Assembly: GCA_020161145.1 (NCBI GenBank)
Contig: JAIUPQ010000007.1
Span: forward strand, 1-64,000
From: Pseudomonadota bacterium
Lineage (GTDB): Bacteria; Pseudomonadota; Gammaproteobacteria; Burkholderiales; Burkholderiaceae_C
DNA: 64,000 nt
Reading direction: 5' to 3'
Shown: positions 1 to 64,000 of the stretch, piece after piece
How positions within the stretch are numbered: position 1 is the first letter of the stretch
How the letters are laid out: each line of letters begins with the position of its first letter
Notes under the pieces: generated by a model
The model's input: the letters and a program-made list of their open reading frames with translations, nothing else
The model's database searches: none
Told to the model about the DNA's origin: nothing
Translations under genes and position numbers: made by a program

Positions 1-3000
1 GAGCCTGGCAGGGGCAAGGGGACATACGCCAGGCGCAGCGGGTGACGATGGATGCTGGTGCCAGCGTGAGTGCGGATGCAACGCACCAGGGTGCGGGCGG
101 CGAGGTGGTGCTGTGGAGTGATGTGCACGCTGAGGGCGGGCTGACGACGGCCGCCGGCACGCTGTCTGCGCGCGGCATCAGCCAGGGCGGGCGCATCGAG
201 ACGTCGGGGCATGCGGTGGCGACGGATGGGGTCCGGGTGGATGCCGGGGCCAGTCAGGGACCGGGCGGGCAGTGGCTGATTGATCCGTACAACTACACCA
301 TTGGTGCGCCGCAGGCGGCGACGATTGTGGGGGCGCTGAACAACAGCACCAGTGTGACGGTGGATACGACGCTGGACGACGCGGGCCTGGGCTCGGTGGG
401 GGCCGGCGCGGGGAACATCACGGTGAGCGCGGCCATTGCCAAGTCGGCGGGTGGGGATGCGACGCTGACGCTGAAGGCGCACAACGACATCGCCGTCAAT
501 GCGAGCCTGACGTCCTCCTCCGGCAGGCTGGGGGTGGTGCTGTGGGCGGACCAGGACAACTCGGGCGCGGGCAGCATTCAGGTGAGCAATGCGGCCATCA
601 CGACCAATGGCGGGCAGATCGTCATGGGCGGGGGGCTGGATGGCAATGTGGATGGGCGGCCGGATGGGGTGGCGGTAGGCCTCTCCTATGGCATCCGCCT
701 GACCAATGCCCAGCTCGACACAGGCAGCGGCGGCATCGCGCTGCGTGGCGCCCTCGCCGCCGGCGGGACGGGCGCCGGCATCAGCATGAACAACGCCGCG
801 CTGGGCACCGGTGGCGGGCAGACGGGGGACATCACGCTGACGGCCAACTCGCTGGCCTTCAGCGGCACCAATGCGCTGCGGACCACGGGCGAGGTCGTCA
901 TCGAACCCATGGCCACCAGCTTCATCAGTGCGCTGGATCTGAGTCTGGGGATCACGGGTGCCAGCAGCCTGCGCATCGGCAAGGACGGCAATACGGCCGA
1001 CGTGACGCTGTCCTCGGCCGCCAGCGTGGCGGGGCCGATCAGCCTCTATGGCGGCCATGTCAACCTCAACGCCAACCTGACCAGCACGGCCACGGGCGAC
1101 CTCTTCATCAAGTCGCTGGCGCTGGACAACAGCAGCCTTCTGATCACTGCCAACATCCTCAAGACCGGCGGTGCCCGCTCGGTGCTGACGCTGCAATCGG
1201 GGGGCCGCATCAACCAGAACACAGGCACGGTCATCCAGGCCAGCGGCACGGCACTGGACGTGGTGATGTGGTCGGACTACGCCAACACCGACGTTGCCGG
1301 CATCAGCAGCGGGGGCAACATCGCAACCAATGGGGGCCATTTGTGGGTGGGCGGCAGCAGCACCAACGGCGGTAGTCTGAAGTGGAACGGCCTGACCGTG
1401 GGCGATGGCCCTTCGGTCAGCAAAGACACGGCCAACTGGAATGCCGTGAGCCTTTACGGCCAGGTCAACACGGCCGGTGGCGACATGCTCGTGTGGGCCG
1501 GGCCGGGCCACAACGGCGGCACAGGCATTGCGGGTGACGTGACCAAACCACTGGTCGCGGGCAGTGGCCACATCACGCTGCTAACCAACTCGGCGCAAAC
1601 CACGCACGTCGACACCACTGGCCACCTGACGCTGGCGCCTTACAACGGCAACTACAGCGGCACCATGACCTGGAGCGGCACGATGAGCGGTGCCGACCTG
1701 GCGCTCACGGGCACCTACAACGGCCTGACCATCAGGAACATGGCCACACTGGGCGGCCTGACGCTGGGTCAGTACAGCGGCCTGCTGCAACCGGGGACGC
1801 TGACGCCCCAGGTCATGGGCAACAGCAGCGACTTGACGCTGGCGGTGGCCACCAGCGTGGCCGGGCCCATCGGCCTCTACGGCAATATCGTCACCCTCGA
1901 CGCCAACCTCACCAGCACGGCCACGGGCGACATCTTCATCAAATCGCTGGCCACGGGCGCCACCAGCATCCAGCTCAACGCCAGCATCTTCAAGACCGGC
2001 GGCGCCCGCTCGACGCTGACGCTGCAAGCGGGATCGCGCGTCCACCAGACTGCCGCCTCGACCATCCAGGCCAGCGGCACCGCACTGGATGTGGTGGCGT
2101 GGTCGGACTATGGCCACGTCAACACCGCCGGCGTCACCCTCGTGGGCAACATCACCACCAACGGCGGCCATCTGTGGGCGGGCGGCAGCAACACCAACGG
2201 CGGCAGCCTGACCTGGAACGGCCTGACGGTGGGCGATGGCCCATCCGTCGCCTCTTTCATCGCCAACGCGAACGCCATGGATGTGGTCGGCCAGGTCAAC
2301 ACGGGGGGCGGCGACATCTTGCTGTGGGTCGGCGCCGGCGCCAACGGTGGCATCGGCCTCAACGGCAACAGCAGCAAACCCTTGATCGCCGGCAGCGGCA
2401 ACGTGACGCTGCTGACCAACTCGGTGGCCACACTGCCGGTGAACACCACCGGCCAGCTGACACTGGCACCCTACAACGGCAGCTATGGCAGCACGCTGAT
2501 CTGGGGTGGCGCCATGAGCGGCGCCGACATGCTGCCCTCGGGGCTTTACAGCGGCCTGACCATCAAGAACTACGCCACGCTGGGCGGCCTGACACTGGGC
2601 CAATACAGCGGCATGCAGCGGGTGGGCACGTCCACGCCAGTGGTCATGGGCAACAGCAACGACTTGACGCTGGCCCTGGCCACCAGCGTGGCCGGCCCCG
2701 TCGGCCTGTATGGCCACACCGTCAACCTCAACACCAACCTGAGCAGCACGGGGGCCAACGCGGCGGTGACCGTGGGGGCGACAGATCGCATCGCCCACGC
2801 CGCCAACGTGACCGTCGACAGCCAGGGCGGCCCCATCACCTACCGGGCCGACAGCGACGCCAACGGCAGCGGCGCCATCTCGGTGGGCGCGGGCGCTGCC
2901 CTCACCAGCCACGGTGGCGCCATCACGCTGGACGCCGCCACCGCGCAGGTGGCCGTGGGCATCCAGCTGAACGGGGCCACGGTCGATGCCGACGCGGGCG

Positions 3001-6000
3001 CGCTCACCCTGACCGGTGCGGGCTCCACCCAGGCCGTGCGCGTGGGCGCAGGCAGCACCGTGAGCGCCGCCGCCATCACCGTCGAGGGCGACGGCGAAGT
3101 GCGGCTGGACAGCGCCCTGACGGCCACTGCGGGCGACATCCGGATCGCGGCCGATCGCTTCGTCAACACGGCGGGCAGCAGCGCCTTGCAGGTGCAGGAC
3201 CCCGACGCCACCTGGCAGGTCCACAGCCGCAACGCCGACCCCTTCAACCTGACCACGGGCGATGTGCGCGGCGGTCTGGTCTATGGCTTCAAGCAATACG
3301 ACTACACCGCTGGCGACACCGTGCTGGGCACGGGCAACGGGTTGCTCTACAGCTACGCACCCATCCTCGACGTGAGCGTCACCGGCAGCGTGACCCGGGC
3401 CTACGACGGCACCGTGGTGGCCACGCTGGGCGCCGGCAACTACAACCACACCGGCGGCAGCCTGGTGGACGGCGATGCCAGCCTCAGCTTCAGCTCGACG
3501 GCGGCCTACACCACGGCCGGCAGCGGCGTGGGCATCAAGGACGTGGGGACGGGCAAGACGGTGAGCGTCACGGACTTTGTGGCCCACGCCAGCAATGGTG
3601 CGGCCCAGGTCTATGGCTACCGGGTCAATCCGGTGGTCAGCACCTTGGTTGGCGACATCACGCCGCGCGCCATCACGGCCATCACCGGCATCACGGCGGC
3701 CAGCAGAATCTATGACGGCACGACGGCCGCCGTGCTGACCACCTCGGGCGCCGGCTTCACGGGCCTGGTCAGCGGCGAGACGCTGACGGTGGCCACCGCC
3801 ACCGGCACCTTCGCCGACAAGAACGCGGCCCTGGGCAAGACGGTGGCCATCACCGGCCTGAGCCTGGGCGGGGCCGCCGCCGGCAACTACCTGCTGACAG
3901 ACACCACGGCCAGCGCCTTGGCCGACATCACGCCCAAGGCCATCGCTGCCATCACCGGCATCACCGCCGAAGACAAGGTCTACAACGGCAACACCGCCGC
4001 CGTGCTCGCCACCACCGGCGCCAGCTTCACCGGCATGATCGTCGGCGACGAGCTGACCGTGGCCAGCAGCACCGGCACGTTTGCCGACAAGAACGTGGGC
4101 AGCGGCAAGGCCGTGGCCATCACCGGCCTGACGCTGGGCGGCGCGGACGCGGGCAACTACACGCTCGCCACCACCACCGCCAACACCTCGGCCGCCATCA
4201 CGCCCAAGGCCATTGCGGCCATCACGGGCATCACCGCGGCCGACAAGGTCTATGACGGCAGCATCACGGCCTTGCTCGCCACCACCGGCGCCGGCTTCGC
4301 CGGCCTCGTCAGCGGCGACACACTCAGCGTGGCCAGCAGCACGGGCGCCTTTGCCGACAAGCATGTGGGCAACGGCAAGACGGTGGCCATCAGCGGCCTG
4401 ACGCTGGGTGGCGCCGATGCGGGCAACTACACGCTGACCAGCACCACGGCCAGCACCACGGCCACCATCACGCCCAAGGCCATTGCGGCCATCACGGGCA
4501 TCACCGCGGCCGACAAGGTCTATGACGGCAACATCACGGCCCTGCTCGCCACCGCTGGCGCCGGCTTCACCGGCATGGTCGGTGGCGATGCGCTGACCGT
4601 GGCCAGCAGCACGGGCGTGTTTGCCGACAAGCACGCGGGCAGCGGCAAGGCCGTCGCCATCAGCGGCCTGACGCTGGGCGGCGCGGACGCCGGCAACTAC
4701 ACGCTCGCCACCACCACCGCCAACACCACGGCCAGCATCACACCCAAGGCCCTTGCAACCATCACCGGCATCACCGCCGCCAACAAGGTCTATGACGGCG
4801 GCACGGCGGCAACGCTGGATGCATCGGGCGCCGGCTTCACCGGCATGGTGGCGGGCGATGCCCTCACCGTGGCCAGCAGCACGGGCGCCTTCAGCGACAA
4901 GAACGTGGGTACCGGCAAATACGTGGCCATCAGCGGCTTGACGCTGGGCGGCTCGGACGCCGGCAACTACCAGCTCGTCAGCACCAGCGCGGCCACCAGC
5001 GCCGACATCACGCCGCTGGCCCTCTCGGCCATCACCGGGATCACCGGCATCACCGCCGCCAACAAGGTCTATGACGGTCATACGCTGGCGATGCTGGACA
5101 CCTCCGGCGCCGGCTTCACCGGCATGGTCAGTGGGGACACGCTGACCGTGGCCAGCAGCATCGGCACCTTCACCGACAAGAACGTGGGCACGGGCAAGTT
5201 CGTCGCCATCACCGGCCTGTCGCTGGGCGGTGCGGATGCCGGCAACTACACGCTGACGGGCACCACCGCCAGCACCACGGCCGACATCACGCCCAAGGCG
5301 ATTGCGGCCATCACCGGCATCACGGCAGCCGACAAAGTCTATGACGGCGGCACCGGTGCCACGCTGATCACCGCCGGCGCCCACTTCACGGGCATGGTGG
5401 CGGGCGACGCGCTCACCGTGGCCTCGGGCTGGGGGGCGTTTGCCGACAAGAACGCCGCCCTGGGCAAGACCGTGGCCATCAGCGGCCTGAGCCTGGGCGG
5501 CGCCGATGCCGGCAACTACCTGCTGGCCACCCCCACGGCCAGCACCTCGGCAGCCATCACCCCCAAAGCCCTCTCAGCCATCACCGGCATCACCGCCAGT
5601 GACAAGGTCTATGACGGCAGCGCGGCGGCGACGCTGACCACCTCCGGTGCCGGCTTCACCGGCATGATCAGCGGCGACGTGCTCTCGGTGGCCACCGGCA
5701 CGGGGGCGTTTGCCGACCGCCACGCGGGCACCGCCAAGACGGTGACCATCAGCGGCCTGGTTCTGGGCGGCACCGACGCCGGCAACTACACGCTGGCCGC
5801 CACCACGGCCAGCACCACCGCCCACATCACGCCCAAGTGGCTGACCGCCACGGCCAGCGCGCCCGACAAGGCCTACGACGGCACCTTGACGGCGGCGCCC
5901 GTGCTGGTGCTGAACGGGCTGGTGGGCGGCGACACGCTGGGCAGCGTGGCCAGCGGCACCTTCAACAGCAAAGACGTGCTGACAGCCCACACCGTCACGG

Positions 6001-7991
6001 TCACCGGCATTGCGCTGCAGGACGGCACCGGCCTGGCCAGCGACTACCGCATCGGCGCCGGTCAGACGGCCAGCGCCAACGTCACCCCGCGTCACCTGAC
6101 ACTGTCGGTGCCCGGGGCCAGCAAGGTGTACGACGGCAGCACGGCCATCCAGATCAGCGGCGCCGCCACGCTGGACGGCGTGCTCGGCGGCGACGACGTG
6201 CAACTGGGCCTGGGCCAGGTCACCGGTTTTGCGGACAAACAGGCCGGCCAGCACAAGGCCGTGCGCTACACCGGCTTCGCGCTCAGTGGCGCCGACGTGG
6301 CCAACTACGCGCTGCCCCCGCAGGCGCTGTCGGATGCCAACATCACCCCGCGCCCGCTGGTGCTGGTCTTCACCGCCCAGGACAAGACCTACGACGGCCA
6401 GACCCACGCCCGCGTGCTGACGCAGGACGACCGGCTGGCCGGAGACACCCTGGCCGTGGGGCTGGACGCCGCCTTCGCCGACAAAAACGTGGGCGTGGAC
6501 AAGACCGTGGCCATCACCGGCATCACGCTGACCGGGCCCGATGCCGGCAACTACACCGTGGTGGCCAGCGCCCAGTCTCAGGCCACCATCGTGCGGCTGG
6601 GTTCGGTGCAATGGGTGGGCGGCGCCACGGGCGACTGGTTCGACCCCGCCAACTGGGCCGGCGGCGCCGTGCCCGATCTGGCCAACGTGGCCGTGGTGCA
6701 CCTGCCCGCCGGCACCCACGTGTCGTTCGACGGCGCGGCGCAGGCACCGGTCGAGCTCGATGCGCTGCAAGGCCCGCAAGGCCAGATGACGCTGGGCAGC
6801 GGCGCGCTGCACATTGCCAGCGACCTGCAACTGCAGCAGCTGACCCAGACCGGCGGCGCGCTGCGCGTGGGCGGCGACGCCATCGTCGACGCGCTGACGC
6901 TGGACGGCACGGCGCAGGCGCGCATCGAGGGTGCCCTCACGGCGCCGCAATACACGCAGCACGGCGGCAGCCTGGACGTGGGCGGCGATGCCCTCATCGA
7001 CGCGCTGACGCAGACGGGCGGTGCGCTGGGGGTGGGCGGTGCCTTGACGGTGGCCCAGGCCTATGCCCAGTCCGGCGCGGGCCAGGTGGCCGTGGCCGGT
7101 GCCACCCAGATCACCGCCTTGCAAGGCGGACTGACGCTGGGCAACCTGCATAGCGGCGGGGCGCTGACGGCGACCAGCCACAGCGGCGCCATCACGCAAT
7201 CGGCGGGTACGCAACTGCAGTGGCAAGGCCCGGCACGACTCCAGGCCCGCACCGAGACGGGCGCCCCGGCGGACATCGAGCTGGGTCAGCGCGGCAACCA
7301 GTTCCTGGCGCCGGTCAGCCTGGACGGCCGCTCGGCCACGGTGTATGGCCAGGGCGGGTTGGGGTTGGGCGATCTGGCCTTGAGCGGCCATCTGACGGCG
7401 CACACCGACGGCGCGTTGAATCTGGGCCAGGGCCATGTGGACGGCCAGGTGCAGGGCGGCGCGGGTCAGGGCATCGCCCAGACCGGTGGCCTGCAAATCA
7501 AGGACGGCCTCACGCTGGACGGCGGTCAGGGCGACATCGTGCTCGACCATCCGGACAACGCCTGGTCGGGCCCGGTGGATCTCACCGCCAAAGGCCAGGT
7601 GACAACACCCGGCGGCGGCCCGCTGGCGGTGATGATCATGCAGCAGGCGCCCGTGGCACCGCAGCGCCTGCCGGCCTTGGGATTGCGCCCCGCCGCCGTG
7701 GGCCAAGGGGCCGAGATGAAGCCCATCGTGGTGATCGCCCAGGCCGCGGACATGGCCTGGACGGCTCAACCCATCCGCTTCGAGGTTCGCCTGGACGGCC
7801 AGGCCGTGGCGTGCGAGGCCCAGGTGAGCGACGGCGTGCTGACCATCCGCCTGCCGGCCGGGGTGCGCCTCACGGCGGCCGCCCGGCAGCAGGTGGTGGA
7901 CGCCGCGCTGGCGGCCGCGCAGCAGAGCGGCACGGCACCGCCAAGCGGCATCGGGCTGGTCACGGTGGCCTTGGGTGGACCCGCGCCGTGA
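1..7991 (+). CDS. Two-partner-secretion (TpsA) filamentous haemagglutinin-like adhesin, 5' partial
   Basis: The frame is open to the window's left edge, so the gene starts upstream and its Sec signal and most of the TPS domain are missing. The first residues, with QGQGDIRQAQRVTMDAGA and GGEVVLWSD, match the end of the N-terminal haemagglutination-activity region of FhaB-like proteins. Next come two full 277-residue tandem units (SVAGP...LYG to GGLTLGQYSG). After these is an array of about twelve YDG units (VYDG...GDxLTVAS...DAGNYTL), then a GDWFDPANW-type segment and Gly/Ala-rich beta-helix repeats. The C-terminus has no beta-barrel, so export presumably needs a TpsB partner, which is not in this window. 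Such proteins form long beta-helical fibres used in adhesion or biofilm. The next gene is convergent, 27 bases away. The family call is firm; the ligand is unknown. Confidence 0.9.
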   Translation, partial: AWQGQGDIRQAQRVTMDAGASVSADATHQGAGGEVVLWSDVHAEGGLTTAAGTLSARGISQGGRIETSGHAVATDGVRVDAGASQGPGGQWLIDPYNYTIGAPQAATIVGALNNSTSVTVDTTLDDAGLGSVGAGAGNITVSAAIAKSAGGDATLTLKAHNDIAVNASLTSSSGRLGVVLWADQDNSGAGSIQVSNAAITTNGGQIVMGGGLDGNVDGRPDGVAVGLSYGIRLTNAQLDTGSGGIALRGALAAGGTGAGISMNNAALGTGGGQTGDITLTANSLAFSGTNALRTTGEVVIEPMATSFISALDLSLGITGASSLRIGKDGNTADVTLSSAASVAGPISLYGGHVNLNANLTSTATGDLFIKSLALDNSSLLITANILKTGGARSVLTLQSGGRINQNTGTVIQASGTALDVVMWSDYANTDVAGISSGGNIATNGGHLWVGGSSTNGGSLKWNGLTVGDGPSVSKDTANWNAVSLYGQVNTAGGDMLVWAGPGHNGGTGIAGDVTKPLVAGSGHITLLTNSAQTTHVDTTGHLTLAPYNGNYSGTMTWSGTMSGADLALTGTYNGLTIRNMATLGGLTLGQYSGLLQPGTLTPQVMGNSSDLTLAVATSVAGPIGLYGNIVTLDANLTSTATGDIFIKSLATGATSIQLNASIFKTGGARSTLTLQAGSRVHQTAASTIQASGTALDVVAWSDYGHVNTAGVTLVGNITTNGGHLWAGGSNTNGGSLTWNGLTVGDGPSVASFIANANAMDVVGQVNTGGGDILLWVGAGANGGIGLNGNSSKPLIAGSGNVTLLTNSVATLPVNTTGQLTLAPYNGSYGSTLIWGGAMSGADMLPSGLYSGLTIKNYATLGGLTLGQYSGMQRVGTSTPVVMGNSNDLTLALATSVAGPVGLYGHTVNLNTNLSSTGANAAVTVGATDRIAHAANVTVDSQGGPITYRADSDANGSGAISVGAGAALTSHGGAITLDAATAQVAVGIQLNGATVDADAGALTLTGAGSTQAVRVGAGSTVSAAAITVEGDGEVRLDSALTATAGDIRIAADRFVNTAGSSALQVQDPDATWQVHSRNADPFNLTTGDVRGGLVYGFKQYDYTAGDTVLGTGNGLLYSYAPILDVSVTGSVTRAYDGTVVATLGAGNYNHTGGSLVDGDASLSFSSTAAYTTAGSGVGIKDVGTGKTVSVTDFVAHASNGAAQVYGYRVNPVVSTLVGDITPRAITAITGITAASRIYDGTTAAVLTTSGAGFTGLVSGETLTVATATGTFADKNAALGKTVAITGLSLGGAAAGNYLLTDTTASALADITPKAIAAITGITAEDKVYNGNTAAVLATTGASFTGMIVGDELTVASSTGTFADKNVGSGKAVAITGLTLGGADAGNYTLATTTANTSAAITPKAIAAITGITAADKVYDGSITALLATTGAGFAGLVSGDTLSVASSTGAFADKHVGNGKTVAISGLTLGGADAGNYTLTSTTASTTATITPKAIAAITGITAADKVYDGNITALLATAGAGFTGMVGGDALTVASSTGVFADKHAGSGKAVAISGLTLGGADAGNYTLATTTANTTASITPKALATITGITAANKVYDGGTAATLDASGAGFTGMVAGDALTVASSTGAFSDKNVGTGKYVAISGLTLGGSDAGNYQLVSTSAATSADITPLALSAITGITGITAANKVYDGHTLAMLDTSGAGFTGMVSGDTLTVASSIGTFTDKNVGTGKFVAITGLSLGGADAGNYTLTGTTASTTADITPKAIAAITGITAADKVYDGGTGATLITAGAHFTGMVAGDALTVASGWGAFADKNAALGKTVAISGLSLGGADAGNYLLATPTASTSAAITPKALSAITGITASDKVYDGSAAATLTTSGAGFTGMISGDVLSVATGTGAFADRHAGTAKTVTISGLVLGGTDAGNYTLAATTASTTAHITPKWLTATASAPDKAYDGTLTAAPVLVLNGLVGGDTLGSVASGTFNSKDVLTAHTVTVTGIALQDGTGLASDYRIGAGQTASANVTPRHLTLSVPGASKVYDGSTAIQISGAATLDGVLGGDDVQLGLGQVTGFADKQAGQHKAVRYTGFALSGADVANYALPPQALSDANITPRPLVLVFTAQDKTYDGQTHARVLTQDDRLAGDTLAVGLDAAFADKNVGVDKTVAITGITLTGPDAGNYTVVASAQSQATIVRLGSVQWVGGATGDWFDPANWAGGAVPDLANVAVVHLPAGTHVSFDGAAQAPVELDALQGPQGQMTLGSGALHIASDLQLQQLTQTGGALRVGGDAIVDALTLDGTAQARIEGALTAPQYTQHGGSLDVGGDALIDALTQTGGALGVGGALTVAQAYAQSGAGQVAVAGATQITALQGGLTLGNLHSGGALTATSHSGAITQSAGTQLQWQGPARLQARTETGAPADIELGQRGNQFLAPVSLDGRSATVYGQGGLGLGDLALSGHLTAHTDGALNLGQGHVDGQVQGGAGQGIAQTGGLQIKDGLTLDGGQGDIVLDHPDNAWSGPVDLTAKGQVTTPGGGPLAVMIMQQAPVAPQRLPALGLRPAAVGQGAEMKPIVVIAQAADMAWTAQPIRFEVRLDGQAVACEAQVSDGVLTIRLPAGVRLTAAARQQVVDAALAAAQQSGTAPPSGIGLVTVALGGPAP
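1023..2684 (+). repeat. Two 831-bp in-frame tandem units in the adhesin
   Basis: The codon for the Ser of SVAGP recurs at 1023, 1854 and 2685, giving an exact 831-bp (277-codon) period twice. A third, truncated copy runs to about 2748. Each unit carries the same landmarks in order: LYG, NLTSTATGD, KTGGARS, IQASGTALDVV, TNGGHLW, WNGLTVGDGPSV, GQVNT, LTLAPYNG and GGLTLGQYSG. The copies are diverged between these landmarks, so the duplication is not very recent. Confidence 0.9.
3660..5828 (+). repeat. Eight regular 270-bp YDG-domain tandem repeats
   Basis: Units begin at 3660, 3930, 4200, 4470, 4740, 5010, 5289 and 5559 and end at 5828. All are 270 bp (90 codons) except the sixth, which is 279 bp. 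Each encodes the pattern ITP(K)A..AITGITA..KVYDG, GAGFTGMV.GD.LTVAS, FADKNVG.GK.VAI.GL.LGGADAGNYTL. One more divergent YDG unit precedes the array (from about 3367) and three follow it (to about 6596), with less regular spacing. The units starting at 4200 and 4470 are the most alike. Confidence 0.92.
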
Positions 7992-8018
7992 CCGCCGGTG
8001 CCCGGCTCAGGCCGCTTC

Positions 8019-8672
8019 TCAAGCCGTTTGGGCGAGCGTGATCTCGACGCGGCGGTTCTGGGCGCGGCCGGCTTCGGTGGCGTTGTCGGCCACCGGCATG
8101 CGCGAGCCGTAGCCATTGACGGCGATGCGGTCGGTGGCCACGCCGCGCATGACCAGATAGTCGCGCACGGTCCGGGCACGCTCCTGAGACAGGGTGTTGT
8201 TGACGGCGTCGCTGCCGGTGGCATCGGTGTGGCCGGAGACGGTCAACCGGGACTTGGCGTCCAGGTCTTTGGCCAGCGCATCGAGGATGGGCCGCATGTT
8301 GGGGTTGAGCATGGCGCTGCCGGAGGCGAACGAGACGTCGGCGGGCGCCACGACCTTGATCTGGTTGTCTTCGGTGCGCGTGACGGTGGCGCCGGTGCCG
8401 GCGGTGGCCTGCTCCAGCTCGCGCTGCTTGTCCTGCATGTGCTTGGACCACAGGTTGCCGGCGACGGCACCCAGCACACCGCCGATGACGGCGCTCTGGC
8501 CGGCCTTGCCGCCGGTGGCCGAGCCCACCACGGCGCCGGCCACGGCACCAATGGCGGCGCCGGTGGCGGTGTCTTGCTCGCGCTTGCTCATGGTGCCGCC
8601 GCAGGCGGCAAGCAACAGGGCGCTGGCGGTCACCGCGGCGGTGGCGGTCAAACGAAGCGTAGCTGAACGCAT
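8019..8672 (-). CDS. OmpA-family lipoprotein (YiaD-like)
   Basis: A 217-residue outer-membrane lipoprotein. The start chosen is the ATG preceded by AAGGAGAA at normal spacing; two upstream in-frame ATGs lie before that ribosome-binding site. The signal peptide ends in LLLAAC, a lipobox with the lipidated Cys. A glycine-zipper segment follows (GAAIGAVAGAVVG, GGVLGAVAG), then a short coiled stretch and a C-terminal OmpA domain. The OmpA peptidoglycan-binding motif is visible as SGHTDATGSDAVN followed by LSQERARTVRDYL and RRVEI. Proteins of this architecture link the outer membrane to the murein layer. The gene is monocistronic by layout: 27 bases from the convergent adhesin and 87 bases downstream of the glycosylase gene. 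Confidence 0.93.
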   Translation of the reverse strand: MRSATLRLTATAAVTASALLLAACGGTMSKREQDTATGAAIGAVAGAVVGSATGGKAGQSAVIGGVLGAVAGNLWSKHMQDKQRELEQATAGTGATVTRTEDNQIKVVAPADVSFASGSAMLNPNMRPILDALAKDLDAKSRLTVSGHTDATGSDAVNNTLSQERARTVRDYLVMRGVATDRIAVNGYGSRMPVADNATEAGRAQNRRVEITLAQTA

Positions 8673-8759
8673 GAGGTTCTCCTTCATCATTTTGAATGGG
8701 ACTGGGAAATCGCAGCCCCACCGCCAACGCCGCCCCCGCCGGCAGCGCCGACAGAGGTG

Positions 8760-9512
8760 TCACGAAGTCGTGTCATCGTTCACCAAACTGAGCGCCAGGC
8801 ACCAGTCGGCCCAGGCCTTGGCCTTGTCGGCCGGCTGGCGCAACAGGTAGGCCGGGTGGTAGGTGACCACCACCGGCACCTCGCGCCAGCGGTGCACCTG
8901 GCCGCGCAGGCGGCCGATGGGCGCGTCGCTGGCCAGCAGCTGGTCGATGGCAAAGCGGCCCATGGCCACGATGACGCGCGGCGCCACCAACTCGATCTGC
9001 CGGGTGAGAAACGGCGCGCATTGCGCCAGCTCCGCCGGCTGCGGATTGCGGTTGCGCGGGGGGCGGCATTTGAGGGTGTTGGCGATGTAGACCTGCCCAC
9101 GCGCCAGACCTAGCGCGGCCAGGATCTGATCCAGCAACTGGCCGGCGGCGCCCACAAAAGGCTCACCCTGGATGTCCTCCTGCTCGCCCGGCGCCTCGCC
9201 CACCAGCATCACGCTGGCCTTGGGGTCGCCCACACCGAACACGGTCTGGCGCCGACCCTCGCACAGGTCGCAGGCACGGCACGCGGCCACAGCCGCCTGC
9301 AGCGCCGGCCAGTCCAGTGTGCGCACGGCGGTATCCACCGGCGGCGGGGCAGCGAGTGGCGCGGCAGCCGGCACGGGTACGGGCACGGGCACGGGCGCGG
9401 GCGCCGGCGCAACCGACCCGGGCGCCGTGGCCACCGGCAGCACCCCGCCGGCCGGCCAGGGCCGCACCTGCATGGCACCCAGCAAGGCCTGCTGCCGTTC
9501 AGTCCAGCGCAC
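8760..9512 (-). CDS. Uracil-DNA glycosylase, family 4 (Fe-S type)
   Basis: A predicted 250-residue glycosylase that excises uracil from DNA. Family-4 signatures are present: GEAPGEQEDIQGEPFVGAAG (motif 1, with the Glu of GEAPGEQED) and TYHPAYLLR (motif with the conserved His). Four cysteines fit the 4Fe-4S site: the CRACDLC pair, then the Cys of LKCRPPRNRNP and that of LAQCAPF. The N-terminus carries a proline-alanine-valine linker encoded by hexanucleotide repeats. The GTG start at 9512 is chosen because it overlaps the end of rimI by 14 bases; an ATG at 9473 is the alternative. The order tsaB-rimI-UDG suggests one transcript and is common in betaproteobacteria. Confidence 0.9.
   Translation of the reverse strand: MRWTERQQALLGAMQVRPWPAGGVLPVATAPGSVAPAPAPVPVPVPVPAAAPLAAPPPVDTAVRTLDWPALQAAVAACRACDLCEGRRQTVFGVGDPKASVMLVGEAPGEQEDIQGEPFVGAAGQLLDQILAALGLARGQVYIANTLKCRPPRNRNPQPAELAQCAPFLTRQIELVAPRVIVAMGRFAIDQLLASDAPIGRLRGQVHRWREVPVVVTYHPAYLLRQPADKAKAWADWCLALSLVNDDTTS
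9367..9410. repeat. Hexanucleotide microsatellite in the UDG linker
   Basis: A run of near-perfect GGCACG/GGTACG/GGCGCG hexamers. On the minus strand it encodes alternating Pro-Val and Pro-Ala in the linker between the N-terminus and the catalytic domain. The unit is a multiple of three, so copy-number change would alter linker length without shifting the frame. Confidence 0.75.
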
Positions 9513-9963
9513 GCTCGTCCTGCGCCAACAGCCGACGCAGCACCAGCGCCATTTCGCGCCGGCCATGCCCCACCAGGTAGTAGTCGCGGCGCTGCCCCAC
9601 GCGCTCAAAGCCATGCTGCAGGTACAGCCGCAGCGCCCGCTCGTTGCTCTGGCGCACCTCCAGCCAGACCGATTGCGCGTCGGCCAGCCGCGCCACGCCC
9701 AGCATGTGGCGCAACAACGCATGGCCGTGGCCCTTGCCCTGGTGCGCCGGGGCCACGGTGAGGTTGAGCAGGTGCACCTCGTCGAGCACCGGCATGACCA
9801 GGTAATAGCCGATCAGCTCCTCCTGCTCACGCACCAGCCAGGCGTCATAGCCCGCGGCCAGCGAATCGGCGAACTGGCCGCGCGTCCACGGGTGGGTGTA
9901 GGCACTCTGCTCGACGGCCACCACGGCGTCCAGATCGGCCGGGGTCATGGGCAGCCAGTTCAT
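9499..9963 (-). CDS. rimI: Ribosomal-protein-alanine N-acetyltransferase RimI
   Basis: A 154-residue GNAT acetyltransferase expected to acetylate the N-terminal alanine of ribosomal protein S18. The acetyl-CoA binding motif is seen as LTVAPAHQGKGHGHALL (Q/R-x-x-G-x-G/A pattern). It is followed by WLEVRQSNERALRLYLQHGF and RRDYY, all typical of RimI. The ATG overlaps the tsaB stop codon in an ATGA junction, which implies translational coupling. Close linkage to tsaB is the usual arrangement in proteobacteria and supports RimI over other GNAT paralogues. The substrate is inferred from family and context. Confidence 0.92.
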   Translation of the reverse strand: MNWLPMTPADLDAVVAVEQSAYTHPWTRGQFADSLAAGYDAWLVREQEELIGYYLVMPVLDEVHLLNLTVAPAHQGKGHGHALLRHMLGVARLADAQSVWLEVRQSNERALRLYLQHGFERVGQRRDYYLVGHGRREMALVLRRLLAQDERALD

Positions 9964-10622
9964 GCACACCCCCGCTCGGCCGTGGTCAACGCCACTTTGT
10001 CGCGCACATAGACCGGCAGCGCCGCCTCGGCGGCCTGAGCCTGGCCGGCCAGCCAGCCCGCGCGGGCCAGGCGCCCCAACGCGGCGGCGCGGTCTTGCAA
10101 CGCGACCACGCCGTCCTGGCCCAGCAGCGGCAGGCCGGAGCCCGCCCACAACCAGCCCTCGGCCGGACGAGCCTGCAGATCGGCCACATCCCAGAGGCCA
10201 GGGGCCTCCTCGGTGTGCCAAGCCTCGTTTTGCCAGACGTAGCGGCCGGCGTAGAGCTGGCCCATGCGGGCATCCTGGGCCACCTGCACGCGAACGGCCG
10301 CCGGCTGCTGCGCGCGCGCATCGTCGGCCACCAGGGCCAGCGAGTCGATGCGCACCACCGGCAGCGCCGCACCCAGGGCCAGCCCCTGGGCCACCGCGAT
10401 GGCGGTGCGCAGGCCCGTAAACGCGCCGGGGCCCTGGCCCACGGCCAGCGCGTCCAGGTCATTCAGCGTCAGCCCATGCGCGGCCAGCAGCGCCAGCGCC
10501 TCGGGCACGATGCGCGCCGAGGCCGCAGCACCACCAGGCAGGTTGACGGGATGGATGGCCGCCGCCGTCACCAGCGCGATCGCCAGGTGTTCGGTGGCGC
10601 TGTCCAGCGCAAGCAGGTTCAT
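9960..10622 (-). CDS. tsaB: tRNA t6A biosynthesis protein TsaB
   Basis: A 220-residue ASKHA-fold protein. TsaB is the partner that, with TsaD and TsaE, transfers threonylcarbamoyl to A37 of ANN-decoding tRNAs. The N-terminal MNLLALDSAT and the signature GQGPGAFTGLRTAI are clear. The C-terminal half (PVYVRDKVALT) is also characteristic. It heads the tsaB-rimI-UDG set and is divergent from dacB across only 35 bases, so both promoters must overlap there. The pathway partner that makes the threonylcarbamoyl-AMP, tsaC, is also in this window at 14847-15833. Confidence 0.96.
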   Translation of the reverse strand: MNLLALDSATEHLAIALVTAAAIHPVNLPGGAAASARIVPEALALLAAHGLTLNDLDALAVGQGPGAFTGLRTAIAVAQGLALGAALPVVRIDSLALVADDARAQQPAAVRVQVAQDARMGQLYAGRYVWQNEAWHTEEAPGLWDVADLQARPAEGWLWAGSGLPLLGQDGVVALQDRAAALGRLARAGWLAGQAQAAEAALPVYVRDKVALTTAERGCA

Positions 10623-10657
10623 GGCTGGCAGTGTAGTGGCGTGCGATCATTTTCCCC

Positions 10658-12097
10658 ATGCGTCACATGCTCTTCGCGCTCGCCTTCGGCGGCCTTTGGT
10701 TGGGGGCCCATGCGGCCGACGACATGCCCCCGTCGGTGCGGGCTGCCTTGCGCGGCGCCAGCCTGCCGGCATCGGCGCTGGCGGTGTGGGTGCAGCCGGT
10801 GGACGCGCCCGACCCCAGGCTGGCGCTCAACGCCCGCGAGCCGCTGAACCCGGCCTCGGTGTTCAAGCTGGTCACCACGTATGCGGCGCTGGACCTGCTG
10901 GGCCCGGCCTACACCTGGCGCACGCCGGCGCTGGCCGGCGGGCCGCTGCAGGGCGGCGTGCTCAAAGGCCCGCTGGTGTTGCGGGGCACGGGCGACCCGA
11001 CGCTGGTGCCCGAGCGGCTGTGGCTGTGGCTGCGGCGCGTGCAGGCGCTGGGGGTGCGCGACGTCGCAGGTGACATCGTGCTCGACCGCTCGGCCTTCAC
11101 GCTGGAGCCCGGCAGCGCGGCCGACTTCGATGGCGACGCCACGCGCCCCTACAACGTGCGCCCCGATGCGCTGCTGCTGAACTACCAGGCGGTGACCTAC
11201 ACCTTCACGCCCGATGGCGGGCGCAAGCAGGCCGTGGTGGTGGCCGAACCGACCCTGGCCGGCGTGCGGGTGGATGCCAGCGTGCCGCTGTCTGCGGCGC
11301 CTTGCGGCGACTGGCGGACGGCGTTGCAGGCGCAACTGGACGATCCCGACCGCGTGCGCTTTGCCGGCAGCTACCCGGCGGCCTGCGGCGAGCGCAGCTG
11401 GCCCACGGCCTATGCGGCACCCGAGCGCTATGCGGCGCGGCTGGTGGCCCAGATGTGGCGCGAACTGGGCGGCACGCTGCGCGGCGAGGTGCGCAGCGCC
11501 GCCGCGCCCGCCCCTGATGACGCGCCCCTGACCTGGCTGGCCGACAGCGAGTCGCCGCCGCTGGCCGCCGTGGTGCGCGACATCAACAAGTTCAGCAACA
11601 ACGTGATGGCCGAGCAGCTGTTCCTGACGCTGGGCGCGCAGCAGCGGCCGCTGGCCGAGCCCGCCACCACCACCGCCCAGGCCCGCGAGACGCTGCGGCG
11701 CTGGCTGGCCAGCCGGCTGGCTGACGGCAATGGCGGGGTGGCCGGCGTGGTGGTGGACAACGGCTCGGGCCTCTCACGCACGGCCCGGCTGTCGGCCGCG
11801 CAGTTGGGGCGGCTGCTGATGCAGGCCTGGGCCAGCCCGGTGATGCCCGAGTTGATGGCCTCGCTGCCCGTCAGCGGCACCGACGGCACGCTGCGCCGCT
11901 CCAGCGCGCCGCTGGGCCGCGCCCATTTGAAGACGGGCTCGCTGCGCGATGTGGCGGCCGTGGCCGGCTATGTGCTGGCCGACAGCGGCCGGCGCTACGT
12001 GGTGGTGGCGCTGGTCAACCACCCGCAGGCCGGCGCCGCCCGCCCCGCGTTTGACGCCCTGGTCAGCTGGGTGGCGCGCGACGCCCCGGCGCGATAA
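10658..12097 (+). CDS. dacB: D-alanyl-D-alanine carboxypeptidase/endopeptidase (PBP4)
   Basis: A 479-residue periplasmic penicillin-binding protein of peptidase family S13, which trims or cleaves peptidoglycan cross-bridges. It has a signal peptide ending near AHA-ADD. The three active-site motifs are in order: SVFK (Ser67-x-x-Lys70), SNN (Ser313) and KTG (Lys425-Thr-Gly). A large insert between the first two motifs is typical of PBP4 and separates it from the smaller DacA type. The gene ends three bases before the convergent ompW-like gene, with no room for a separate terminator between them. Confidence 0.95.
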   Translation: MRHMLFALAFGGLWLGAHAADDMPPSVRAALRGASLPASALAVWVQPVDAPDPRLALNAREPLNPASVFKLVTTYAALDLLGPAYTWRTPALAGGPLQGGVLKGPLVLRGTGDPTLVPERLWLWLRRVQALGVRDVAGDIVLDRSAFTLEPGSAADFDGDATRPYNVRPDALLLNYQAVTYTFTPDGGRKQAVVVAEPTLAGVRVDASVPLSAAPCGDWRTALQAQLDDPDRVRFAGSYPAACGERSWPTAYAAPERYAARLVAQMWRELGGTLRGEVRSAAAPAPDDAPLTWLADSESPPLAAVVRDINKFSNNVMAEQLFLTLGAQQRPLAEPATTTAQARETLRRWLASRLADGNGGVAGVVVDNGSGLSRTARLSAAQLGRLLMQAWASPVMPELMASLPVSGTDGTLRRSSAPLGRAHLKTGSLRDVAAVAGYVLADSGRRYVVVALVNHPQAGAARPAFDALVSWVARDAPAR

Positions 12098-12100
12098 GGG

Positions 12101-12766
12101 TCAGCGGAAGCGGTACCCCACCGCCAGGCCGAACGACAGTGGGTCGAGCTTGGTGGCGATGCTCTGGCCGGTGGACAGGTGGGTGGTGGTCTTGAGCGGG
12201 GTCTTGATCAACGAGGCATCGACGAACCAGTGGTCGTCGATCTTGACGTTGAGGCCCAGCTGGAACGACACGGCCCATTTGCTGTCCACCTCGGAGGTGG
12301 TGGGCGGGCCGCCCGGGTTGGTGGTGGCCGTCAGCGCGGCCGAACCCTCGGTGCCATAGAAGTAGGCATAGGTCACGCCCGCACCCACGTAGGGCCGGAA
12401 CATGTCATCGGGGCGGCCAAAGCGGTACTGCGCCAGCAAGGTGGGCGAAACCTGCTTGACCTTGCCGAGCTTGATGCCCTCAATGGCGCCGTCACCGACG
12501 ATGTCGTGCTTGTAAGGCAGGCCGCCGAAGAATTCGAACGACACGTTGTCCGTCCACATGTAGGCGGCGGTGAAGATCAGCGCCGTCTTGGCCTCGACGT
12601 CGATGCGCGTGTCCGGCAGCGCCGGCGGCGACAACTCGTCGCTGCTGACCTTGGGAGCAATCTGGTTGGCGCCGGCCTTGACCAGCCAGTCACCCGACGA
12701 CTGAGCCTGGGCGGTGCTGGCAGCCAACAGGGCGGCCAGGGCGATGAGCGAATAGGTGGTTTTCAT
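12101..12766 (-). CDS. OmpW family outer-membrane protein
   Basis: A 221-residue protein with a cleavable signal peptide (cut after AQA) and a small eight-stranded beta-barrel. OmpW hallmarks are GDWLVKAGANQIAP near the mature N-terminus, FEFFGGLPYKHDI, LLAQYRFG..D..RPYVGAGVTYAYF, and the ending GLAVGYRFR. OmpW-type porins pass small hydrophobic molecules across the outer membrane. It lies 24 bases downstream of the SGNH lipoprotein gene on the same strand, so it may be read from that transcript or from its own promoter inside the upstream gene. Confidence 0.9.
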   Translation of the reverse strand: MKTTYSLIALAALLAASTAQAQSSGDWLVKAGANQIAPKVSSDELSPPALPDTRIDVEAKTALIFTAAYMWTDNVSFEFFGGLPYKHDIVGDGAIEGIKLGKVKQVSPTLLAQYRFGRPDDMFRPYVGAGVTYAYFYGTEGSAALTATTNPGGPPTTSEVDSKWAVSFQLGLNVKIDDHWFVDASLIKTPLKTTTHLSTGQSIATKLDPLSFGLAVGYRFR

Positions 12767-12790
12767 GATGCGCGCAAGCCTCCGGAGTGA

Positions 12791-13888
12791 TTAGAGCCAG
12801 CCGCGCTGGGCCATGCCCACCGCCACCAGTTGGGCCAACAGCTGATGGGTGAAGGGCGTGGGGTGCACGCCGTCCGCATACTTGAAGTCGCCACCGGCGT
12901 TGTTGGCCGCGATCGTCACCAGGCTGCACAGCAGCGACGAGGTTTCGCCGCAGGCCGGGCGGGTCACGTCGGCGAGCGCATACCGCGCGGGGTTGGCGTT
13001 CTGGTCGCGGTCGATGGTGTAGGCATCGATGATGAGCACGCGCGCGTCGCTGCCCACGCCGCTGGCCACAGTGTTGTTGAAGGCCTGCACCAGGCCGGCC
13101 ACCACGGCCACCACGGCCGCATCCTGGCCAGCGTAGGCCGGCGTCTGCGACAGGTCAGGCAGGTTGACCACGATCACGCGCTGGGCGCCCTTGGCCAGGA
13201 TCTGATCCTTGATCAGCGCCACCAGTTCGGTGGCTGCGGCGGTCACGGCGGTGGTGGCGGCCGCCGCAGCGGTCGCGGGGTCACCGCCCGCCGCCACGGT
13301 GGCGCCAAAGATGGCCGTGTTGACGATGGAGTCGTTGCCGCCGGCCATCACGGCCACCAGCTCATCGCCGCCAAACGAGCCCCCATTGGCGGCCAGATGC
13401 CCGGCCACCTGGCTGGCCAGCGGCCGGGTCAACGCGCCGATGGCGTTGCCATAGGAGGTCGAGTCGGCCGGGTTGAACAGCAGCGCATTGCCCGGGCCCA
13501 CCGGGTTGGTCACGCGCGCACCGCCCTGGGCGTAGGCGTAGCAGCCGCTGTGGTTGGTGGCCGGAACGGGCGGAAAGCCCACCACGGCCTGGATGGCGTT
13601 GAGGCCGGTCTGCGCGGCGCAGGGCGCACCCAACCCCAGCGTCTGCGACAACCGCTCGACCCAGATGCGGTCGTCGCCGCCGTTGACGGTGAACTTGCCG
13701 CCACCGGCCGCGGCCACGCCGCTGACCTTGTAGCTGCCCACGTCGGAGAGGCTGTCGCCGAACGACACCAGGCGGCTGTAAGCCACCTTGGGGTTCTGGT
13801 TGCCGGCGTCTTCGCCGCCGCCACAGGCGGCCAGCACAGCCGCAGCCAGCAGGCCCAGGCTGCGAATCAGAACCTTGCGCGTCATCAT
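12791..13888 (-). CDS. SGNH/GDSL hydrolase lipoprotein, catalytically intact
   Basis: A 365-residue predicted lipoprotein esterase. The start is the first of two adjacent ATGs, about eight bases after GGGGAG. The signal peptide has a lipobox (VLAAC, then GGG). Block I is VSFGDSLSDVG with the nucleophile Ser46, block III is GGND, and block V is DGVHPTPFTHQ with the catalytic Asp-x-x-His. All three blocks are complete. The protein resembles secreted GDSL esterases of betaproteobacteria; the ester substrate cannot be read from the sequence. It starts 13 bases after the stop of a related SGNH lipoprotein gene, so the two form an operon. Confidence 0.9.
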   Translation of the reverse strand: MMTRKVLIRSLGLLAAAVLAACGGGEDAGNQNPKVAYSRLVSFGDSLSDVGSYKVSGVAAAGGGKFTVNGGDDRIWVERLSQTLGLGAPCAAQTGLNAIQAVVGFPPVPATNHSGCYAYAQGGARVTNPVGPGNALLFNPADSTSYGNAIGALTRPLASQVAGHLAANGGSFGGDELVAVMAGGNDSIVNTAIFGATVAAGGDPATAAAAATTAVTAAATELVALIKDQILAKGAQRVIVVNLPDLSQTPAYAGQDAAVVAVVAGLVQAFNNTVASGVGSDARVLIIDAYTIDRDQNANPARYALADVTRPACGETSSLLCSLVTIAANNAGGDFKYADGVHPTPFTHQLLAQLVAVGMAQRGWL

Positions 13889-13901
13889 GCTGAAACTCCC
13901 C

Positions 13902-14846
13902 TCAGAATGGGTTGGTGCGGGTGCGCGAGACGGCTTGCAGGCCAAACTGCGCATGGAAGGTGGAAGCGGGTCGCAGTGTATCGGCCCACAAATAGGTCGG
14001 GGCACTGGTGACGCCGGTAATCAACGTCAATGGTGTGCAATCTGGCAGCGCCGTCGCGCACACGGCGTCGGTGACGTTGACCAGCGCGAAGGCCGAGGGC
14101 GCGCGCACCATACCGCGGACCAGGTCATCGCCCAGCAACAGCCCCAGCTTGCTGCCGTCGTTGATGAGTTCGGTGCGCATGGCGGTGTTGAAGGCCGTCA
14201 CCAGCCGCCCCAGCAGGGCGACCCGGTCGGTGTCGGTATGGGCCAGCTTCTCGGCTGCGGCCCAGGGCGTGAGGCTGATGTCGGGCATGGTGGCGATGAG
14301 CACCCGCGAGCCGCCTGCGGCCAGGGCGTTGACCTGCGCGGCCAGCGTGCGCCCGCGCGCCTCCAGCGCGGCCGTGATGACGGCCTCAGACTGGGTGGGG
14401 TAGGTGGCGTACAGCTCCATCACGTCGTGGCCGCCCACCAGCACGGTGACCAGGTCGGTGCTGCCCAGCGGCGCCGAGCCGGCATTGAGCGCCGTCACCT
14501 GGGCCTGCACGTCGGCCACCTTGGCGCCCACGGTGGCCTGGGTCTGAGCCGTGGTGGTGGTCAGGTTGTCGGGGTTGCACTGGGTGTAGACCTTGCCATA
14601 GCTGGTGGCCAGGGCCTGGATCCACAGCGGGTATTGCTTGCAGTCCAGGGCGACGGTGGCGCTGGCGAAGTTGACGCTGTATTTCTTGGCATCGGCGGTG
14701 AACACGCTGAGCTCGTCACCAAAGTTGACGATGCGCGCGGGCTGAAAAGCGCGGTATTGGTCGTTGCCCCCGCCGCCACAGGCGGCGACGAGCAGCGTGG
14801 CCGCGGCGGCGGCAAGCAGGCGTTTGGAAACAGTGAACATGGGCAA
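13902..14846 (-). CDS. SGNH-hydrolase-like lipoprotein lacking catalytic residues
   Basis: A 312-314 residue paralogue of the neighbouring SGNH esterase. The start is either a TTG at 14846, with GGAG at good spacing, or the ATG at 14840. A signal peptide with lipobox LVAAC precedes GGGG. Numbering from the ATG, block I reads VNFGDELSVF, so Glu43 replaces the nucleophilic Ser. Block III reads GGHD instead of GGND (His138). Block V reads DTLRP instead of DxxHP (Arg290). The fold blocks are recognisable, but none of these three conserved active-site positions is kept. The reading frame is intact, so it is either a pseudoenzyme that still binds something, or a partner of the active copy downstream. 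Confidence 0.82.
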   Translation of the reverse strand: MPMFTVSKRLLAAAAATLLVAACGGGGNDQYRAFQPARIVNFGDELSVFTADAKKYSVNFASATVALDCKQYPLWIQALATSYGKVYTQCNPDNLTTTTAQTQATVGAKVADVQAQVTALNAGSAPLGSTDLVTVLVGGHDVMELYATYPTQSEAVITAALEARGRTLAAQVNALAAGGSRVLIATMPDISLTPWAAAEKLAHTDTDRVALLGRLVTAFNTAMRTELINDGSKLGLLLGDDLVRGMVRAPSAFALVNVTDAVCATALPDCTPLTLITGVTSAPTYLWADTLRPASTFHAQFGLQAVSRTRTNPF

Positions 14847-15833
14847 TCAGGACTCCAGGAAAGGGCTGGCGGCGCGGCGCAGACGATCGCGCACGCCGTC
14901 CCAGGCGGGCTGTGCGGGCGGGACCTCGACCCAGATCTGGTCGACACCTTGCCCATCCAGCGCCCGCAGCGCGGCAAACAGCGCCCGGGCCGCCGCGTCG
15001 GCATCGACAGGCATGGGTTGGATGTGCCAGCCCGGCGTCACCGCCAACTCGGTGCGGCAATATACCGCCACGCCCGGTTGTGCCGGCCCACCCAGGGCCT
15101 GCGCCAGGGCGGCAGTGGTCAGCAGATGCAACCGCGCGCGCGGCGCGTAGTGGGAAGCCAGGGTGCCCGGCGCCTTGGTGGCCCCCGGGCCGGCGGCCGC
15201 CAGCGGCTGCCCCAGTGCGGCGGCCAGCGCCGCCGCCCCCAGCTGGCCAGGCCGCAGCAGCGCGGGCTGCGCCCCGCTGCAATCGACGATGGCGGACTCG
15301 ATGCCCACGTCGCTGGGGCCGCCGTCCAGCACCACCAGGGCGCCACTGGCCACCTCGGCAGGGAATTCATGGCGCACGTGGGCGGCCGTGGTGGGGCTGA
15401 TGCGGCCGAAGCGGTTGGCGCTGGGCGCGGCCACGCCGGGCACGCCCAGCCGCGCCGCAGCGGCCAGCAGCGCCTGGGCCATGGGGTGAGCCGGGCAGCG
15501 CAGGCCCACGGTGGGCAAGCCACCGGCTGCCGCCTGGGCCACGCCGGCGCGGCGCGGCACGATGACGGTCAACGGCCCTGGCCAGAAGGCCGCCGCCAGC
15601 CGCTGTGCGGCGTCCGGCCAGGTGGCGGCAAAGGCCTGCGCGGCGCGGGCGTCGGTGACGTGCACGATCAGCGGGTGATCGGGCGGCCGGCCCTTGGCGT
15701 CAAAAATGCGGGCACAGGCGGCGTCGTCGTCGGCGCGCGCGGCCAGGCCATAGACGGTTTCGGTGGGCAGGGCCACCAGGCCACCGGCCGCCAGATGGCG
15801 GGCAGCAGCGGCCAGGGCCTCGGCGCCACCCAT
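14847..15833 (-). CDS. tsaC: L-threonylcarbamoyladenylate synthase (Sua5 type)
   Basis: A 328-residue enzyme that makes threonylcarbamoyl-AMP from threonine, bicarbonate and ATP, the first step of tRNA t6A modification. The YrdC core shows LPTETVYGLAARADD, KGRPPDHPLIVHV, FWPGPLTVIVPR, PSANRFGRISPT and DGGPSDVGIESAIVDCS. The C-terminal region (APGTLASHYAPRARL through about residue 320) is the Sua5 extension, so this is the long form rather than the short E. coli TsaC. The ATG overlaps the purK stop as TGATG, indicating coupled translation. Confidence 0.95.
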   Translation of the reverse strand: MGGAEALAAAARHLAAGGLVALPTETVYGLAARADDDAACARIFDAKGRPPDHPLIVHVTDARAAQAFAATWPDAAQRLAAAFWPGPLTVIVPRRAGVAQAAAGGLPTVGLRCPAHPMAQALLAAAARLGVPGVAAPSANRFGRISPTTAAHVRHEFPAEVASGALVVLDGGPSDVGIESAIVDCSGAQPALLRPGQLGAAALAAALGQPLAAAGPGATKAPGTLASHYAPRARLHLLTTAALAQALGGPAQPGVAVYCRTELAVTPGWHIQPMPVDADAAARALFAALRALDGQGVDQIWVEVPPAQPAWDGVRDRLRRAASPFLES

Positions 15834-16984
15834 CACCAGGGCGCCAGCCCCAGCCGCTGCGCGGCCAGGCGCGCGGTGGCCTCGGCGTCGGCCGCCGTGG
15901 CGGCCGTCACGGTCAGATGGCCCATCTTGCGCCCGGCCCGGGGCTCGGTCTTGCCATAGAGGTGCAGGTGCACGCCCGGCAAGGCCAGCACGCCCGCCCA
16001 GTCGGGTTCGCCGTCCTGCCACAGCTCGCCCAGCAGGTTGAGCATGACGGCCGGCGAATGCTGGCGCGGCGGGCTCAGCGGCAGGCCGGCCAGCGCGCGC
16101 ACCTGCAACTCGAACTGCGAGACGTCGCAGGCGTCGATGGTGTGGTGGCCCGAGTTGTGCGGACGCGGGGCCATTTCGTTGGCCAGCAACTGGCCGTCGG
16201 CAACGAAAAACTCCACACACAGCACGCCCACGTAGTCCATGGCGGCAGCCAGCGTGCGAGCCCGCTGCTGGGCCTCGTCCAGCAAGGCCTCGCTCACGCC
16301 CCAGGCGGGCGCCCAGGTCACGGCCAGAATGCCGTCGCGGTGCAGGTTGCGCTGCGGCACAAAGTGCACCAGTTGGCCGTCGGCGCCGCGCGCGACGATG
16401 ACGCTGAGCTCGGCTTGCAGGGGCAGCAGCTGCTCAAGCACACAGGGCACCTGGCCCAACCGCGCCCAGGCGGTAGCCAGCTCGGCCCGCGTGGTCACAC
16501 GGGCCTGGCCTTTGCCGTCATAGCCCATGCGGGCCGTCTTGAGGATGCCGGGCAGCAAGGTGTCGGCCACCCCGGCGAGACTGGCCGCATCGGTGATCAG
16601 GGCGTGCGGGGCACAGGGCACACCGGCACGCTGGAAGTGGGCCTTCTCGGCGGCCCGGTCCTGGCAGATGGCCACGGCGGCGGCGGCCGGGGCCACGGTG
16701 CGGCTGGCCGCCAGCGTCTGCAGCGCGGCGGCGGGCACGTTCTCGAACTCGGTGGTCACCGCATCCGCGCGGGCCGCCAGTTCACTCAAGCCCTGCGGGT
16801 CGAGGTAGTCGCAGGCCAGATGGTGGTGGGCCACCCAGCCAGCCGGACTGCTGGCGTCCGGATCGAGCACCAGGCAGGTGTAGCCCAGGGTCTGGGCGGC
16901 CTGGACGAACATGCGGCCCAACTGGCCGCCGCCCAGCACACCCAGCGTGGCGCCTGGCCGCAGGGGCGCGCGCTCAGGCTTCAT
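15833..16984 (-). CDS. purK: 5-(carboxyamino)imidazole ribonucleotide synthase
   Basis: A 383-residue ATP-grasp enzyme that converts AIR, bicarbonate and ATP to N5-CAIR in purine synthesis. Visible motifs are the N-terminal [17 protein letters not shown], the ATP-grasp segment [14 protein letters not shown], and [17 protein letters not shown] with QFELQVRA, all typical of PurK. The chosen ATG overlaps the 3' end of purE by 11 bases. The product N5-CAIR is the substrate of PurE, encoded just upstream, so the pair works in sequence. Confidence 0.97.
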
Positions 16985-17495
16985 CGCCGACCTGCATGGC
17001 GCGCGCGGCGGCCGTTTGCTCGGCCCGAAATGCCTCCAGCCGGGCGAGCAGCCCGGCGTCCTGCCCAGCCAGCATGGCCACGGCGAACAGCGCGGCGTTG
17101 GCCGCCCCGGCCTGGCCGATGGCAAACGTGGCCACCGGAATGCCTTTGGGCATCTGCACGATGGAGTGCAGCGAGTCCACGCCCTGCAGGTGGCGGCTGG
17201 CCACCGGCACGCCCAGCACCGGCACGGTGGTTTTGGCGGCCAGCATGCCCGGCAGGTGGGCCGCGCCGCCCGCCCCGGCGATGATGGCGGCAAGGCCACG
17301 GCCACGTGCGGCCTCGGCGTAGGCAAACAAGTCGTCGGGCATCCGGTGGGCCGAGACCACCCGCGCCTCGTGGGGGATGGCGAACTGGGCGAGAATCTCG
17401 GTCGCAGCCCGCATGGTGTCCCAGTCGCTGGACGAGCCCATGACGACCCCGATCACGGGGGATACAGCGGGCGGTGCACTCATCTTCTTGCTCAC
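16974..17495 (-). CDS. purE: 5-(carboxyamino)imidazole ribonucleotide mutase
   Basis: A 173-residue class I PurE that moves the carboxyl group of N5-CAIR to give [14 protein letters not shown] binds phosphate, [13 protein letters not shown] carries the active-site His, and [17 protein letters not shown] and [25 protein letters not shown] follow, as in the octameric enzyme. The call uses a GTG start (MSKK); an ATG twelve bases downstream (MSAPP) is equally possible because neither has a strong ribosome-binding site. It is divergent from the thioredoxin-TPR gene across 41 bases. Confidence 0.96.
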
Positions 17496-17536
17496 GCGGA
17501 TAAAAGCGCAGATTTTAGGCTGCGCGCCCCTACGCC

Positions 17537-18475
17537 ATGATCGACATCACCATCGAGAACTTTGAAGCCGAGCTGATCCAGGCCTCCGTGGCCCAGCCGG
17601 TGTTGCTGGACATCTGGGCGCCCTGGTGCGGCCCGTGCAAATCGCTGGGGCCCATTCTGGAAAAGCTGGAGGTCGCCTATGGCGGCCGCTTCAAGCTGGC
17701 CAAGCTCAACAGCGACGAACAACCCGAGATTTCGGGCCAGCTCAGCCAGGCCTTTGGCGTGCGCTCGATTCCGTTTTGCGTGATGTTCGTGGGCGGCGCT
17801 CCGGTGGATGGCTTTGTGGGCGCCCTGCCCGAGAGCCAGGTGCGTGAGTTTCTGGACAAGCACGTGCCCAGTGAGGATGCACTGGAAGCGCAGGAGGGCG
17901 TGGCCGAGGCCGAGGCCTTGCTGGACGCTGGCGGCAGCCCCGAAGAGGCGCTGGCACGGTTGTATGCGGCGCTGGAGACCGACCCGGCCAACCTCGCGGC
18001 ACGGCTGGATGCCGCGCGCATCGAGTTGATGGACGGCCAGGCGGACGCGGCCCGTGCCCTGTTGGCGCCGGTGGCGGCCGAGGCCATCGTCAACGTTCGC
18101 GTTGCGGCCTTTCAGCAGTGGCTGACGGCCGTTGAGGCCGGCCTGCAGGACGAAGCGAAGTTGCGCGCGGCCATTGCCGCCAACCGGCGCGACTTCGACG
18201 CGCGGCTGGCGCTGGCGCGCCAGTTGATGGCCCAGGGCAACTGGCCCACCGCCATGGACGAGCTGCTGGAAATCATCATGCGCGACAAGGCCTGGGGCGA
18301 CGAGGCGCCGCGCAAACTCTACGTGGCCATGCTGGAGCTGATGACCAAGCCGGCCGCACCCGTGGCCGAAGCGGCCAAGACCGGCGCGCTGGAGCTGACC
18401 GGCAAGGCCGCCGTGACCCCCGCCGATCCGCTGCTGGATCAGTACCGGCGCAAGCTCAGCATGGCGCTGTTCTGA
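17537..18475 (+). CDS. Thioredoxin-TPR co-chaperone (YbbN/CnoX-like)
   Basis: A 312-residue cytoplasmic protein. The N-terminal thioredoxin domain (about 1-110) has an intact WCGPC (Cys31, Cys34) and the cis-proline segment RSIPFCVMF. The rest is helical TPR repeats ([38 protein letters not shown]) ending in [15 protein letters not shown], the usual YbbN C-terminus. E. coli YbbN has lost its redox Cys pair (SQHC), whereas this one keeps WCGPC as many non-enteric homologues do, so a real oxidoreductase role is plausible. It sits alone on the plus strand between purE and a repeat cluster. Confidence 0.92.
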
Positions 18476-18480
18476 GCCCC

Positions 18481-18723
18481 CAAGAAAACGCCGGGCCGCC
18501 CCAAGTTCTCTTGACCCCCGCGGGGGGGCGGACTGGGCAAAGCCCGGGCCTGGGGGCATTCGCATGACAACGCCGGGCCGTCCCTAGTTTTCTTGTCCCT
18601 CTCGGAAGACCTGACGCGCAGCGGCAGGTTTGGGGGCGCGCTCAAGAAAACGAAGGGCCGCTCCCGAGTTTTCTTGACCCCCTCGGGGGGGCCTGACGCG
18701 CAGCGGCAGGTTTGGGGGCACCC
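18481..18723. repeat. Cluster of three intergenic palindromic repeat units
   Basis: The gap between ybbN-like and the TPR gene holds three diverged copies of one element, at about 18481-18567, 18568-18641 and 18643-18723. Copy 3 has perfect arms CAAGAAAACG... (18643-18652) and AGTTTTCTTG (18667-18676) around a GGGCCGC core. Copy 1 has the same arms with one mismatch, and copy 2 lacks most of its left arm. The right arm is followed by CCCC(T/G)CGGGGGGG or its relic. In copies 2 and 3 this is followed by CCTGACGCGCAGCGGCAGG-TTTGGGGGC. The pattern is REP/BIME-like; it may also terminate ybbN transcription. Confidence 0.85.
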
Positions 18724-19839
18724 TCAACTCGGCAACTCAAGCCCGGCCAGCACCCGCTGCATGCGCTGCTGGTAGCGGTGCCACTCCTGCAGGGCCGCCT
18801 CGGCCTCCTGGCGCAGCACCTGGGCCTCTTCCGGCCGGTCGCAACGCGCCATCACACTGCTCAGGCGGGCGCAGGCGGCGGCGTGGGTGTGGGGGTCGTC
18901 CGCCGCATCCTGGGCGGCCAGCTCTTCCTGCGCGCGGTGCGCCATGCGGCGAGCCCGGTCGATGTTGCCCAGATTGACCTCGCACCAGGCCCATACGGCC
19001 AGGTAGCGGGCAGCGATGCGGGCATGGCCTTGCTCGCGGATGGCGCTCATGTGGCGCTCCAGCAGCACGCTGGCCTCGTCCCACCGCGTCAGCACGGCCA
19101 GCAGCAAGGCCCGCATGGTGGGCACCAGCGCCGTCAGCCCCGATGAGCCGGCGCCGAAGTCGTAGTGGCCGGTGGAGTCAATCTCCATCAGCGCCCGCCG
19201 TGCCTCCTCGGGGTTGGCGTGGCCCCAGGCGTCGTCGAACGCAATGCGGCTGGCCCGCAGCGACGACATGTTGTAGAGCACCGCCGAAATCATCGAGGAA
19301 TCGTCGTCCTGCGAGGCGTGCTGGCGCGCCAGCGTGGCCCAGCGCTGGCTGGCGGCCTGGTCACCGGCATAGTCGAAGGCCACGCACAGCACCAGGGCCA
19401 GCCGCGCCCAGCTGGCGTGGTCGTCGGTACCCGCCCGCGCCAGCACCTCGCGCAACTGCTGGGCCATGCCCTCCAGATCGGAGGCGTTGAGCAGGCACTG
19501 TGCCGTCCAGGCCGCCGCCTGCATGGCCAGCACCTCATCGCCCGCCTGCTGCGCCAGGTCGCGCGCTTGCGCAAACAGCGCGCCGGCCTCGGCCGACAGC
19601 GAGGTGAAGTGCTCGATCATGCCGGTGAGAAAGACGATGCGCGCCTCCAGCAGCGGCGCTCGCAGCCGCTGCTGCTGGCTGCGCAGACCGCCCAGCGTGA
19701 AGCGGGCATCCTGGCTGCGGCCCATGCGTGCCAGGCGCACGGCCCGATCGGCCTTGGCGCATTCGCGCGCCAGTGGCGTCTCGGCCTGCGCCACGGCCGC
19801 ATCCAGACGTTGCAGCCAGCGCGGTGTGGTGACGACCAT
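18724..19839 (-). CDS. TPR-like helical protein of unknown function
   Basis: A 371-residue protein made almost wholly of alanine-rich amphipathic helices in pairs (for example LFAQARDLAQQAGDEVLAMQAA and LEGMAQQLREVLARAG). This resembles tetratricopeptide repeats or the sensory TPR region of some bacterial regulators. It has no signal peptide, membrane segment, HTH or GGDEF domain. Its ATG lies six bases after the purC stop, so it is almost certainly in the fba-purC transcript. I do not recognise the family, and its role in that operon is unknown. The gene ends directly at the intergenic repeat cluster. Confidence 0.8.
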   Translation of the reverse strand: MVVTTPRWLQRLDAAVAQAETPLARECAKADRAVRLARMGRSQDARFTLGGLRSQQQRLRAPLLEARIVFLTGMIEHFTSLSAEAGALFAQARDLAQQAGDEVLAMQAAAWTAQCLLNASDLEGMAQQLREVLARAGTDDHASWARLALVLCVAFDYAGDQAASQRWATLARQHASQDDDSSMISAVLYNMSSLRASRIAFDDAWGHANPEEARRALMEIDSTGHYDFGAGSSGLTALVPTMRALLLAVLTRWDEASVLLERHMSAIREQGHARIAARYLAVWAWCEVNLGNIDRARRMAHRAQEELAAQDAADDPHTHAAACARLSSVMARCDRPEEAQVLRQEAEAALQEWHRYQQRMQRVLAGLELPS

Positions 19840-19845
19840 GGCCTG

Positions 19846-20745
19846 TTACCCCGTCAGCCGGTTCAGCGCTTCGCGGTACTTCTCTGCGGTGCGGGCAATG
19901 ACATCCGCAGGCAGCGCGGGCGCTGGTGCGGTCTTGTTCCAGGGCCGGCCATCGACCTGGGCCTGCTCCAGCCAGTCGCGCACGAACTGCTTGTCGTAGC
20001 TGGGTGGGTTGCGGCCCTCGGCGTAGCTCTCGACGGGCCAGTAGCGCGAGGAGTCGGGCGTCAGCACCTCGTCCATCAGCGTCAGCGTGCCCTGCTCGTC
20101 CAGGCCGAACTCGAACTTGGTGTCGGCAATGATGATGCCTTTGGTCAGGGCGTAATCGGCGGCGCGGCGGTACAGCGTGATGGCCGCATCGCGCACCTGG
20201 GCGGCCAGATCCGCGCCGATGAGTTCGGCCATGCGCTCGAATGAGATGTTCTCGTCGTGCGCACCCATTTCGGCCTTGGTGGCGGGTGTGAAGATGGGCT
20301 GGTCCAGCCTGCTGGCATTCTTGAGGCCGGCCGGCAGCGCCACGCCGCAGACACGGCCGCTGGCCTGGTATTCAGCCCAGCCACTGCCCGCCAGGTAGCC
20401 GCGCACCACGGCCTCGACGGGCAGCGGCTTGAGGCGCTTGACCAGCATGGCCCGGCCGCGCACCTGCTCGGCCTCGGCGGCGCTCACCACCGACAGCGGG
20501 TCGGCCCCGGTCAGGTGGTTGGGCACGATGCCGGCCAGCTTGTCGAACCAGAACAAGGCCATCTGCGTCAGCAGCGCGCCTTTGCCAGGGATGGGCTCGC
20601 CCATGATGACGTCGAACGCCGAGAGGCGGTCGGAGGCGATCATCAGGATGCGGTCGTCGCCCACGGCGTAGTTGTCACGCACCTTGCCGCGCGCCAGCAG
20701 CGGCAGCGATTGCAGGCGGCTTTCCAGCAGCGCAGATCCAGGCAT
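19846..20745 (-). CDS. purC: SAICAR synthase
   Basis: A 299-residue enzyme that joins CAIR and aspartate with ATP to give SAICAR, the step after PurE. Motifs include [30 protein letters not shown] (ATP site), [52 protein letters not shown] and [13 protein letters not shown]. The longer form (about 300 residues) is usual in betaproteobacteria. It starts four bases after the fba stop, so fba, purC and the TPR gene read as one operon. In many relatives, by my recollection, purE-purK follow purC directly; here they lie beyond 18475. Confidence 0.97.
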
Positions 20746-20748
20746 GAC

Positions 20749-21813
20749 TCAGTTCACCCGCTGGGCCAGCTTGCCGGCGGCGTAGTCGGCGGCCATCTGC
20801 GACAGCGCAATGGGCTTGATCTTGGCGGCCTGGCCCTCGCAGCCAAACTCCATGTAACGCTGCTTGCACACCTGCATGGCGGCCTCGCGGGCGGGTTTCA
20901 TCCACTCGCGCATGTCGAACTTGCTGGGGTTCTCGGCCATGAATTTGCGCGCCGCGCCGGTCATGGCCATGCGGATGTCGGTGTCGATGTTGATCTTGCG
21001 CACGCCGTGCTTGATGGCCTCCTGGATCTCGGTCACCGGCACGCCGTAGGTCTGCTTCATCTGGCCGCCAAACTGGTTGATGAGGGCCAGCAAATCCTGC
21101 GGCACGCTGGACGAGCCGTGCATCACCAGGTGGGTGTTGGGAATGCGGGCGTGGATTTCCTTGACGCGCGAAATGGCCAGCACGTCGCCTGTGGGCGGAC
21201 GGGTGAATTTGTAGGCGCCGTGGCTGGTGCCAATGGCAATGGCCAGCGCATCGAGCTGCGTGGCCTTGACGAACTGGGCCGCCTCTTCGGGGTCGGTCAG
21301 CATCTGGCTGTGGTCCAGCTTGCCCACGGCGCCAATGCCGTCTTCCTCGCCGGCCTCGCCGGTCTCCAGGCTGCCCAGGCAGCCCAGCTCCCCTTCGACG
21401 GTGGCGCCCACTTTGTGTGCCAGCGCCACGACCTGCTGGGTGACGTCCACGTTGTACTCGAAGCTGGCCGGGGTCTTGCCGTCGTCGCGCAGCGAGCCGT
21501 CCATCATCACCGAGCCAAAGCCCAGGTTGATGGCGCCCTGGCAGATGGCGGGGCTGGTGCCGTGGTCCTGGTGCATGACCAGCGGGATGTGCGGATAGGC
21601 CTCGACGGCGGCCTGGATCAGGTGCTTGATGAAGCTCTCGCCCGCGTACTTGCGCGCACCAGCCGATGCCTGCAGGATGACCGGCGCACCGACGGCGTCG
21701 GCGGCAGCCATCACGGCCTGCACCTGCTCGAGGTTGTTGACGTTGAACGCCGGGATGCCGTAGCCGTTTTCAGCTGCATGATCGAGCAGCTGACGCATTG
21801 AAACCAGAGCCAT
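20749..21813 (-). CDS. fba: Class II fructose-bisphosphate aldolase
   Basis: A 354-residue zinc aldolase that reversibly splits fructose 1,6-bisphosphate into DHAP and glyceraldehyde 3-phosphate. MHQDHG carries the zinc-binding His, and [37 protein letters not shown] and [11 protein letters not shown] are the class II, Calvin-cycle-type (B) signatures. An AAAGG ribosome-binding site lies about nine bases before the ATG. The gene leads the fba-purC-TPR operon. A strong hairpin sits in its upstream region at 21849-21873. Confidence 0.97.
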
Positions 21814-21848
21814 GGGATTGCCTTTTCAAGTCAGGGAAAAGCGAACGC

Positions 21849-21873
21849 GCTGCCCACCGAAGCGGCGGGCAGC
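21849..21873 (-). terminator. Strong hairpin between the S9 peptidase gene and fba
   Basis: GCTGCCC pairs with GGGCAGC, and CCG with CGG inside, around an AAG loop. On the minus strand it is followed by a loosely T-rich GTTCGCTTTTCC. It lies 36 bases after the peptidase stop and 36 bases before the fba start. A rho-independent terminator for the peptidase gene is the simplest reading; a 5' leader structure of fba is the alternative. Confidence 0.6.
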
Positions 21874-21908
21874 GGCCTCAACACCTGATTCTACGAGGCA
21901 CGCCCTGC

Positions 21909-23936
21909 TCAGGGCTTGGTGGCCAACCCTGGCACGTGCTCGGCGCCCGTCACCACCTTGGCGCTGGACTGGCCCAGCGCCTCGCCGACGGGCTCGACCC
22001 GGCCGCCCAGACACTGGCCCAGAAAGGACTCAGCCACGGCGTTGAAGGCGATGTTGTTGGGCGGCTTGGCAAAGCCGTGGCCCTCGTCGGGGAAGAGCAC
22101 ATAGGTCACCGGAATCTTGTGCTGGTGCATGGCCTGCACGATCTGGTCGGACTCGGCCTGCTTGACGCGCGGATCGTTGGCGCCCTGGCCGATCAGCAGC
22201 GGCCGGCGGATGTCGCCCGCCTTGTACAGCGGCGAGGCGGCCTTGAGCAGCGCCAGGCCTTCGGGGGTACCCGGGTCGCCCATGCGGGCGTAGAACTGCT
22301 TGCGGCCAGCCTCCCAGTAGGGCGGAATGGAGGCCAACAGGGTCTCCAGGTTCGAGGGGCCGACGATGTCCACGCCGCAGGCGAAGGTGGTGGGCGTGAA
22401 GGCCAGGCCTGCCAGCGTGGCGTAGCCGCCGTAGCTGCCGCCCATGATGGCGACCTTGTCGGGGGTGGTGGCGCCTTGCTGGACGGCCCACTGCACCGCG
22501 TCGAGCAAGTCGGTGTGCATGGCCTTGCCCCATTGCAGATTGCCGGCGTTGAGAAAGCGCTTGCCAAAGCCGGTGGAGGCGCGGAAGTTGACCGACAGCA
22601 CCGCATAGCCCCGGTTGGCCAGCCACTGGTGGTAGGCGCTGTAGCCGTAGTCGTTGCGCGCCCACGGGCCGCCGTGCACCAGCAGCACCATGGGCGAGGC
22701 CCGCTCGGGCTTGCCGTCACCGTTGTCGTCGGCACCCTTGGGCAGCGTCAGGTAGCTGGGCAGCGTCAGGCCGTCGCGGGCCTTGATTTCCACCGGGTGC
22801 ATGGCCACCAGCGGCGCGCCTTGCAGTGCCGGGCGGCTGACGTAGAGCGGGGTCAGTTTGCGGGCCTTGCGATCGAACAAGTGGGTGCTGGCCGGGGCCG
22901 AGACGGGGTCGAACACCACCAGCCACTTGTCGTCGGCCTCGGTGCGGCCGGTGATGTTCACGTCGCCCGAGCCCAACTGGCGCTGCAGCCAGGCGTAGTC
23001 GGCACCCATGGCGGCCGAGGTGAAACGCCACTCATTGGTCAGGTAGTTGACCGAGAAGGCCTCGATCTCGCCCGTGACCGGGTGGCGCAGGGTCTCGCCC
23101 ATGTCGGCCCGCTTGTCCTCGGCCAGCAGCGTCATCTTGCCGCTGGCCACGTCCTGGGCGTAGATGGCGGCGGTGTCGCGGCCGCGCGTGTCGGTCCAGT
23201 ACAGCAGCCGGCCGTCGGCGGTGTAACCAATGGGGCCGGTCTCCGAGTCCTCCAGCGTGGTGGACAGCAGCGGTTTATCCTCGATGGTGGTGCCCTTGAC
23301 CTTGAAGTAGTCGATGCCACCCGTCGCATTGGGGCGCATGGCCATGCGCACCTGCAGGTCGTCGTCGGCGATGAAACCGGCAACGCCGTCGGCCCGGATG
23401 ACCTCGGTGAGCTTGCCGCTGGCCACATCGAGCCGGTAGACGTCGTGCCAGCGGGGGTCGCGCTGGTTGAGCCCGATCAGCGCCTCGCCCTTGTGGCGGG
23501 TGGAAGTGCCGATCAGGCGCACCCGCACCTTGTCCATGGGCGTGAGGTCGCGGATGCGGCCGTCCTTCATGCTCACACCATAGAGGCGGAAGTTCTCGTC
23601 CCCGCCCTGGTCTTGCACGTACAGCAGATGCTGGCTGTCGCCCGACCAGTAGTACATGCGGATCGGGCGATCGGTGGCGGCGGTCATGGCGCGGGCCTGG
23701 TCCGGCTTGTCCACCGGCGCCACCCAGACGTTCATCACGCCTTTGAGCGGCGCCGTCCACGACAGCCACTGGCCATCGGGGCTGATCTGGGCGCCCGCCT
23801 TCTGCGGGTTGCCAAACAGGTCGGCGCGCGGAATCAGCGGCACGCTGGCGGCGGGCGCGACGGTCGGCGCGGCGGTCGCCAGCATGGCGGCCAGTGCAAG
23901 GGCGGTCAAGCCGCCGAGCTGGAAGATGCGGGTCAT
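21909..23936 (-). CDS. S9 family prolyl-oligopeptidase-like peptidase, secreted
   Basis: A 675-residue periplasmic or secreted serine peptidase. A signal peptide (about 1-29) precedes an N-terminal seven-bladed propeller region with repeated [24 protein letters not shown] and [16 protein letters not shown]-type blades. The C-terminal alpha/beta-hydrolase domain (from about residue 400) has [12 protein letters not shown] with nucleophile Ser501 and PDEGHGF with His620. The arrangement is that of dipeptidyl aminopeptidase/acylaminoacyl-peptidase-like S9 enzymes, which trim short peptides. It stands alone between pyk and fba on the same strand. Substrate preference is not predictable here. Confidence 0.92.
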
Positions 23937-24059
23937 CGGTGAGTCTCCAATCCGGTGCAGGAAGCGCTCAGCCTAACCAATGGGCCCGCGCCTTGCGAGC
24001 CCGCTGTGATGAACGGTCGAATGCAGGCAACCAACCGACGGGAGCCGACTTGGGCGGCG

Positions 24060-25490
24060 CTACCCCACCTGCCCCACCTTGAGCATGTTGGTGCCGCCCG
24101 GGTAACCCATGGGCTCGCCGCAGGTGATGGCATAGGTGTCGCCGGGGCGCAGCACACCGGCCGACACCAGCAGCCGCTCGGCCTCGGCCAGCGCTGCATC
24201 GCGGTCGGAGAACTTGGCGATGCGCAGCGGCCGTACGTTGCGATAGAGCGCCATGCGGGCTTCAGTGGTTGCGCTGGTGGTCAGCGCATAAATGGGCACG
24301 CGGATGTTGTAGCGGCTCATCCACAGCGCCGTGGAGCCGCTCTCGGTCAACGCCACGATGGCCTTGCAGCCCTGGTGGTGGGCGGTGAAGAGCGCCGCCA
24401 TGGCAATGCTCTGGTCGATGCGCGCAAACTTCTTGTTGGTGAAGTCGGCGTCCAGCCGCACCTCGGCGGCCTGCTCGGCCTCCAGGGCGATGGCGGCCAT
24501 GGCCTCCACCGTCTGCACCGGGTATTTGCCGGCGGCGGTCTCGGCGCTGAGCATGACGGCGTCGGTGCCGTCCAGCACGGCGTTGGCCACGTCGGACACC
24601 TCGGCGCGCGTGGGCACCGGATTGACGATCATGGACTCCATCATCTGCGTGGCGGTGATGACGACCTTGTCCATCTCGCGGGCCACGCGGATCATGCGCT
24701 TTTGCAGCGCCGGCACCGCCGCGTTGCCAACCTCCACGGCCAGATCGCCACGCGCCACCATGATGCCGTCGCTGGCCTTCAGGATGGCTTCGAGCTGCGG
24801 GATGGCTTCGCTGCGCTCGATCTTGGCGATCAGCGCCGGCTTGTGCCGCAGCGCCTCACCGGCCACGTTGGCCAGTTGGCGCGCCAGCTCCATGTCGGTG
24901 GCGCTCTTGGGAAAGCTCACCGCCAGGTAGTCGCAGCGGAAGCTCATGGCGGTGCGGATGTCCTCCATGTCCTTGCCGGTCAGCGCCGGCGCCGTCAGGC
25001 CGCCGCCCAGCTTGTTGATGCCTTTGTTGTTGGACAGCTCACCGCCCACCTGCACGGTGGTGTGCACGGCCTCGCCGCGCACGTCGTCCACCTTCAGCAC
25101 GATGAGGCCGTCGTTGAGCAGCAGCGTGTCCCCGGCCCGCACGTCGCGCGCCAACTCCTTGTAGTCCAGCCCCACGCCGGCGCCGTCGCCGGGCGTTGCC
25201 CGCGCGGCGTCCAGCACGAAGGGTTGGCCGACCTCGAGCTGGACCTTGCCGTCGGCAAAGCGGCCGACACGGATCTTGGGGCCTTGCAGGTCGGCCATCA
25301 AGGCCACCGTCTTGCCCACCTTGGCGGCCAGGGCACGCACCGTCTCGGCGCGGCGGATGTGGTCTTCGGCACTGCCATGGCTGAAGTTCAGCCGCACCAC
25401 GTCGACGCCCGCGCGCAGCAGGCGCTCCAGCACCTCATCCTCGTTGCAGGCCGGCCCCAGCGTGGCGACGATTTTGGTGGCGCGGCTCAT
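24060..25490 (-). CDS. pyk: Pyruvate kinase
   Basis: A 476-residue glycolytic enzyme that makes pyruvate and ATP from phosphoenolpyruvate and ADP. It shows TKIVATLGPA, RLNFSHGS, ADLQGPKIRVG, the signature IAKIERSEAI with the catalytic Lys, MVARGDLAVEVG, ATQMMESMIVNPVPTRAEVSDVANAVLDGTDAVMLSAETA, and a C-terminal allosteric domain (QGCKAIVALTESGSTALWMSRY). The ATG overlaps the stop of the upstream DsbA-like gene (TGATG), so the two are co-translated. Confidence 0.97.
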   Translation of the reverse strand: MSRATKIVATLGPACNEDEVLERLLRAGVDVVRLNFSHGSAEDHIRRAETVRALAAKVGKTVALMADLQGPKIRVGRFADGKVQLEVGQPFVLDAARATPGDGAGVGLDYKELARDVRAGDTLLLNDGLIVLKVDDVRGEAVHTTVQVGGELSNNKGINKLGGGLTAPALTGKDMEDIRTAMSFRCDYLAVSFPKSATDMELARQLANVAGEALRHKPALIAKIERSEAIPQLEAILKASDGIMVARGDLAVEVGNAAVPALQKRMIRVAREMDKVVITATQMMESMIVNPVPTRAEVSDVANAVLDGTDAVMLSAETAAGKYPVQTVEAMAAIALEAEQAAEVRLDADFTNKKFARIDQSIAMAALFTAHHQGCKAIVALTESGSTALWMSRYNIRVPIYALTTSATTEARMALYRNVRPLRIAKFSDRDAALAEAERLLVSAGVLRPGDTYAITCGEPMGYPGGTNMLKVGQVG

Positions 25491-26101
25491 CAGAACGGCC
25501 CTTCAGTCAGCCAGCGCTCCATCTGCGCCTTGCGGTCGTTGCCCCAGAAGGGCTCGCCATCAATGATGAAATAGGGAGCGCCAAAGACGCCGCACTTGAC
25601 CGCATCGTCGTTGGCCTGGCGCAATCGGTCCTTCCAGCGCGGCTCATTCCAGGCCGCCTCGGCGGCATCGGCGTCCAGCCCGGCCTCGACGACCAGCGCG
25701 CGCAGCACGCCGGCATCCTTGAGGTTTTCGCCGCGCGTGAAGTAGGCCCGCATGGCCGTGCGCGCCCACTGGGCCGCACGCGTCTGGCCCTGGTCGGCGT
25801 CCAGCCACCAGAACACGCGCGCCGCGTTCTGGGTGGGCAGCGGAAATGCCTCGGGGAAGGTAAAGGGCACGCGCTCGAAGCGTGCCGAGCGCAGGATGTC
25901 GCGCCGCGCGTACTCGCCCTTGATGGGGTAGCTGACCAGCGGCTTGAGATCGGCCTGCGGAAAAATGGCCCCCAGCAGCACCGCGTGGCGCTGCACGGTG
26001 CGGCCGTGGCGGGCCGCCAGCGCGTCTATCCATTCGTTGGCGATATAGGCGTAGGGCGACGAGAAGTCGAACCAGAACTCAATGGGTTTGGGGGCATTCA
26101 T
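25490..26101 (-). CDS. DsbA-fold 2-hydroxychromene-2-carboxylate isomerase-like protein
   Basis: A 203-residue cytoplasmic thioredoxin-fold protein of the kappa-class GST/DsbA family. It begins FWFDFSSPYAYIANEWID, where SSPY(A)Y replaces the CxxC of DsbA and supplies the active-site Ser for glutathione chemistry. It contains a long helical insert and ends GVFGAPYFIIDGEPFWGNDR, with the cis-Pro of GAPYF. Family members isomerise 2-hydroxychromene-2-carboxylate in naphthalene breakdown, but most chromosomal copies have no known substrate, and no aromatic pathway is nearby. The ATG at 26101 is preferred over an upstream in-frame start at 26125 because family proteins begin close to the IEFWFDF strand. 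Confidence 0.85.
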   Translation of the reverse strand: MNAPKPIEFWFDFSSPYAYIANEWIDALAARHGRTVQRHAVLLGAIFPQADLKPLVSYPIKGEYARRDILRSARFERVPFTFPEAFPLPTQNAARVFWWLDADQGQTRAAQWARTAMRAYFTRGENLKDAGVLRALVVEAGLDADAAEAAWNEPRWKDRLRQANDDAVKCGVFGAPYFIIDGEPFWGNDRKAQMERWLTEGPF

Positions 26102-26183
26102 CCGCTCACGATACACCGTCATCATCAGCGTAACGATGTGTGCACGGCATCACATCGAACCCGCCCATTAGGGCATGCCCCCC

Positions 26184-26212
26184 TGGAACGCGACCGGGCC
26201 GGCGCCTATGAT
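26184..26212 (+). promoter_or_regulatory. Candidate sigma-70 promoter for the CsgG-like lipoprotein gene
   Basis: TATGAT at 26207-26212 is close to the consensus -10 box. A weak TGGAAC lies 17 bases upstream as a possible -35. It would place transcription start about 60 bases before the ATG at 26281, in the divergent gap shared with the isomerase gene. Confidence 0.35.
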
Positions 26213-26280
26213 CCATTGCTTACATCTTTGCGGCCGCCTGGGCAGCCGTTTGTTTGGCCTTGATGGGAGAGGAGAACATC

Positions 26281-27333
26281 ATGTACACCTACCGTTTGAC
26301 CCTGCTGGCAGGCGCTTGTGCGGCGCTGCTGTTGACCGGCTGCGAGACCACCAGCATGAAAATGGGCAGCGCCGACGCCAAGACCGTCGCCACCGGCGGC
26401 GCCGCTGGCGGCACCGCGGCGGGCGAGAACTCACAGCTTGAGAAGTGCGCCGCGTCGCTGGGCACGGTCTCGCTGGTCGAAAACCAGAATGCCGGCTGGT
26501 ACACCATCCTGCGCAACGAATACAAGCTGCCGCCCACCTCCAACCTGCTGCGCCTGATGATTCAACAGTCCAACTGCTTCATCATCGTCGAGCGCAGCGC
26601 CGCCGGCATGCAGGCCATGGAGCGCGAACGCGCGCTGATGCAGTCGGGCGAAATGCGCCAGGGCAGCAACTTCGGCAAGGGCCAGGTGGTGTCGTCTGAC
26701 TACGGCATGTCGCCCGAGATCATCTTCAGCGAGGACAACACGGGCGGTGCGGCGGCCTCGCTGGGCGGCCTGTTCGGCAGCGTGGGCGCCACGGTCGGCA
26801 GGGTGGCGGCCGAGACCAAGACGCGCGAGGCCTCCACCATGCTGACGCTGGTGGACAACCGCTCGGGCGTCCAGGTGGCCGCCTCCGAAGGTAGCGCCTC
26901 CAAGACGGATTGGGGTGGCTTCGGCAAGCTGCTCGGCAGCAGCGCGAGCGGCAGCATCGGCGGCTACCAGAACACGCCGCAGGGCAAGGTCATCGCCGCC
27001 GCCTTCATGGACGCCTACAACCAGATGGTGCGGGCGCTGCGCAACTACAAGGCGCAAACGGTGCAGGGCCAGGGCCTGGGCGGCGGCGGCCGGCTGGGCG
27101 TGGATGGCGGCGCGGCGCCGTCGCAAACGTCGGCGCCCGGCGCCGCGCCCGCCCGCATGATGTCGGTGCGCGACGCGCAGGCCCGGCTCAACGCGCTGGG
27201 CTACAACGTGGGCACCCCCGACGGCGCCGCCGGCCCGCGCACCCAGAACGCGCTGCGCAGCTTCCAGCAGTCGCGCGGCCTGCCCGCCACGGGGCGCCTG
27301 GACGCGGCCACCTCGCAGGCGCTGTCGCAGTAA
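26281..27333 (+). CDS. CsgG/HfaB-like outer-membrane lipoprotein with peptidoglycan-binding domain
   Basis: A 350-residue lipoprotein. The start is the ATG after GGAGAGGAG; an earlier in-frame ATG lies before that site. The signal peptide ends LLLTGC (lipobox). Residues about 55-265 resemble the CsgG family (LLRLMIQQSNCFIIVERSAAG, GMSPEIIFSEDN, TREASTMLTLVDNRSGVQVAASEG, AAFMDAYNQMVRALRN). A low-complexity Gly/Ala/Pro linker follows. The last 65 residues are a PG_binding_1 domain (VRDAQARLNALGYNVGTPDGAAGPRTQNALRSFQQ). CsgG forms the curli secretion pore, but no csgA, csgB, csgE or csgF is nearby. A wall-anchored envelope role is inferred. Confidence 0.82.
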   Translation: MYTYRLTLLAGACAALLLTGCETTSMKMGSADAKTVATGGAAGGTAAGENSQLEKCAASLGTVSLVENQNAGWYTILRNEYKLPPTSNLLRLMIQQSNCFIIVERSAAGMQAMERERALMQSGEMRQGSNFGKGQVVSSDYGMSPEIIFSEDNTGGAAASLGGLFGSVGATVGRVAAETKTREASTMLTLVDNRSGVQVAASEGSASKTDWGGFGKLLGSSASGSIGGYQNTPQGKVIAAAFMDAYNQMVRALRNYKAQTVQGQGLGGGGRLGVDGGAAPSQTSAPGAAPARMMSVRDAQARLNALGYNVGTPDGAAGPRTQNALRSFQQSRGLPATGRLDAATSQALSQ

Positions 27334-27352
27334 CGGCCCGCCCGCCTCCTTC

Positions 27353-27378
27353 GCAAGCGGCCTACGGGCCGCTTTTGC
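27353..27378. terminator. Bidirectional rho-independent terminator
   Basis: AAGCGGCC (27355-27362) pairs with GGCCGCTT (27367-27374) around TACG. It has a T run on the plus side and an A pair on the other. It lies between the convergent lipoprotein and ubiC genes and overlaps the ubiC stop codon. Confidence 0.75.
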
Positions 27379-27940
27379 GTGGCTGCCACACCAGATGGCT
27401 GTGCCAGCCCACCCCCAGCGCCGCCGGCCAGGCCTGCAGCGCCTGCGGCGCAAAGTACTCGCTGACGATCAGCGGCTCATCCGCACGCCAGAACACCGAA
27501 TGGCGCCGCCATACGCCCCGGGGCGGCACCTCGCCGGCCGCCTGCCAGACCCGCGCCATCTGCCGCGCCTCGGCGTGGCGCGGCGGCAACCAGGCCACGG
27601 CCAGCGCGCTGCGGCGCACATCGGCGCGCGAAAACAGCACATCGGCCAGCGGTCGCGTGCCCAGGCCGCGAATGGCCTGCCAGGGGCCATGGGCGGCACT
27701 CAGGCGCACGGCCGAGCGAGCGAACACCATGGGCTGGCCGGCGCCGGTCAGCAGCACCCAGCGGCCGTGTACGCGCACCTGGCCCAACACGGCGCGCTCA
27801 TGCGGCGTGGCGGCGGTCACGCCCTGGTGCAGGCGCTGCACCGCCAGCGGCGGGCGTGCCCGCTGCAGCCGGGCCGACAGCGAGCCCGTGGCGCTCAGCC
27901 AGGCGGCATCATGGCCCCGGCAGGGATGGCGGGGCCGCAC
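27362..27940 (-). CDS. ubiC: Chorismate lyase
   Basis: A predicted 192-residue UbiC, which cleaves chorismate to 4-hydroxybenzoate and pyruvate for ubiquinone. Family landmarks are WLSATGSLSARLQ near the N-terminus, HERAVLGQVRVHGRWVLLTGAGQPMVFARSAV, GLGTRPLADVLFSR, RRSALA and RRHSVFWRADEPLIVSEYFAP. No ATG lies near the expected N-terminus. A GTG at 27940, two bases after the acyl-CoA dehydrogenase stop, gives the usual length, with about 14 residues before WLSATGSL. Its position downstream of a dehydrogenase gene is not the classic ubiC-ubiA pair. Confidence 0.88.
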   Translation of the reverse strand: MRPRHPCRGHDAAWLSATGSLSARLQRARPPLAVQRLHQGVTAATPHERAVLGQVRVHGRWVLLTGAGQPMVFARSAVRLSAAHGPWQAIRGLGTRPLADVLFSRADVRRSALAVAWLPPRHAEARQMARVWQAAGEVPPRGVWRRHSVFWRADEPLIVSEYFAPQALQAWPAALGVGWHSHLVWQPRKSGP

Positions 27941-27942
27941 GG

Positions 27943-29073
27943 TCAGGCCAGCGCCCGCCCGATCAGGATTTTCTGCACCTCGCTGGTGCCCTCGTAGATC
28001 TGCGTCACCCGCACGTCGCGGTAGATGCGCTCGACCGGGAAGTCGCTGACGTAACCGTAACCGCCGTGGATCTGGATGGCGGCCGAACACACCTTCTCGG
28101 CCATCTCGCTGGCAAACAGCTTGGCCATGGCGGCTTCTTTGAGGCAGGGCAGGCCGGCGTCCTTGAGGCTGGCGGCATGCCAGATCAACTGGCGCGCCGC
28201 CTCGATCTGGGTGGCCATGTCGGCCAGCTTGTGCTGCATGGCCTGGTGCTCGAAGATGGGCACGCCAAAGGCGATGCGCTCCTTGCTGTAGGCCAGCGCC
28301 GCCTCGAAGGCCGCGCGCGCCATGCCCACGCTCTGGCTGGCGATGCCGATGCGCCCGCCCTCCAGGCCCGACAGCGCAATCTTCAGCCCCATGCCTTCTT
28401 CGCCCAGCCGGTTGGCCACCGGGATGCGACAGTTCTCGAACAGGATTTGCGCCGTGTCGCTGGCGTGCTGGCCCATCTTGTCCTCGACGCGCGCCACCAC
28501 GTAGCCGGGCGTGGTGGTGGGCACCACGAAGGCGCTGATGCCGCGCTTGCCGGCCGCCTTGTCGGTGACGGCCATGACGATGGCCACGTCGCCATGCTTG
28601 CCACTGGTGATGAACTGCTTGACGCCGTTGAGCACATAGCTGTCGCCGTCGCGCACCGCCGTGGTCTTGAGCCCGCCCGCCTCGGAGCCCACGTGCGGCT
28701 CGGTCAGGCAGAACGCGCCCAGCATGTCGCCACGCGCCAGCGGTTTGAGGAAGCGCTCCTTCTGCTCGTCGTTCGCAAAGCCCATCAAGATGGAGCACAC
28801 CGGGCAGTTGTTGACGCTGACCACGGTGCTGGTGGCGCCATCGCCAGCCCCGATTTCTTCGAGGATGAGGGCCAGTGCCAGGTAGTCCAGCCCTGCGCCG
28901 TCCCACTCGGTGGGCACGGCCACGCCGTAGCAGCCCAGCTGGGCCAGGCCCTTGAGCTGGGTGGCGGGGAAGTGGTGGGTCTTGTCCCACTCGGCGGCGT
29001 GGGGCGCGATCTCGGCCTGAACAAAGGTGCGCACGGCGTCTTGCACGGCGCGGTGGTCTTCACTGAGCAGCAT
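27943..29073 (-). CDS. Acyl-CoA dehydrogenase
   Basis: A 376-residue flavoenzyme that oxidises acyl-CoA to enoyl-CoA. It has the signature [51 protein letters not shown], and the C-terminal [38 protein letters not shown], in which the Glu of YEGTSE is the expected catalytic base. Chain-length preference cannot be read from the sequence; the form resembles short- or branched-chain enzymes. It overlaps the upstream NTF2-like gene by 14 bases and is followed at once by ubiC. Confidence 0.95.
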
Positions 29074-29491
29074 GGGGGGTCATCTCCTTGAGGTTTTCGG
29101 CATGGGCCACGCACAGCAGCACGCGCGGACCGGCGCCGGTGCGGATCAACTGGTAGCCGGTGGCAAAGCGCTGCAGCACGCTGGCGTCGCGGCGGTGCAG
29201 CGTCCAGTCCACTTGGGTGAGGGCGTGGTGGGGGCCCATGGCCAGGTGGTCGGTGATTGAAAACTCGGCGTGGCCATAGTCGGCGCCCGCGTAGACGCCG
29301 CACAGCGCGCGGTGGTTGGCCCGCATCGGCGCCTCGTCGACCCACCAGGTCAGCCGGGCCGCGCCGCCCGGGCCATGGCTGTCGGCGATGCCGCTGGGTG
29401 TGTGCCACAGATCGGCCACGGCGTCGCCATCGAGGCGGTTGAAGGCGTCGCGGTAGGTCTCGAAAAAGGCCTGGGCTTCGGCGTGGCTCAT
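29060..29491 (-). CDS. NTF2-like (SnoaL/DUF4440-type) protein
   Basis: A 143-residue single-domain protein. Its opening (AQAFFETYRDAFNRLDGDAVADLWHTPSGI) is the alpha-helix plus cone entry of the NTF2-like superfamily. The rest is strand-rich, with DWTLHRRDASVLQRFATGYQLIRTG. The fold is used by small isomerases, hydratases and ligand-binding proteins, so function is open. The gene overlaps the acyl-CoA dehydrogenase start by 14 bases and leads an NTF2-dehydrogenase-ubiC run. An upstream in-frame extension exists but has no family-like sequence. Confidence 0.8.
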   Translation of the reverse strand: MSHAEAQAFFETYRDAFNRLDGDAVADLWHTPSGIADSHGPGGAARLTWWVDEAPMRANHRALCGVYAGADYGHAEFSITDHLAMGPHHALTQVDWTLHRRDASVLQRFATGYQLIRTGAGPRVLLCVAHAENLKEMTPHAAQ

Positions 29492-29614
29492 GGTCTGGAT
29501 TGTGCGTCCTCTCCCTCTTGAGTGGGATGGCCGGCTCGCAGCAGCGCCCGCAGACTGCGTGCCAGTTGGGCCCCGCGCCCAGCCAAACAACACCATCACC
29601 ACGAGGGAATCACC

Positions 29615-30169
29615 ATGTTGCATCGCCACTTCACGGCCGCCATCGGCCTTGCCATCAGTGCCGGCGTCTGGGCCGCCGACCCGCCCAAGGCCATTGCCGA
29701 ATGGCAGGCCGCCGTCACCACCGCCACGGCTGCCGCCTACTGCATGGCCAAGCACCCGTACTGGACGCTGGCCAGCGAGGTCACCGCCGACGGCTTCACG
29801 CGCGACGGCTACCAGGTCGTGAGCGCTCCGGGCGTGGTGGGCGCCACGCGGCGCAACTTCGTCTACGACCGCAGCACCGATGGCAGCGACGAGGGGCAAA
29901 AACAGACTTGCGACCAGGCCTGCGCGCAAATGGGCCTGCCGTATGGCAAGACCATGATCGGCCAGGCGCTCAAGCAGAAGGTCAGCGACGGCAGCGTGCT
30001 GATCAACAGCGGCCTGGGCGACCTGGGCGTGGGGGTCATGCGCGATCTGGACTTCTACATGTCGCCACCCAAACTGGTGGCGGCCGCCGTCATCTCACGC
30101 GCCAACACCTGGCAGGACGCCGACGTGGCCCAGGCCGACTACTGCTGCTGTCAGGTGGTGATGCGGTAG
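29615..30169 (+). CDS. Cysteine-rich secreted protein, unrecognised
   Basis: A 184-residue protein with a signal peptide (MLHRHFTAAIGLAISAGVWA, cut before ADPPK). The ATG at 29615 follows a GAGGGAA. The mature part has six cysteines: one in AYCMAKHPYW, two in TCDQACAQMG, and three in a row near the end (ADYCCCQVVMR). A periplasmic, disulphide-rich or metal-binding protein is plausible, but I recognise no family. It is convergent with the SDR gene, with a short hairpin at 30184-30198 between them, and divergent from the NTF2-like gene across 123 bases. Confidence 0.75.
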   Translation: MLHRHFTAAIGLAISAGVWAADPPKAIAEWQAAVTTATAAAYCMAKHPYWTLASEVTADGFTRDGYQVVSAPGVVGATRRNFVYDRSTDGSDEGQKQTCDQACAQMGLPYGKTMIGQALKQKVSDGSVLINSGLGDLGVGVMRDLDFYMSPPKLVAAAVISRANTWQDADVAQADYCCCQVVMR

Positions 30170-30183
30170 TCTGTTGACACTGC

Positions 30184-30198
30184 CACCCGCTTCGGGTG
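30184..30198. terminator. Short hairpin between convergent genes
   Basis: CACCCG pairs with CGGGTG around a CTT loop in the 34-base gap between the Cys-rich secreted protein and the SDR gene. There is no clear T tract, so a weak or rho-assisted terminator is the most that can be said. Confidence 0.4.
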
Positions 30199-30203
30199 CG
30201 GGT

Positions 30204-30869
30204 TCACCACGCGATGGGCGTGCCGTCGTGGTCTATAAAGCGCCCGTTGTCGGCCGGCGTCAAACCGTCCAGCACGCTGCGCAGGCTGCGGGCGCTGTCC
30301 TCCACATCCAGATCGGCCCCCGCACCGCCCATGTCGGTGCGCACCCAGCCGGGGTGCAGGGCCACGCAGGTGGCGCGGCCCGCCAGCGCCAGCGAGGTGT
30401 CCTTGAGCACCGAGTTGAGCGCCGCCTTGGATGCCCGGTACAGCCAGCCCCCAGGGCTGCTGCGCAAGGCCAGCGAGGCCATGCGCGACGACACCACGGC
30501 CAGCACCGCACTCGGCGCCAGCGCCTCGGCCAGTTGCGGCAGCAACCGCATGGCGCCCAGCACGTTGGTGTGCATGACGGCGTCGAAATCGGCATCCGTG
30601 GGCGGCTGCAGGCCGGTGGTGGACGGGCCGTAGACACCGGCGTTGTAGATGGCGCGGTCAAACGCCGCCCCGTCGATCTGCCAGGCCAGGCTGGCGCAGG
30701 AGACGGCATCGGCCACGTCAAGCCGGATGGCGCGCACGCCCAGCGCCTCGAGCCGCGCCAGGCCTGCGTCGTCGCGCGCGGTGGCCGTCACCCGATCGCC
30801 CGCCGCGCGATGCTGGCGCGCCAGCGCGAGGCCAATGCCGCGCGAGGCGCCAATGATGAGCACGTTCAT
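30204..30869 (-). CDS. Short-chain dehydrogenase/reductase
   Basis: A 221-residue classical SDR. The Rossmann motif is IGASRGIGLALARQ (TGxxxGxG variant), followed by YNAGVYG (NNAG variant), SSRMASLAL and the catalytic YRASKAALN (Tyr-x-x-x-Lys). The Ser is in the VVSSR strand. The loop RTDMGG and the short C-terminus fit the C-factor/CsgA-like SDRs that act on unknown carbonyls. It lies 16 bases after the thiolase stop on the same strand, so the two may be co-transcribed. The substrate is not predictable. Confidence 0.9.
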   Translation of the reverse strand: MNVLIIGASRGIGLALARQHRAAGDRVTATARDDAGLARLEALGVRAIRLDVADAVSCASLAWQIDGAAFDRAIYNAGVYGPSTTGLQPPTDADFDAVMHTNVLGAMRLLPQLAEALAPSAVLAVVSSRMASLALRSSPGGWLYRASKAALNSVLKDTSLALAGRATCVALHPGWVRTDMGGAGADLDVEDSARSLRSVLDGLTPADNGRFIDHDGTPIAW

Positions 30870-30885
30870 GGCTGCCAGCCCCCCG

Positions 30886-32064
30886 TCACAGCATCTCGAC
30901 CGCCAGCGCCGTGGCCTCCCCGCCGCCGATGCACAGCGACGCCACGCCCTTCTTCTTGCCCTGTTTCTTCAAGGCCCCCAGCAGCGTGACCACGATGCGG
31001 GCGCCCGAGGCGCCGATGGGGTGGCCCAGCGCCACCGCGCCGCCGTGGACGTTGACGATGTCGCGCGGCAGCTTGAAGTCGGTCATGGCGGCCATGGTGA
31101 CGGCGGCAAAGGCCTCGTTGACCTCCCACAAGTCCACGTCGCTGGCCTGCCAGCCCGCTTTTTTCAACACCTTCTCGATGGCACCGGCCGGGGCGGTGGA
31201 GAACCACTCGGGCGCCTGCGCAAACACGCTGTGGCCGACGATGCGGGCAATGGGCTTGATCCCCTGGGCCTTGGCGGTGGACTCGCGCATCAGCACCAGC
31301 GCCGCCGCACCGTCGCTGATGCTGCTGGCGTTGGCGGCCGTGATGGTGCCGCCCTTCTTGAACGCCGGCTTGAGGCTGGGCACTTTGTCGAGCTTGGCCT
31401 TGAAGGGCTGCTCGTCGTGCTTGATGACGGTGTCGCCGCCGCGGCCGGCCACGGTCACGGGCGCCATCTCCCAGTCGAAGCTGCCGTCCTCGTTGGCCTG
31501 CTTGGCGCGCTGGGTGGAGCTGATGGCGTACTCGTCCTGCTGCTCGCGCGTGAAGCCGTATTTCTCCACGCACTGCTCGGCAAACGCGCCCATGGGCTTG
31601 CCGCGCTCGTAGGCGTCTTCCAGGCCGTCCATGGCCATGTGGTCGTAGACCGTGGCCGGGCCGTATTTGACGCCTTTGCGCACGAACTCCAGGTGGGGCG
31701 CGCCGGTCATGCTCTCCATGCCGCCGGCCACCATGACGTCGGCCGAACCGGCGGCCAGCATGTCGTGGGCAAACATCATGGCGCGCATGCCGGAGCCGCA
31801 CATCTTGGTCAGCGTGACGGCGCCCGTGCTGTCGGGCAGGCCGGCCTTGCGCATGGCCTGGCGCGCCGGCGCCTGGCCCTGGCCGGCCATCAGGCAGCAG
31901 CCCATCAGCACCTCGTCGATGGCCTCGGGCTTGACGCCCGCGCGCTCGACGGCGGCCTTGATGGCCACCGCGCCCAGATCGGGGGCGGTAAGGTTGGCGA
32001 AGTCGCCCAACAGGCCGCCGATGGGCGTGCGGGCGGCAGAGACGATGACGATGGGATCGGACAT
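30886..32064 (-). CDS. Acetyl-CoA acetyltransferase (thiolase II)
   Basis: A 392-residue biosynthetic-type thiolase joining two acetyl-CoA or cleaving acetoacetyl-CoA. The nucleophile is Cys89 in TLTKMCGSGMRA. VNVHGGAVALGHPIGASGARIVVTLL carries the catalytic His, and SLCIGGGEATAL carries the second Cys. The start at ATG 32064 is preceded by GAGGAG and gives the standard MSDPIVIVSAARTPIG N-terminus. It sits between aceK and the SDR gene. With the acyl-CoA dehydrogenase nearby it suggests acetyl-CoA and fatty-acid metabolism, alongside the glyoxylate-shunt switch AceK. Confidence 0.95.
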   Translation of the reverse strand: MSDPIVIVSAARTPIGGLLGDFANLTAPDLGAVAIKAAVERAGVKPEAIDEVLMGCCLMAGQGQAPARQAMRKAGLPDSTGAVTLTKMCGSGMRAMMFAHDMLAAGSADVMVAGGMESMTGAPHLEFVRKGVKYGPATVYDHMAMDGLEDAYERGKPMGAFAEQCVEKYGFTREQQDEYAISSTQRAKQANEDGSFDWEMAPVTVAGRGGDTVIKHDEQPFKAKLDKVPSLKPAFKKGGTITAANASSISDGAAALVLMRESTAKAQGIKPIARIVGHSVFAQAPEWFSTAPAGAIEKVLKKAGWQASDVDLWEVNEAFAAVTMAAMTDFKLPRDIVNVHGGAVALGHPIGASGARIVVTLLGALKKQGKKKGVASLCIGGGEATALAVEML

Positions 32065-32136
32065 GGGGCGGCTCCTCTGGGCAATGCGGGTGGTGCCGCC
32101 GATGATAGGCCGCTGCGCCGCAGGCGCCGCCATGGC

Positions 32137-33933
32137 TCAGCCGCGCTGGCGCGCGAAGCGCTTGGCCTCGTCGTAGGGGAAGACGTCGTGCACGTGGCCG
32201 GCGGCGATGCGGTCTTTGTGCGCCTGCCAGAAGGCCGCGTCCAGCAGGTCGGCGTGGTGCTGCATGAAGACCTCGCGCACCGCCGGGTTGCCCAGCAGGA
32301 AGGGGCCGAAGGTTTCGGGGAAGACGTCGTGGCGGCCCACGCTGTACCAGACCTCGCCGCTCATCTCCTCTTCCTCGTTGCGCGGCTGCGGCACGCGGCG
32401 GAACTGGGTGTCGGTGATGTACTCGATCTCGTCGTAGTCGTAGAACACCACCTTGCCGTGGCGGGTCACGCCGAAGTTCTTCCACAACATATCGCCGGGG
32501 AAGATGTTGGCTGCCACCAGGTCCTTGATGGCATGGCCGTATTCGATGACGGCCGCGCGCAGTTGCTCGGGGCTGGCGTCCTGCAAAAAGATGTTCAGCG
32601 GCACCATGCGCCGCTCGATGTAGACGTGGCTGAGGATCAGCTCCATCTGGCCGTCGTCGTCGCGGTCGGAAATCTCCAGCACGCTGGCGCAGTGTTTTTG
32701 CAGCTCCGCAATCAGCTCGGGCTCGAAGCGCGCCAGCGGAAACGCCACCTTGGAAAACTCCAGCGTGTCGGCCATGCGGCCCACCCGGTCGTGCTGCTTG
32801 ACCAGCAGGTACTTGCCCATGATCTGCTCGCGCGTGGTCTCTTTTTGCGCCGGGTACTCGTCCTTGATGACTTTGAAGACGAAGGGAAAGCTGGGCAAGT
32901 CGAACACCATCATCACCATGCCCTTGATGCCGGGCGCGATGCGAAAGTGGTCGCTGGAATGCTGCAGATGGGCCAGGAAGTCGCGGTAGAACAGGTTCTT
33001 GCCGTGTTTTTGCAGCCCCAGTGCGTTGTACAGCTCGGCGCGCGGCTTGCGCGGCATCACCGCGCGCAGAAACTGCACGTAGGCGCTGGGCACCTCCATC
33101 TCGACCATGAAGTAGGCGCGCGCAAAGCTGAACACCAGCAGCAGGTCTTCCTCGTCGAACAGCGCAGCGTCCACCACCAGCCCGCCCGCCCCATGCAGGA
33201 TGGGCAGCAGCATGGGCTGGTCGCGGTAGCCGTTGATGACGCGCGCCACCACATAGGCCGCCTTGTTGCGGAAAAACGGACTGGCCAGCACCTGGATCTG
33301 GAAGTTGGGCCGCGCGCGAAAGCGCCCGCTGTCCATCTCCAGCTCCTGGCGCAGCGCGGCGTGCACGGCGTCCACGTCGCGCGCCAGGTCTTCCCAGGGC
33401 CGGGCCAGCCCGAAGTCGGCCAGCACCGCCTCGCAAGTGGCCCGCAGCGTTTCGGCCCGGGGGTAGTAGACCCGGTAGGCCGGCGTGCCGCCGGGGGCAT
33501 CGTCGTCCAGGTACTCGGTGCTGATGGCCGGCCGCACGAAGATGAAGTCGTTGTGGAAATAGCTGCGGTGCAGGATCTTGGTGGTGACCGAGTTGAAGAA
33601 GGTCTCGGCCAGCTCGGGCTGGTGGTGGTTGACCAGCAGCCCGATGTAATGCAGCTTGACCTGCTGCCACACGTCCATCGACAGCTCGCCGGCGCCGAAC
33701 TCGTGCTGCAACCGCTCGGCGGCCTCGGCCACGCGGCGGTCGTAATAGGCGATGCGCTCGGCCTGGGCCTGCTGCTGGCCATGCCAGTCGGCCGCCTCGA
33801 AGCGCTGCTTGGCGCCGCGGCTGACCTCACGGAACAGCCGGTAGTGTTTGTTGAAGCCTTCGAGCATCGCGCGCGCGATGTCGAAACCGCGGCTGTCGGT
33901 CAGGGTCTGCGGAAACAGCGCCGCCGTGGTCAA
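32137..33933 (-). CDS. aceK: Isocitrate dehydrogenase kinase/phosphatase
   Basis: A predicted 598-residue AceK, which phosphorylates and dephosphorylates isocitrate dehydrogenase to divert carbon into the glyoxylate shunt. Landmarks include [59 protein letters not shown] (kinase Lys), [30 protein letters not shown] and [14 protein letters not shown]. No ATG lies at the conserved start. TTG at 33933 overlaps the can stop codon (TTGA) and fits the family N-terminus. GTG at 33957 would give 606 residues, and ATG at 33867 would cut into the conserved first helix. Confidence 0.93.
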
Positions 33934-34595
33934 CCACCGGCCCCGTATCGGCGGCACACTCCGCCCAGCGCCGTGGCGTAGCCGGGCGCCACCTCGTCGG
34001 GGCTGCTGGCCGTGATGGCCAGGTCGGCCAGCAGGCCGTTGTGCAGGCCATAGACCCATCCATGCACCGTCACGCTCTGGCCGCGCGCCCAGGCGTCGCG
34101 CACCACCGTGGTCTCGCAGACGTTGCGCGCCTGCTCCAGCACGTTGAGCTCGCACAGCGCGTTGACGCGCTGGTCGGCATCGATCTGGTCCAGCAGCTCG
34201 CGGTGCAAGGCCACCACGTCCTTGACGTGCCGGATCCAGTTGTCCACCAGGCCCAGCCGCAAGTCGTCCAGCGCCGCGCGCACGCCACCGCAGTTGGAAT
34301 GGCCCACCACGATGATGTGCTGCACCTGCAGCGCGTCCACCGCAAACTGGATGACGGACAGCGCATTCAGGTCCGAGTGCGCCACCACGTTGGCCACGTT
34401 GCGGTGCACGAACAGCTCGCCCGGCAGCAGCCCCACCAGATCGTTGGCCGGCACCCGGCTGTCGGCACAGCCTATCCACAGGTATTGCGGCTTCTGCTGG
34501 GCCAGCAAGGCACTGAAAAAACCAGGCGTGCGTTGCTCGGTGGCTTGGGCCCAGTCGCGGTTGCGGGCCAGCAGTTCAGACAGAGTGGTGGTCAC
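33930..34595 (-). CDS. can: Beta-class carbonic anhydrase
   Basis: A 221-residue zinc enzyme interconverting CO2 and bicarbonate. Zinc ligands and active-site residues are visible: CADSR (Cys43, with the Asp45-Arg47 dyad) and HSNCGG (His99, Cys102). [14 protein letters not shown] and [16 protein letters not shown] are typical of the E. coli Can type. The stop overlaps the aceK start. The can-aceK pairing links bicarbonate supply to central metabolism, and I recall it from Burkholderiales genomes. It faces the propeller-protein gene across 165 bases. Confidence 0.96.
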
Positions 34596-34760
34596 GCCCG
34601 GCAGTCTAGCTGGAATCGCCCCGGGGAGGCTGCCTCGGCGCCGTGCCGCGGGTTAGGCTGGATGCGTGCGGCACCAGCCAGGCGTAGCCTCCAGAACTCG
34701 CCACCACGTCGCGTCTTGTGCTGTTTGCAGATCGTGATGCCCACCCACTGGAGCACGCTC

Positions 34761-36149
34761 ATGACTTGTCAGCCCCCTTCTCTGACCCTGGCCGCCTTGA
34801 TGGTGTTCAGTCCGCTGGCCGCCGCCAACCCGCCTGGCCCCGCTTGCATGGTCTGGTCCGCCCCTGAGGTCATCCGGTCGCTGGCCGATGGGCGGGTGGC
34901 TGCAAACCGTGTCGCGGTGGGCATGGACGGTACCGGCCGCGCCATCTTGCTCTACGGCGAAACCAGTGCCGACAACCCCACAGAGGAGACGGTCTATGCG
35001 CGCCACCGTGCTGCACAAGGCGTTTGGGGCGATCCGGTGCCGGTGTGGCAGACCGTGGTCGGCTCCGATGCTCGCCCCTCCTACCTGGCGCTGTCCGTGG
35101 GCGCCAACGGCCACGCATTGGCATCCGGGCGCCGGGCTGACAACACCCTACGTCCCACGCGCATGGCCGCCTACGACCCGGACACTGGCTGGCAGGCCCC
35201 GGTCGAGCTGCTGGACATGGCCGGCGACTTTTCCCCACCTACGGTCGCCGTGGGCCCCGATGGCCGAGGCCTGGCGGCGTGGGTGGCCACCACCCGCCAC
35301 CGCATTCGCGCCCGCGCCTGGGCCCCCGCGACAGGCTGGGGGCCCGACGAACAGGTGACGCCGGGCCGGTCTTCTCTGCGCTCACCCAAGTTGGCCGTCA
35401 ATGCCCGCGGTCAGGCGCTGCTGACCTACGGACAGGGCAGCAGGGGCGATGATGTCTACGCCCGGTTCCGCAATGCCCATGGCGCCTGGGGTCGGGCGAC
35501 CCAACTGAATGTGCGCAACGGCGGACTGTTGGAAGAGATCATGGGGCCGCAACCAGCGCTCAATGCAGCCGGTGACGCCTGGGTGACGTGGTCGGATCGT
35601 CGCGGCCGCATACGCACGGTCATGGTCAGTTCATTCGACCGCCATACGCGTCGGTGGCTGGAGACGCCCGTGCCGCTGAGCGCACTTGACGTGGATGCGG
35701 AGGACCCCGTGCTGCGGCTCAACGAACAGGGGCAGATGCTGGTGGGTTGGCATCAGTCGTACTTTCTGTACCTCCATGACAACAAGGAGCGCATCCAGAC
35801 GCGGCTTTACACCCCCTCGCAGGGCTGGGGGCCGGTCAATGACCTGAACCGGCGCGGCCGCTCCAGCGGCACCCCGGGCCTGGCGCTGGATGAGGCCGGC
35901 AACGCCACCACCGTGTGGCCGCAGATCACGCCCAACCGCGGCTGGCATCTGCACACGCTGGCGCAGCCGATGGGCGCGCCCGCCGTGAGCGGCCGACTGC
36001 ATGCCAACGGCAGCGTGGCCACCGAGCCCTGGCAGATGGCCGATGGTGAGGGTCGGCACGCCATCGTGGTGTTCATCCGGCAGGAAAGCCCCGGTGGCAG
36101 CAGGGAACTGGTCAGTCAGGTTGGCCAGCTCGGCGACTGCCCGCCCTGA
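34761..36149 (+). CDS. Secreted propeller-like repeat protein, copy 1
   Basis: A 462-residue exported protein of unknown function. The ATG at 34761 follows TGGAG, in a block identical to that of copy 2; an upstream in-frame ATG at 34737 would add eight residues. A signal peptide (to about LAAANPPGP) is followed by about eight units of 45-50 residues. Their pattern is x-W-x-x-P-x-x-L ... P-x-L-A-V-x-x-x-G-x-A-L-x-x-W (for example GWGPDEQVTPG...PKLAVNARGQALLTYG). This suits a seven- or eight-bladed beta-propeller. One Cys lies near the mature N-terminus (GPACMVW) and one at the very end (LGDCPP), as if to close the ring. It is followed by a tandem paralogue. Confidence 0.82.
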   Translation: MTCQPPSLTLAALMVFSPLAAANPPGPACMVWSAPEVIRSLADGRVAANRVAVGMDGTGRAILLYGETSADNPTEETVYARHRAAQGVWGDPVPVWQTVVGSDARPSYLALSVGANGHALASGRRADNTLRPTRMAAYDPDTGWQAPVELLDMAGDFSPPTVAVGPDGRGLAAWVATTRHRIRARAWAPATGWGPDEQVTPGRSSLRSPKLAVNARGQALLTYGQGSRGDDVYARFRNAHGAWGRATQLNVRNGGLLEEIMGPQPALNAAGDAWVTWSDRRGRIRTVMVSSFDRHTRRWLETPVPLSALDVDAEDPVLRLNEQGQMLVGWHQSYFLYLHDNKERIQTRLYTPSQGWGPVNDLNRRGRSSGTPGLALDEAGNATTVWPQITPNRGWHLHTLAQPMGAPAVSGRLHANGSVATEPWQMADGEGRHAIVVFIRQESPGGSRELVSQVGQLGDCPP

Positions 36150-36190
36150 GCGCGGGGCCTGGGGCCACGCCCCGGGGGTGGCGACGATGG

Positions 36191-36210
36191 GGCGCACGCC
36201 TGATCGCACC
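36191..36210 (+). pseudogene. Vestige of the ibaG start after propeller copy 1
   Basis: The stretch reads GCGCAC-GCCTGATCGCACC, matching GCGCACATGCCTGATCCCACC at the true ibaG start (from 37877) except for loss of AT in the start codon and one substitution. About 40 bases before it also align. Beyond it the two loci diverge, so only the beginning of ibaG was copied or kept. The remaining bases up to 36426 show no gene that I can support. Confidence 0.75.
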
Positions 36211-36426
36211 AGCTGCGGGTTTGGCCCGATGTGGGCCGCAGGGGCCGGGGCTACCCTCAAAGCGCAGTCACCTCCGCTTTCCCAGGGAGGCCCCATGCCC
36301 AAGGCTGCGTGATGTGGGCAGGGGTCAACAAAACGCGGACGGCAACCCCCGGTTGATCGCCCGATTCGGCGCCAGGCCGACTGGCGCTGCCTGCGGGCCA
36401 TGGCGCCCGCCGACTGGAGCACGCTC

Positions 36427-37839
36427 ATGACTTTTCATCCCCACTCGCTGGCCCTGGCCGCTGCCTTGGTGGCAGCCAGCCCGATGGCCGCTGCGGCCTC
36501 GTCTGGCCCCGCTTGCATGATCTGGTCGGCCCCTGAGGCCATTCGGTCGCTGGCCGATAAGCGGGTAGATCCGTTCTATGTGGAGGTGGGCATAGACGGC
36601 GCCGGCCGTGCCATCTTGCTCTACAGCGAAGCCCGTGCCGGCACCAAAAAGGAGCAGACGGTCTACGCCCGCCACCGTTCAGCAGAAGGCGTTTGGGGCG
36701 ATCCGGTGCCGCTCTCGCACATCGTGGGCGATCAAGGGAGCTTCGTCTGGGCCACCCACCTGAAGCTGTCCGTGGGCGCCAGCGGCCACGCATTGGCATC
36801 CTGGCGGCCCGAAGTGTCTCTGGATTATGCGTGGCAGAGTCCGGGCATGGCCGCCTACGCCCCGGACACCGGCTGGCAAACCCCGGTCGAGCCGCTGGAT
36901 CCCGACAACTCCTCGACTCCGCCCTCGCTCGCCGTAGGCCCCGACGGTCGAGGCCTGGCGGTATGGCCAGCCACCCCATTCGCCGACAACCAACTGCGCG
37001 CCCGCGCCTGGGATCCCGCCACAGGCTGGGGGCCCGACGAACTGGTGGAGACATCCCTGGCCCGAGCGCGCGGGCCCAAGCTGGCCGTCAATGCCCACGG
37101 TCAGGCGCTGCTGACGTACGAACTGAACTACAGCGATGTCTACGCCCGGTTTCGCAGCGCCGATGGGGCCTGGAGCCCACCGCGCCGCCTGACTCGGCGC
37201 AACGGCCACAACTGGGACACCCAGATGAATCCGCAACCGGCGTTCAATGCTTCGGGCGACGCCTGGGTCGCGTGGTCGGACCGCCAAAGCCGCGTGTACA
37301 GGGTGACGGTCAGCTCATTCGACCGCAACACGCGCAAGTGGCTGGAGGAACCAGTGCAACTGAGCGAACCCGACGAGGACGCGATCGATCCCGTGCTGCG
37401 ACTCAACGAGCAGGGACAGATGCTGCTGGGTTGGTATCAGATCTGGGGCCTGGGGAAAGAGCGCGCCCAGTCGCGGCTCTACACCCCCACGCAGGGCTGG
37501 GCGCCGGTCACCGACCTGAGCCGGCGCGGTCGCTCCTTCGGTGCCCCGGGCGTGGCGTTGGATGAGGCCGGCAACGCCACCACCGTGTGGCGGCAGATCA
37601 CACCCGGCGAGAACTGGCACCTTCACGTGCTGGCGCAGCCGATGGGCGCGCCCGCAGTGGACGGACGGCTACATGACCATCAACGCACGAGCGGGTTGGG
37701 GGCGAGGTGGTTTTGGAAGATGGCCGACAGTGAGGGCCGGCACGCCATCCTGGCGTTCACGCGGCCGGTGCGCGGGAGTAGCGGCGAGGGGCGGGAGCTG
37801 GTCAGCCAGGTCGGCCGCCTCGGCGACTGCCCGCCCTGA
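36427..37839 (+). CDS. Secreted propeller-like repeat protein, copy 2
   Basis: A 470-residue paralogue of the preceding protein, similar along its whole length, with the same signal-peptide type, GPACMIWSAPE near the mature N-terminus and REL VSQVGRLGDCPP-type ending. The repeat units are again W-x-x-P...LAV-x-x-x-G-x-A-L-x-x-W (for example GWGPDELVETS...PKLAVNAHGQALLTYE). Differences cluster in the loops: copy 2 has insertions such as SLDYAWQSPG and HDHQRTSGLGARWF. The ATG sits in the same ribosome-binding block as copy 1. I do not recognise a named family; a ligand-binding exported propeller is the inference. It ends 42 bases before ibaG. Confidence 0.82.
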   Translation: MTFHPHSLALAAALVAASPMAAAASSGPACMIWSAPEAIRSLADKRVDPFYVEVGIDGAGRAILLYSEARAGTKKEQTVYARHRSAEGVWGDPVPLSHIVGDQGSFVWATHLKLSVGASGHALASWRPEVSLDYAWQSPGMAAYAPDTGWQTPVEPLDPDNSSTPPSLAVGPDGRGLAVWPATPFADNQLRARAWDPATGWGPDELVETSLARARGPKLAVNAHGQALLTYELNYSDVYARFRSADGAWSPPRRLTRRNGHNWDTQMNPQPAFNASGDAWVAWSDRQSRVYRVTVSSFDRNTRKWLEEPVQLSEPDEDAIDPVLRLNEQGQMLLGWYQIWGLGKERAQSRLYTPTQGWAPVTDLSRRGRSFGAPGVALDEAGNATTVWRQITPGENWHLHVLAQPMGAPAVDGRLHDHQRTSGLGARWFWKMADSEGRHAILAFTRPVRGSSGEGRELVSQVGRLGDCPP

Positions 37840-37881
37840 GCGCGCACGGCACGGGCCACGGGGGTGGCGATAATTGCGCAC

Positions 37882-38124
37882 ATGCCTGATCCCACCGCCC
37901 CCGACGTCGAGCGCTACATCGCGGCCGGCCTTGCCTGCACCCATCTGGAGGTGGAAGGTGATGGCCGGCACTTCTTTGCCACCATCGTCAGCGATGCCTT
38001 CGAGGGCTTGCCGCGCATCCGCCGGCACCAACTGGTCTACGCCGCGCTGGGCGAGCGCATGCGCGAAGAGGTGCATGCGCTGTCGATGAAGACGCTGACG
38101 CCGGCCGAGTGGAAGGTGGCCTGA
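37882..38124 (+). CDS. ibaG: BolA-family protein IbaG
   Basis: An 80-residue BolA/YrbA-like protein. It shows [52 protein letters not shown] and ends [13 protein letters not shown]. The strand [11 protein letters not shown] and the conserved R-x-x-RHQLVY are diagnostic. IbaG partners with monothiol glutaredoxin in Fe-S handling and acid stress. The ATG at 37882 gives the family length; an in-frame GTG at 37864 would add six residues. The stop is one base before murA, as in most proteobacteria. The upstream propeller gene's flank contains a copied remnant of this start. Confidence 0.93.
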
Positions 38125-38125
38125 G

Positions 38126-39409
38126 ATGGATCACCTGCTGATCCGGGGCGGCCGCCCGCTCCACGGCACGGTGCGCGTCTCGGGCGCCAAGAACGCCGCG
38201 CTGCCCGAGCTGTGCGCCGCGCTGCTGACGGCCGAGCCGGTGCACCTGGCCAACGTGCCGCATCTGCAAGACGTGCGCACCACGCTCAAGCTGCTGCGCC
38301 ACCTGGGCGCCGAGGCCGAATGGGAGAACGAGGGCGTGCGCATCGACGCCGGGCCCGTGGCCAGCACCGAGGCGCCTTATGAGCTGGTCAAGACCATGCG
38401 CGCCTCCATCCTGGTGCTGGGGCCGCTGCTGGCGCGCTTTGGCACGGCCACCGTCTCGCTGCCCGGCGGCTGCGCCATCGGCTCGCGGCCGGTGGACCAG
38501 CACATCAAGGGCATGCAGGCCATGGGTGCCCACATCACGGTCGAGCACGGCAACATCCGCGCCGAGGCCCCGCTGAACGCCCACGGCCAGCGCCGGCTGC
38601 ACGGCGCGCGCATCACCACCGACATGGTCACCGTCACCGGCACCGAAAACCTGTTGATGGCCGCCGCGCTGGCCGAGGGCGTGACGGTGCTGGAAAACGC
38701 CGCCCGCGAGCCCGAGGTGACCGATCTGGCCGAACTGCTGATTGCCATGGGCGCGCAGATCGAGGGCCATGGCAGCCACCGCATCACGGTGCACGGCGTC
38801 GAGCGGCTGCACGCGCCCGCCACGCCGCACCGCGTGGTGGCCGACCGCATCGAGGCCGGCACGTTCCTGTGCGCCGTGGCGGCGGCGGGCGGCGACGTGA
38901 TGGTGGCCGGCGCCCGCGCCGAGCATTTGGATGCGCTGCTGGACAAGCTGCGCGAGGCCGGCGCCACCCTGGGCGTGCAGTCGGCCGGCATCCGCATCCA
39001 GGCCAGCGGCCGGCCGCGCGCGGTGAGCTTTCGCACCAGCGAGTTCCCGGCGTTTCCCACCGACATGCAGGCCCAGCTGATGGCCGTCAACTGCATCGCC
39101 GAGGGCACGGCCACGGTCAGCGAGACCATTTTTGAAAACCGCTTCATGCACGTCAACGAGCTGCTGCGGCTGGGCGCCCACATCGAGACCGACGGCCACA
39201 CGGCGGTGGTCACCGGCGTGCCCCAGCTGTCGGGCGCCACGGTGATGGCCACCGACTTGCGCGCCTCGGCCAGCCTGGTGATTGCGGGCCTGGTGGCCGA
39301 GGGCGCCACGCGCGTCGATCGCATCTACCACCTGGACCGGGGCTACGACGGCATGGAGGTCAAGCTGCGCGCGCTGGGCGCCGACATCGAGCGGGTGGCG
39401 GGCGGATGA
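38126..39409 (+). CDS. murA: UDP-N-acetylglucosamine 1-carboxyvinyltransferase
   Basis: A 427-residue enzyme that transfers enolpyruvate from PEP to UDP-GlcNAc, the first committed step of peptidoglycan synthesis and the fosfomycin target. It has GAKNAALP (Lys22-Asn23), the loop [18 protein letters not shown] with catalytic Cys116 (the Cys that fosfomycin alkylates), [18 protein letters not shown] and [13 protein letters not shown]. The stop overlaps the hisG start (ATGA), and ibaG is one base upstream, so ibaG-murA-hisG-hisD form a coupled operon. Confidence 0.98.
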
Positions 39410-40041
39410 TCACGCTGGCACTGTCCAAGGGCCGCATCCTGGATGACACGCTGCCGCTGCTGGCCCAGGGTGGCATCACGCTGGCGGCCGACGAGGCCGA
39501 CAGCCGCGCGCTCATCCTGCCCACCTCGCGGGCCGACGTGCGCGTGGTGCTGGTGCGCGCCAGCGACGTGCCCACCTATGTGCAGCACGGCGGCGCCGAC
39601 CTGGGCGTGGCCGGGCTGGACGTGCTGCTGGAGCACGGCGGCCTGGGCCTCTTTCAGCCGCTGGATTTGCGCATTGCCCAATGCCGCCTCAGCGTGGCCG
39701 CACCCGAGGGCTTTGACTACGCCCACGCCGTGCGCCAGGGTGCGCGCATCCGCGTGGCCACCAAGTACACGCAACTGGCCGCCCAGCACTTTGCCGACAA
39801 AGGCGTGCACGTGGATCTGATCAAGCTCTACGGCTCGATGGAGCTGGCGCCGCTGATCGGCCTGGCCGATGCCATCGTCGATCTGGTCAGCAGCGGCGCC
39901 ACCTTGCGCGCCAACCGGCTGGTCGAGGTGGAGGCCATCATGCCCATCTCGGCCCGGCTCATCGTCAACCGGGCGGCGCTGAAGACGCGCGGCGCGCAGC
40001 TGCGCCCGCTGATTGCCGCGCTGCAACGGGCCACCGCATGA
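39406..40041 (+). CDS. hisG: ATP phosphoribosyltransferase, short form
   Basis: A 211-residue HisG-S, the first enzyme of histidine synthesis. It has [43 protein letters not shown] and the PRPP-binding stretch [24 protein letters not shown]. It lacks the C-terminal regulatory domain of the long form, so it should need the HisZ subunit, which is not in this window. Start and stop each overlap neighbouring genes in ATGA junctions (murA and hisD). Confidence 0.97.
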
Positions 40042-41351
40042 AGCTGCTCACCACCACCGCCGCCACCTTCGACGCCGAGCTGGCGCGGCTGCACCACTGG
40101 TCGGCCCAGACCGATGCCGCCATCGAAGCGGCCGTGACCGACATCATTGCCGCCGTGCGCGCCGAGGGCGACGCCGCCGTGCTGGCCTGCACCGCCCGCT
40201 TCGACGCGCTGCCTGCGCCCAGCATGGCGGCCTTGACGCTGGGCCCCGAGGCGCTGCGCCACGCCTTCGAGACCGCCATCACGCCGGCCCAGCGCCAGGC
40301 GCTGCAGGCCGCCGCCGCCCGCGTGCGCCACTACCACCAGCAGCAACTGGAGGCCTGCGGCCGCAGCTGGGCCTATGTGGACGAGCAGGGCAACCGCCTG
40401 GGGCAGAAGGTCACGCCGCTGGACCGCGTGGGCATTTACGTGCCCGGCGGCAAGGCGGCCTACCCGTCCAGCGTGCTGATGAACGCCATTCCGGCCCAGG
40501 TGGCCGGCGTGGGCGACATCGTGATGGCCGTGCCCACGCCGCGCGGCGAGCGCAACGCGCTGGTGCTGGCCGCCGCCCACGTGGCCGGTGTGCAGCGGGT
40601 CTTCACCATCGGCGGCGCCCAGGCCGTGGCGGCGCTGGCTTACGGCACGGAAAGCGTGCCCGCCGTGGACAAGATCACCGGCCCCGGCAACGCCTATGTG
40701 GCCGCTGCCAAGCGCCGCGTCTTCGGCCAGGTGGGCATCGACATGATTGCCGGCCCCAGCGAAATCCTGGTGCTGGCCGACGGCAGCACCCCGCCCGACT
40801 GGGTGGCCATGGACTTGTTCAGCCAGGCCGAGCACGACGAGCTGGCGCAGAGCATCCTGCTGACGCCCGATGCGGCCTACCTCGCTGCCGTGCAGGAGGC
40901 CATCGCGCGCCTGCTGCCCAGCCAGCCGCGCGCCGCCATCATCCGCCAGAGCCTGGACGGGCGCGGCGCGCTGATCCACACCCGCAGCATGGACGAGGCC
41001 TGCGCCATCGCCAACCGGCTGGCGCCCGAGCATCTGGAGATCGCCAGCGCCGAGCCCGCACGCTGGGAGCCGCTGCTGCGCCACGCCGGCGCCATCTTCA
41101 TGGGCGCCTACACCAGCGAGAGCCTGGGCGACTACTGCGCCGGCCCCAACCACGTGCTGCCCACCAGCGGCACGGCGCGCTTCTCGTCGCCGCTGGGGGT
41201 GTACGACTTCCAAAAGCGCAGCAGCCTGATCGAGGTCAGCCGCGCGGGTGCGCAGACGCTGGGTCGCATCGCCGCCGAGCTGGCCCTGGGCGAAGGGCTG
41301 GCGGCCCACGCCCAGGCCGCTCAGTTGCGGCTGGACGGCACGGCCGACTGA
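40038..41351 (+). CDS. hisD: Histidinol dehydrogenase
   Basis: A 437-residue zinc enzyme that oxidises histidinol to histidine in two NAD-dependent steps. [76 protein letters not shown] and [28 protein letters not shown] are the family signatures. HisD is followed not by hisC but by a convergent patatin gene that overlaps its last 31 bases. Histidine genes resume at 44982. Confidence 0.98.
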
Positions 41352-42562
41352 CGCGGCGGCGGCTTGCGTATCGGCCAGCCAAAGAACGCCCGCACCTCGG
41401 TGCGACGGGCGCGCACGTCGGCCTCACCCAGCGCCATCAGCTCGCGCGTGTACGGCGACTCGAACAGCAGGTAGCTGGCCAGCGCGGCGCCGCCGCCGCT
41501 GGCCGCGTTGACGCCCACGCCGCGCAGCATGGCGCGCACCGGTCGTGGCAGGCTGCCCAGATGGCGCGCGGCGATGTCGTCCAGCCGCGCCGACGGCGCA
41601 ATGACCAGCGACTGCACCGGCCGCAGCCCGGCCGCCGCCCGGGCGGCCAGCGGCAGCAGCGCCAGCGTGCGGTTGATGCGCTCCATGCGCTCGATGTCCA
41701 CCGCCAGCGCGTCCAGAAAGATGCTGGACATGGCGTGGCCACCGATCTGCGCCAGCGTGGGGTACTCCTCGCCGGTGCCGGCCCGCGGCGGCACGATTTC
41801 GTGCATCCGGCCCGCGCCGATGATCAACAGCCGCTGGGCGCCCAGGTGGATGGCCGGCGACAGCGGCGCGCTCTGGCGCATGGAGCCGTCGCCATACCAC
41901 TCGTCGCCAATGCGCCGGGCCGGGAACATGAAGGGAATGGCCGCCGAGGCCAGCAGGTGGTCGAGGGTGAACCCCGCCGTGGCAATCGCCTGGCGCTGCG
42001 AGCGCAGCCAGGGTGCATGGTCGTCGGCGCTGCAATAGAAGGTCACGTGGTCGCCGCGCGTGTAGCTCGATGCCGTCAGCGCCAGCGCCCGCAGATGCCC
42101 TTGCGTCAGCATCTGCGGCACCCGCTCCAGCGGAATCAGCCGGCCCAGCAGCTCGGCCAGCGGCGCGTTGTCCAGCAGCGAGCGCGGCCGCGCACGGCGC
42201 CAGCGCGCCAGCGCCCAGCCCAGCGTGAACAGCGTCAGCCAGCGGGCGCCCGTGCGCGCCACGCCCAGCGCGTCGGCCAGATAGATCTGGTGGGCCTGCA
42301 TGTGGCTCCAGACCTGCACCAGCCGGGCCACCACGCCATCGAAATCGTCGGCATGGCTGGCCAGCGCGGCCGCGTTGATGGCCCCGGCCGAGGTGCCCAC
42401 CAGGATGTCGAATGGGCTGGCCTTGGAGTCAGGCACCGACTGGCGGCGCAGCCGCGCAATCGCCCGCAGCACCCCCACCTGATACGCGGCCCGCGCGCCG
42501 CCGCCACTGAGCACCAGCGCGGTGGCATCGGTGGCCGGGACAGGGGCGGGCGTGGCCGTCAT
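41321..42562 (-). CDS. Patatin-like phospholipase
   Basis: A 413-residue predicted lipid acyl hydrolase. The oxyanion motif is [15 protein letters not shown], the nucleophile elbow GTSAG, and the catalytic Asp lies in [14 protein letters not shown] (DG-x). After GTSAG comes a region with [14 protein letters not shown], possibly membrane-associated. The closest type I recall is the RssA-like or surface phospholipase of Burkholderiales. The ATG at 42562 begins MTATPAPV. The 3' end overlaps hisD by 31 bases on the opposite strand. With the DUF2157-type gene it forms an insert inside the his cluster. Confidence 0.88.
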
Positions 42563-42637
42563 GATCTGCCCATCATGCACGCACCTGGGTGGGCGCCAAT
42601 CGGTCAAACACCCACCGCAACTGCGGTCAATACCACA

Positions 42638-44947
42638 ATGACCCTCATGCACACACTGGCATCCAATCCCTGGCCCACCCGCATCGCCCTGGGCGGCGCC
42701 GCGCTGGGCGGCCTCGGTCTCATCATGTGGGTGGCCTCGCAATGGGCCGGCTGGGGCCTGCCCCTGCGCTTCGGGCTGGCCCAGGCGGTGCTGGCCCTGG
42801 GGCTGCTGGGTGCGGCCGTCACCACCGGGCGCCAGGCCTTTGCACTGCTGGGCTGGCTGGCCATCGGCGCGCTGTTTGCACTCATTGGCCAGACCTACCA
42901 GACCGGCGCCGACCCCTGGCAGCTCTTTGCGCTGTGGACGCTGCTGGCCCTGCCGGTGGCGCTGGCCGCGCGCAGCGACGCGCTGTGGAGCGGCTGGGCG
43001 CTGGTGGCCGCCGTGGCGGTGGCGCGGTGGCTGAGCACCCGCAGCGGCCTCATCTTCAGCGACGCCCCGCCACCCCTGAGCGCGCTGGTGGCGGCACTGC
43101 TGCTGGCCGCCATCTGGCTTGCCGTGGGTCCACTGGCCAGGCGCTGGACGGGCGCCGGCCGCTGGGCGCCCCGCGTGGCGTCGGTGGCCATGCTGCTGGT
43201 GCTGGCCGGCATGGGCGTCATGGCCCTGGTAGACGCCCGAAGCATGACCCTGCCACTGACCTGGCTGGTGGCATTGCTGGCCGTGGCCGTATTGGCCGCC
43301 GCCCTGACGCGGGCACCTTGGCAGGACGCCGGCCAACTGGCGGCCACCGCGCTGGCTGCGCTGGTGCTGCTGGTGGCTTGGGCCGCGGTGCGACTGCTGA
43401 AGTGGGGTGCCAGCGACCCCATCAGCGCGCTGTTGCTGCTGGGGGTGCTGGCCGCAGTGCTGCTGGCACTGCTGGCCTGGGCGCTGCTGCGCTGGCAGGC
43501 ACGCCGCGCCGATGCGACCACCGCCATCTGGCCAGTGGCCGCCCTCACCGCCCTGGGCGCCTGGCTGGCCGCCGTGCCGCTGCTGGCCGGGCTGGGCCTG
43601 GCGCTGGGCGCGGCATTCAGGTCCAGCTTCTGGCTGGTGGGCGCCGTGCTGTGGGTGGGGGCGGTGGCGGTGCTGCGGCGTCCGGGGCTGACGCGCTTTG
43701 TCGAGCAGGTGATGGTGCCCGTGCTGCTGGCCGGCGGCGTGGCGCTGGCGGTGGGTGCCAGCACCGACGGGCCGGCCGAGCGTGGCGCAGCGGTGGGCCT
43801 GGCCGCCACCCTGGTGGCGGCCGCACTGCTGCCGCAGCCCTGGCTGCGCGGCGTGCTGGGCGCGCTGGCGCTGGTGGCCGCCCAGATCATGCTGGGTGGG
43901 CGGTTGGTGGACGGGGCCGGGTGGGCCGAGACGACACTGCTGCTGGCCTGGTTGCTGGCCACGCCGCTGCATCGCCACCCCCGCTGGCAGCCGGTGGCCC
44001 TGGGCTGGATCGTGGCCTGGCTGGGGCTGGTCATGTGGAGCGGTGGCCCCACGCTGCTGGTGGCCGGCGTGGCTGGCGAGATGGGCGATGGCTGGTCCAT
44101 GTGGACGGTGGTTGGTGTCGCGCACAAGTTGTCGGCTGCGCTGGCGGTGGTCGCCGCCGTGCTGCTGTGGCGAATGTTGCCGGCGCTGCGCGGCCTGCGC
44201 GCCGCCGTGGTCGCCGCCGTGCTGGTGGCCCTGGCCGCCGCCGTGCCGGCGCTGGGCGGCGTGCTGCTGGTGCTGGTGTTGGGCTGGCTGCACGGCACCC
44301 GCAGCCTGGTGGCGCTGGCCACGCTGGCCGCGCTGTGGCTGGTGGGCACGCTGTACTACGAGCTGCACTGGCCGCTAGCCCACAAAGGGCTGGCGCTGGC
44401 GGTGGCGGGCACGCTGCTGGTGGCCAGCGTGTGGCGGCCGCGCGCGCAGTGGCAGGCGCCGCGCGGCGTGCGGCCCATGGCCTTGCTGCTGGGCGCGCTG
44501 GCGGCCACGCTGGCGTTGGCCAACACCACCATCTGGCGCCAGCAGCAGATCGTGGCCCAGGGGCGCACGGTGTATGTGGCGCTGGCGCCGGCAGACCCGC
44601 GCTCGTTGCTGGCCGGCGACTACATGCGGCTGGCGTTCGAGCTGCCCGAGGCGGTGTTCAGCACCCCGGGCGCGACCCGCGTGCGCGCCCGAGTGGACGC
44701 CCAAGGCGTAGCCACCGTCACCGCCGTGCTGGCACCCGGGGCGGTCGTGGGCGCAGGTGAAGTGGCGCTGCCGCTGCGTAGACGGCTGAGTCGGGGCCGC
44801 GGCCCCGTTCTGGTGACAGACGCCTACTATTTCCCCGAGGGCCAGGCCGCGCGCTTTGCATCGGCGCGCTACGGCGTGCTGCGCGTGCTGCCCGATGGCC
44901 GCGCGCTGCTGACGGGGCTGGCCGATGCGCAGCGCCGGCCACTGTGA
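42638..44947 (+). CDS. DUF2157/GDYXXLXY-domain multispanning membrane protein
   Basis: A 769-residue inner-membrane protein with about 20 hydrophobic segments rich in Leu and Ala. The N-terminal part (LASNPWPTRIALGGAALGGLGLIMWVASQW to about residue 130) resembles DUF2157, and the middle DUF4401. The C-terminal extracytoplasmic domain carries SLLAGDYMRLAFELP, a GDYXXLXY motif whose last Tyr is Phe. It continues with DAYYFPEGQAARFASARYGVLRVLPDGRALL. The function of this family is unknown. The ATG at 42638 is used; 42647 is also possible. It is divergent from the patatin gene across 75 bases and 34 bases upstream of hisC, so hisC may depend on its promoter. Confidence 0.85.
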   Translation: MTLMHTLASNPWPTRIALGGAALGGLGLIMWVASQWAGWGLPLRFGLAQAVLALGLLGAAVTTGRQAFALLGWLAIGALFALIGQTYQTGADPWQLFALWTLLALPVALAARSDALWSGWALVAAVAVARWLSTRSGLIFSDAPPPLSALVAALLLAAIWLAVGPLARRWTGAGRWAPRVASVAMLLVLAGMGVMALVDARSMTLPLTWLVALLAVAVLAAALTRAPWQDAGQLAATALAALVLLVAWAAVRLLKWGASDPISALLLLGVLAAVLLALLAWALLRWQARRADATTAIWPVAALTALGAWLAAVPLLAGLGLALGAAFRSSFWLVGAVLWVGAVAVLRRPGLTRFVEQVMVPVLLAGGVALAVGASTDGPAERGAAVGLAATLVAAALLPQPWLRGVLGALALVAAQIMLGGRLVDGAGWAETTLLLAWLLATPLHRHPRWQPVALGWIVAWLGLVMWSGGPTLLVAGVAGEMGDGWSMWTVVGVAHKLSAALAVVAAVLLWRMLPALRGLRAAVVAAVLVALAAAVPALGGVLLVLVLGWLHGTRSLVALATLAALWLVGTLYYELHWPLAHKGLALAVAGTLLVASVWRPRAQWQAPRGVRPMALLLGALAATLALANTTIWRQQQIVAQGRTVYVALAPADPRSLLAGDYMRLAFELPEAVFSTPGATRVRARVDAQGVATVTAVLAPGAVVGAGEVALPLRRRLSRGRGPVLVTDAYYFPEGQAARFASARYGVLRVLPDGRALLTGLADAQRRPL

Positions 44948-44981
44948 GCGCCTGTCCCCCCGTGCTACGCTGCGCTGCACC

Positions 44982-46055
44982 ATGACCACCACCGAAGCCG
45001 ACCGCCTGCGCCACGTGCTGCGCGCCGACATCCAGGGCCTGCACGGCTATGCCGTGCAGCCCAGCGCCGGGCTGGTCAAGCTCGACACCATGGAGAACCC
45101 CTACCGGCTGCCGCCGCCGCTGCAAGCCCAGTTGGGCGAGCGGCTGGCCAGCGTGGCGCTGAACCGCTACCCGGCCGAACGCATCGACGATTTGCGCGCC
45201 GCGCTGGCCCGCCATGCGCAACTGCCCGAAGGCTGCGCGCTGATGCTGGGCAATGGCTCGGACGAGCTGATCTCGCTGCTGACGCAGGCGCTGGTGCCCG
45301 GGGCCACGGTGCTGGCACCGGTGCCGGGCTTCGTCATGTATGGCCTGGCGGCGCAACTGGCGGGCCGCGCTTTTGTGGGCGTGCCCACCACGGCCGACTT
45401 TGCGCTCGACGGCCCGGCGCTGCTGGCTGCCGTGGAGCGCCACCAGCCGGCGCTGATCTGGCTGGCCTACCCCAACAACCCCACGGCCAATCTGTGGGAC
45501 GACGCGGTGATCGACGCGGTGATCGCCCGCGCGCCGGGCCTCGTGGTGATGGACGAGGCCTACCAGCCGTTTGCGGCGCGCGATTCGCTGGCGCGCCTGC
45601 AGCGCCACCCCCACGTGCTGTTGATGCGCACGCTGAGCAAGTTCGGGCTGGCGGGCGTGCGGGTGGGCTATCTGATGGGCCGCACGGCCTGGATCAACCA
45701 GTTCGAGAAGCTGCGCCCGCCGTTCAACGTCAGCGTGCTCAATGCCGAGGCCGCGCTGTTTGCGCTGGAGCACGAGGCCGAGTACGCGGCCCAGGCCGCC
45801 GCCATCCGCGCCGAACGCGAGCGGCTGCTGGCCGCGCTGCCGGCGCTGTGCCAGCAGGTCTACCCCAGCCAGGCCAACATGATTCTGGTGCGCGTGGCCG
45901 ACGCCGACGCCACCTTTGCCGCGCTGAAGGCCCACGGCGTGCTGGTCAAGAACGTCAGCGGCCTGCACCCGCTGCTGGCCCACTGCCTGCGCCTCACCGT
46001 GGGCACGCCCGCCGAAAATGACCGCCTGCTCGCAGCCCTGAGGAAGAGCCCATGA
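44982..46055 (+). CDS. hisC: Histidinol-phosphate aminotransferase
   Basis: A 357-residue PLP enzyme of aminotransferase class I/II that makes histidinol phosphate. It shows [47 protein letters not shown] and [18 protein letters not shown] with the PLP Lys in LSKFG. The ATG at 44982 is chosen because homologues start close to [18 protein letters not shown]; the frame extends 57 bases upstream without conserved sequence. Its stop overlaps the hisB start. Confidence 0.96.
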
Positions 46056-46651
46056 CCCCCGCCCCCCGCCGCGCCGACGTGCGCCGCGACACCGCCGAGA
46101 CGCGCATCCACGTCACGCTCAACCTCGATGGCAGCGGCGCCAGCCAGCTGGCCACCGGCATCGGCTTTTTCGACCACATGCTGGACCAGATCGCCCGCCA
46201 CGGGCTGATGGACCTGACGGTGCAATGCGAGGGCGACCTGCACATCGACGGCCACCACACGGTGGAGGACGTGGGCATTGCGCTGGGCATGGCGCTGGCG
46301 CAGGCGGTGGGTGACAAGGCGGGCCTGGCGCGCTACGGCCATGCCTACGTGCCGCTCGATGAGGCGCTCTCGCGCGTGGTCATCGACCTCTCGGGTCGGC
46401 CCGGGCTGGTCTTTGACGTGCCGTTCACCGCCGGGCAGATCGGCGACTTCGACACCCAGCTCGCGCACGAGTTCTTCCAGGGTTTTGCCAACCACGCCAA
46501 GGCCACGCTGCACGTGGACAACCTCAAGGGCAGCAACGCCCACCACCAGTGCGAGACGGTGTTCAAGGCCTTTGGCCGCGCGCTGCGCATGGCCACCACG
46601 CCCGATGCGCGTGCGGCAGGCACCATCCCGTCCACCAAAGGCAGTTTGTGA
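46052..46651 (+). CDS. hisB: Imidazoleglycerol-phosphate dehydratase
   Basis: A 199-residue manganese enzyme removing water from imidazole glycerol phosphate. Metal-binding motifs are [38 protein letters not shown] and [19 protein letters not shown]. It is the stand-alone dehydratase without the phosphatase domain fused in E. coli HisB. It overlaps hisC by four bases, and its stop overlaps the GTG start of hisH. Confidence 0.97.
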
Positions 46652-47292
46652 ATCGCGCCGTCGTCGTCGTCGACCACGGCAGCGGCAACCTGCGCTCGGT
46701 GGCGCAGGCCGTGCGCGCAGCGGCGGCGGGCAGCGGCGCCGAGGTGGTCGTCAGCGGTGACGCCGACGTCGTCCACGCCGCCGAGCGCGTGGTGCTGCCC
46801 GGCCAGGGCGCCATGGCCGATGTGATGCGCGCCATCCGCACGGCCGGCCTGCAGGAAGCCGTACGGGCCGCGCTGCGCGAGCGTCCGGTGCTGGGCATCT
46901 GCGTGGGCCTGCAGCTGCTGCTGACCCACTCCGACGAGCAGGACACGCCGGGGCTGGGCCTGCTGCCGGGGCGCGTGCGGCGGTTTGCGGACGGCCAGAT
47001 GGGCCCAGACGGCAGCCGCTGCAAGGTGCCCCACATGGGCTGGAACACCGTCCACCCCACGCGACCCCATCCGCTGTGGCAGGGCATTGCCGATGGCACC
47101 CATTTCTACTTCGTGCACAGCTACCACGCCCAGCCCGAGCAGTCAGGCGACGTGGCGGCCACCACCCATTACCCCTTGCCCTTTACCAGTGCGGTGGCGC
47201 GCGATAACATTTTTGCCACCCAGTTTCACCCCGAGAAAAGCGCGGCGCAGGGCTTGACGTTGCTGCGCAACTTTTTGCGCTGGACGCCTTGA
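46648..47292 (+). CDS. hisH: Imidazole glycerol phosphate synthase, glutaminase subunit
   Basis: A 214-residue class I glutamine amidotransferase that feeds ammonia to HisF. It has [20 protein letters not shown], the nucleophile elbow [24 protein letters not shown] and the His-Glu pair in TQFHPEKS. It begins with GTG at 46648, in the overlap GTGA with the hisB stop. Its partner subunit HisF is not encoded in this window. Confidence 0.97.
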
Positions 47293-47296
47293 ACCC

Positions 47297-48037
47297 ATGC
47301 TGCTGATCCCCGCCATCGACCTCAAGGACGGCCAGTGCGTGCGCCTTGAACAGGGCGACATGAACGTCGCCACCACGTTTTCCAGTGCCCCTGCCGAGAT
47401 GGCCCGCCATTGGCTGGGCGCCGCCGCGCGCCGCCTGCACCTGGTGGACCTGAACGGCGCCTTTGCCGGCAAGCCGGTCAACCAGGCCGCCATCAAGAGC
47501 ATCCTGGCCGAGGTGGACGGCGCCATTCCGGTGCAACTGGGCGGCGGCATCCGCGATCTGGACACCATCGAGCGCTACCTGGACAGCGGCATCGCCTACG
47601 TCATCATTGGCACGGCGGCGGTCAAGAACCCGGGCTTTTTGCGCGAGGCCTGCACGGCCTTTGGCGGCCACATCGTCGTGGGCCTGGACGCGCGCGGCGG
47701 CAAGGTGGCCACCGACGGCTGGAGCAAGCTCACCGGCCACGAGGTCATCGATCTGGCACGCAAGTTCGAGGACTACGGCGTCGAGTCCATCATCTACACC
47801 GACATCGGCCGCGACGGCATGCTGACCGGCATCAACATCGAGGCCACGGTGGCGCTGGCCGAGGCGCTGTCCATCCCGGTCATCGCCTCGGGCGGCCTCG
47901 CGGGTCTGACCGACATCGAGGCCTTGTGCGCGGTGCAGGCCAGCGGCATCGAGGGCGTGATCTGCGGCCGCGCGATCTACACCGGCGCGCTGGACCTCGC
48001 GGCGGCTCAGGCGCGGGCGGACGAGCTCACGGCCTGA
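47297..48037 (+). CDS. hisA: ProFAR isomerase (HisA)
   Basis: A 246-residue TIM-barrel isomerase converting ProFAR to PRFAR. It has [15 protein letters not shown] with the catalytic Asp, [48 protein letters not shown] and [16 protein letters not shown]. It is the last his gene here. Its final 31 bases overlap the convergent rsmA gene, where hisF would normally follow. Confidence 0.97.
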
Positions 48038-48780
48038 GCCAGCGCCACGTAGGCGGCCACCGGCACTTCTTCGGCGCGGCGCTGCAGGTCGAAGTCGCCG
48101 CCATAGCCGCGCGCGGTCAGCCAGACGCCCAGGGTGTGGCGCAGCAGCTTGCGCCGCTGCGAGAAGGCCGCCGCCACCAGCGACGCCAGCAACGCCGCGT
48201 CCACCGCCTCGGTGCCCGGCAGCGGCTGCAGGCGCACGATGGCCGAGTCCACGGCCGGCGGCGGATCAAAGGCATCGGGTGGCACGTCGAACAGCGCCTC
48301 CACGTCGTAGCGCCACTGCAGCATCACCGACAGGCGGCCATAGGCCTTGCTGCCCGGCCCGGCGGCCATGCGATCGACCACCTCTTTTTGCAGCATGAAG
48401 TGCTGATCGATGAGGTGCGGGGCAAAGTCCAGCAGGTGAAAGAGGATGGGCGTGGAGATGTTGTAGGGCAGGTTGCCCACCACGCGCAGCGGGCCGCCCA
48501 GTTCGGCGGCCAGGGCGGCAAAGTCCACGGTCAGCACGTCGGCCTCGACGACGTGGAGCCTGGGCTCGCGGCGCAGCCGCGCGGCCAGGTCGCGGTCCAG
48601 CTCGATGACGGTGAGGCCAGGCAGCTCGGCCAGCAGCGGCCGGGTGAGTGCCCCCAGGCCGGGGCCGATTTCAACCAGCCGATCGCCCGCGCGCGGCGCA
48701 ATGGCGCGCACGATGCCGGCAATGATGCCGGTGTCGGTCAGAAAGTGCTGGCCGAAGCGCTTGCGGGCGCGGTGTGTCAT
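48007..48780 (-). CDS. rsmA: 16S rRNA adenine dimethyltransferase
   Basis: A 257-residue SAM-dependent methyltransferase that dimethylates the two adjacent adenines in helix 45 of 16S rRNA, late in small-subunit assembly. [29 protein letters not shown] (SAM site), [25 protein letters not shown] (catalytic NLPY) and [14 protein letters not shown] are all present. It lies seven bases after surA. The pdxA gene that sits between surA and rsmA in E. coli is absent here. Confidence 0.97.
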
Positions 48781-48786
48781 CGGCGA

Positions 48787-50085
48787 TCAGCGCTCGGGCT
48801 TCTCGCGCAGCTCGATCCAGGCGCGGCCACGCAGCTCCTCCAGCCACTCGGCATAGGCTTTGTCGTACTGGCGCTCGCGCAGCACGTTGCGCGCCTGGTC
48901 GCGCAGCTGGCGCAAGTCCACCTGGGCCTGGCGGCGCTCCAGCACCTGGATCAGGTGCACGCCGAAGCGCGAAACCACGGGCTGGGAGATGGCGCCGATG
49001 TCGAGCTTCCCCATGGCCTGCTCGAACTCGGGCACGAACTGGCCCGGCGAGACCCAGCCCAGATCGCCCCCGCCCTGGGCGCTGCCGTCTTCCGAATAGC
49101 GGCGGGCGGCGTCTTCAAAGCTGATGCGGCCGTTGTCGATCTGCGTGCGCAGATCGCCCAGGCGCTGGCGGGCGGTCTCGGCCGAGAGTTCGGCCGAGGG
49201 GCGCAGCAAGATGTGGCGCGGGTGGGTCTGGGTCACCGTCATGCCGGCGTTTTCCTTGCGCGCCAGCACCTTGATGACGTGAAAGCCGGCGCCGCTGCGC
49301 AGCGGCTCGGCCGCCACGTCGCCCACCGCCACGCCGCGCGCGGCCGCAGTGAACAGGTCGGGGTAGCGGTCGGCCGCCTTCTGGCCCATCTCGCCGCCCT
49401 GGGCCCGGGTGCCGGTGTCCTGCGAGAGCTCCCGGGCCACGGCGCCGAAGTCTTCGCCGCCTCGCACACGGGTGATGGCGCCCTGGGCCAGCGCGCGGCG
49501 TTCGGCCACCTCGGCCTCGCCCGCCCCATCGGGCACCGTGATCAGAATCTGGGCCAGGTTCAGCTCCTGGCTGGCCACCCGCGCGGCGCCGCGCTCGGCC
49601 AGCATGGCGTCCACATCGGCGTCCGAGACCTTGATGCGCGCCGGCACCTCGCGCTCACGCACCCGCTCGGCCAGGATCTGGTCGCGCAGGTTGTCGCGAA
49701 AGCGCTTGAAATCCAGCCCGTCGGCGCGCAGCCGCTCGCGCAGCGCATCCACGCTGGCCAGGCGGTTGGCGGTCACCACGTTGGCCACCGCGCGGTCGAG
49801 TTCGGGCTCGTCCACCCGCACGCCCATGTCGCGGGCATAGGTGACGATGACGCGCTCGTTGACCAGGCGGTCTATGGTCTGGCGCCGCAGGTCGGCCTCA
49901 TTGGGCATGGCGCCGCTTTGCTGGCGGGCCTGCTCGCGCGCGTTGGCCAGGGCTTGCTGCACCTCGACCTCGGTGACGGCGTCGTTGTTGACCACCGCCA
50001 CGATGTAGTCCGACGCGCGCGGCGGGGTGGCCGCCGACGCGGCCAGCGCCCAGGTCAGGGCAAGCGCAGAAAGAGCATGTTTCAT
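48787..50085 (-). CDS. surA: Periplasmic chaperone and peptidyl-prolyl isomerase SurA
   Basis: A 432-residue outer-membrane-protein chaperone. The signal peptide ends near ASAATPP. An N-terminal SurA domain (DYIVAVVNNDAVTEVEV to about 170) is followed by two parvulin domains (about 175-280 and 290-390). The second has the typical HPRHILLRPSAELSAET...GGDLGWVSPGQFVPEFEQAM...PVVSRFGVHLIQVLERR. It is downstream of lptD by 20 bases, and LptD is one of the clients that depends on SurA, so the pairing is functional as well as positional. Confidence 0.96.
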   Translation of the reverse strand: MKHALSALALTWALAASAATPPRASDYIVAVVNNDAVTEVEVQQALANAREQARQQSGAMPNEADLRRQTIDRLVNERVIVTYARDMGVRVDEPELDRAVANVVTANRLASVDALRERLRADGLDFKRFRDNLRDQILAERVREREVPARIKVSDADVDAMLAERGAARVASQELNLAQILITVPDGAGEAEVAERRALAQGAITRVRGGEDFGAVARELSQDTGTRAQGGEMGQKAADRYPDLFTAAARGVAVGDVAAEPLRSGAGFHVIKVLARKENAGMTVTQTHPRHILLRPSAELSAETARQRLGDLRTQIDNGRISFEDAARRYSEDGSAQGGGDLGWVSPGQFVPEFEQAMGKLDIGAISQPVVSRFGVHLIQVLERRQAQVDLRQLRDQARNVLRERQYDKAYAEWLEELRGRAWIELREKPER

Positions 50086-50105
50086 GAGGGGCACAACGGA
50101 CGAAG

Positions 50106-52424
50106 CTAGGGGAGGGAAGACGACCAGGGCGCGTCGTCGTCGCGCAGCACCTGATAGCCCGGGATATTGTCTTTCAGCGCGCGCAAGGGGTTGGCGCCCA
50201 GGCGCGACAGGCCCACCAGCTCCAGCTGCAGCAGCAGCCGCGTGGTGGCCTGGCTCTGCCCGGTGGAGATGCGCTCGGCCACCACGCGGGCGATCCAGCA
50301 GCCCGAGTCGTACTCGAATCCGGCCAGCGCATCGGTGATGCGCTTGTCGGCCATGCTGTAGTTGACGCGGCCCACGCCGTACAGCGTGCCCTGGCAGCGG
50401 CCACCCTGGCTGCTGCTGCGGTAGATGGGCCATTGCCAGCCCATGTCGAACTGCTCGGAGAGGTCGCGCGCATAGCGGTAAGTGCCCGACAGCACGTGAT
50501 AGGGCGCCGGCTGCCAGCGCAGCGCCAGCACCGAGCGCATGGTGCGCCGCGAGCTGGGGCTGACCTGCACGGTGGCGTCGGCACGCCAGGTGGGCCAGGG
50601 CGAGCCGCTGCCGTACAGCAGCAGGTCGGAAAAGCGGCTGTTGCCGGCATCGTCCAGGGGGGGCAACCGCTGGTCGCGGAACATGTAGCGCTGTGCGGCG
50701 CCCAGCCGCAGCAGCTCCACGCCCGTGCCCGCATCCAGCCATCGGCTGGCCAGGCCGGCCGTGACCTGCTGCATGTCGCTGATGCGGTCCGGTCCGGCAA
50801 AGGGGTTGTCGGCCCAGATCGAGGTCTCGCTGAAATCCAGTGGCGCGGTGTCGAACAGCGGCAGCGCGTTCTGCGCCTTGTACGGCGTGTAGACGTAATG
50901 CAGCCGCGGCTCCAGCGTCTGCGTGACGGCGCGGTCCCAGGCGGTGGTGGTGCGGTCGAAGCGCAGGCCGGTGTCCAGGCTGACCGACGGCAGCCAGCGG
51001 CGGGCGCTGGTGCGGCCATCGCTCATGGCGGTGTCGGTGCGGTAGCTGGCCGCATAGAGCGCGGCGCGCGGCGTCAGCCAGCCCCAACCGGAGTCCCAGG
51101 TGCGGGTCAGGCTGGCCTGGCTGGTGACGCGCTGGCCGTCGGGGCGCCACTCAAGCGGCAGCCGCTCGCGCAGCACGAAGCGGTTGTACTCGCCCTGCAG
51201 GCCCCAGCGCCAGCCATCGAGCTCGCCGGCCAGCCCCAGGCCCACCTGGGGCAGCCGCTGGTAGGGCGCAACGATGAGGTCTTCGCGATCTTCGCTTTGC
51301 AGCACCTGCCAGCCTTGCACGCGCACCCAGGCGCTGGCGTCGACGGCCGCGCCCTGACCGCCAAACTGCCAGACGCGGCTGGCGGCCAGATCCTGCGCCA
51401 GCAGGCGCTGCGTCAGGCTGGGCAGGGTGCGCGCAAAGTCGCGCCAATAGGCGTCGTCCGAAGCGGCCTCGACGTGGGCGTCGTAGCGCCACCCGCTGGC
51501 CTCGCCCTCGTGCAGCCAGGCCAGCGAGCCGCGCGCGCGGCCGGCCAGGCGGTCGTAGGGCAGGGTGTCGATGTCGATGCGGCCCTTGTCGCTGTCCAGC
51601 AGGTAGCGCACCTGCCCGGCGACCGACAGGCCACGGCGGCTGATGATGCCCGGCGTCAGCGTGGCGTCGAGGTTGGGCGCAATGCGCCAGTAGTAGGGCA
51701 GCGCCAGCGTCAGGCCCGAGGTGCTGTCCAGCCCCACGGTGGGCGGCAGCCAGCCGGACTTGGGCTGGTCGGTGGCCGGAAACGTCAGCGTCGGCGCGCC
51801 CAGGATGGGCACACCCATGAAGCGCAGCACGGCGCCGGTGGCGCGCCCTTCGTTGGTGACGAAATCCAGATTCAGGGTGTCGGCCGACAGCAGCCAGTCG
51901 GGCATGTGGCCGGGAGCGTCGGCGTCGCGCGGGCAGGTGGTGTAGTCGGCGGCCGTGGCGGCCAGACGCTGGCGGCCCTCGAACGTCAACTCGCGCGCAT
52001 GGCCGCCGCCGCCGGTGACGGCCAGGTGGTAGGTCACGTCCTGGACGCGGCCGCGCTGGCGATCCACCTGCACCTCGGCGCGGCTGCCCGCCACCACGCT
52101 GCCGCGCTGGCTGAGTCGCACCGCACCCTCGGCGATGGCCAACTGGGTCGCCTCGTCGAAGCGCAGCCAGTCGGCGGTGAGCTTGAGGCCCGCCTGCTCC
52201 AGCACCACGGCGCCACTGGCCACCGTCTGGGTCTGGTTGCGGCTCTCAATGCGATCGGCCTCCAGCGTGATGGGCGCGGGCGGTTGCTGCGCCAACGCCG
52301 AGGTGGCCAGCGTCAGCGCGGCCAGCGGCAGGGGGCACAGCAATGGACGACGGGCGAAGCGGCTCAAGCGGTGGGGCTTAGGGGCAAAGCCTAGAATTAT
52401 CGTAGAAGCTGCCGTGCGCCCCAT
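50106..52424 (-). CDS. lptD: LPS-assembly outer-membrane protein LptD
   Basis: A protein of about 770 residues that inserts lipopolysaccharide into the outer leaflet, working with LptE. The N-terminal OstA/LptA-like domain (ITLEADRIESRNQTQTVASGAVVL to about 210) precedes a large C-terminal barrel (LTFPATDQPKSGWLPPTVGLDSTSG onward, LEPRLHYVYTP, GGRCQGTLYGVGR, FEYDSGCW). Cysteines in CPRD, GGRCQG and DSGCW can form the inter-domain disulphides. The start is uncertain: ATG at 52424 is used, but TTG at 52367 would give a cleaner signal peptide, MSRFARRPLL...ATSALAQQ. It leads lptD-surA-rsmA. Confidence 0.93.
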   Translation of the reverse strand: MGRTAASTIILGFAPKPHRLSRFARRPLLCPLPLAALTLATSALAQQPPAPITLEADRIESRNQTQTVASGAVVLEQAGLKLTADWLRFDEATQLAIAEGAVRLSQRGSVVAGSRAEVQVDRQRGRVQDVTYHLAVTGGGGHARELTFEGRQRLAATAADYTTCPRDADAPGHMPDWLLSADTLNLDFVTNEGRATGAVLRFMGVPILGAPTLTFPATDQPKSGWLPPTVGLDSTSGLTLALPYYWRIAPNLDATLTPGIISRRGLSVAGQVRYLLDSDKGRIDIDTLPYDRLAGRARGSLAWLHEGEASGWRYDAHVEAASDDAYWRDFARTLPSLTQRLLAQDLAASRVWQFGGQGAAVDASAWVRVQGWQVLQSEDREDLIVAPYQRLPQVGLGLAGELDGWRWGLQGEYNRFVLRERLPLEWRPDGQRVTSQASLTRTWDSGWGWLTPRAALYAASYRTDTAMSDGRTSARRWLPSVSLDTGLRFDRTTTAWDRAVTQTLEPRLHYVYTPYKAQNALPLFDTAPLDFSETSIWADNPFAGPDRISDMQQVTAGLASRWLDAGTGVELLRLGAAQRYMFRDQRLPPLDDAGNSRFSDLLLYGSGSPWPTWRADATVQVSPSSRRTMRSVLALRWQPAPYHVLSGTYRYARDLSEQFDMGWQWPIYRSSSQGGRCQGTLYGVGRVNYSMADKRITDALAGFEYDSGCWIARVVAERISTGQSQATTRLLLQLELVGLSRLGANPLRALKDNIPGYQVLRDDDAPWSSSLP

Positions 52425-52488
52425 CTTCAGCGCCAAGGCGGCCTGCCCGGCGGTGGCAAGCGGTCAACCGCCGTTTCTAGGATTTTTC

Positions 52489-53535
52489 ATGAGCACCCCC
52501 ATCGTGACCTGGGCCGACGCGGCCCGCGCCCAAGCGTTCGACCGCTGGCTGGCCGACGTGGCCCCTGCCCATGGCCTGCGCCCTGAGACCCTGGTGCCGG
52601 CCAGCGCGGACGCGAGTTTCAGGCGCTATCTGCGCATCCAGTCGGCCCACGGCACGCGCATCATCATGGACGCCCCGCCCCCGCTGGAGGACGTGCGGCC
52701 TTTTCTGCACGTGGCCGCGCTGATCGAGCGGGCTGGCCTGCATGGCCCCCACGTGCTGGCCGCCGATACGGCCCAGGGCTTCGTACTGCTGAGCGACCTG
52801 GGTCAGCGGCTGTACCTGGCCGCGCTGCAAGACCCCGCGTGCAGCGCCGAGCAGACCGATGGCTTGATGCGCGACGCCGTGCGGGCGCTGGTGCAATGGC
52901 AGGTGAACGTGGCGGCCGACACGCTGCCGCCCTATGACGACGCGCTGCTGCGCCGCGAGCTGGCGCTGTTCCCCGAGTGGTGCGTGCAGCGCGAGTACGG
53001 CGTGCAATGGACGGCGGCCCAGCAGGCCAGCTGGCAAACCCTGTGCGACCACCTGGTGGCCAGCGCCCTGGCCCAGCCCACGGTGGCCGTACACCGCGAC
53101 TGGATGCCGCGCAACCTGATGGTGGCCGACCCCAATCCGGCCATCCTGGACTTCCAGGACGCGGTGCGCGGCCCCATCACCTATGACATGGCCTCGCTGC
53201 TGCGCGATGCCTTCATCTCCTGGGACGAGGAGCGCGAGCTGGACTGGGGCGTGCGCCACTGGCAGGCCGCCCGCGCCGCCGCGCTGCCGGTGGCCGAAGA
53301 CTTCGGTGCGCACTGGCGGGCGCTGGAATGGATGGGCCTGCAGCGGCACCTCAAGGTCATGGGCATCTTCTGCCGCCTCAAGCACCGCGACGGCAAACCG
53401 CACTACGTGGCCGATCTGCCGCGCTTCTTCACCTATGCGCGCAAGGTGGCGCTGCGCTATGCGCCGCTCAAGCCGCTGCTGCCGCTGCTGGAACAGCTCG
53501 ACGGCGGCCAGACCCGCGCCGGCTATACCTTCTAG
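52489..53535 (+). CDS. AmgK-like sugar kinase (aminoglycoside phosphotransferase fold)
   Basis: A 348-residue kinase-fold protein. It has the loop DASFRRYLRI, VLLSDLGQRLYL, the catalytic VHRDWMPRNLMV (His-x-Asp...Asn) and the metal-binding ILDFQDAVRGPITYDMASLLRD. Members next to lptD, usually with murU, are AmgK enzymes that phosphorylate MurNAc or GlcNAc at C1 for wall recycling. By that context I favour AmgK, although murU is not adjacent here. TAGGA lies about eight bases before the ATG. It is divergent from lptD and overlaps the convergent LysR gene by four bases. Confidence 0.85.
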   Translation: MSTPIVTWADAARAQAFDRWLADVAPAHGLRPETLVPASADASFRRYLRIQSAHGTRIIMDAPPPLEDVRPFLHVAALIERAGLHGPHVLAADTAQGFVLLSDLGQRLYLAALQDPACSAEQTDGLMRDAVRALVQWQVNVAADTLPPYDDALLRRELALFPEWCVQREYGVQWTAAQQASWQTLCDHLVASALAQPTVAVHRDWMPRNLMVADPNPAILDFQDAVRGPITYDMASLLRDAFISWDEERELDWGVRHWQAARAAALPVAEDFGAHWRALEWMGLQRHLKVMGIFCRLKHRDGKPHYVADLPRFFTYARKVALRYAPLKPLLPLLEQLDGGQTRAGYTF

Positions 53536-54479
53536 TCCAGCTCAGCCAGCCAGGGGTCGCGGTCTTCACCGCCAAAGGTCTCGACCAGAAAGTCCAGCAT
53601 GGCGCGCGTGCGCGCCGGCAGGTGCTGGCGTGAGGGCACGCAGGCCCAGATGGTGTTCTCAAAGAGGCGCCAGTCGGGCAGCACGCGCTCCAGCGTGCCG
53701 GCCCTGAAGTCGCCGGCCACGGTGAACGAAGGCAGGCCGGCCACGCCCAGGCCGACACGGGCGGCCACCAGGTTGGTGTCGGTGTGCCAGGTGGACAGCA
53801 GCGGTTTGGGACGAGTGTGAGACGGCGGCTGGACGACGGTGCCGTCGCGCCGATGGATGAAGCGGATCTGGGCCGGATCGAAAATGCCCGGCACGGGTGG
53901 CGGCGTCAGCATCTGGTGCTGCGCCAGCTCGGTGGGATGCGTGGGCCGGCCATGGCGGTCCAGATAGGCCGGCGCCGCGCAGAGGATGACTTCGGTGCGG
54001 GCCAGCCGACGCGCCACGAACTCGCCCGCCAGGGGCTGCGGGCCCCAGATGATGGTGATGTCCTGCCCCTCGTCAACGCCAACGCCCACGACGCCATCCA
54101 ACGTCAGCGTCAGCGTGACCGCCGGGTAGCGCTCGTGGAACCGGGGCAGCATGACGGCCAGTTGGTGGGTGGCGAAAGCAGGCGGTGCGCGCATGGCCAG
54201 CCGCCCACCCACCACGCGCACGGTGGCGCTGGCCTCCGCGTCGGCGTCGGCCAGATCGGCCAGGATGGCGCGCACCCGGGTCAGGTACTGCCTGCCCACG
54301 TCGGTCAGCACCATGAGCCGCGTGGTGCGCTGAATCAGCCGGGCCGCCAGATGCGCCTCCAACTCGGCCACCTGCCGCGTGACCACGGCGGGGGCGAGGT
54401 TCAAGGCCCGCGCCGCGCCGGCAAAACTGCCGGCTTCGGCCACCTGCGCAAACACCTGCATGGCACGCAACTGATCCAT
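53532..54479 (-). CDS. LysR-family transcriptional regulator
   Basis: A 315-residue regulator. The N-terminal winged HTH (MDQLRAMQVFAQVAEAGSFAGAARALNLAPAVVTRQVAELEAHL) is followed by a type-2 periplasmic-binding effector domain (RLAMRAPPAFATHQLAVMLPRFHERYP, TEVILCAAPAYLDRHG, GLGVAGLPSFTVAGD). The sequence style is that of the large group of LysR proteins controlling divergent genes in Burkholderiales. The likely target is the divergent small secreted protein gene, across a 166-base gap with three inverted repeats. The effector is unknown. Confidence 0.93.
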   Translation of the reverse strand: MDQLRAMQVFAQVAEAGSFAGAARALNLAPAVVTRQVAELEAHLAARLIQRTTRLMVLTDVGRQYLTRVRAILADLADADAEASATVRVVGGRLAMRAPPAFATHQLAVMLPRFHERYPAVTLTLTLDGVVGVGVDEGQDITIIWGPQPLAGEFVARRLARTEVILCAAPAYLDRHGRPTHPTELAQHQMLTPPPVPGIFDPAQIRFIHRRDGTVVQPPSHTRPKPLLSTWHTDTNLVAARVGLGVAGLPSFTVAGDFRAGTLERVLPDWRLFENTIWACVPSRQHLPARTRAMLDFLVETFGGEDRDPWLAELD

Positions 54480-54492
54480 AGCGCCCTCCTTT

Positions 54493-54509
54493 ATTGCGAA
54501 ATCAGCAAT
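54493..54509. promoter_or_regulatory. Inverted repeat ATTGC-N7-GCAAT, candidate LysR operator
   Basis: Perfect five-base arms around a seven-base centre, 14 bases upstream of the LysR start codon. It contains a T-N11-A-type site as bound by LysR proteins. The ATCAGCAAT in its right half recurs at 54540-54548. Confidence 0.55.
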
Positions 54510-54539
54510 AGTCTATCGACGAATTGGTGATTTATTCCG

Positions 54540-54553
54540 ATCAGCAATCTGAT
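54540..54553. promoter_or_regulatory. Inverted repeat ATCAG-N4-CTGAT, candidate operator half
   Basis: Perfect five-base arms around CAAT in the LysR/small-protein gap. It shares ATCAGCAAT in direct orientation with the upstream inverted repeat, 39 bases away, roughly four helical turns. Paired sites on one face of DNA are usual for LysR regulators. Confidence 0.5.
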
Positions 54554-54568
54554 TACAGTGACAGCCAT

Positions 54569-54585
54569 CGACTCATATCGAGTCG
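54569..54585. promoter_or_regulatory. Palindrome CGACTC-N5-GAGTCG in the LysR divergent region
   Basis: Perfect six-base arms around ATATC, 60 bases before the small secreted protein's ATG. It could be an operator of a second regulator or part of the mRNA leader. It has no T tract. Confidence 0.4.
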
Positions 54586-54645
54586 TTGTGGGCCAAAGGC
54601 AAACAGCAAGCGCTCACTTACGTCAACCTGATTGAGGAGAACACC

Positions 54646-54936
54646 ATGCGTACCGCTTCGACCGCCATTGCCCTTGCCCTGTTGCTTGCCGCCACCGCCG
54701 CCTCGGCCCAAACCACGACCAGCCGGTATGACAACGGCGCCGAGCCGTTTGCCGACTTGGGCCGCATCGAAGCGCCGGCGCTGTCCAGCACCACCCGCGC
54801 CGCCGTCATGGCCGAATTCTTCCGTGCCCGCAAGGCCGGTGAAATCAGCGCCTACGACAACCACGCCGACGTGATCCGGATGGCCGATCTGGCCGGCAAG
54901 CAACCCAGCCGCCAGCCCAGCCTGGCCGGCCGCTGA
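54646..54936 (+). CDS. Small secreted DUF4148-like protein
   Basis: A 96-residue periplasmic protein. GAGGAG lies eight bases before the ATG. The signal peptide (MRTASTAIALALLLAATAASA) is cut before QTTTS. The mature 75 residues contain TTRAAVMAEFFRARKAGEISAYDNHADVIRM. This resembles the short (S/T)R-x-x-V-x-A-E-(L/F)...A(R)-x-A-G-E-I pattern of DUF4148 proteins, common in many copies in Burkholderiales and without known function. It is divergent from the LysR gene and probably controlled by it. Confidence 0.8.
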   Translation: MRTASTAIALALLLAATAASAQTTTSRYDNGAEPFADLGRIEAPALSSTTRAAVMAEFFRARKAGEISAYDNHADVIRMADLAGKQPSRQPSLAGR

Positions 54937-54947
54937 GCCTCCGTCGA

Positions 54948-56684
54948 TTACCGCTGCAACTCCTGGAAGTCGCGCCAGCTCAGTTGCTGGTTGGGCGTCT
55001 GACACTGGAAGTCGCCCGTGGGTGGCCCCTCGCAAGGGGCGAAGAAGTCTCTGGACGCCGGATTGCGGAACTCCCGCAGCCGCTGCGCCAGGTGGCGCGC
55101 AGGGTCTTCATGGTTGGTGGCAGCCAGCATGCGCGCCCAGGCCACCATCAGTCGCGTGTCCAGCAGCAGGTGGGTGGCGCGGCCAAACGCGGCGGGCTCC
55201 AGCAGCGATGTGGCCGCCGCGTAGTCGGCCTGGGCGCCGTAGAACACGGTGGCCTGGCCGTCGGCGATGCGTTCGGTCAGCGATCCGCCGCCCGCACGGG
55301 TGCTGTAGATGGCGGCGACGCGCAGGTACTCATAGGTCGCAAACAGCACCAGCGCCAGCATCACGCCACCCGCCACCGTGGGCCATTGGGCCGGTGAGCG
55401 CACCCAGGGCCGGCGCGCCAGATTGGGCTGGCGCAGCGCCAGGCCCCAGGCCCAGGCCGTGGGCAGCAGGAAGTAGGCAAACCACAGCGGGTACTCCAGC
55501 AGGCTGTGCAGGCCGATCATCAACACCACCACCACCGCCGCCCGCGCGCCGGTGGCCGTGGCGGCGTTGGTGTCGCGCCAGGCCCGCCATGCGGCCTGCC
55601 CCAGCGCCCCCAGCAGCAGCGCCAGCACCAGCGTGCCCAGCGGCAGGCCCAGCTCCACCAGCAGTTGCAGCGGCAGGTTGTGGGTGTGATCAAAAAAAGC
55701 CACCGGCCGGTTGGGCAACGGCGTCAACGACCAGGCAAAGTTGAACTCGCCAAAGCCCACGCCCAACCAGGGCTGCTGGGCAATCAGCGTCAGCGTATCG
55801 GCCCAGATGCGAAAGCGTGACGACGAGATGTCGCCACCCTCGAACCCGGCGCGCAGGTGTTCGGTGCTGGCCAGCGCATGGCCGGCCGCGCTCCAGGCGT
55901 CCATGCCCCACCAGGCCAGGCCGTAGCACAGCGGCATGGCCAGCAGCGCCAGCCGCAAAAACGCGCCCAGCCGCCGATCCACCAGCCCCCACAGCGCCAG
56001 CACCAGCATGGACAGTGCGCCGGTGCGCGAGCCCGACAGCACCACCGCCCAGACCAGCAGCCCCATGACCGCCAGCCAGACCAGGCGCCACACCCATCGC
56101 CGACCGCCGGCCAGCAGCGGCTGGGCCAGTGGCACCGTCGCCACCAGCGCCCACACCAACACGCTGGACAGGTGGTTGGGCTGGCGCACGTTGCCCACCG
56201 CCCGGCCGGCCTGCACCGGCCGCGCCAGCCAGACGCCGTCCACCCATTGCGGCGCAAACACCTGCACCAGGGCGATGGCCGCACTGAGCAGGCCGGCCAG
56301 CAACAAGGCCCAGTAGAACGCGCGGCCGCCCACGGCCACCCCGGGCTCCTGGCCCAGGCGCACCATCAGTGCCGCCGCCGCCAGCACGGCCAGGGCCGAA
56401 TAGGCCACGGAGTCCGGCAGTCCCCCCACCATGGCCCACAGCACCGCGCCGCCCAGCAGCGCCAGCGCGCAGATCAGCGGCGAGCGCCAGGCCCCACGCG
56501 CTTCGGTGGGGCCGCGCATGCCGATGGCCAGGGCCACCACGGCCCAGCCCCCCAGCGCCAGCAGCTGATTGAGCACCGTGGGCGATGGGCTGCGGCTGTA
56601 GGCCATCAGCACCGGCGGCACGATGGCCAAGGTGAACACAGCCAGCCAGGGCCAGCCGGCTGACGACGGGAGTACGACGCGCAT
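54948..56684 (-). CDS. PglL-type O-oligosaccharyltransferase (Wzy/WaaL fold)
   Basis: A 578-residue inner-membrane protein with about a dozen membrane segments. The central Wzy_C region has GNVRQPNHLSSVLVWAL, SGSRTGALSML, GVGFGEFNFAW and the periplasmic loop VAFFDHTHNLPLQLLVELGLPLG. Then HSLLEYPLWFAYFLLPTAWAWG follows. The two His-containing motifs, H-T-H-N and HSLLEYPLW, are typical of PglL/PilO ligases that attach glycans to pilins or other proteins. A soluble C-terminal domain with two Cys ends the protein. The ATG at 56684 is used. It is 32 bases downstream of the ABC permease gene. No pilin gene is nearby, so the acceptor is unknown. Confidence 0.87.
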   Translation of the reverse strand: MRVVLPSSAGWPWLAVFTLAIVPPVLMAYSRSPSPTVLNQLLALGGWAVVALAIGMRGPTEARGAWRSPLICALALLGGAVLWAMVGGLPDSVAYSALAVLAAAALMVRLGQEPGVAVGGRAFYWALLLAGLLSAAIALVQVFAPQWVDGVWLARPVQAGRAVGNVRQPNHLSSVLVWALVATVPLAQPLLAGGRRWVWRLVWLAVMGLLVWAVVLSGSRTGALSMLVLALWGLVDRRLGAFLRLALLAMPLCYGLAWWGMDAWSAAGHALASTEHLRAGFEGGDISSSRFRIWADTLTLIAQQPWLGVGFGEFNFAWSLTPLPNRPVAFFDHTHNLPLQLLVELGLPLGTLVLALLLGALGQAAWRAWRDTNAATATGARAAVVVVLMIGLHSLLEYPLWFAYFLLPTAWAWGLALRQPNLARRPWVRSPAQWPTVAGGVMLALVLFATYEYLRVAAIYSTRAGGGSLTERIADGQATVFYGAQADYAAATSLLEPAAFGRATHLLLDTRLMVAWARMLAATNHEDPARHLAQRLREFRNPASRDFFAPCEGPPTGDFQCQTPNQQLSWRDFQELQR

Positions 56685-56716
56685 GGCCGGTATTGTGCGC
56701 GTGGGCACCCTGCCCA

Positions 56717-57487
56717 TCAGTGGCGCAGCTTGTAGCCCGTGCGCAGCAGGTGCAGCGCCACCGCCGCCACCACCGCGAACGCCGCACCAACCACCGCCAG
56801 CGACAACCAGGGCGAGACGTCACCGACGCCGAAGAAGCCGTGGCGGAAGCCGTCGATCATGTAGAAAAAAGGGTTGGCGTGGCTGATGGTGTACCAGACG
56901 CCGGGCAGCGAGTACACCGAGTAGAAGACACCGGCCAGAAACGTCATGGGCATGACGATGAAGTTCTGGAACGCGGCCATCTGGTCGAACTTGTCGGCCC
57001 ACAGCCCGGCGATCAGCCCCAGCGCGCCCATCAGCGCCGCGCCCAGCACGGCAAAACCCAATGCCCACAGCGGCTGGGCCAGCGTCAGCGGCACGAACCA
57101 GACCGTGGCCAGCAGCACGCCCGCGCCCACGGCTAATCCGCGCACCATGGCCGCGCCCACATAGGCCACGAACCATGCCCACGGTGACAACGGCGTGACC
57201 AGCACGAAGACCAGGTTGCCCGTGATCTTGCTCTGAATGAGGCTGGACGAGGTGTTGGCAAACGCGTTTTGCAGCACGCTCATCATCACCAGGCCCGGCA
57301 CCAGAAACGCGGTGTAAGGCACCTGGCCATAGACCCGCGCCTCGTCGCCCAGCACGTGGCCGAAGATCAACAGGTAGAGCATGGCGGTGAGCACCGGCGC
57401 GCCCACGGTCTGGAAGGCCACCTTCCAAAAACGCAGCACCTCTTTATAGAAGAGGGTGCGCACGCCCAGCGACTCGTGGTGACTCAT
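56717..57487 (-). CDS. ABC-2 type transporter permease
   Basis: A 256-residue membrane protein with six predicted segments and the ABC-2 signature region (NPFFYMIDGFRHGFFGVGD near the C-terminus, KITGNLVFVLVTPLSPWAW in the middle). The start overlaps the ATP-binding gene's stop (ATGA). This NodJ/YadH-like type exports drugs, lipids or glycans. Together with the upstream ATPase it makes a complete exporter; there is no separate periplasmic component. The substrate is not evident. Confidence 0.92.
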   Translation of the reverse strand: MSHHESLGVRTLFYKEVLRFWKVAFQTVGAPVLTAMLYLLIFGHVLGDEARVYGQVPYTAFLVPGLVMMSVLQNAFANTSSSLIQSKITGNLVFVLVTPLSPWAWFVAYVGAAMVRGLAVGAGVLLATVWFVPLTLAQPLWALGFAVLGAALMGALGLIAGLWADKFDQMAAFQNFIVMPMTFLAGVFYSVYSLPGVWYTISHANPFFYMIDGFRHGFFGVGDVSPWLSLAVVGAAFAVVAAVALHLLRTGYKLRH

Positions 57488-58386
57488 CGGGCGGCTCCCA
57501 TGGTGGCGAGGAACACGTCTTCCAGGTCGGCGCCGACGATGCCCACGTCTTCCACCCGCACGCCGGCCACGCGCAGCGCGGTCAGCGCGACCTCGATGTC
57601 GGCCGCCCCGCCCACGCTCAGCAGCACCTGGCGGCCGGTGACCCGGGCCTGCGGCACCAGCGCGGCGGGCAGTGCGTCGTCGGTCTTGAAGCGCAGCACC
57701 TGGCCGGCCATGCCGGCCAGCAACTCGGCCGTGGGCGCCAGCGCCACCAGCGCGCCCCCCTTGAGCATGGCGATGCGCTGGCACAGCGCCTCGGCCTCTT
57801 CCAGGTAATGGGTAGTCAGCAGCACGGTGTGGCCTTGCTTGTGCAGGCTGGAGATGAACTGCCACAGCGTCTGGCGCAACTCCACGTCCACGCCGGCCGT
57901 GGGCTCGTCCAGCACGATGACCGGTGGCTTGTGCACCAGCGCCTGCGCCACCAGCACGCGGCGCTTCATGCCGCCCGACAGCTGACGCATGTTGGCGTCG
58001 GCCTTGTCGGCCAGACCCAGGCCGTCCAGCAGCTCGGCAATCCAGGCCTCGTTGCCGCGCACGCCAAAGTAGCCGCTCTGGATGCGCAGCGCCTCGCGCA
58101 CCGAGAAAAACGGATCGAACACCAGCTCCTGCGGCACGATGCCCAGGCTGCGCCGGGCGGCAGCGAAGTCGGTCACCACGTCGTGGCCCATCACGGTGAC
58201 GCGCCCCCCGTCGGCCCGCGCCAGGCCGGCCAGGATGCTGATGAGGGTGGTTTTGCCCGCGCCATTGGGGCCCAGCAGGCCGAAAAATTCACCCGGCTCC
58301 ACCGCAAAGCGCACACCGGTCAGCGCATGCACCGGGCGCGGGCCGGCATAGGTTTTGGTGACGTCTTCGAAAGCGATGGCCTGCAT
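57484..58386 (-). CDS. ABC transporter ATP-binding protein
   Basis: A 300-residue ATPase of the NodI/CcmA/YadG type. Walker A is GPNGAGKTT, the Q-loop VPQEL, the signature LSGGMKRRVLVAQAL, Walker B VIVLDEPTAGVD, and the switch His is in TTHYLEEAE. A C-terminal domain of about 80 residues follows, as in drug or polysaccharide exporters. The ATG at 58386 (MQAIAFEDVTKTY) matches the family N-terminus; another ATG at 58416 would add ten residues. It pairs with the permease immediately downstream. Confidence 0.93.
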   Translation of the reverse strand: MQAIAFEDVTKTYAGPRPVHALTGVRFAVEPGEFFGLLGPNGAGKTTLISILAGLARADGGRVTVMGHDVVTDFAAARRSLGIVPQELVFDPFFSVREALRIQSGYFGVRGNEAWIAELLDGLGLADKADANMRQLSGGMKRRVLVAQALVHKPPVIVLDEPTAGVDVELRQTLWQFISSLHKQGHTVLLTTHYLEEAEALCQRIAMLKGGALVALAPTAELLAGMAGQVLRFKTDDALPAALVPQARVTGRQVLLSVGGAADIEVALTALRVAGVRVEDVGIVGADLEDVFLATMGAAR

Positions 58387-58468
58387 GGCCGCATTGTGGC
58401 GCGAGAGTTGTGACATTTATTTACAGTCGAGTCTCAAGCCCGCAAGCGCCAGGGCCGAAGACGCGAAC

Positions 58469-60868
58469 ATGAAGTTTCTCGCCTCGCTCGAGCCCGGTCG
58501 CCTGCTGCGTCTGCTACAGGTCTACGAGGTGGAAGATCCGGCCGACGCCGACGTGCTGCGGGCCCGCCAGATCGAGGCCGTGGTGCGCATGACGCCCATG
58601 ATTCTGGTGGCCAACTGGATCAGCAGCGCCACCATTGCCTGGGCGTTTCTCGACACCCAGGCGCTGCCGCTGCCGCTGTTGGTGGGCTGGCTGCTGCTGG
58701 TGTGCCTGCTGTCGCTCAACGGCCTGCCGCTGTGGCTGAACTGGCGCGCCGGCAAGCTGCGCAAGACCATGTCGACGCGAGCCATGCGCCGGCTGGTGAT
58801 GCACGCCGGGTTCACCGGCCTGTTGTGGGCCTTCGTGCCCCAGGTGCTGCTGCCCCATGCCCAGGGCGATGCCGCCATCGTCTGCTGGGTGGTGGTGGTC
58901 TGCATCCTGGCCGCCGGCAGCTTTGCGCTGGGCGCCGCGCCCTGGGCCGGTACCGCCTTCATCGCCGTGCTGGCCATCGGCACGCTGACCAGCGCCACCA
59001 ACCACCTGCCACTGGCCTTGCATGGGGTGGTGTTGCTGTACATGCTGCTGGGCCTGGCCGCCGTGTGGTCCACCGCCCGCACGCTGGGCGAGCGGCTGAC
59101 CAATGAAGCCCATGCCGAACGCCAGTCGCAATGGGTGGGTCTGCTGCTGCGCGACTTCGAGGAGCACTCGACCGACCTGCTGTGGGAAACCAATGCGGCG
59201 GGCCTGCTGATTTCAGCGCCGGATCGCATCGCCACCGCGCTGAAGGTCAACGTGGACGAGGTCACCGCCCTGCCGCTGATGGAGCTGCTGCAGCGGCGCG
59301 CGGGCAGCCCGCATGACCTGGAACGCCAGCAGCGGATGCAGGCGCTGCGCACCGCCCTGCAGCGCTGCACGCCGTTTCGCGACCTGACGCTGACGCTGGG
59401 CCACGGCACGCGCACGGCCTGGGTGTCCATCAGCGCCAAGCCCAAGTTCGATGCCCAGGGCCACTTTGCCGGCTGGCGCGGTGTGGCCACCGACGAGACC
59501 CGCGCCCAGCAGGCCAACGCCCAGCTGCGCTTTCTGGCCCACCACGACCCCGTCACCGGCCTGCCCAACCGCGCCCACTTTCGCGAGCTGGCGCGCCAGG
59601 CCCTGACCCAGGAAGAGGGCGGCGCCAACCGGCGCTGCGCCGTGGTCTGCCTGGACCTGGATCACTTCAAGAACACCAACGACACCCTGGGCCACGCCGC
59701 CGGCGACGCCTTGCTGATGGAGGTGGCGCGCCGCCTGGCCGCCTGCACCCGCCGGGGCGATCTGATCTCGCGGCTGGGCGGCGACGAGTTCGCCATGCTG
59801 TTCGTCGGCGTGACCGGCAATGAAGGCGTGGAGCAACTGGCCGACCGGCTGATGGACACGCTGCAAAAGCCCATGCTGTTCCAGGGCCTGCCCGTGCCGG
59901 TGCGCGTCAGCATGGGCCTGGCCGTGACGCCGGGCGACGGGCGCGAGATCGACGCGCTGATGAACCATGCCGACCTGGCGCTGCACGAGGCCAAGGCGGC
60001 CGGCCGGGCCACCTGGCGCCGCTTTGCCGCCCAGATTGCCCAGCACACCCGCCGCCGCAACCAGATCGAGGAAGCCCTGCGCGACGCCTTGCGCAGCAAC
60101 CAGCTGTGGCTGGCCTACCAGCCCAAGGCCGACCTGGCCAGCGGCCGCATCGTCGGCTTCGAGGCCTTGCTGCGCTGGAACCACCCCGAGCTGGGGTCGG
60201 TCTCGCCGGCCGAGTTCATCCCGGTGGCCGAAGCATCGGGGCTGATCGTGCCCATCGGCGCCTGGGTGCTGGACGAGGCGCTGCGCGCCGCCAGCCACTG
60301 GCCCGCCAGCCTCTCGGTGGCCGTCAATGTCTCGCCCAGCCAGGCCGTGTCGCCCGACTTCGCGCGCACCGTGCGCCATGCGCTGGACGCGCGCAACTTC
60401 GAACCCTACCGGCTGGAGCTGGAGATCACCGAGTCCATCTTCATCAACGAGGGCGACGCCGCCACCGCCGTGCTGCGCGAGCTGCGCGCGCTGGGCACCC
60501 GCATTGCGCTGGACGACTTCGGCACCGGCTACTCGTCGCTGGCCTATCTGCGCAACTTCCCCTTCGATACGCTCAAGATCGACCGCAGCTTCATGCGCGA
60601 GCTGCTGACCCGCGACGACGCCCGCGCCATCGTGGACACCATCTTGCGCCTGGCCCACCAGCTCAAGATGACCACCGTGGCCGAAGGCATCGAAGAGCTG
60701 CCCCAGATCGGCGCGCTGCGCGAGCACGGCTGCCAGGTGGGTCAGGGCTATCTGATTGCCAAGCCCATGCCCGAGGTGGAGGTGGACGCCTTTCTCGCCG
60801 GTTGGGCCAACAGCCCCGCCGGCCGCGCGCTGCTGCCGGCGCAGCAGGGACTGACGCTGGTGGCGTAG
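58469..60868 (+). CDS. Membrane-bound PAS-GGDEF-EAL cyclic-di-GMP protein
   Basis: A 799-residue signalling protein. About six membrane segments fill residues 40-215, a PAS-like domain follows (about 240-355), then GGDEF (about 365-530) and EAL (about 545-790). The cyclase site is intact (GGDEF at 437-441) with an RRGD inhibitory site five residues before it. The phosphodiesterase site is also intact (EALLRW at 565, [16 protein letters not shown]). The usual GY-RP-P end motif reads GYLIAKPMP. Both activities are possible; which one prevails is unclear. It is divergent from the ABC ATPase gene and 77 bases upstream of uvrA. Confidence 0.94.
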
Positions 60869-60945
60869 CGGCGCCGGCCTGCAAGGACGTCGCCCACCCA
60901 TGGGGCAGCCACTACCATAGTGGGTTGCCCACGTGTTCGCCTGTC

Positions 60946-63819
<2,874 letters not shown>

Positions 63820-63839
63820 GGGGGGCTACGCGGTCACCT

Positions 63840-64000
63840 TCAGTCCGACCCATACAACTGGACACGGGTGCAGCTCACAGTCACGCCAGGGCCGATGGCC
63901 TGTGCATTCGGAACCATTCGCATGTCGGCAAGCATGTAGTAGATGGGCCCACTGACGCCCGTCACACGACTCGAGTAGACCCGATACGGTTGATTGGCTG
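63840..64000 (-). CDS. C-terminal 52 residues of an unrecognised protein, 5' partial
   Basis: Reading the minus strand from the window's right edge gives an open frame of 52 codons that stops 20 bases after uvrA. It includes the stretches YRVYSSRVTGVSGPIYYM and IGPGVTVSCTRVQLYGSD. The composition is protein-like (Tyr, Val and Ser spread evenly), and the other two frames on this strand either stop early or have odd composition. The gene would start outside the window. I recognise no family; an extracytoplasmic protein is possible given the strand-like pattern. Confidence 0.6.
   Translation of the reverse strand, partial: ANQPYRVYSSRVTGVSGPIYYMLADMRMVPNAQAIGPGVTVSCTRVQLYGSD

Follow-up and report, generated by a model that had tools for sequence, protein, structure and literature searches.

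A probable head-to-tail duplication of a predicted propeller gene that carried along the start of ibaG

Organization of the Locus

The window, as we call the whole 64,000-nucleotide stretch of DNA analysed here, contains two adjacent genes in the same orientation, referred to below as propeller copies 1 and 2, whose products share 65% amino-acid identity and which are the sole matches to one another at E ≤ 10 in the window's own 3.5-Mb genome (Table 1). The N-termini of both proteins carry a stretch that, judged by eye, resembles a signal peptide. Copy 2 is followed by ibaG, whose product scores 69 bits against the Pfam BolA family (cut-off 25.7), and then by genes read by eye as murA, hisG, and hisD. 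Third-position GC is 0.81 in both propeller copies versus 0.85–0.945 in ibaG, murA, hisG, hisD, and the carbonic-anhydrase-like gene on the left, a difference that would fit acquisition of the propeller genes from elsewhere.

Further to the right, the stretch between hisD and hisC (41321–44947) holds a patatin-like gene on the minus strand and a membrane-protein gene on the plus strand, all four named by eye. The his genes flanking this stretch are adjacent in one relative (G005, locus L082), and a gap is also present at loci L079 and L080.

Table 1. Coordinates of genes and sequence features at the propeller–ibaG locus and of the permease elsewhere in the window.
Feature	Position	Strand	Basis
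Carbonic-anhydrase-like gene (named by eye), left neighbour of the putative duplicated unit	33930–34595	-	Relatives compared
Putative left end of duplicated unit, upstream of copy 1	34645–34691	+	33/47 vs 36212–36258
Propeller gene copy 1	34761–36149	+	Open frame, 462 aa
Remnant of the ibaG start (upstream box plus five codons), closing unit copy 1	36169–36210	+	34/42 vs 37855–37896
Putative duplication junction, where unit copy 1 ends and unit copy 2 begins	36210–36212	.	ibaG match stops at 36210; best left-flank anchor 36212
Putative left end of duplicated unit, upstream of copy 2	36212–36258	+	33/47 vs 34645–34691; anchored tests
Stretch upstream of copy 2 with ~99 bases lacking a counterpart upstream of copy 1	36259–36377	+	Upstream alignment and lengths
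Propeller gene copy 2	36427–37839	+	Open frame, 470 aa; predicted all-beta model
Source of the remnant: ibaG from its GATAAT box and ATG through codon 5	37855–37896	+	34/42 vs 36169–36210
ibaG (BolA-like protein, 80 aa)	37882–38124	+	Pfam BolA, E 4.3e-19
ABC-type permease	56720–57487	-	76% identity, E 2.5e-126 to the relatives' ibaG-adjoining permease

Predicted Fold of the Propeller Proteins

The AlphaFold2 model of copy 2, built from a two-row alignment, is all-beta, with a mean pLDDT of 70.3 and a pTM of 0.78. Its nearest solved structures in Foldseek are the propeller lectins PDB 8q82 and 6gxs (E 6.8e-11 and 7.2e-11; TM 0.49–0.50 by query), and further matches include propeller-fold sialidases and lyases. 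From the model and these structures, we can assign a propeller fold to copy 2 with moderate confidence. At the sequence level, copy 2 matches Pfam BNR_2 (PF13088) below threshold (E 0.014; 15.2 bits, cut-off 31.4). Going by the fold resemblance, the propeller proteins likely act outside the cytoplasm, binding or processing a glycan from a surface or the environment.

Ends of the Duplicated Unit and the Joint between Copies

A first-pass annotation of this DNA described two adjacent paralogues followed by a common flank, and our analysis bears this out. The 42 bases that close unit copy 1 and those spanning the start of ibaG are equal in length and identical at 34 positions without gaps; the match continues the propeller-gene alignment in register and lies at the same distance past the stop codon in both copies. 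In the ungapped alignment, the GATAAT of ibaG reads GACGAT in the remnant, and its ATG reads ACG. The start is altered, as the annotation had noted, but the loss of two bases from the ATG that it proposed would need two balancing gaps, and a change of ATG to ACG accounts for the alignment without any.

The sequence that follows the remnant had been described as unrelated; we find instead that it resembles the DNA upstream of copy 1 and probably represents the left end of the second unit. An unanchored low-stringency alignment of both upstream regions, which started just beyond the remnant end, was not significant and was equalled by 103 of 1000 Markov controls. A head-to-tail duplication predicts that the DNA beginning where the remnant stops will match some point upstream of copy 1; in an anchored test of this prediction, we took the best ungapped prefix score from five starts (36209–36213) against the DNA upstream of copy 1. 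This test, partly post hoc in that it was devised once the first alignment had been seen, gave a score of 19 for 36212–36258 against 34645–34691, which was reached by none of 1407 genomic controls (mean 6.5, maximum 17) and by no Markov-generated left flank among 1000 (maximum 12). Among the 228 starts from 36150 to 36377, the best anchor was 36212, two bases beyond the end of the ibaG match. Continuing ibaG sequence scored 4–5.

The right end of the unit, therefore, appears to adjoin its left end at a new joint, 36210/36212, in the head-to-tail arrangement of a tandem duplication. The two parental ends have at most three bases (GCC) in common, no more than expected by chance. Judging from the joint, the unit would extend from about 34645 to codon 5 of ibaG (~1.6 kb), with 36210/36212 as the only new joint; its left boundary would thus lie ~116 bases upstream of the copy 1 ATG and not, as first annotated, at the ribosome-binding block. 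The distance from the unit start to the ATG is 116 bases in copy 1 versus 215 in copy 2. As a source of the ~99 extra bases, a search of 36205–36425 against the whole genome returned the query itself and short matches, the best other one at E 0.03.

The first-pass annotation also assigned a direction to the event, with copy 2 as the original and copy 1 plus the remnant inserted upstream as a separate piece. The adjacency of intact ibaG to copy 2 speaks for such an insertion, which we nonetheless consider improbable: the direct joint, with the remnant running to 36210 and the unit starting at 36212, has the head-to-tail pattern with no insert, and an inserted piece would in addition have had to hit the homologous left end precisely, a further coincidence. 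A head-to-tail duplication with a single new joint singles out neither copy. The original flanks are shared out between the two, the left one staying with the left copy and the right one with the right copy, so neither can be called the insert.

Identity of the Flank

A GATAAT box lies 7–10 bases before the ibaG ATG in all 14 same-genus ibaG loci; 13 loci were counted by script, and the fourteenth (L041), which the script's peptide filter had passed over, was added by eye. A further genus member (G015) has no ibaG match. The box is a putative -10 element. The motif occurs twice in the 64-kb window, both strands together. The remnant is far closer to the ibaG start of its own genome, at 34/42, than to the leaders of 13 relatives, where the best identities are 17–21/42.

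The equal spacing of the flank past both stop codons is also what one would see if it served the propeller genes themselves, for example as a terminator or regulator, and had a superficial likeness to ibaG. We regard this as highly improbable, since the flank after copy 2 is the ibaG start with its GATAAT box, a box present in 14/14 same-genus ibaG loci, all of which lack the propeller gene, and since the box is gone from the remnant. Moreover, a consensus scan of 34590–37900 gave four terminator-like sites, all of them outside the flank, and no promoter-like sites, and Rfam returned nothing for 33900–38200.

The local score of 44 between the remnant and the ibaG start is reached by none of 2811 random window stretches (maximum 36) and by none of 3000 Markov pairs. 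A chance match between GC-rich sequences, the refutation that the first-pass annotation had itself put forward, is therefore extremely improbable, for although one Markov control came as close as 43, the match beats every control of either kind and falls in register with the gene alignment. We conclude that 36169–36210 is a decayed copy of the ibaG start in which both box and ATG have changed, and that the duplicated unit did run into ibaG, as originally proposed.

ibaG Neighbourhood in the Genus

An ABC-type permease lies directly upstream of ibaG in 13 of 14 same-genus loci. At the remaining one (G012, locus L035), an unrelated gene lies between, and the permease is found ~2.1 kb further upstream; this intervening gene (L035/L087), by eye a secreted hydrolase, sits in the gap that is occupied here by the propeller genes. 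The closest permease in the window's own genome (76%, E 2.5e-126) is encoded on the minus strand at 56723–57487, away from ibaG. The order permease-ibaG-murA-hisG-hisD is seen in 5/5 ibaG regions compared, and the acetyltransferase-like neighbour (30889–32136) of the carbonic-anhydrase-like gene in 3/4 regions compared. In the four relatives that have both genes on one contig (G001, G005, G006, and G007), the carbonic-anhydrase-like gene lies 84–227 kb from ibaG, versus ~3.3 kb here. Because both blocks lie far apart in relatives, the propeller pair stands at the joint of two rearranged blocks.

The copy 2–ibaG joint is, on this comparison, not ancestral to the genus. The first-pass annotation had called it the native junction, which holds relative to the duplication but not for the genus, where the permease and not a propeller gene precedes ibaG. 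Since the unit contains the ibaG start, a propeller gene must already have stood next to ibaG before the duplication.

It is conceivable, though rather doubtful, that incoming or rearranged DNA repeatedly lands or is joined in the gap just before the ibaG box, which holds the propeller genes here and the hydrolase-like gene in G012. If so, a compact box by the start codon would let ibaG outlast any new left neighbour, and the site would tolerate breakage.

Relatives of the Propeller Protein

None of the 15 other same-genus genomes contains a propeller homologue, and the check proposed with the first-pass annotation, a search for relatives in which a lone propeller gene precedes ibaG, accordingly came back empty among them. 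With at most four candidates scored per genome, a family set of 399 genomes gave weak partial matches in 15 genomes besides the window's own (best 32% over 228 residues), and an order set of 399 genomes, which overlaps the family set, gave weak matches in four genomes besides the own one with a two-row profile. Two pattern-based scans of genome contigs, which reach close relatives only, matched 17 and 31 stretches, none of them confirmed. Viral contigs yielded two pattern-matching stretches, neither confirmed, phages yielded no match, and plasmids yielded three records at 24–26% identity to the propeller protein. The sets searched contained no single-copy relative with a propeller gene at ibaG, and the order of events is accordingly read from one genome. 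No title among those returned by literature searches concerns the present locus.

Age, Selection, and Divergence of the Copies

The aligned codons of the two copies are 75% identical at the DNA level, and fourfold sites are 77% identical (193 sites). The right and left flank identities (81% and 70%) bracket the fourfold-site value, as expected from one event. The two methods for dN/dS disagree, with ratios from 0.35 to 0.63: NG86 gives a dN of 0.27, a dS of 0.42, and a ratio of 0.63 (bootstrap 0.50–0.85, 300 resamples), and YN00 gives a dS of 0.69 and a ratio of 0.35. When half of the 343 differences were placed at random, only 1.45% of 2000 simulated copies were free of stops. Because stop-free copies are so rare in this simulation, and given the dN/dS ratios, both propeller genes have probably been kept. 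The longest run of identity between the copies is 33, against a permutation mean of 26.3 (p 0.12), so that gene conversion is not supported.

Proposed Sequence of Events

We consider it very probable that the locus arose by head-to-tail tandem duplication of a ~1.6-kb unit, comprising the propeller gene and the start of ibaG, followed by decay of the remnant and retention of both genes. We infer a single-copy ancestral state and propose the following steps:

(i) The permease–ibaG neighbourhood would have been broken in this lineage, and one propeller gene, together with the DNA preceding it, placed directly upstream of the ibaG box.

(ii) A tandem duplication in head-to-tail orientation, its ends sharing little or no homology, then copied the DNA from ~34645 to ibaG codon 5, as the joint shows.

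(iii) The truncated ibaG start that closes the first unit decayed, as its altered GATAAT box and ATG show.

(iv) Both propeller genes would have kept intact frames while diverging to 65% amino-acid identity, with selection either purifying or relaxed, as suggested by dN/dS and the open frames.

(v) ibaG retains its own box and start beside copy 2.

One observation stands against a duplication in a single step, namely the ~99-base difference between the upstream regions, which such an event does not explain.

A readable joint seldom survives in old tandem duplications. Here, both unit ends are legible, and it is for this reason that an order can be stated, with the placement of the propeller gene beside ibaG first and the duplication second. 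The locus also illustrates how the start region of a neighbouring gene may become a remnant without function, one easily taken for a regulatory element. The duplication is clear-cut but of an ordinary bacterial type, and it changes no general view.

Comparison with Known Systems

The predicted propeller protein is most like the PLL-type beta-propeller lectins of Photorhabdus and CV39L of Chromobacterium, which are the nearest solved structures to the copy 2 model, but it differs from them in sharing just 12–15% sequence identity, and its fold is known from a model of moderate quality. With respect to Pfam BNR_2, the likeness is limited to the weak copy 2 match below the curated cut-off, copy 1 being without a match.

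For the duplication itself, a parallel exists in the amplification of the cat gene in Acinetobacter baylyi, where tandem duplications with little or no end homology are ascribed to illegitimate recombination (PMC9997567). In both systems, the arrangement is head-to-tail with one new joint, and the ends share 0–5 bp there (PMC9997567) and at most three bases here. The A. baylyi units are 12–290 kb and recent (PMC9997567), whereas the unit at ibaG is ~1.6 kb and old, with a 25% DNA difference in aligned codons.
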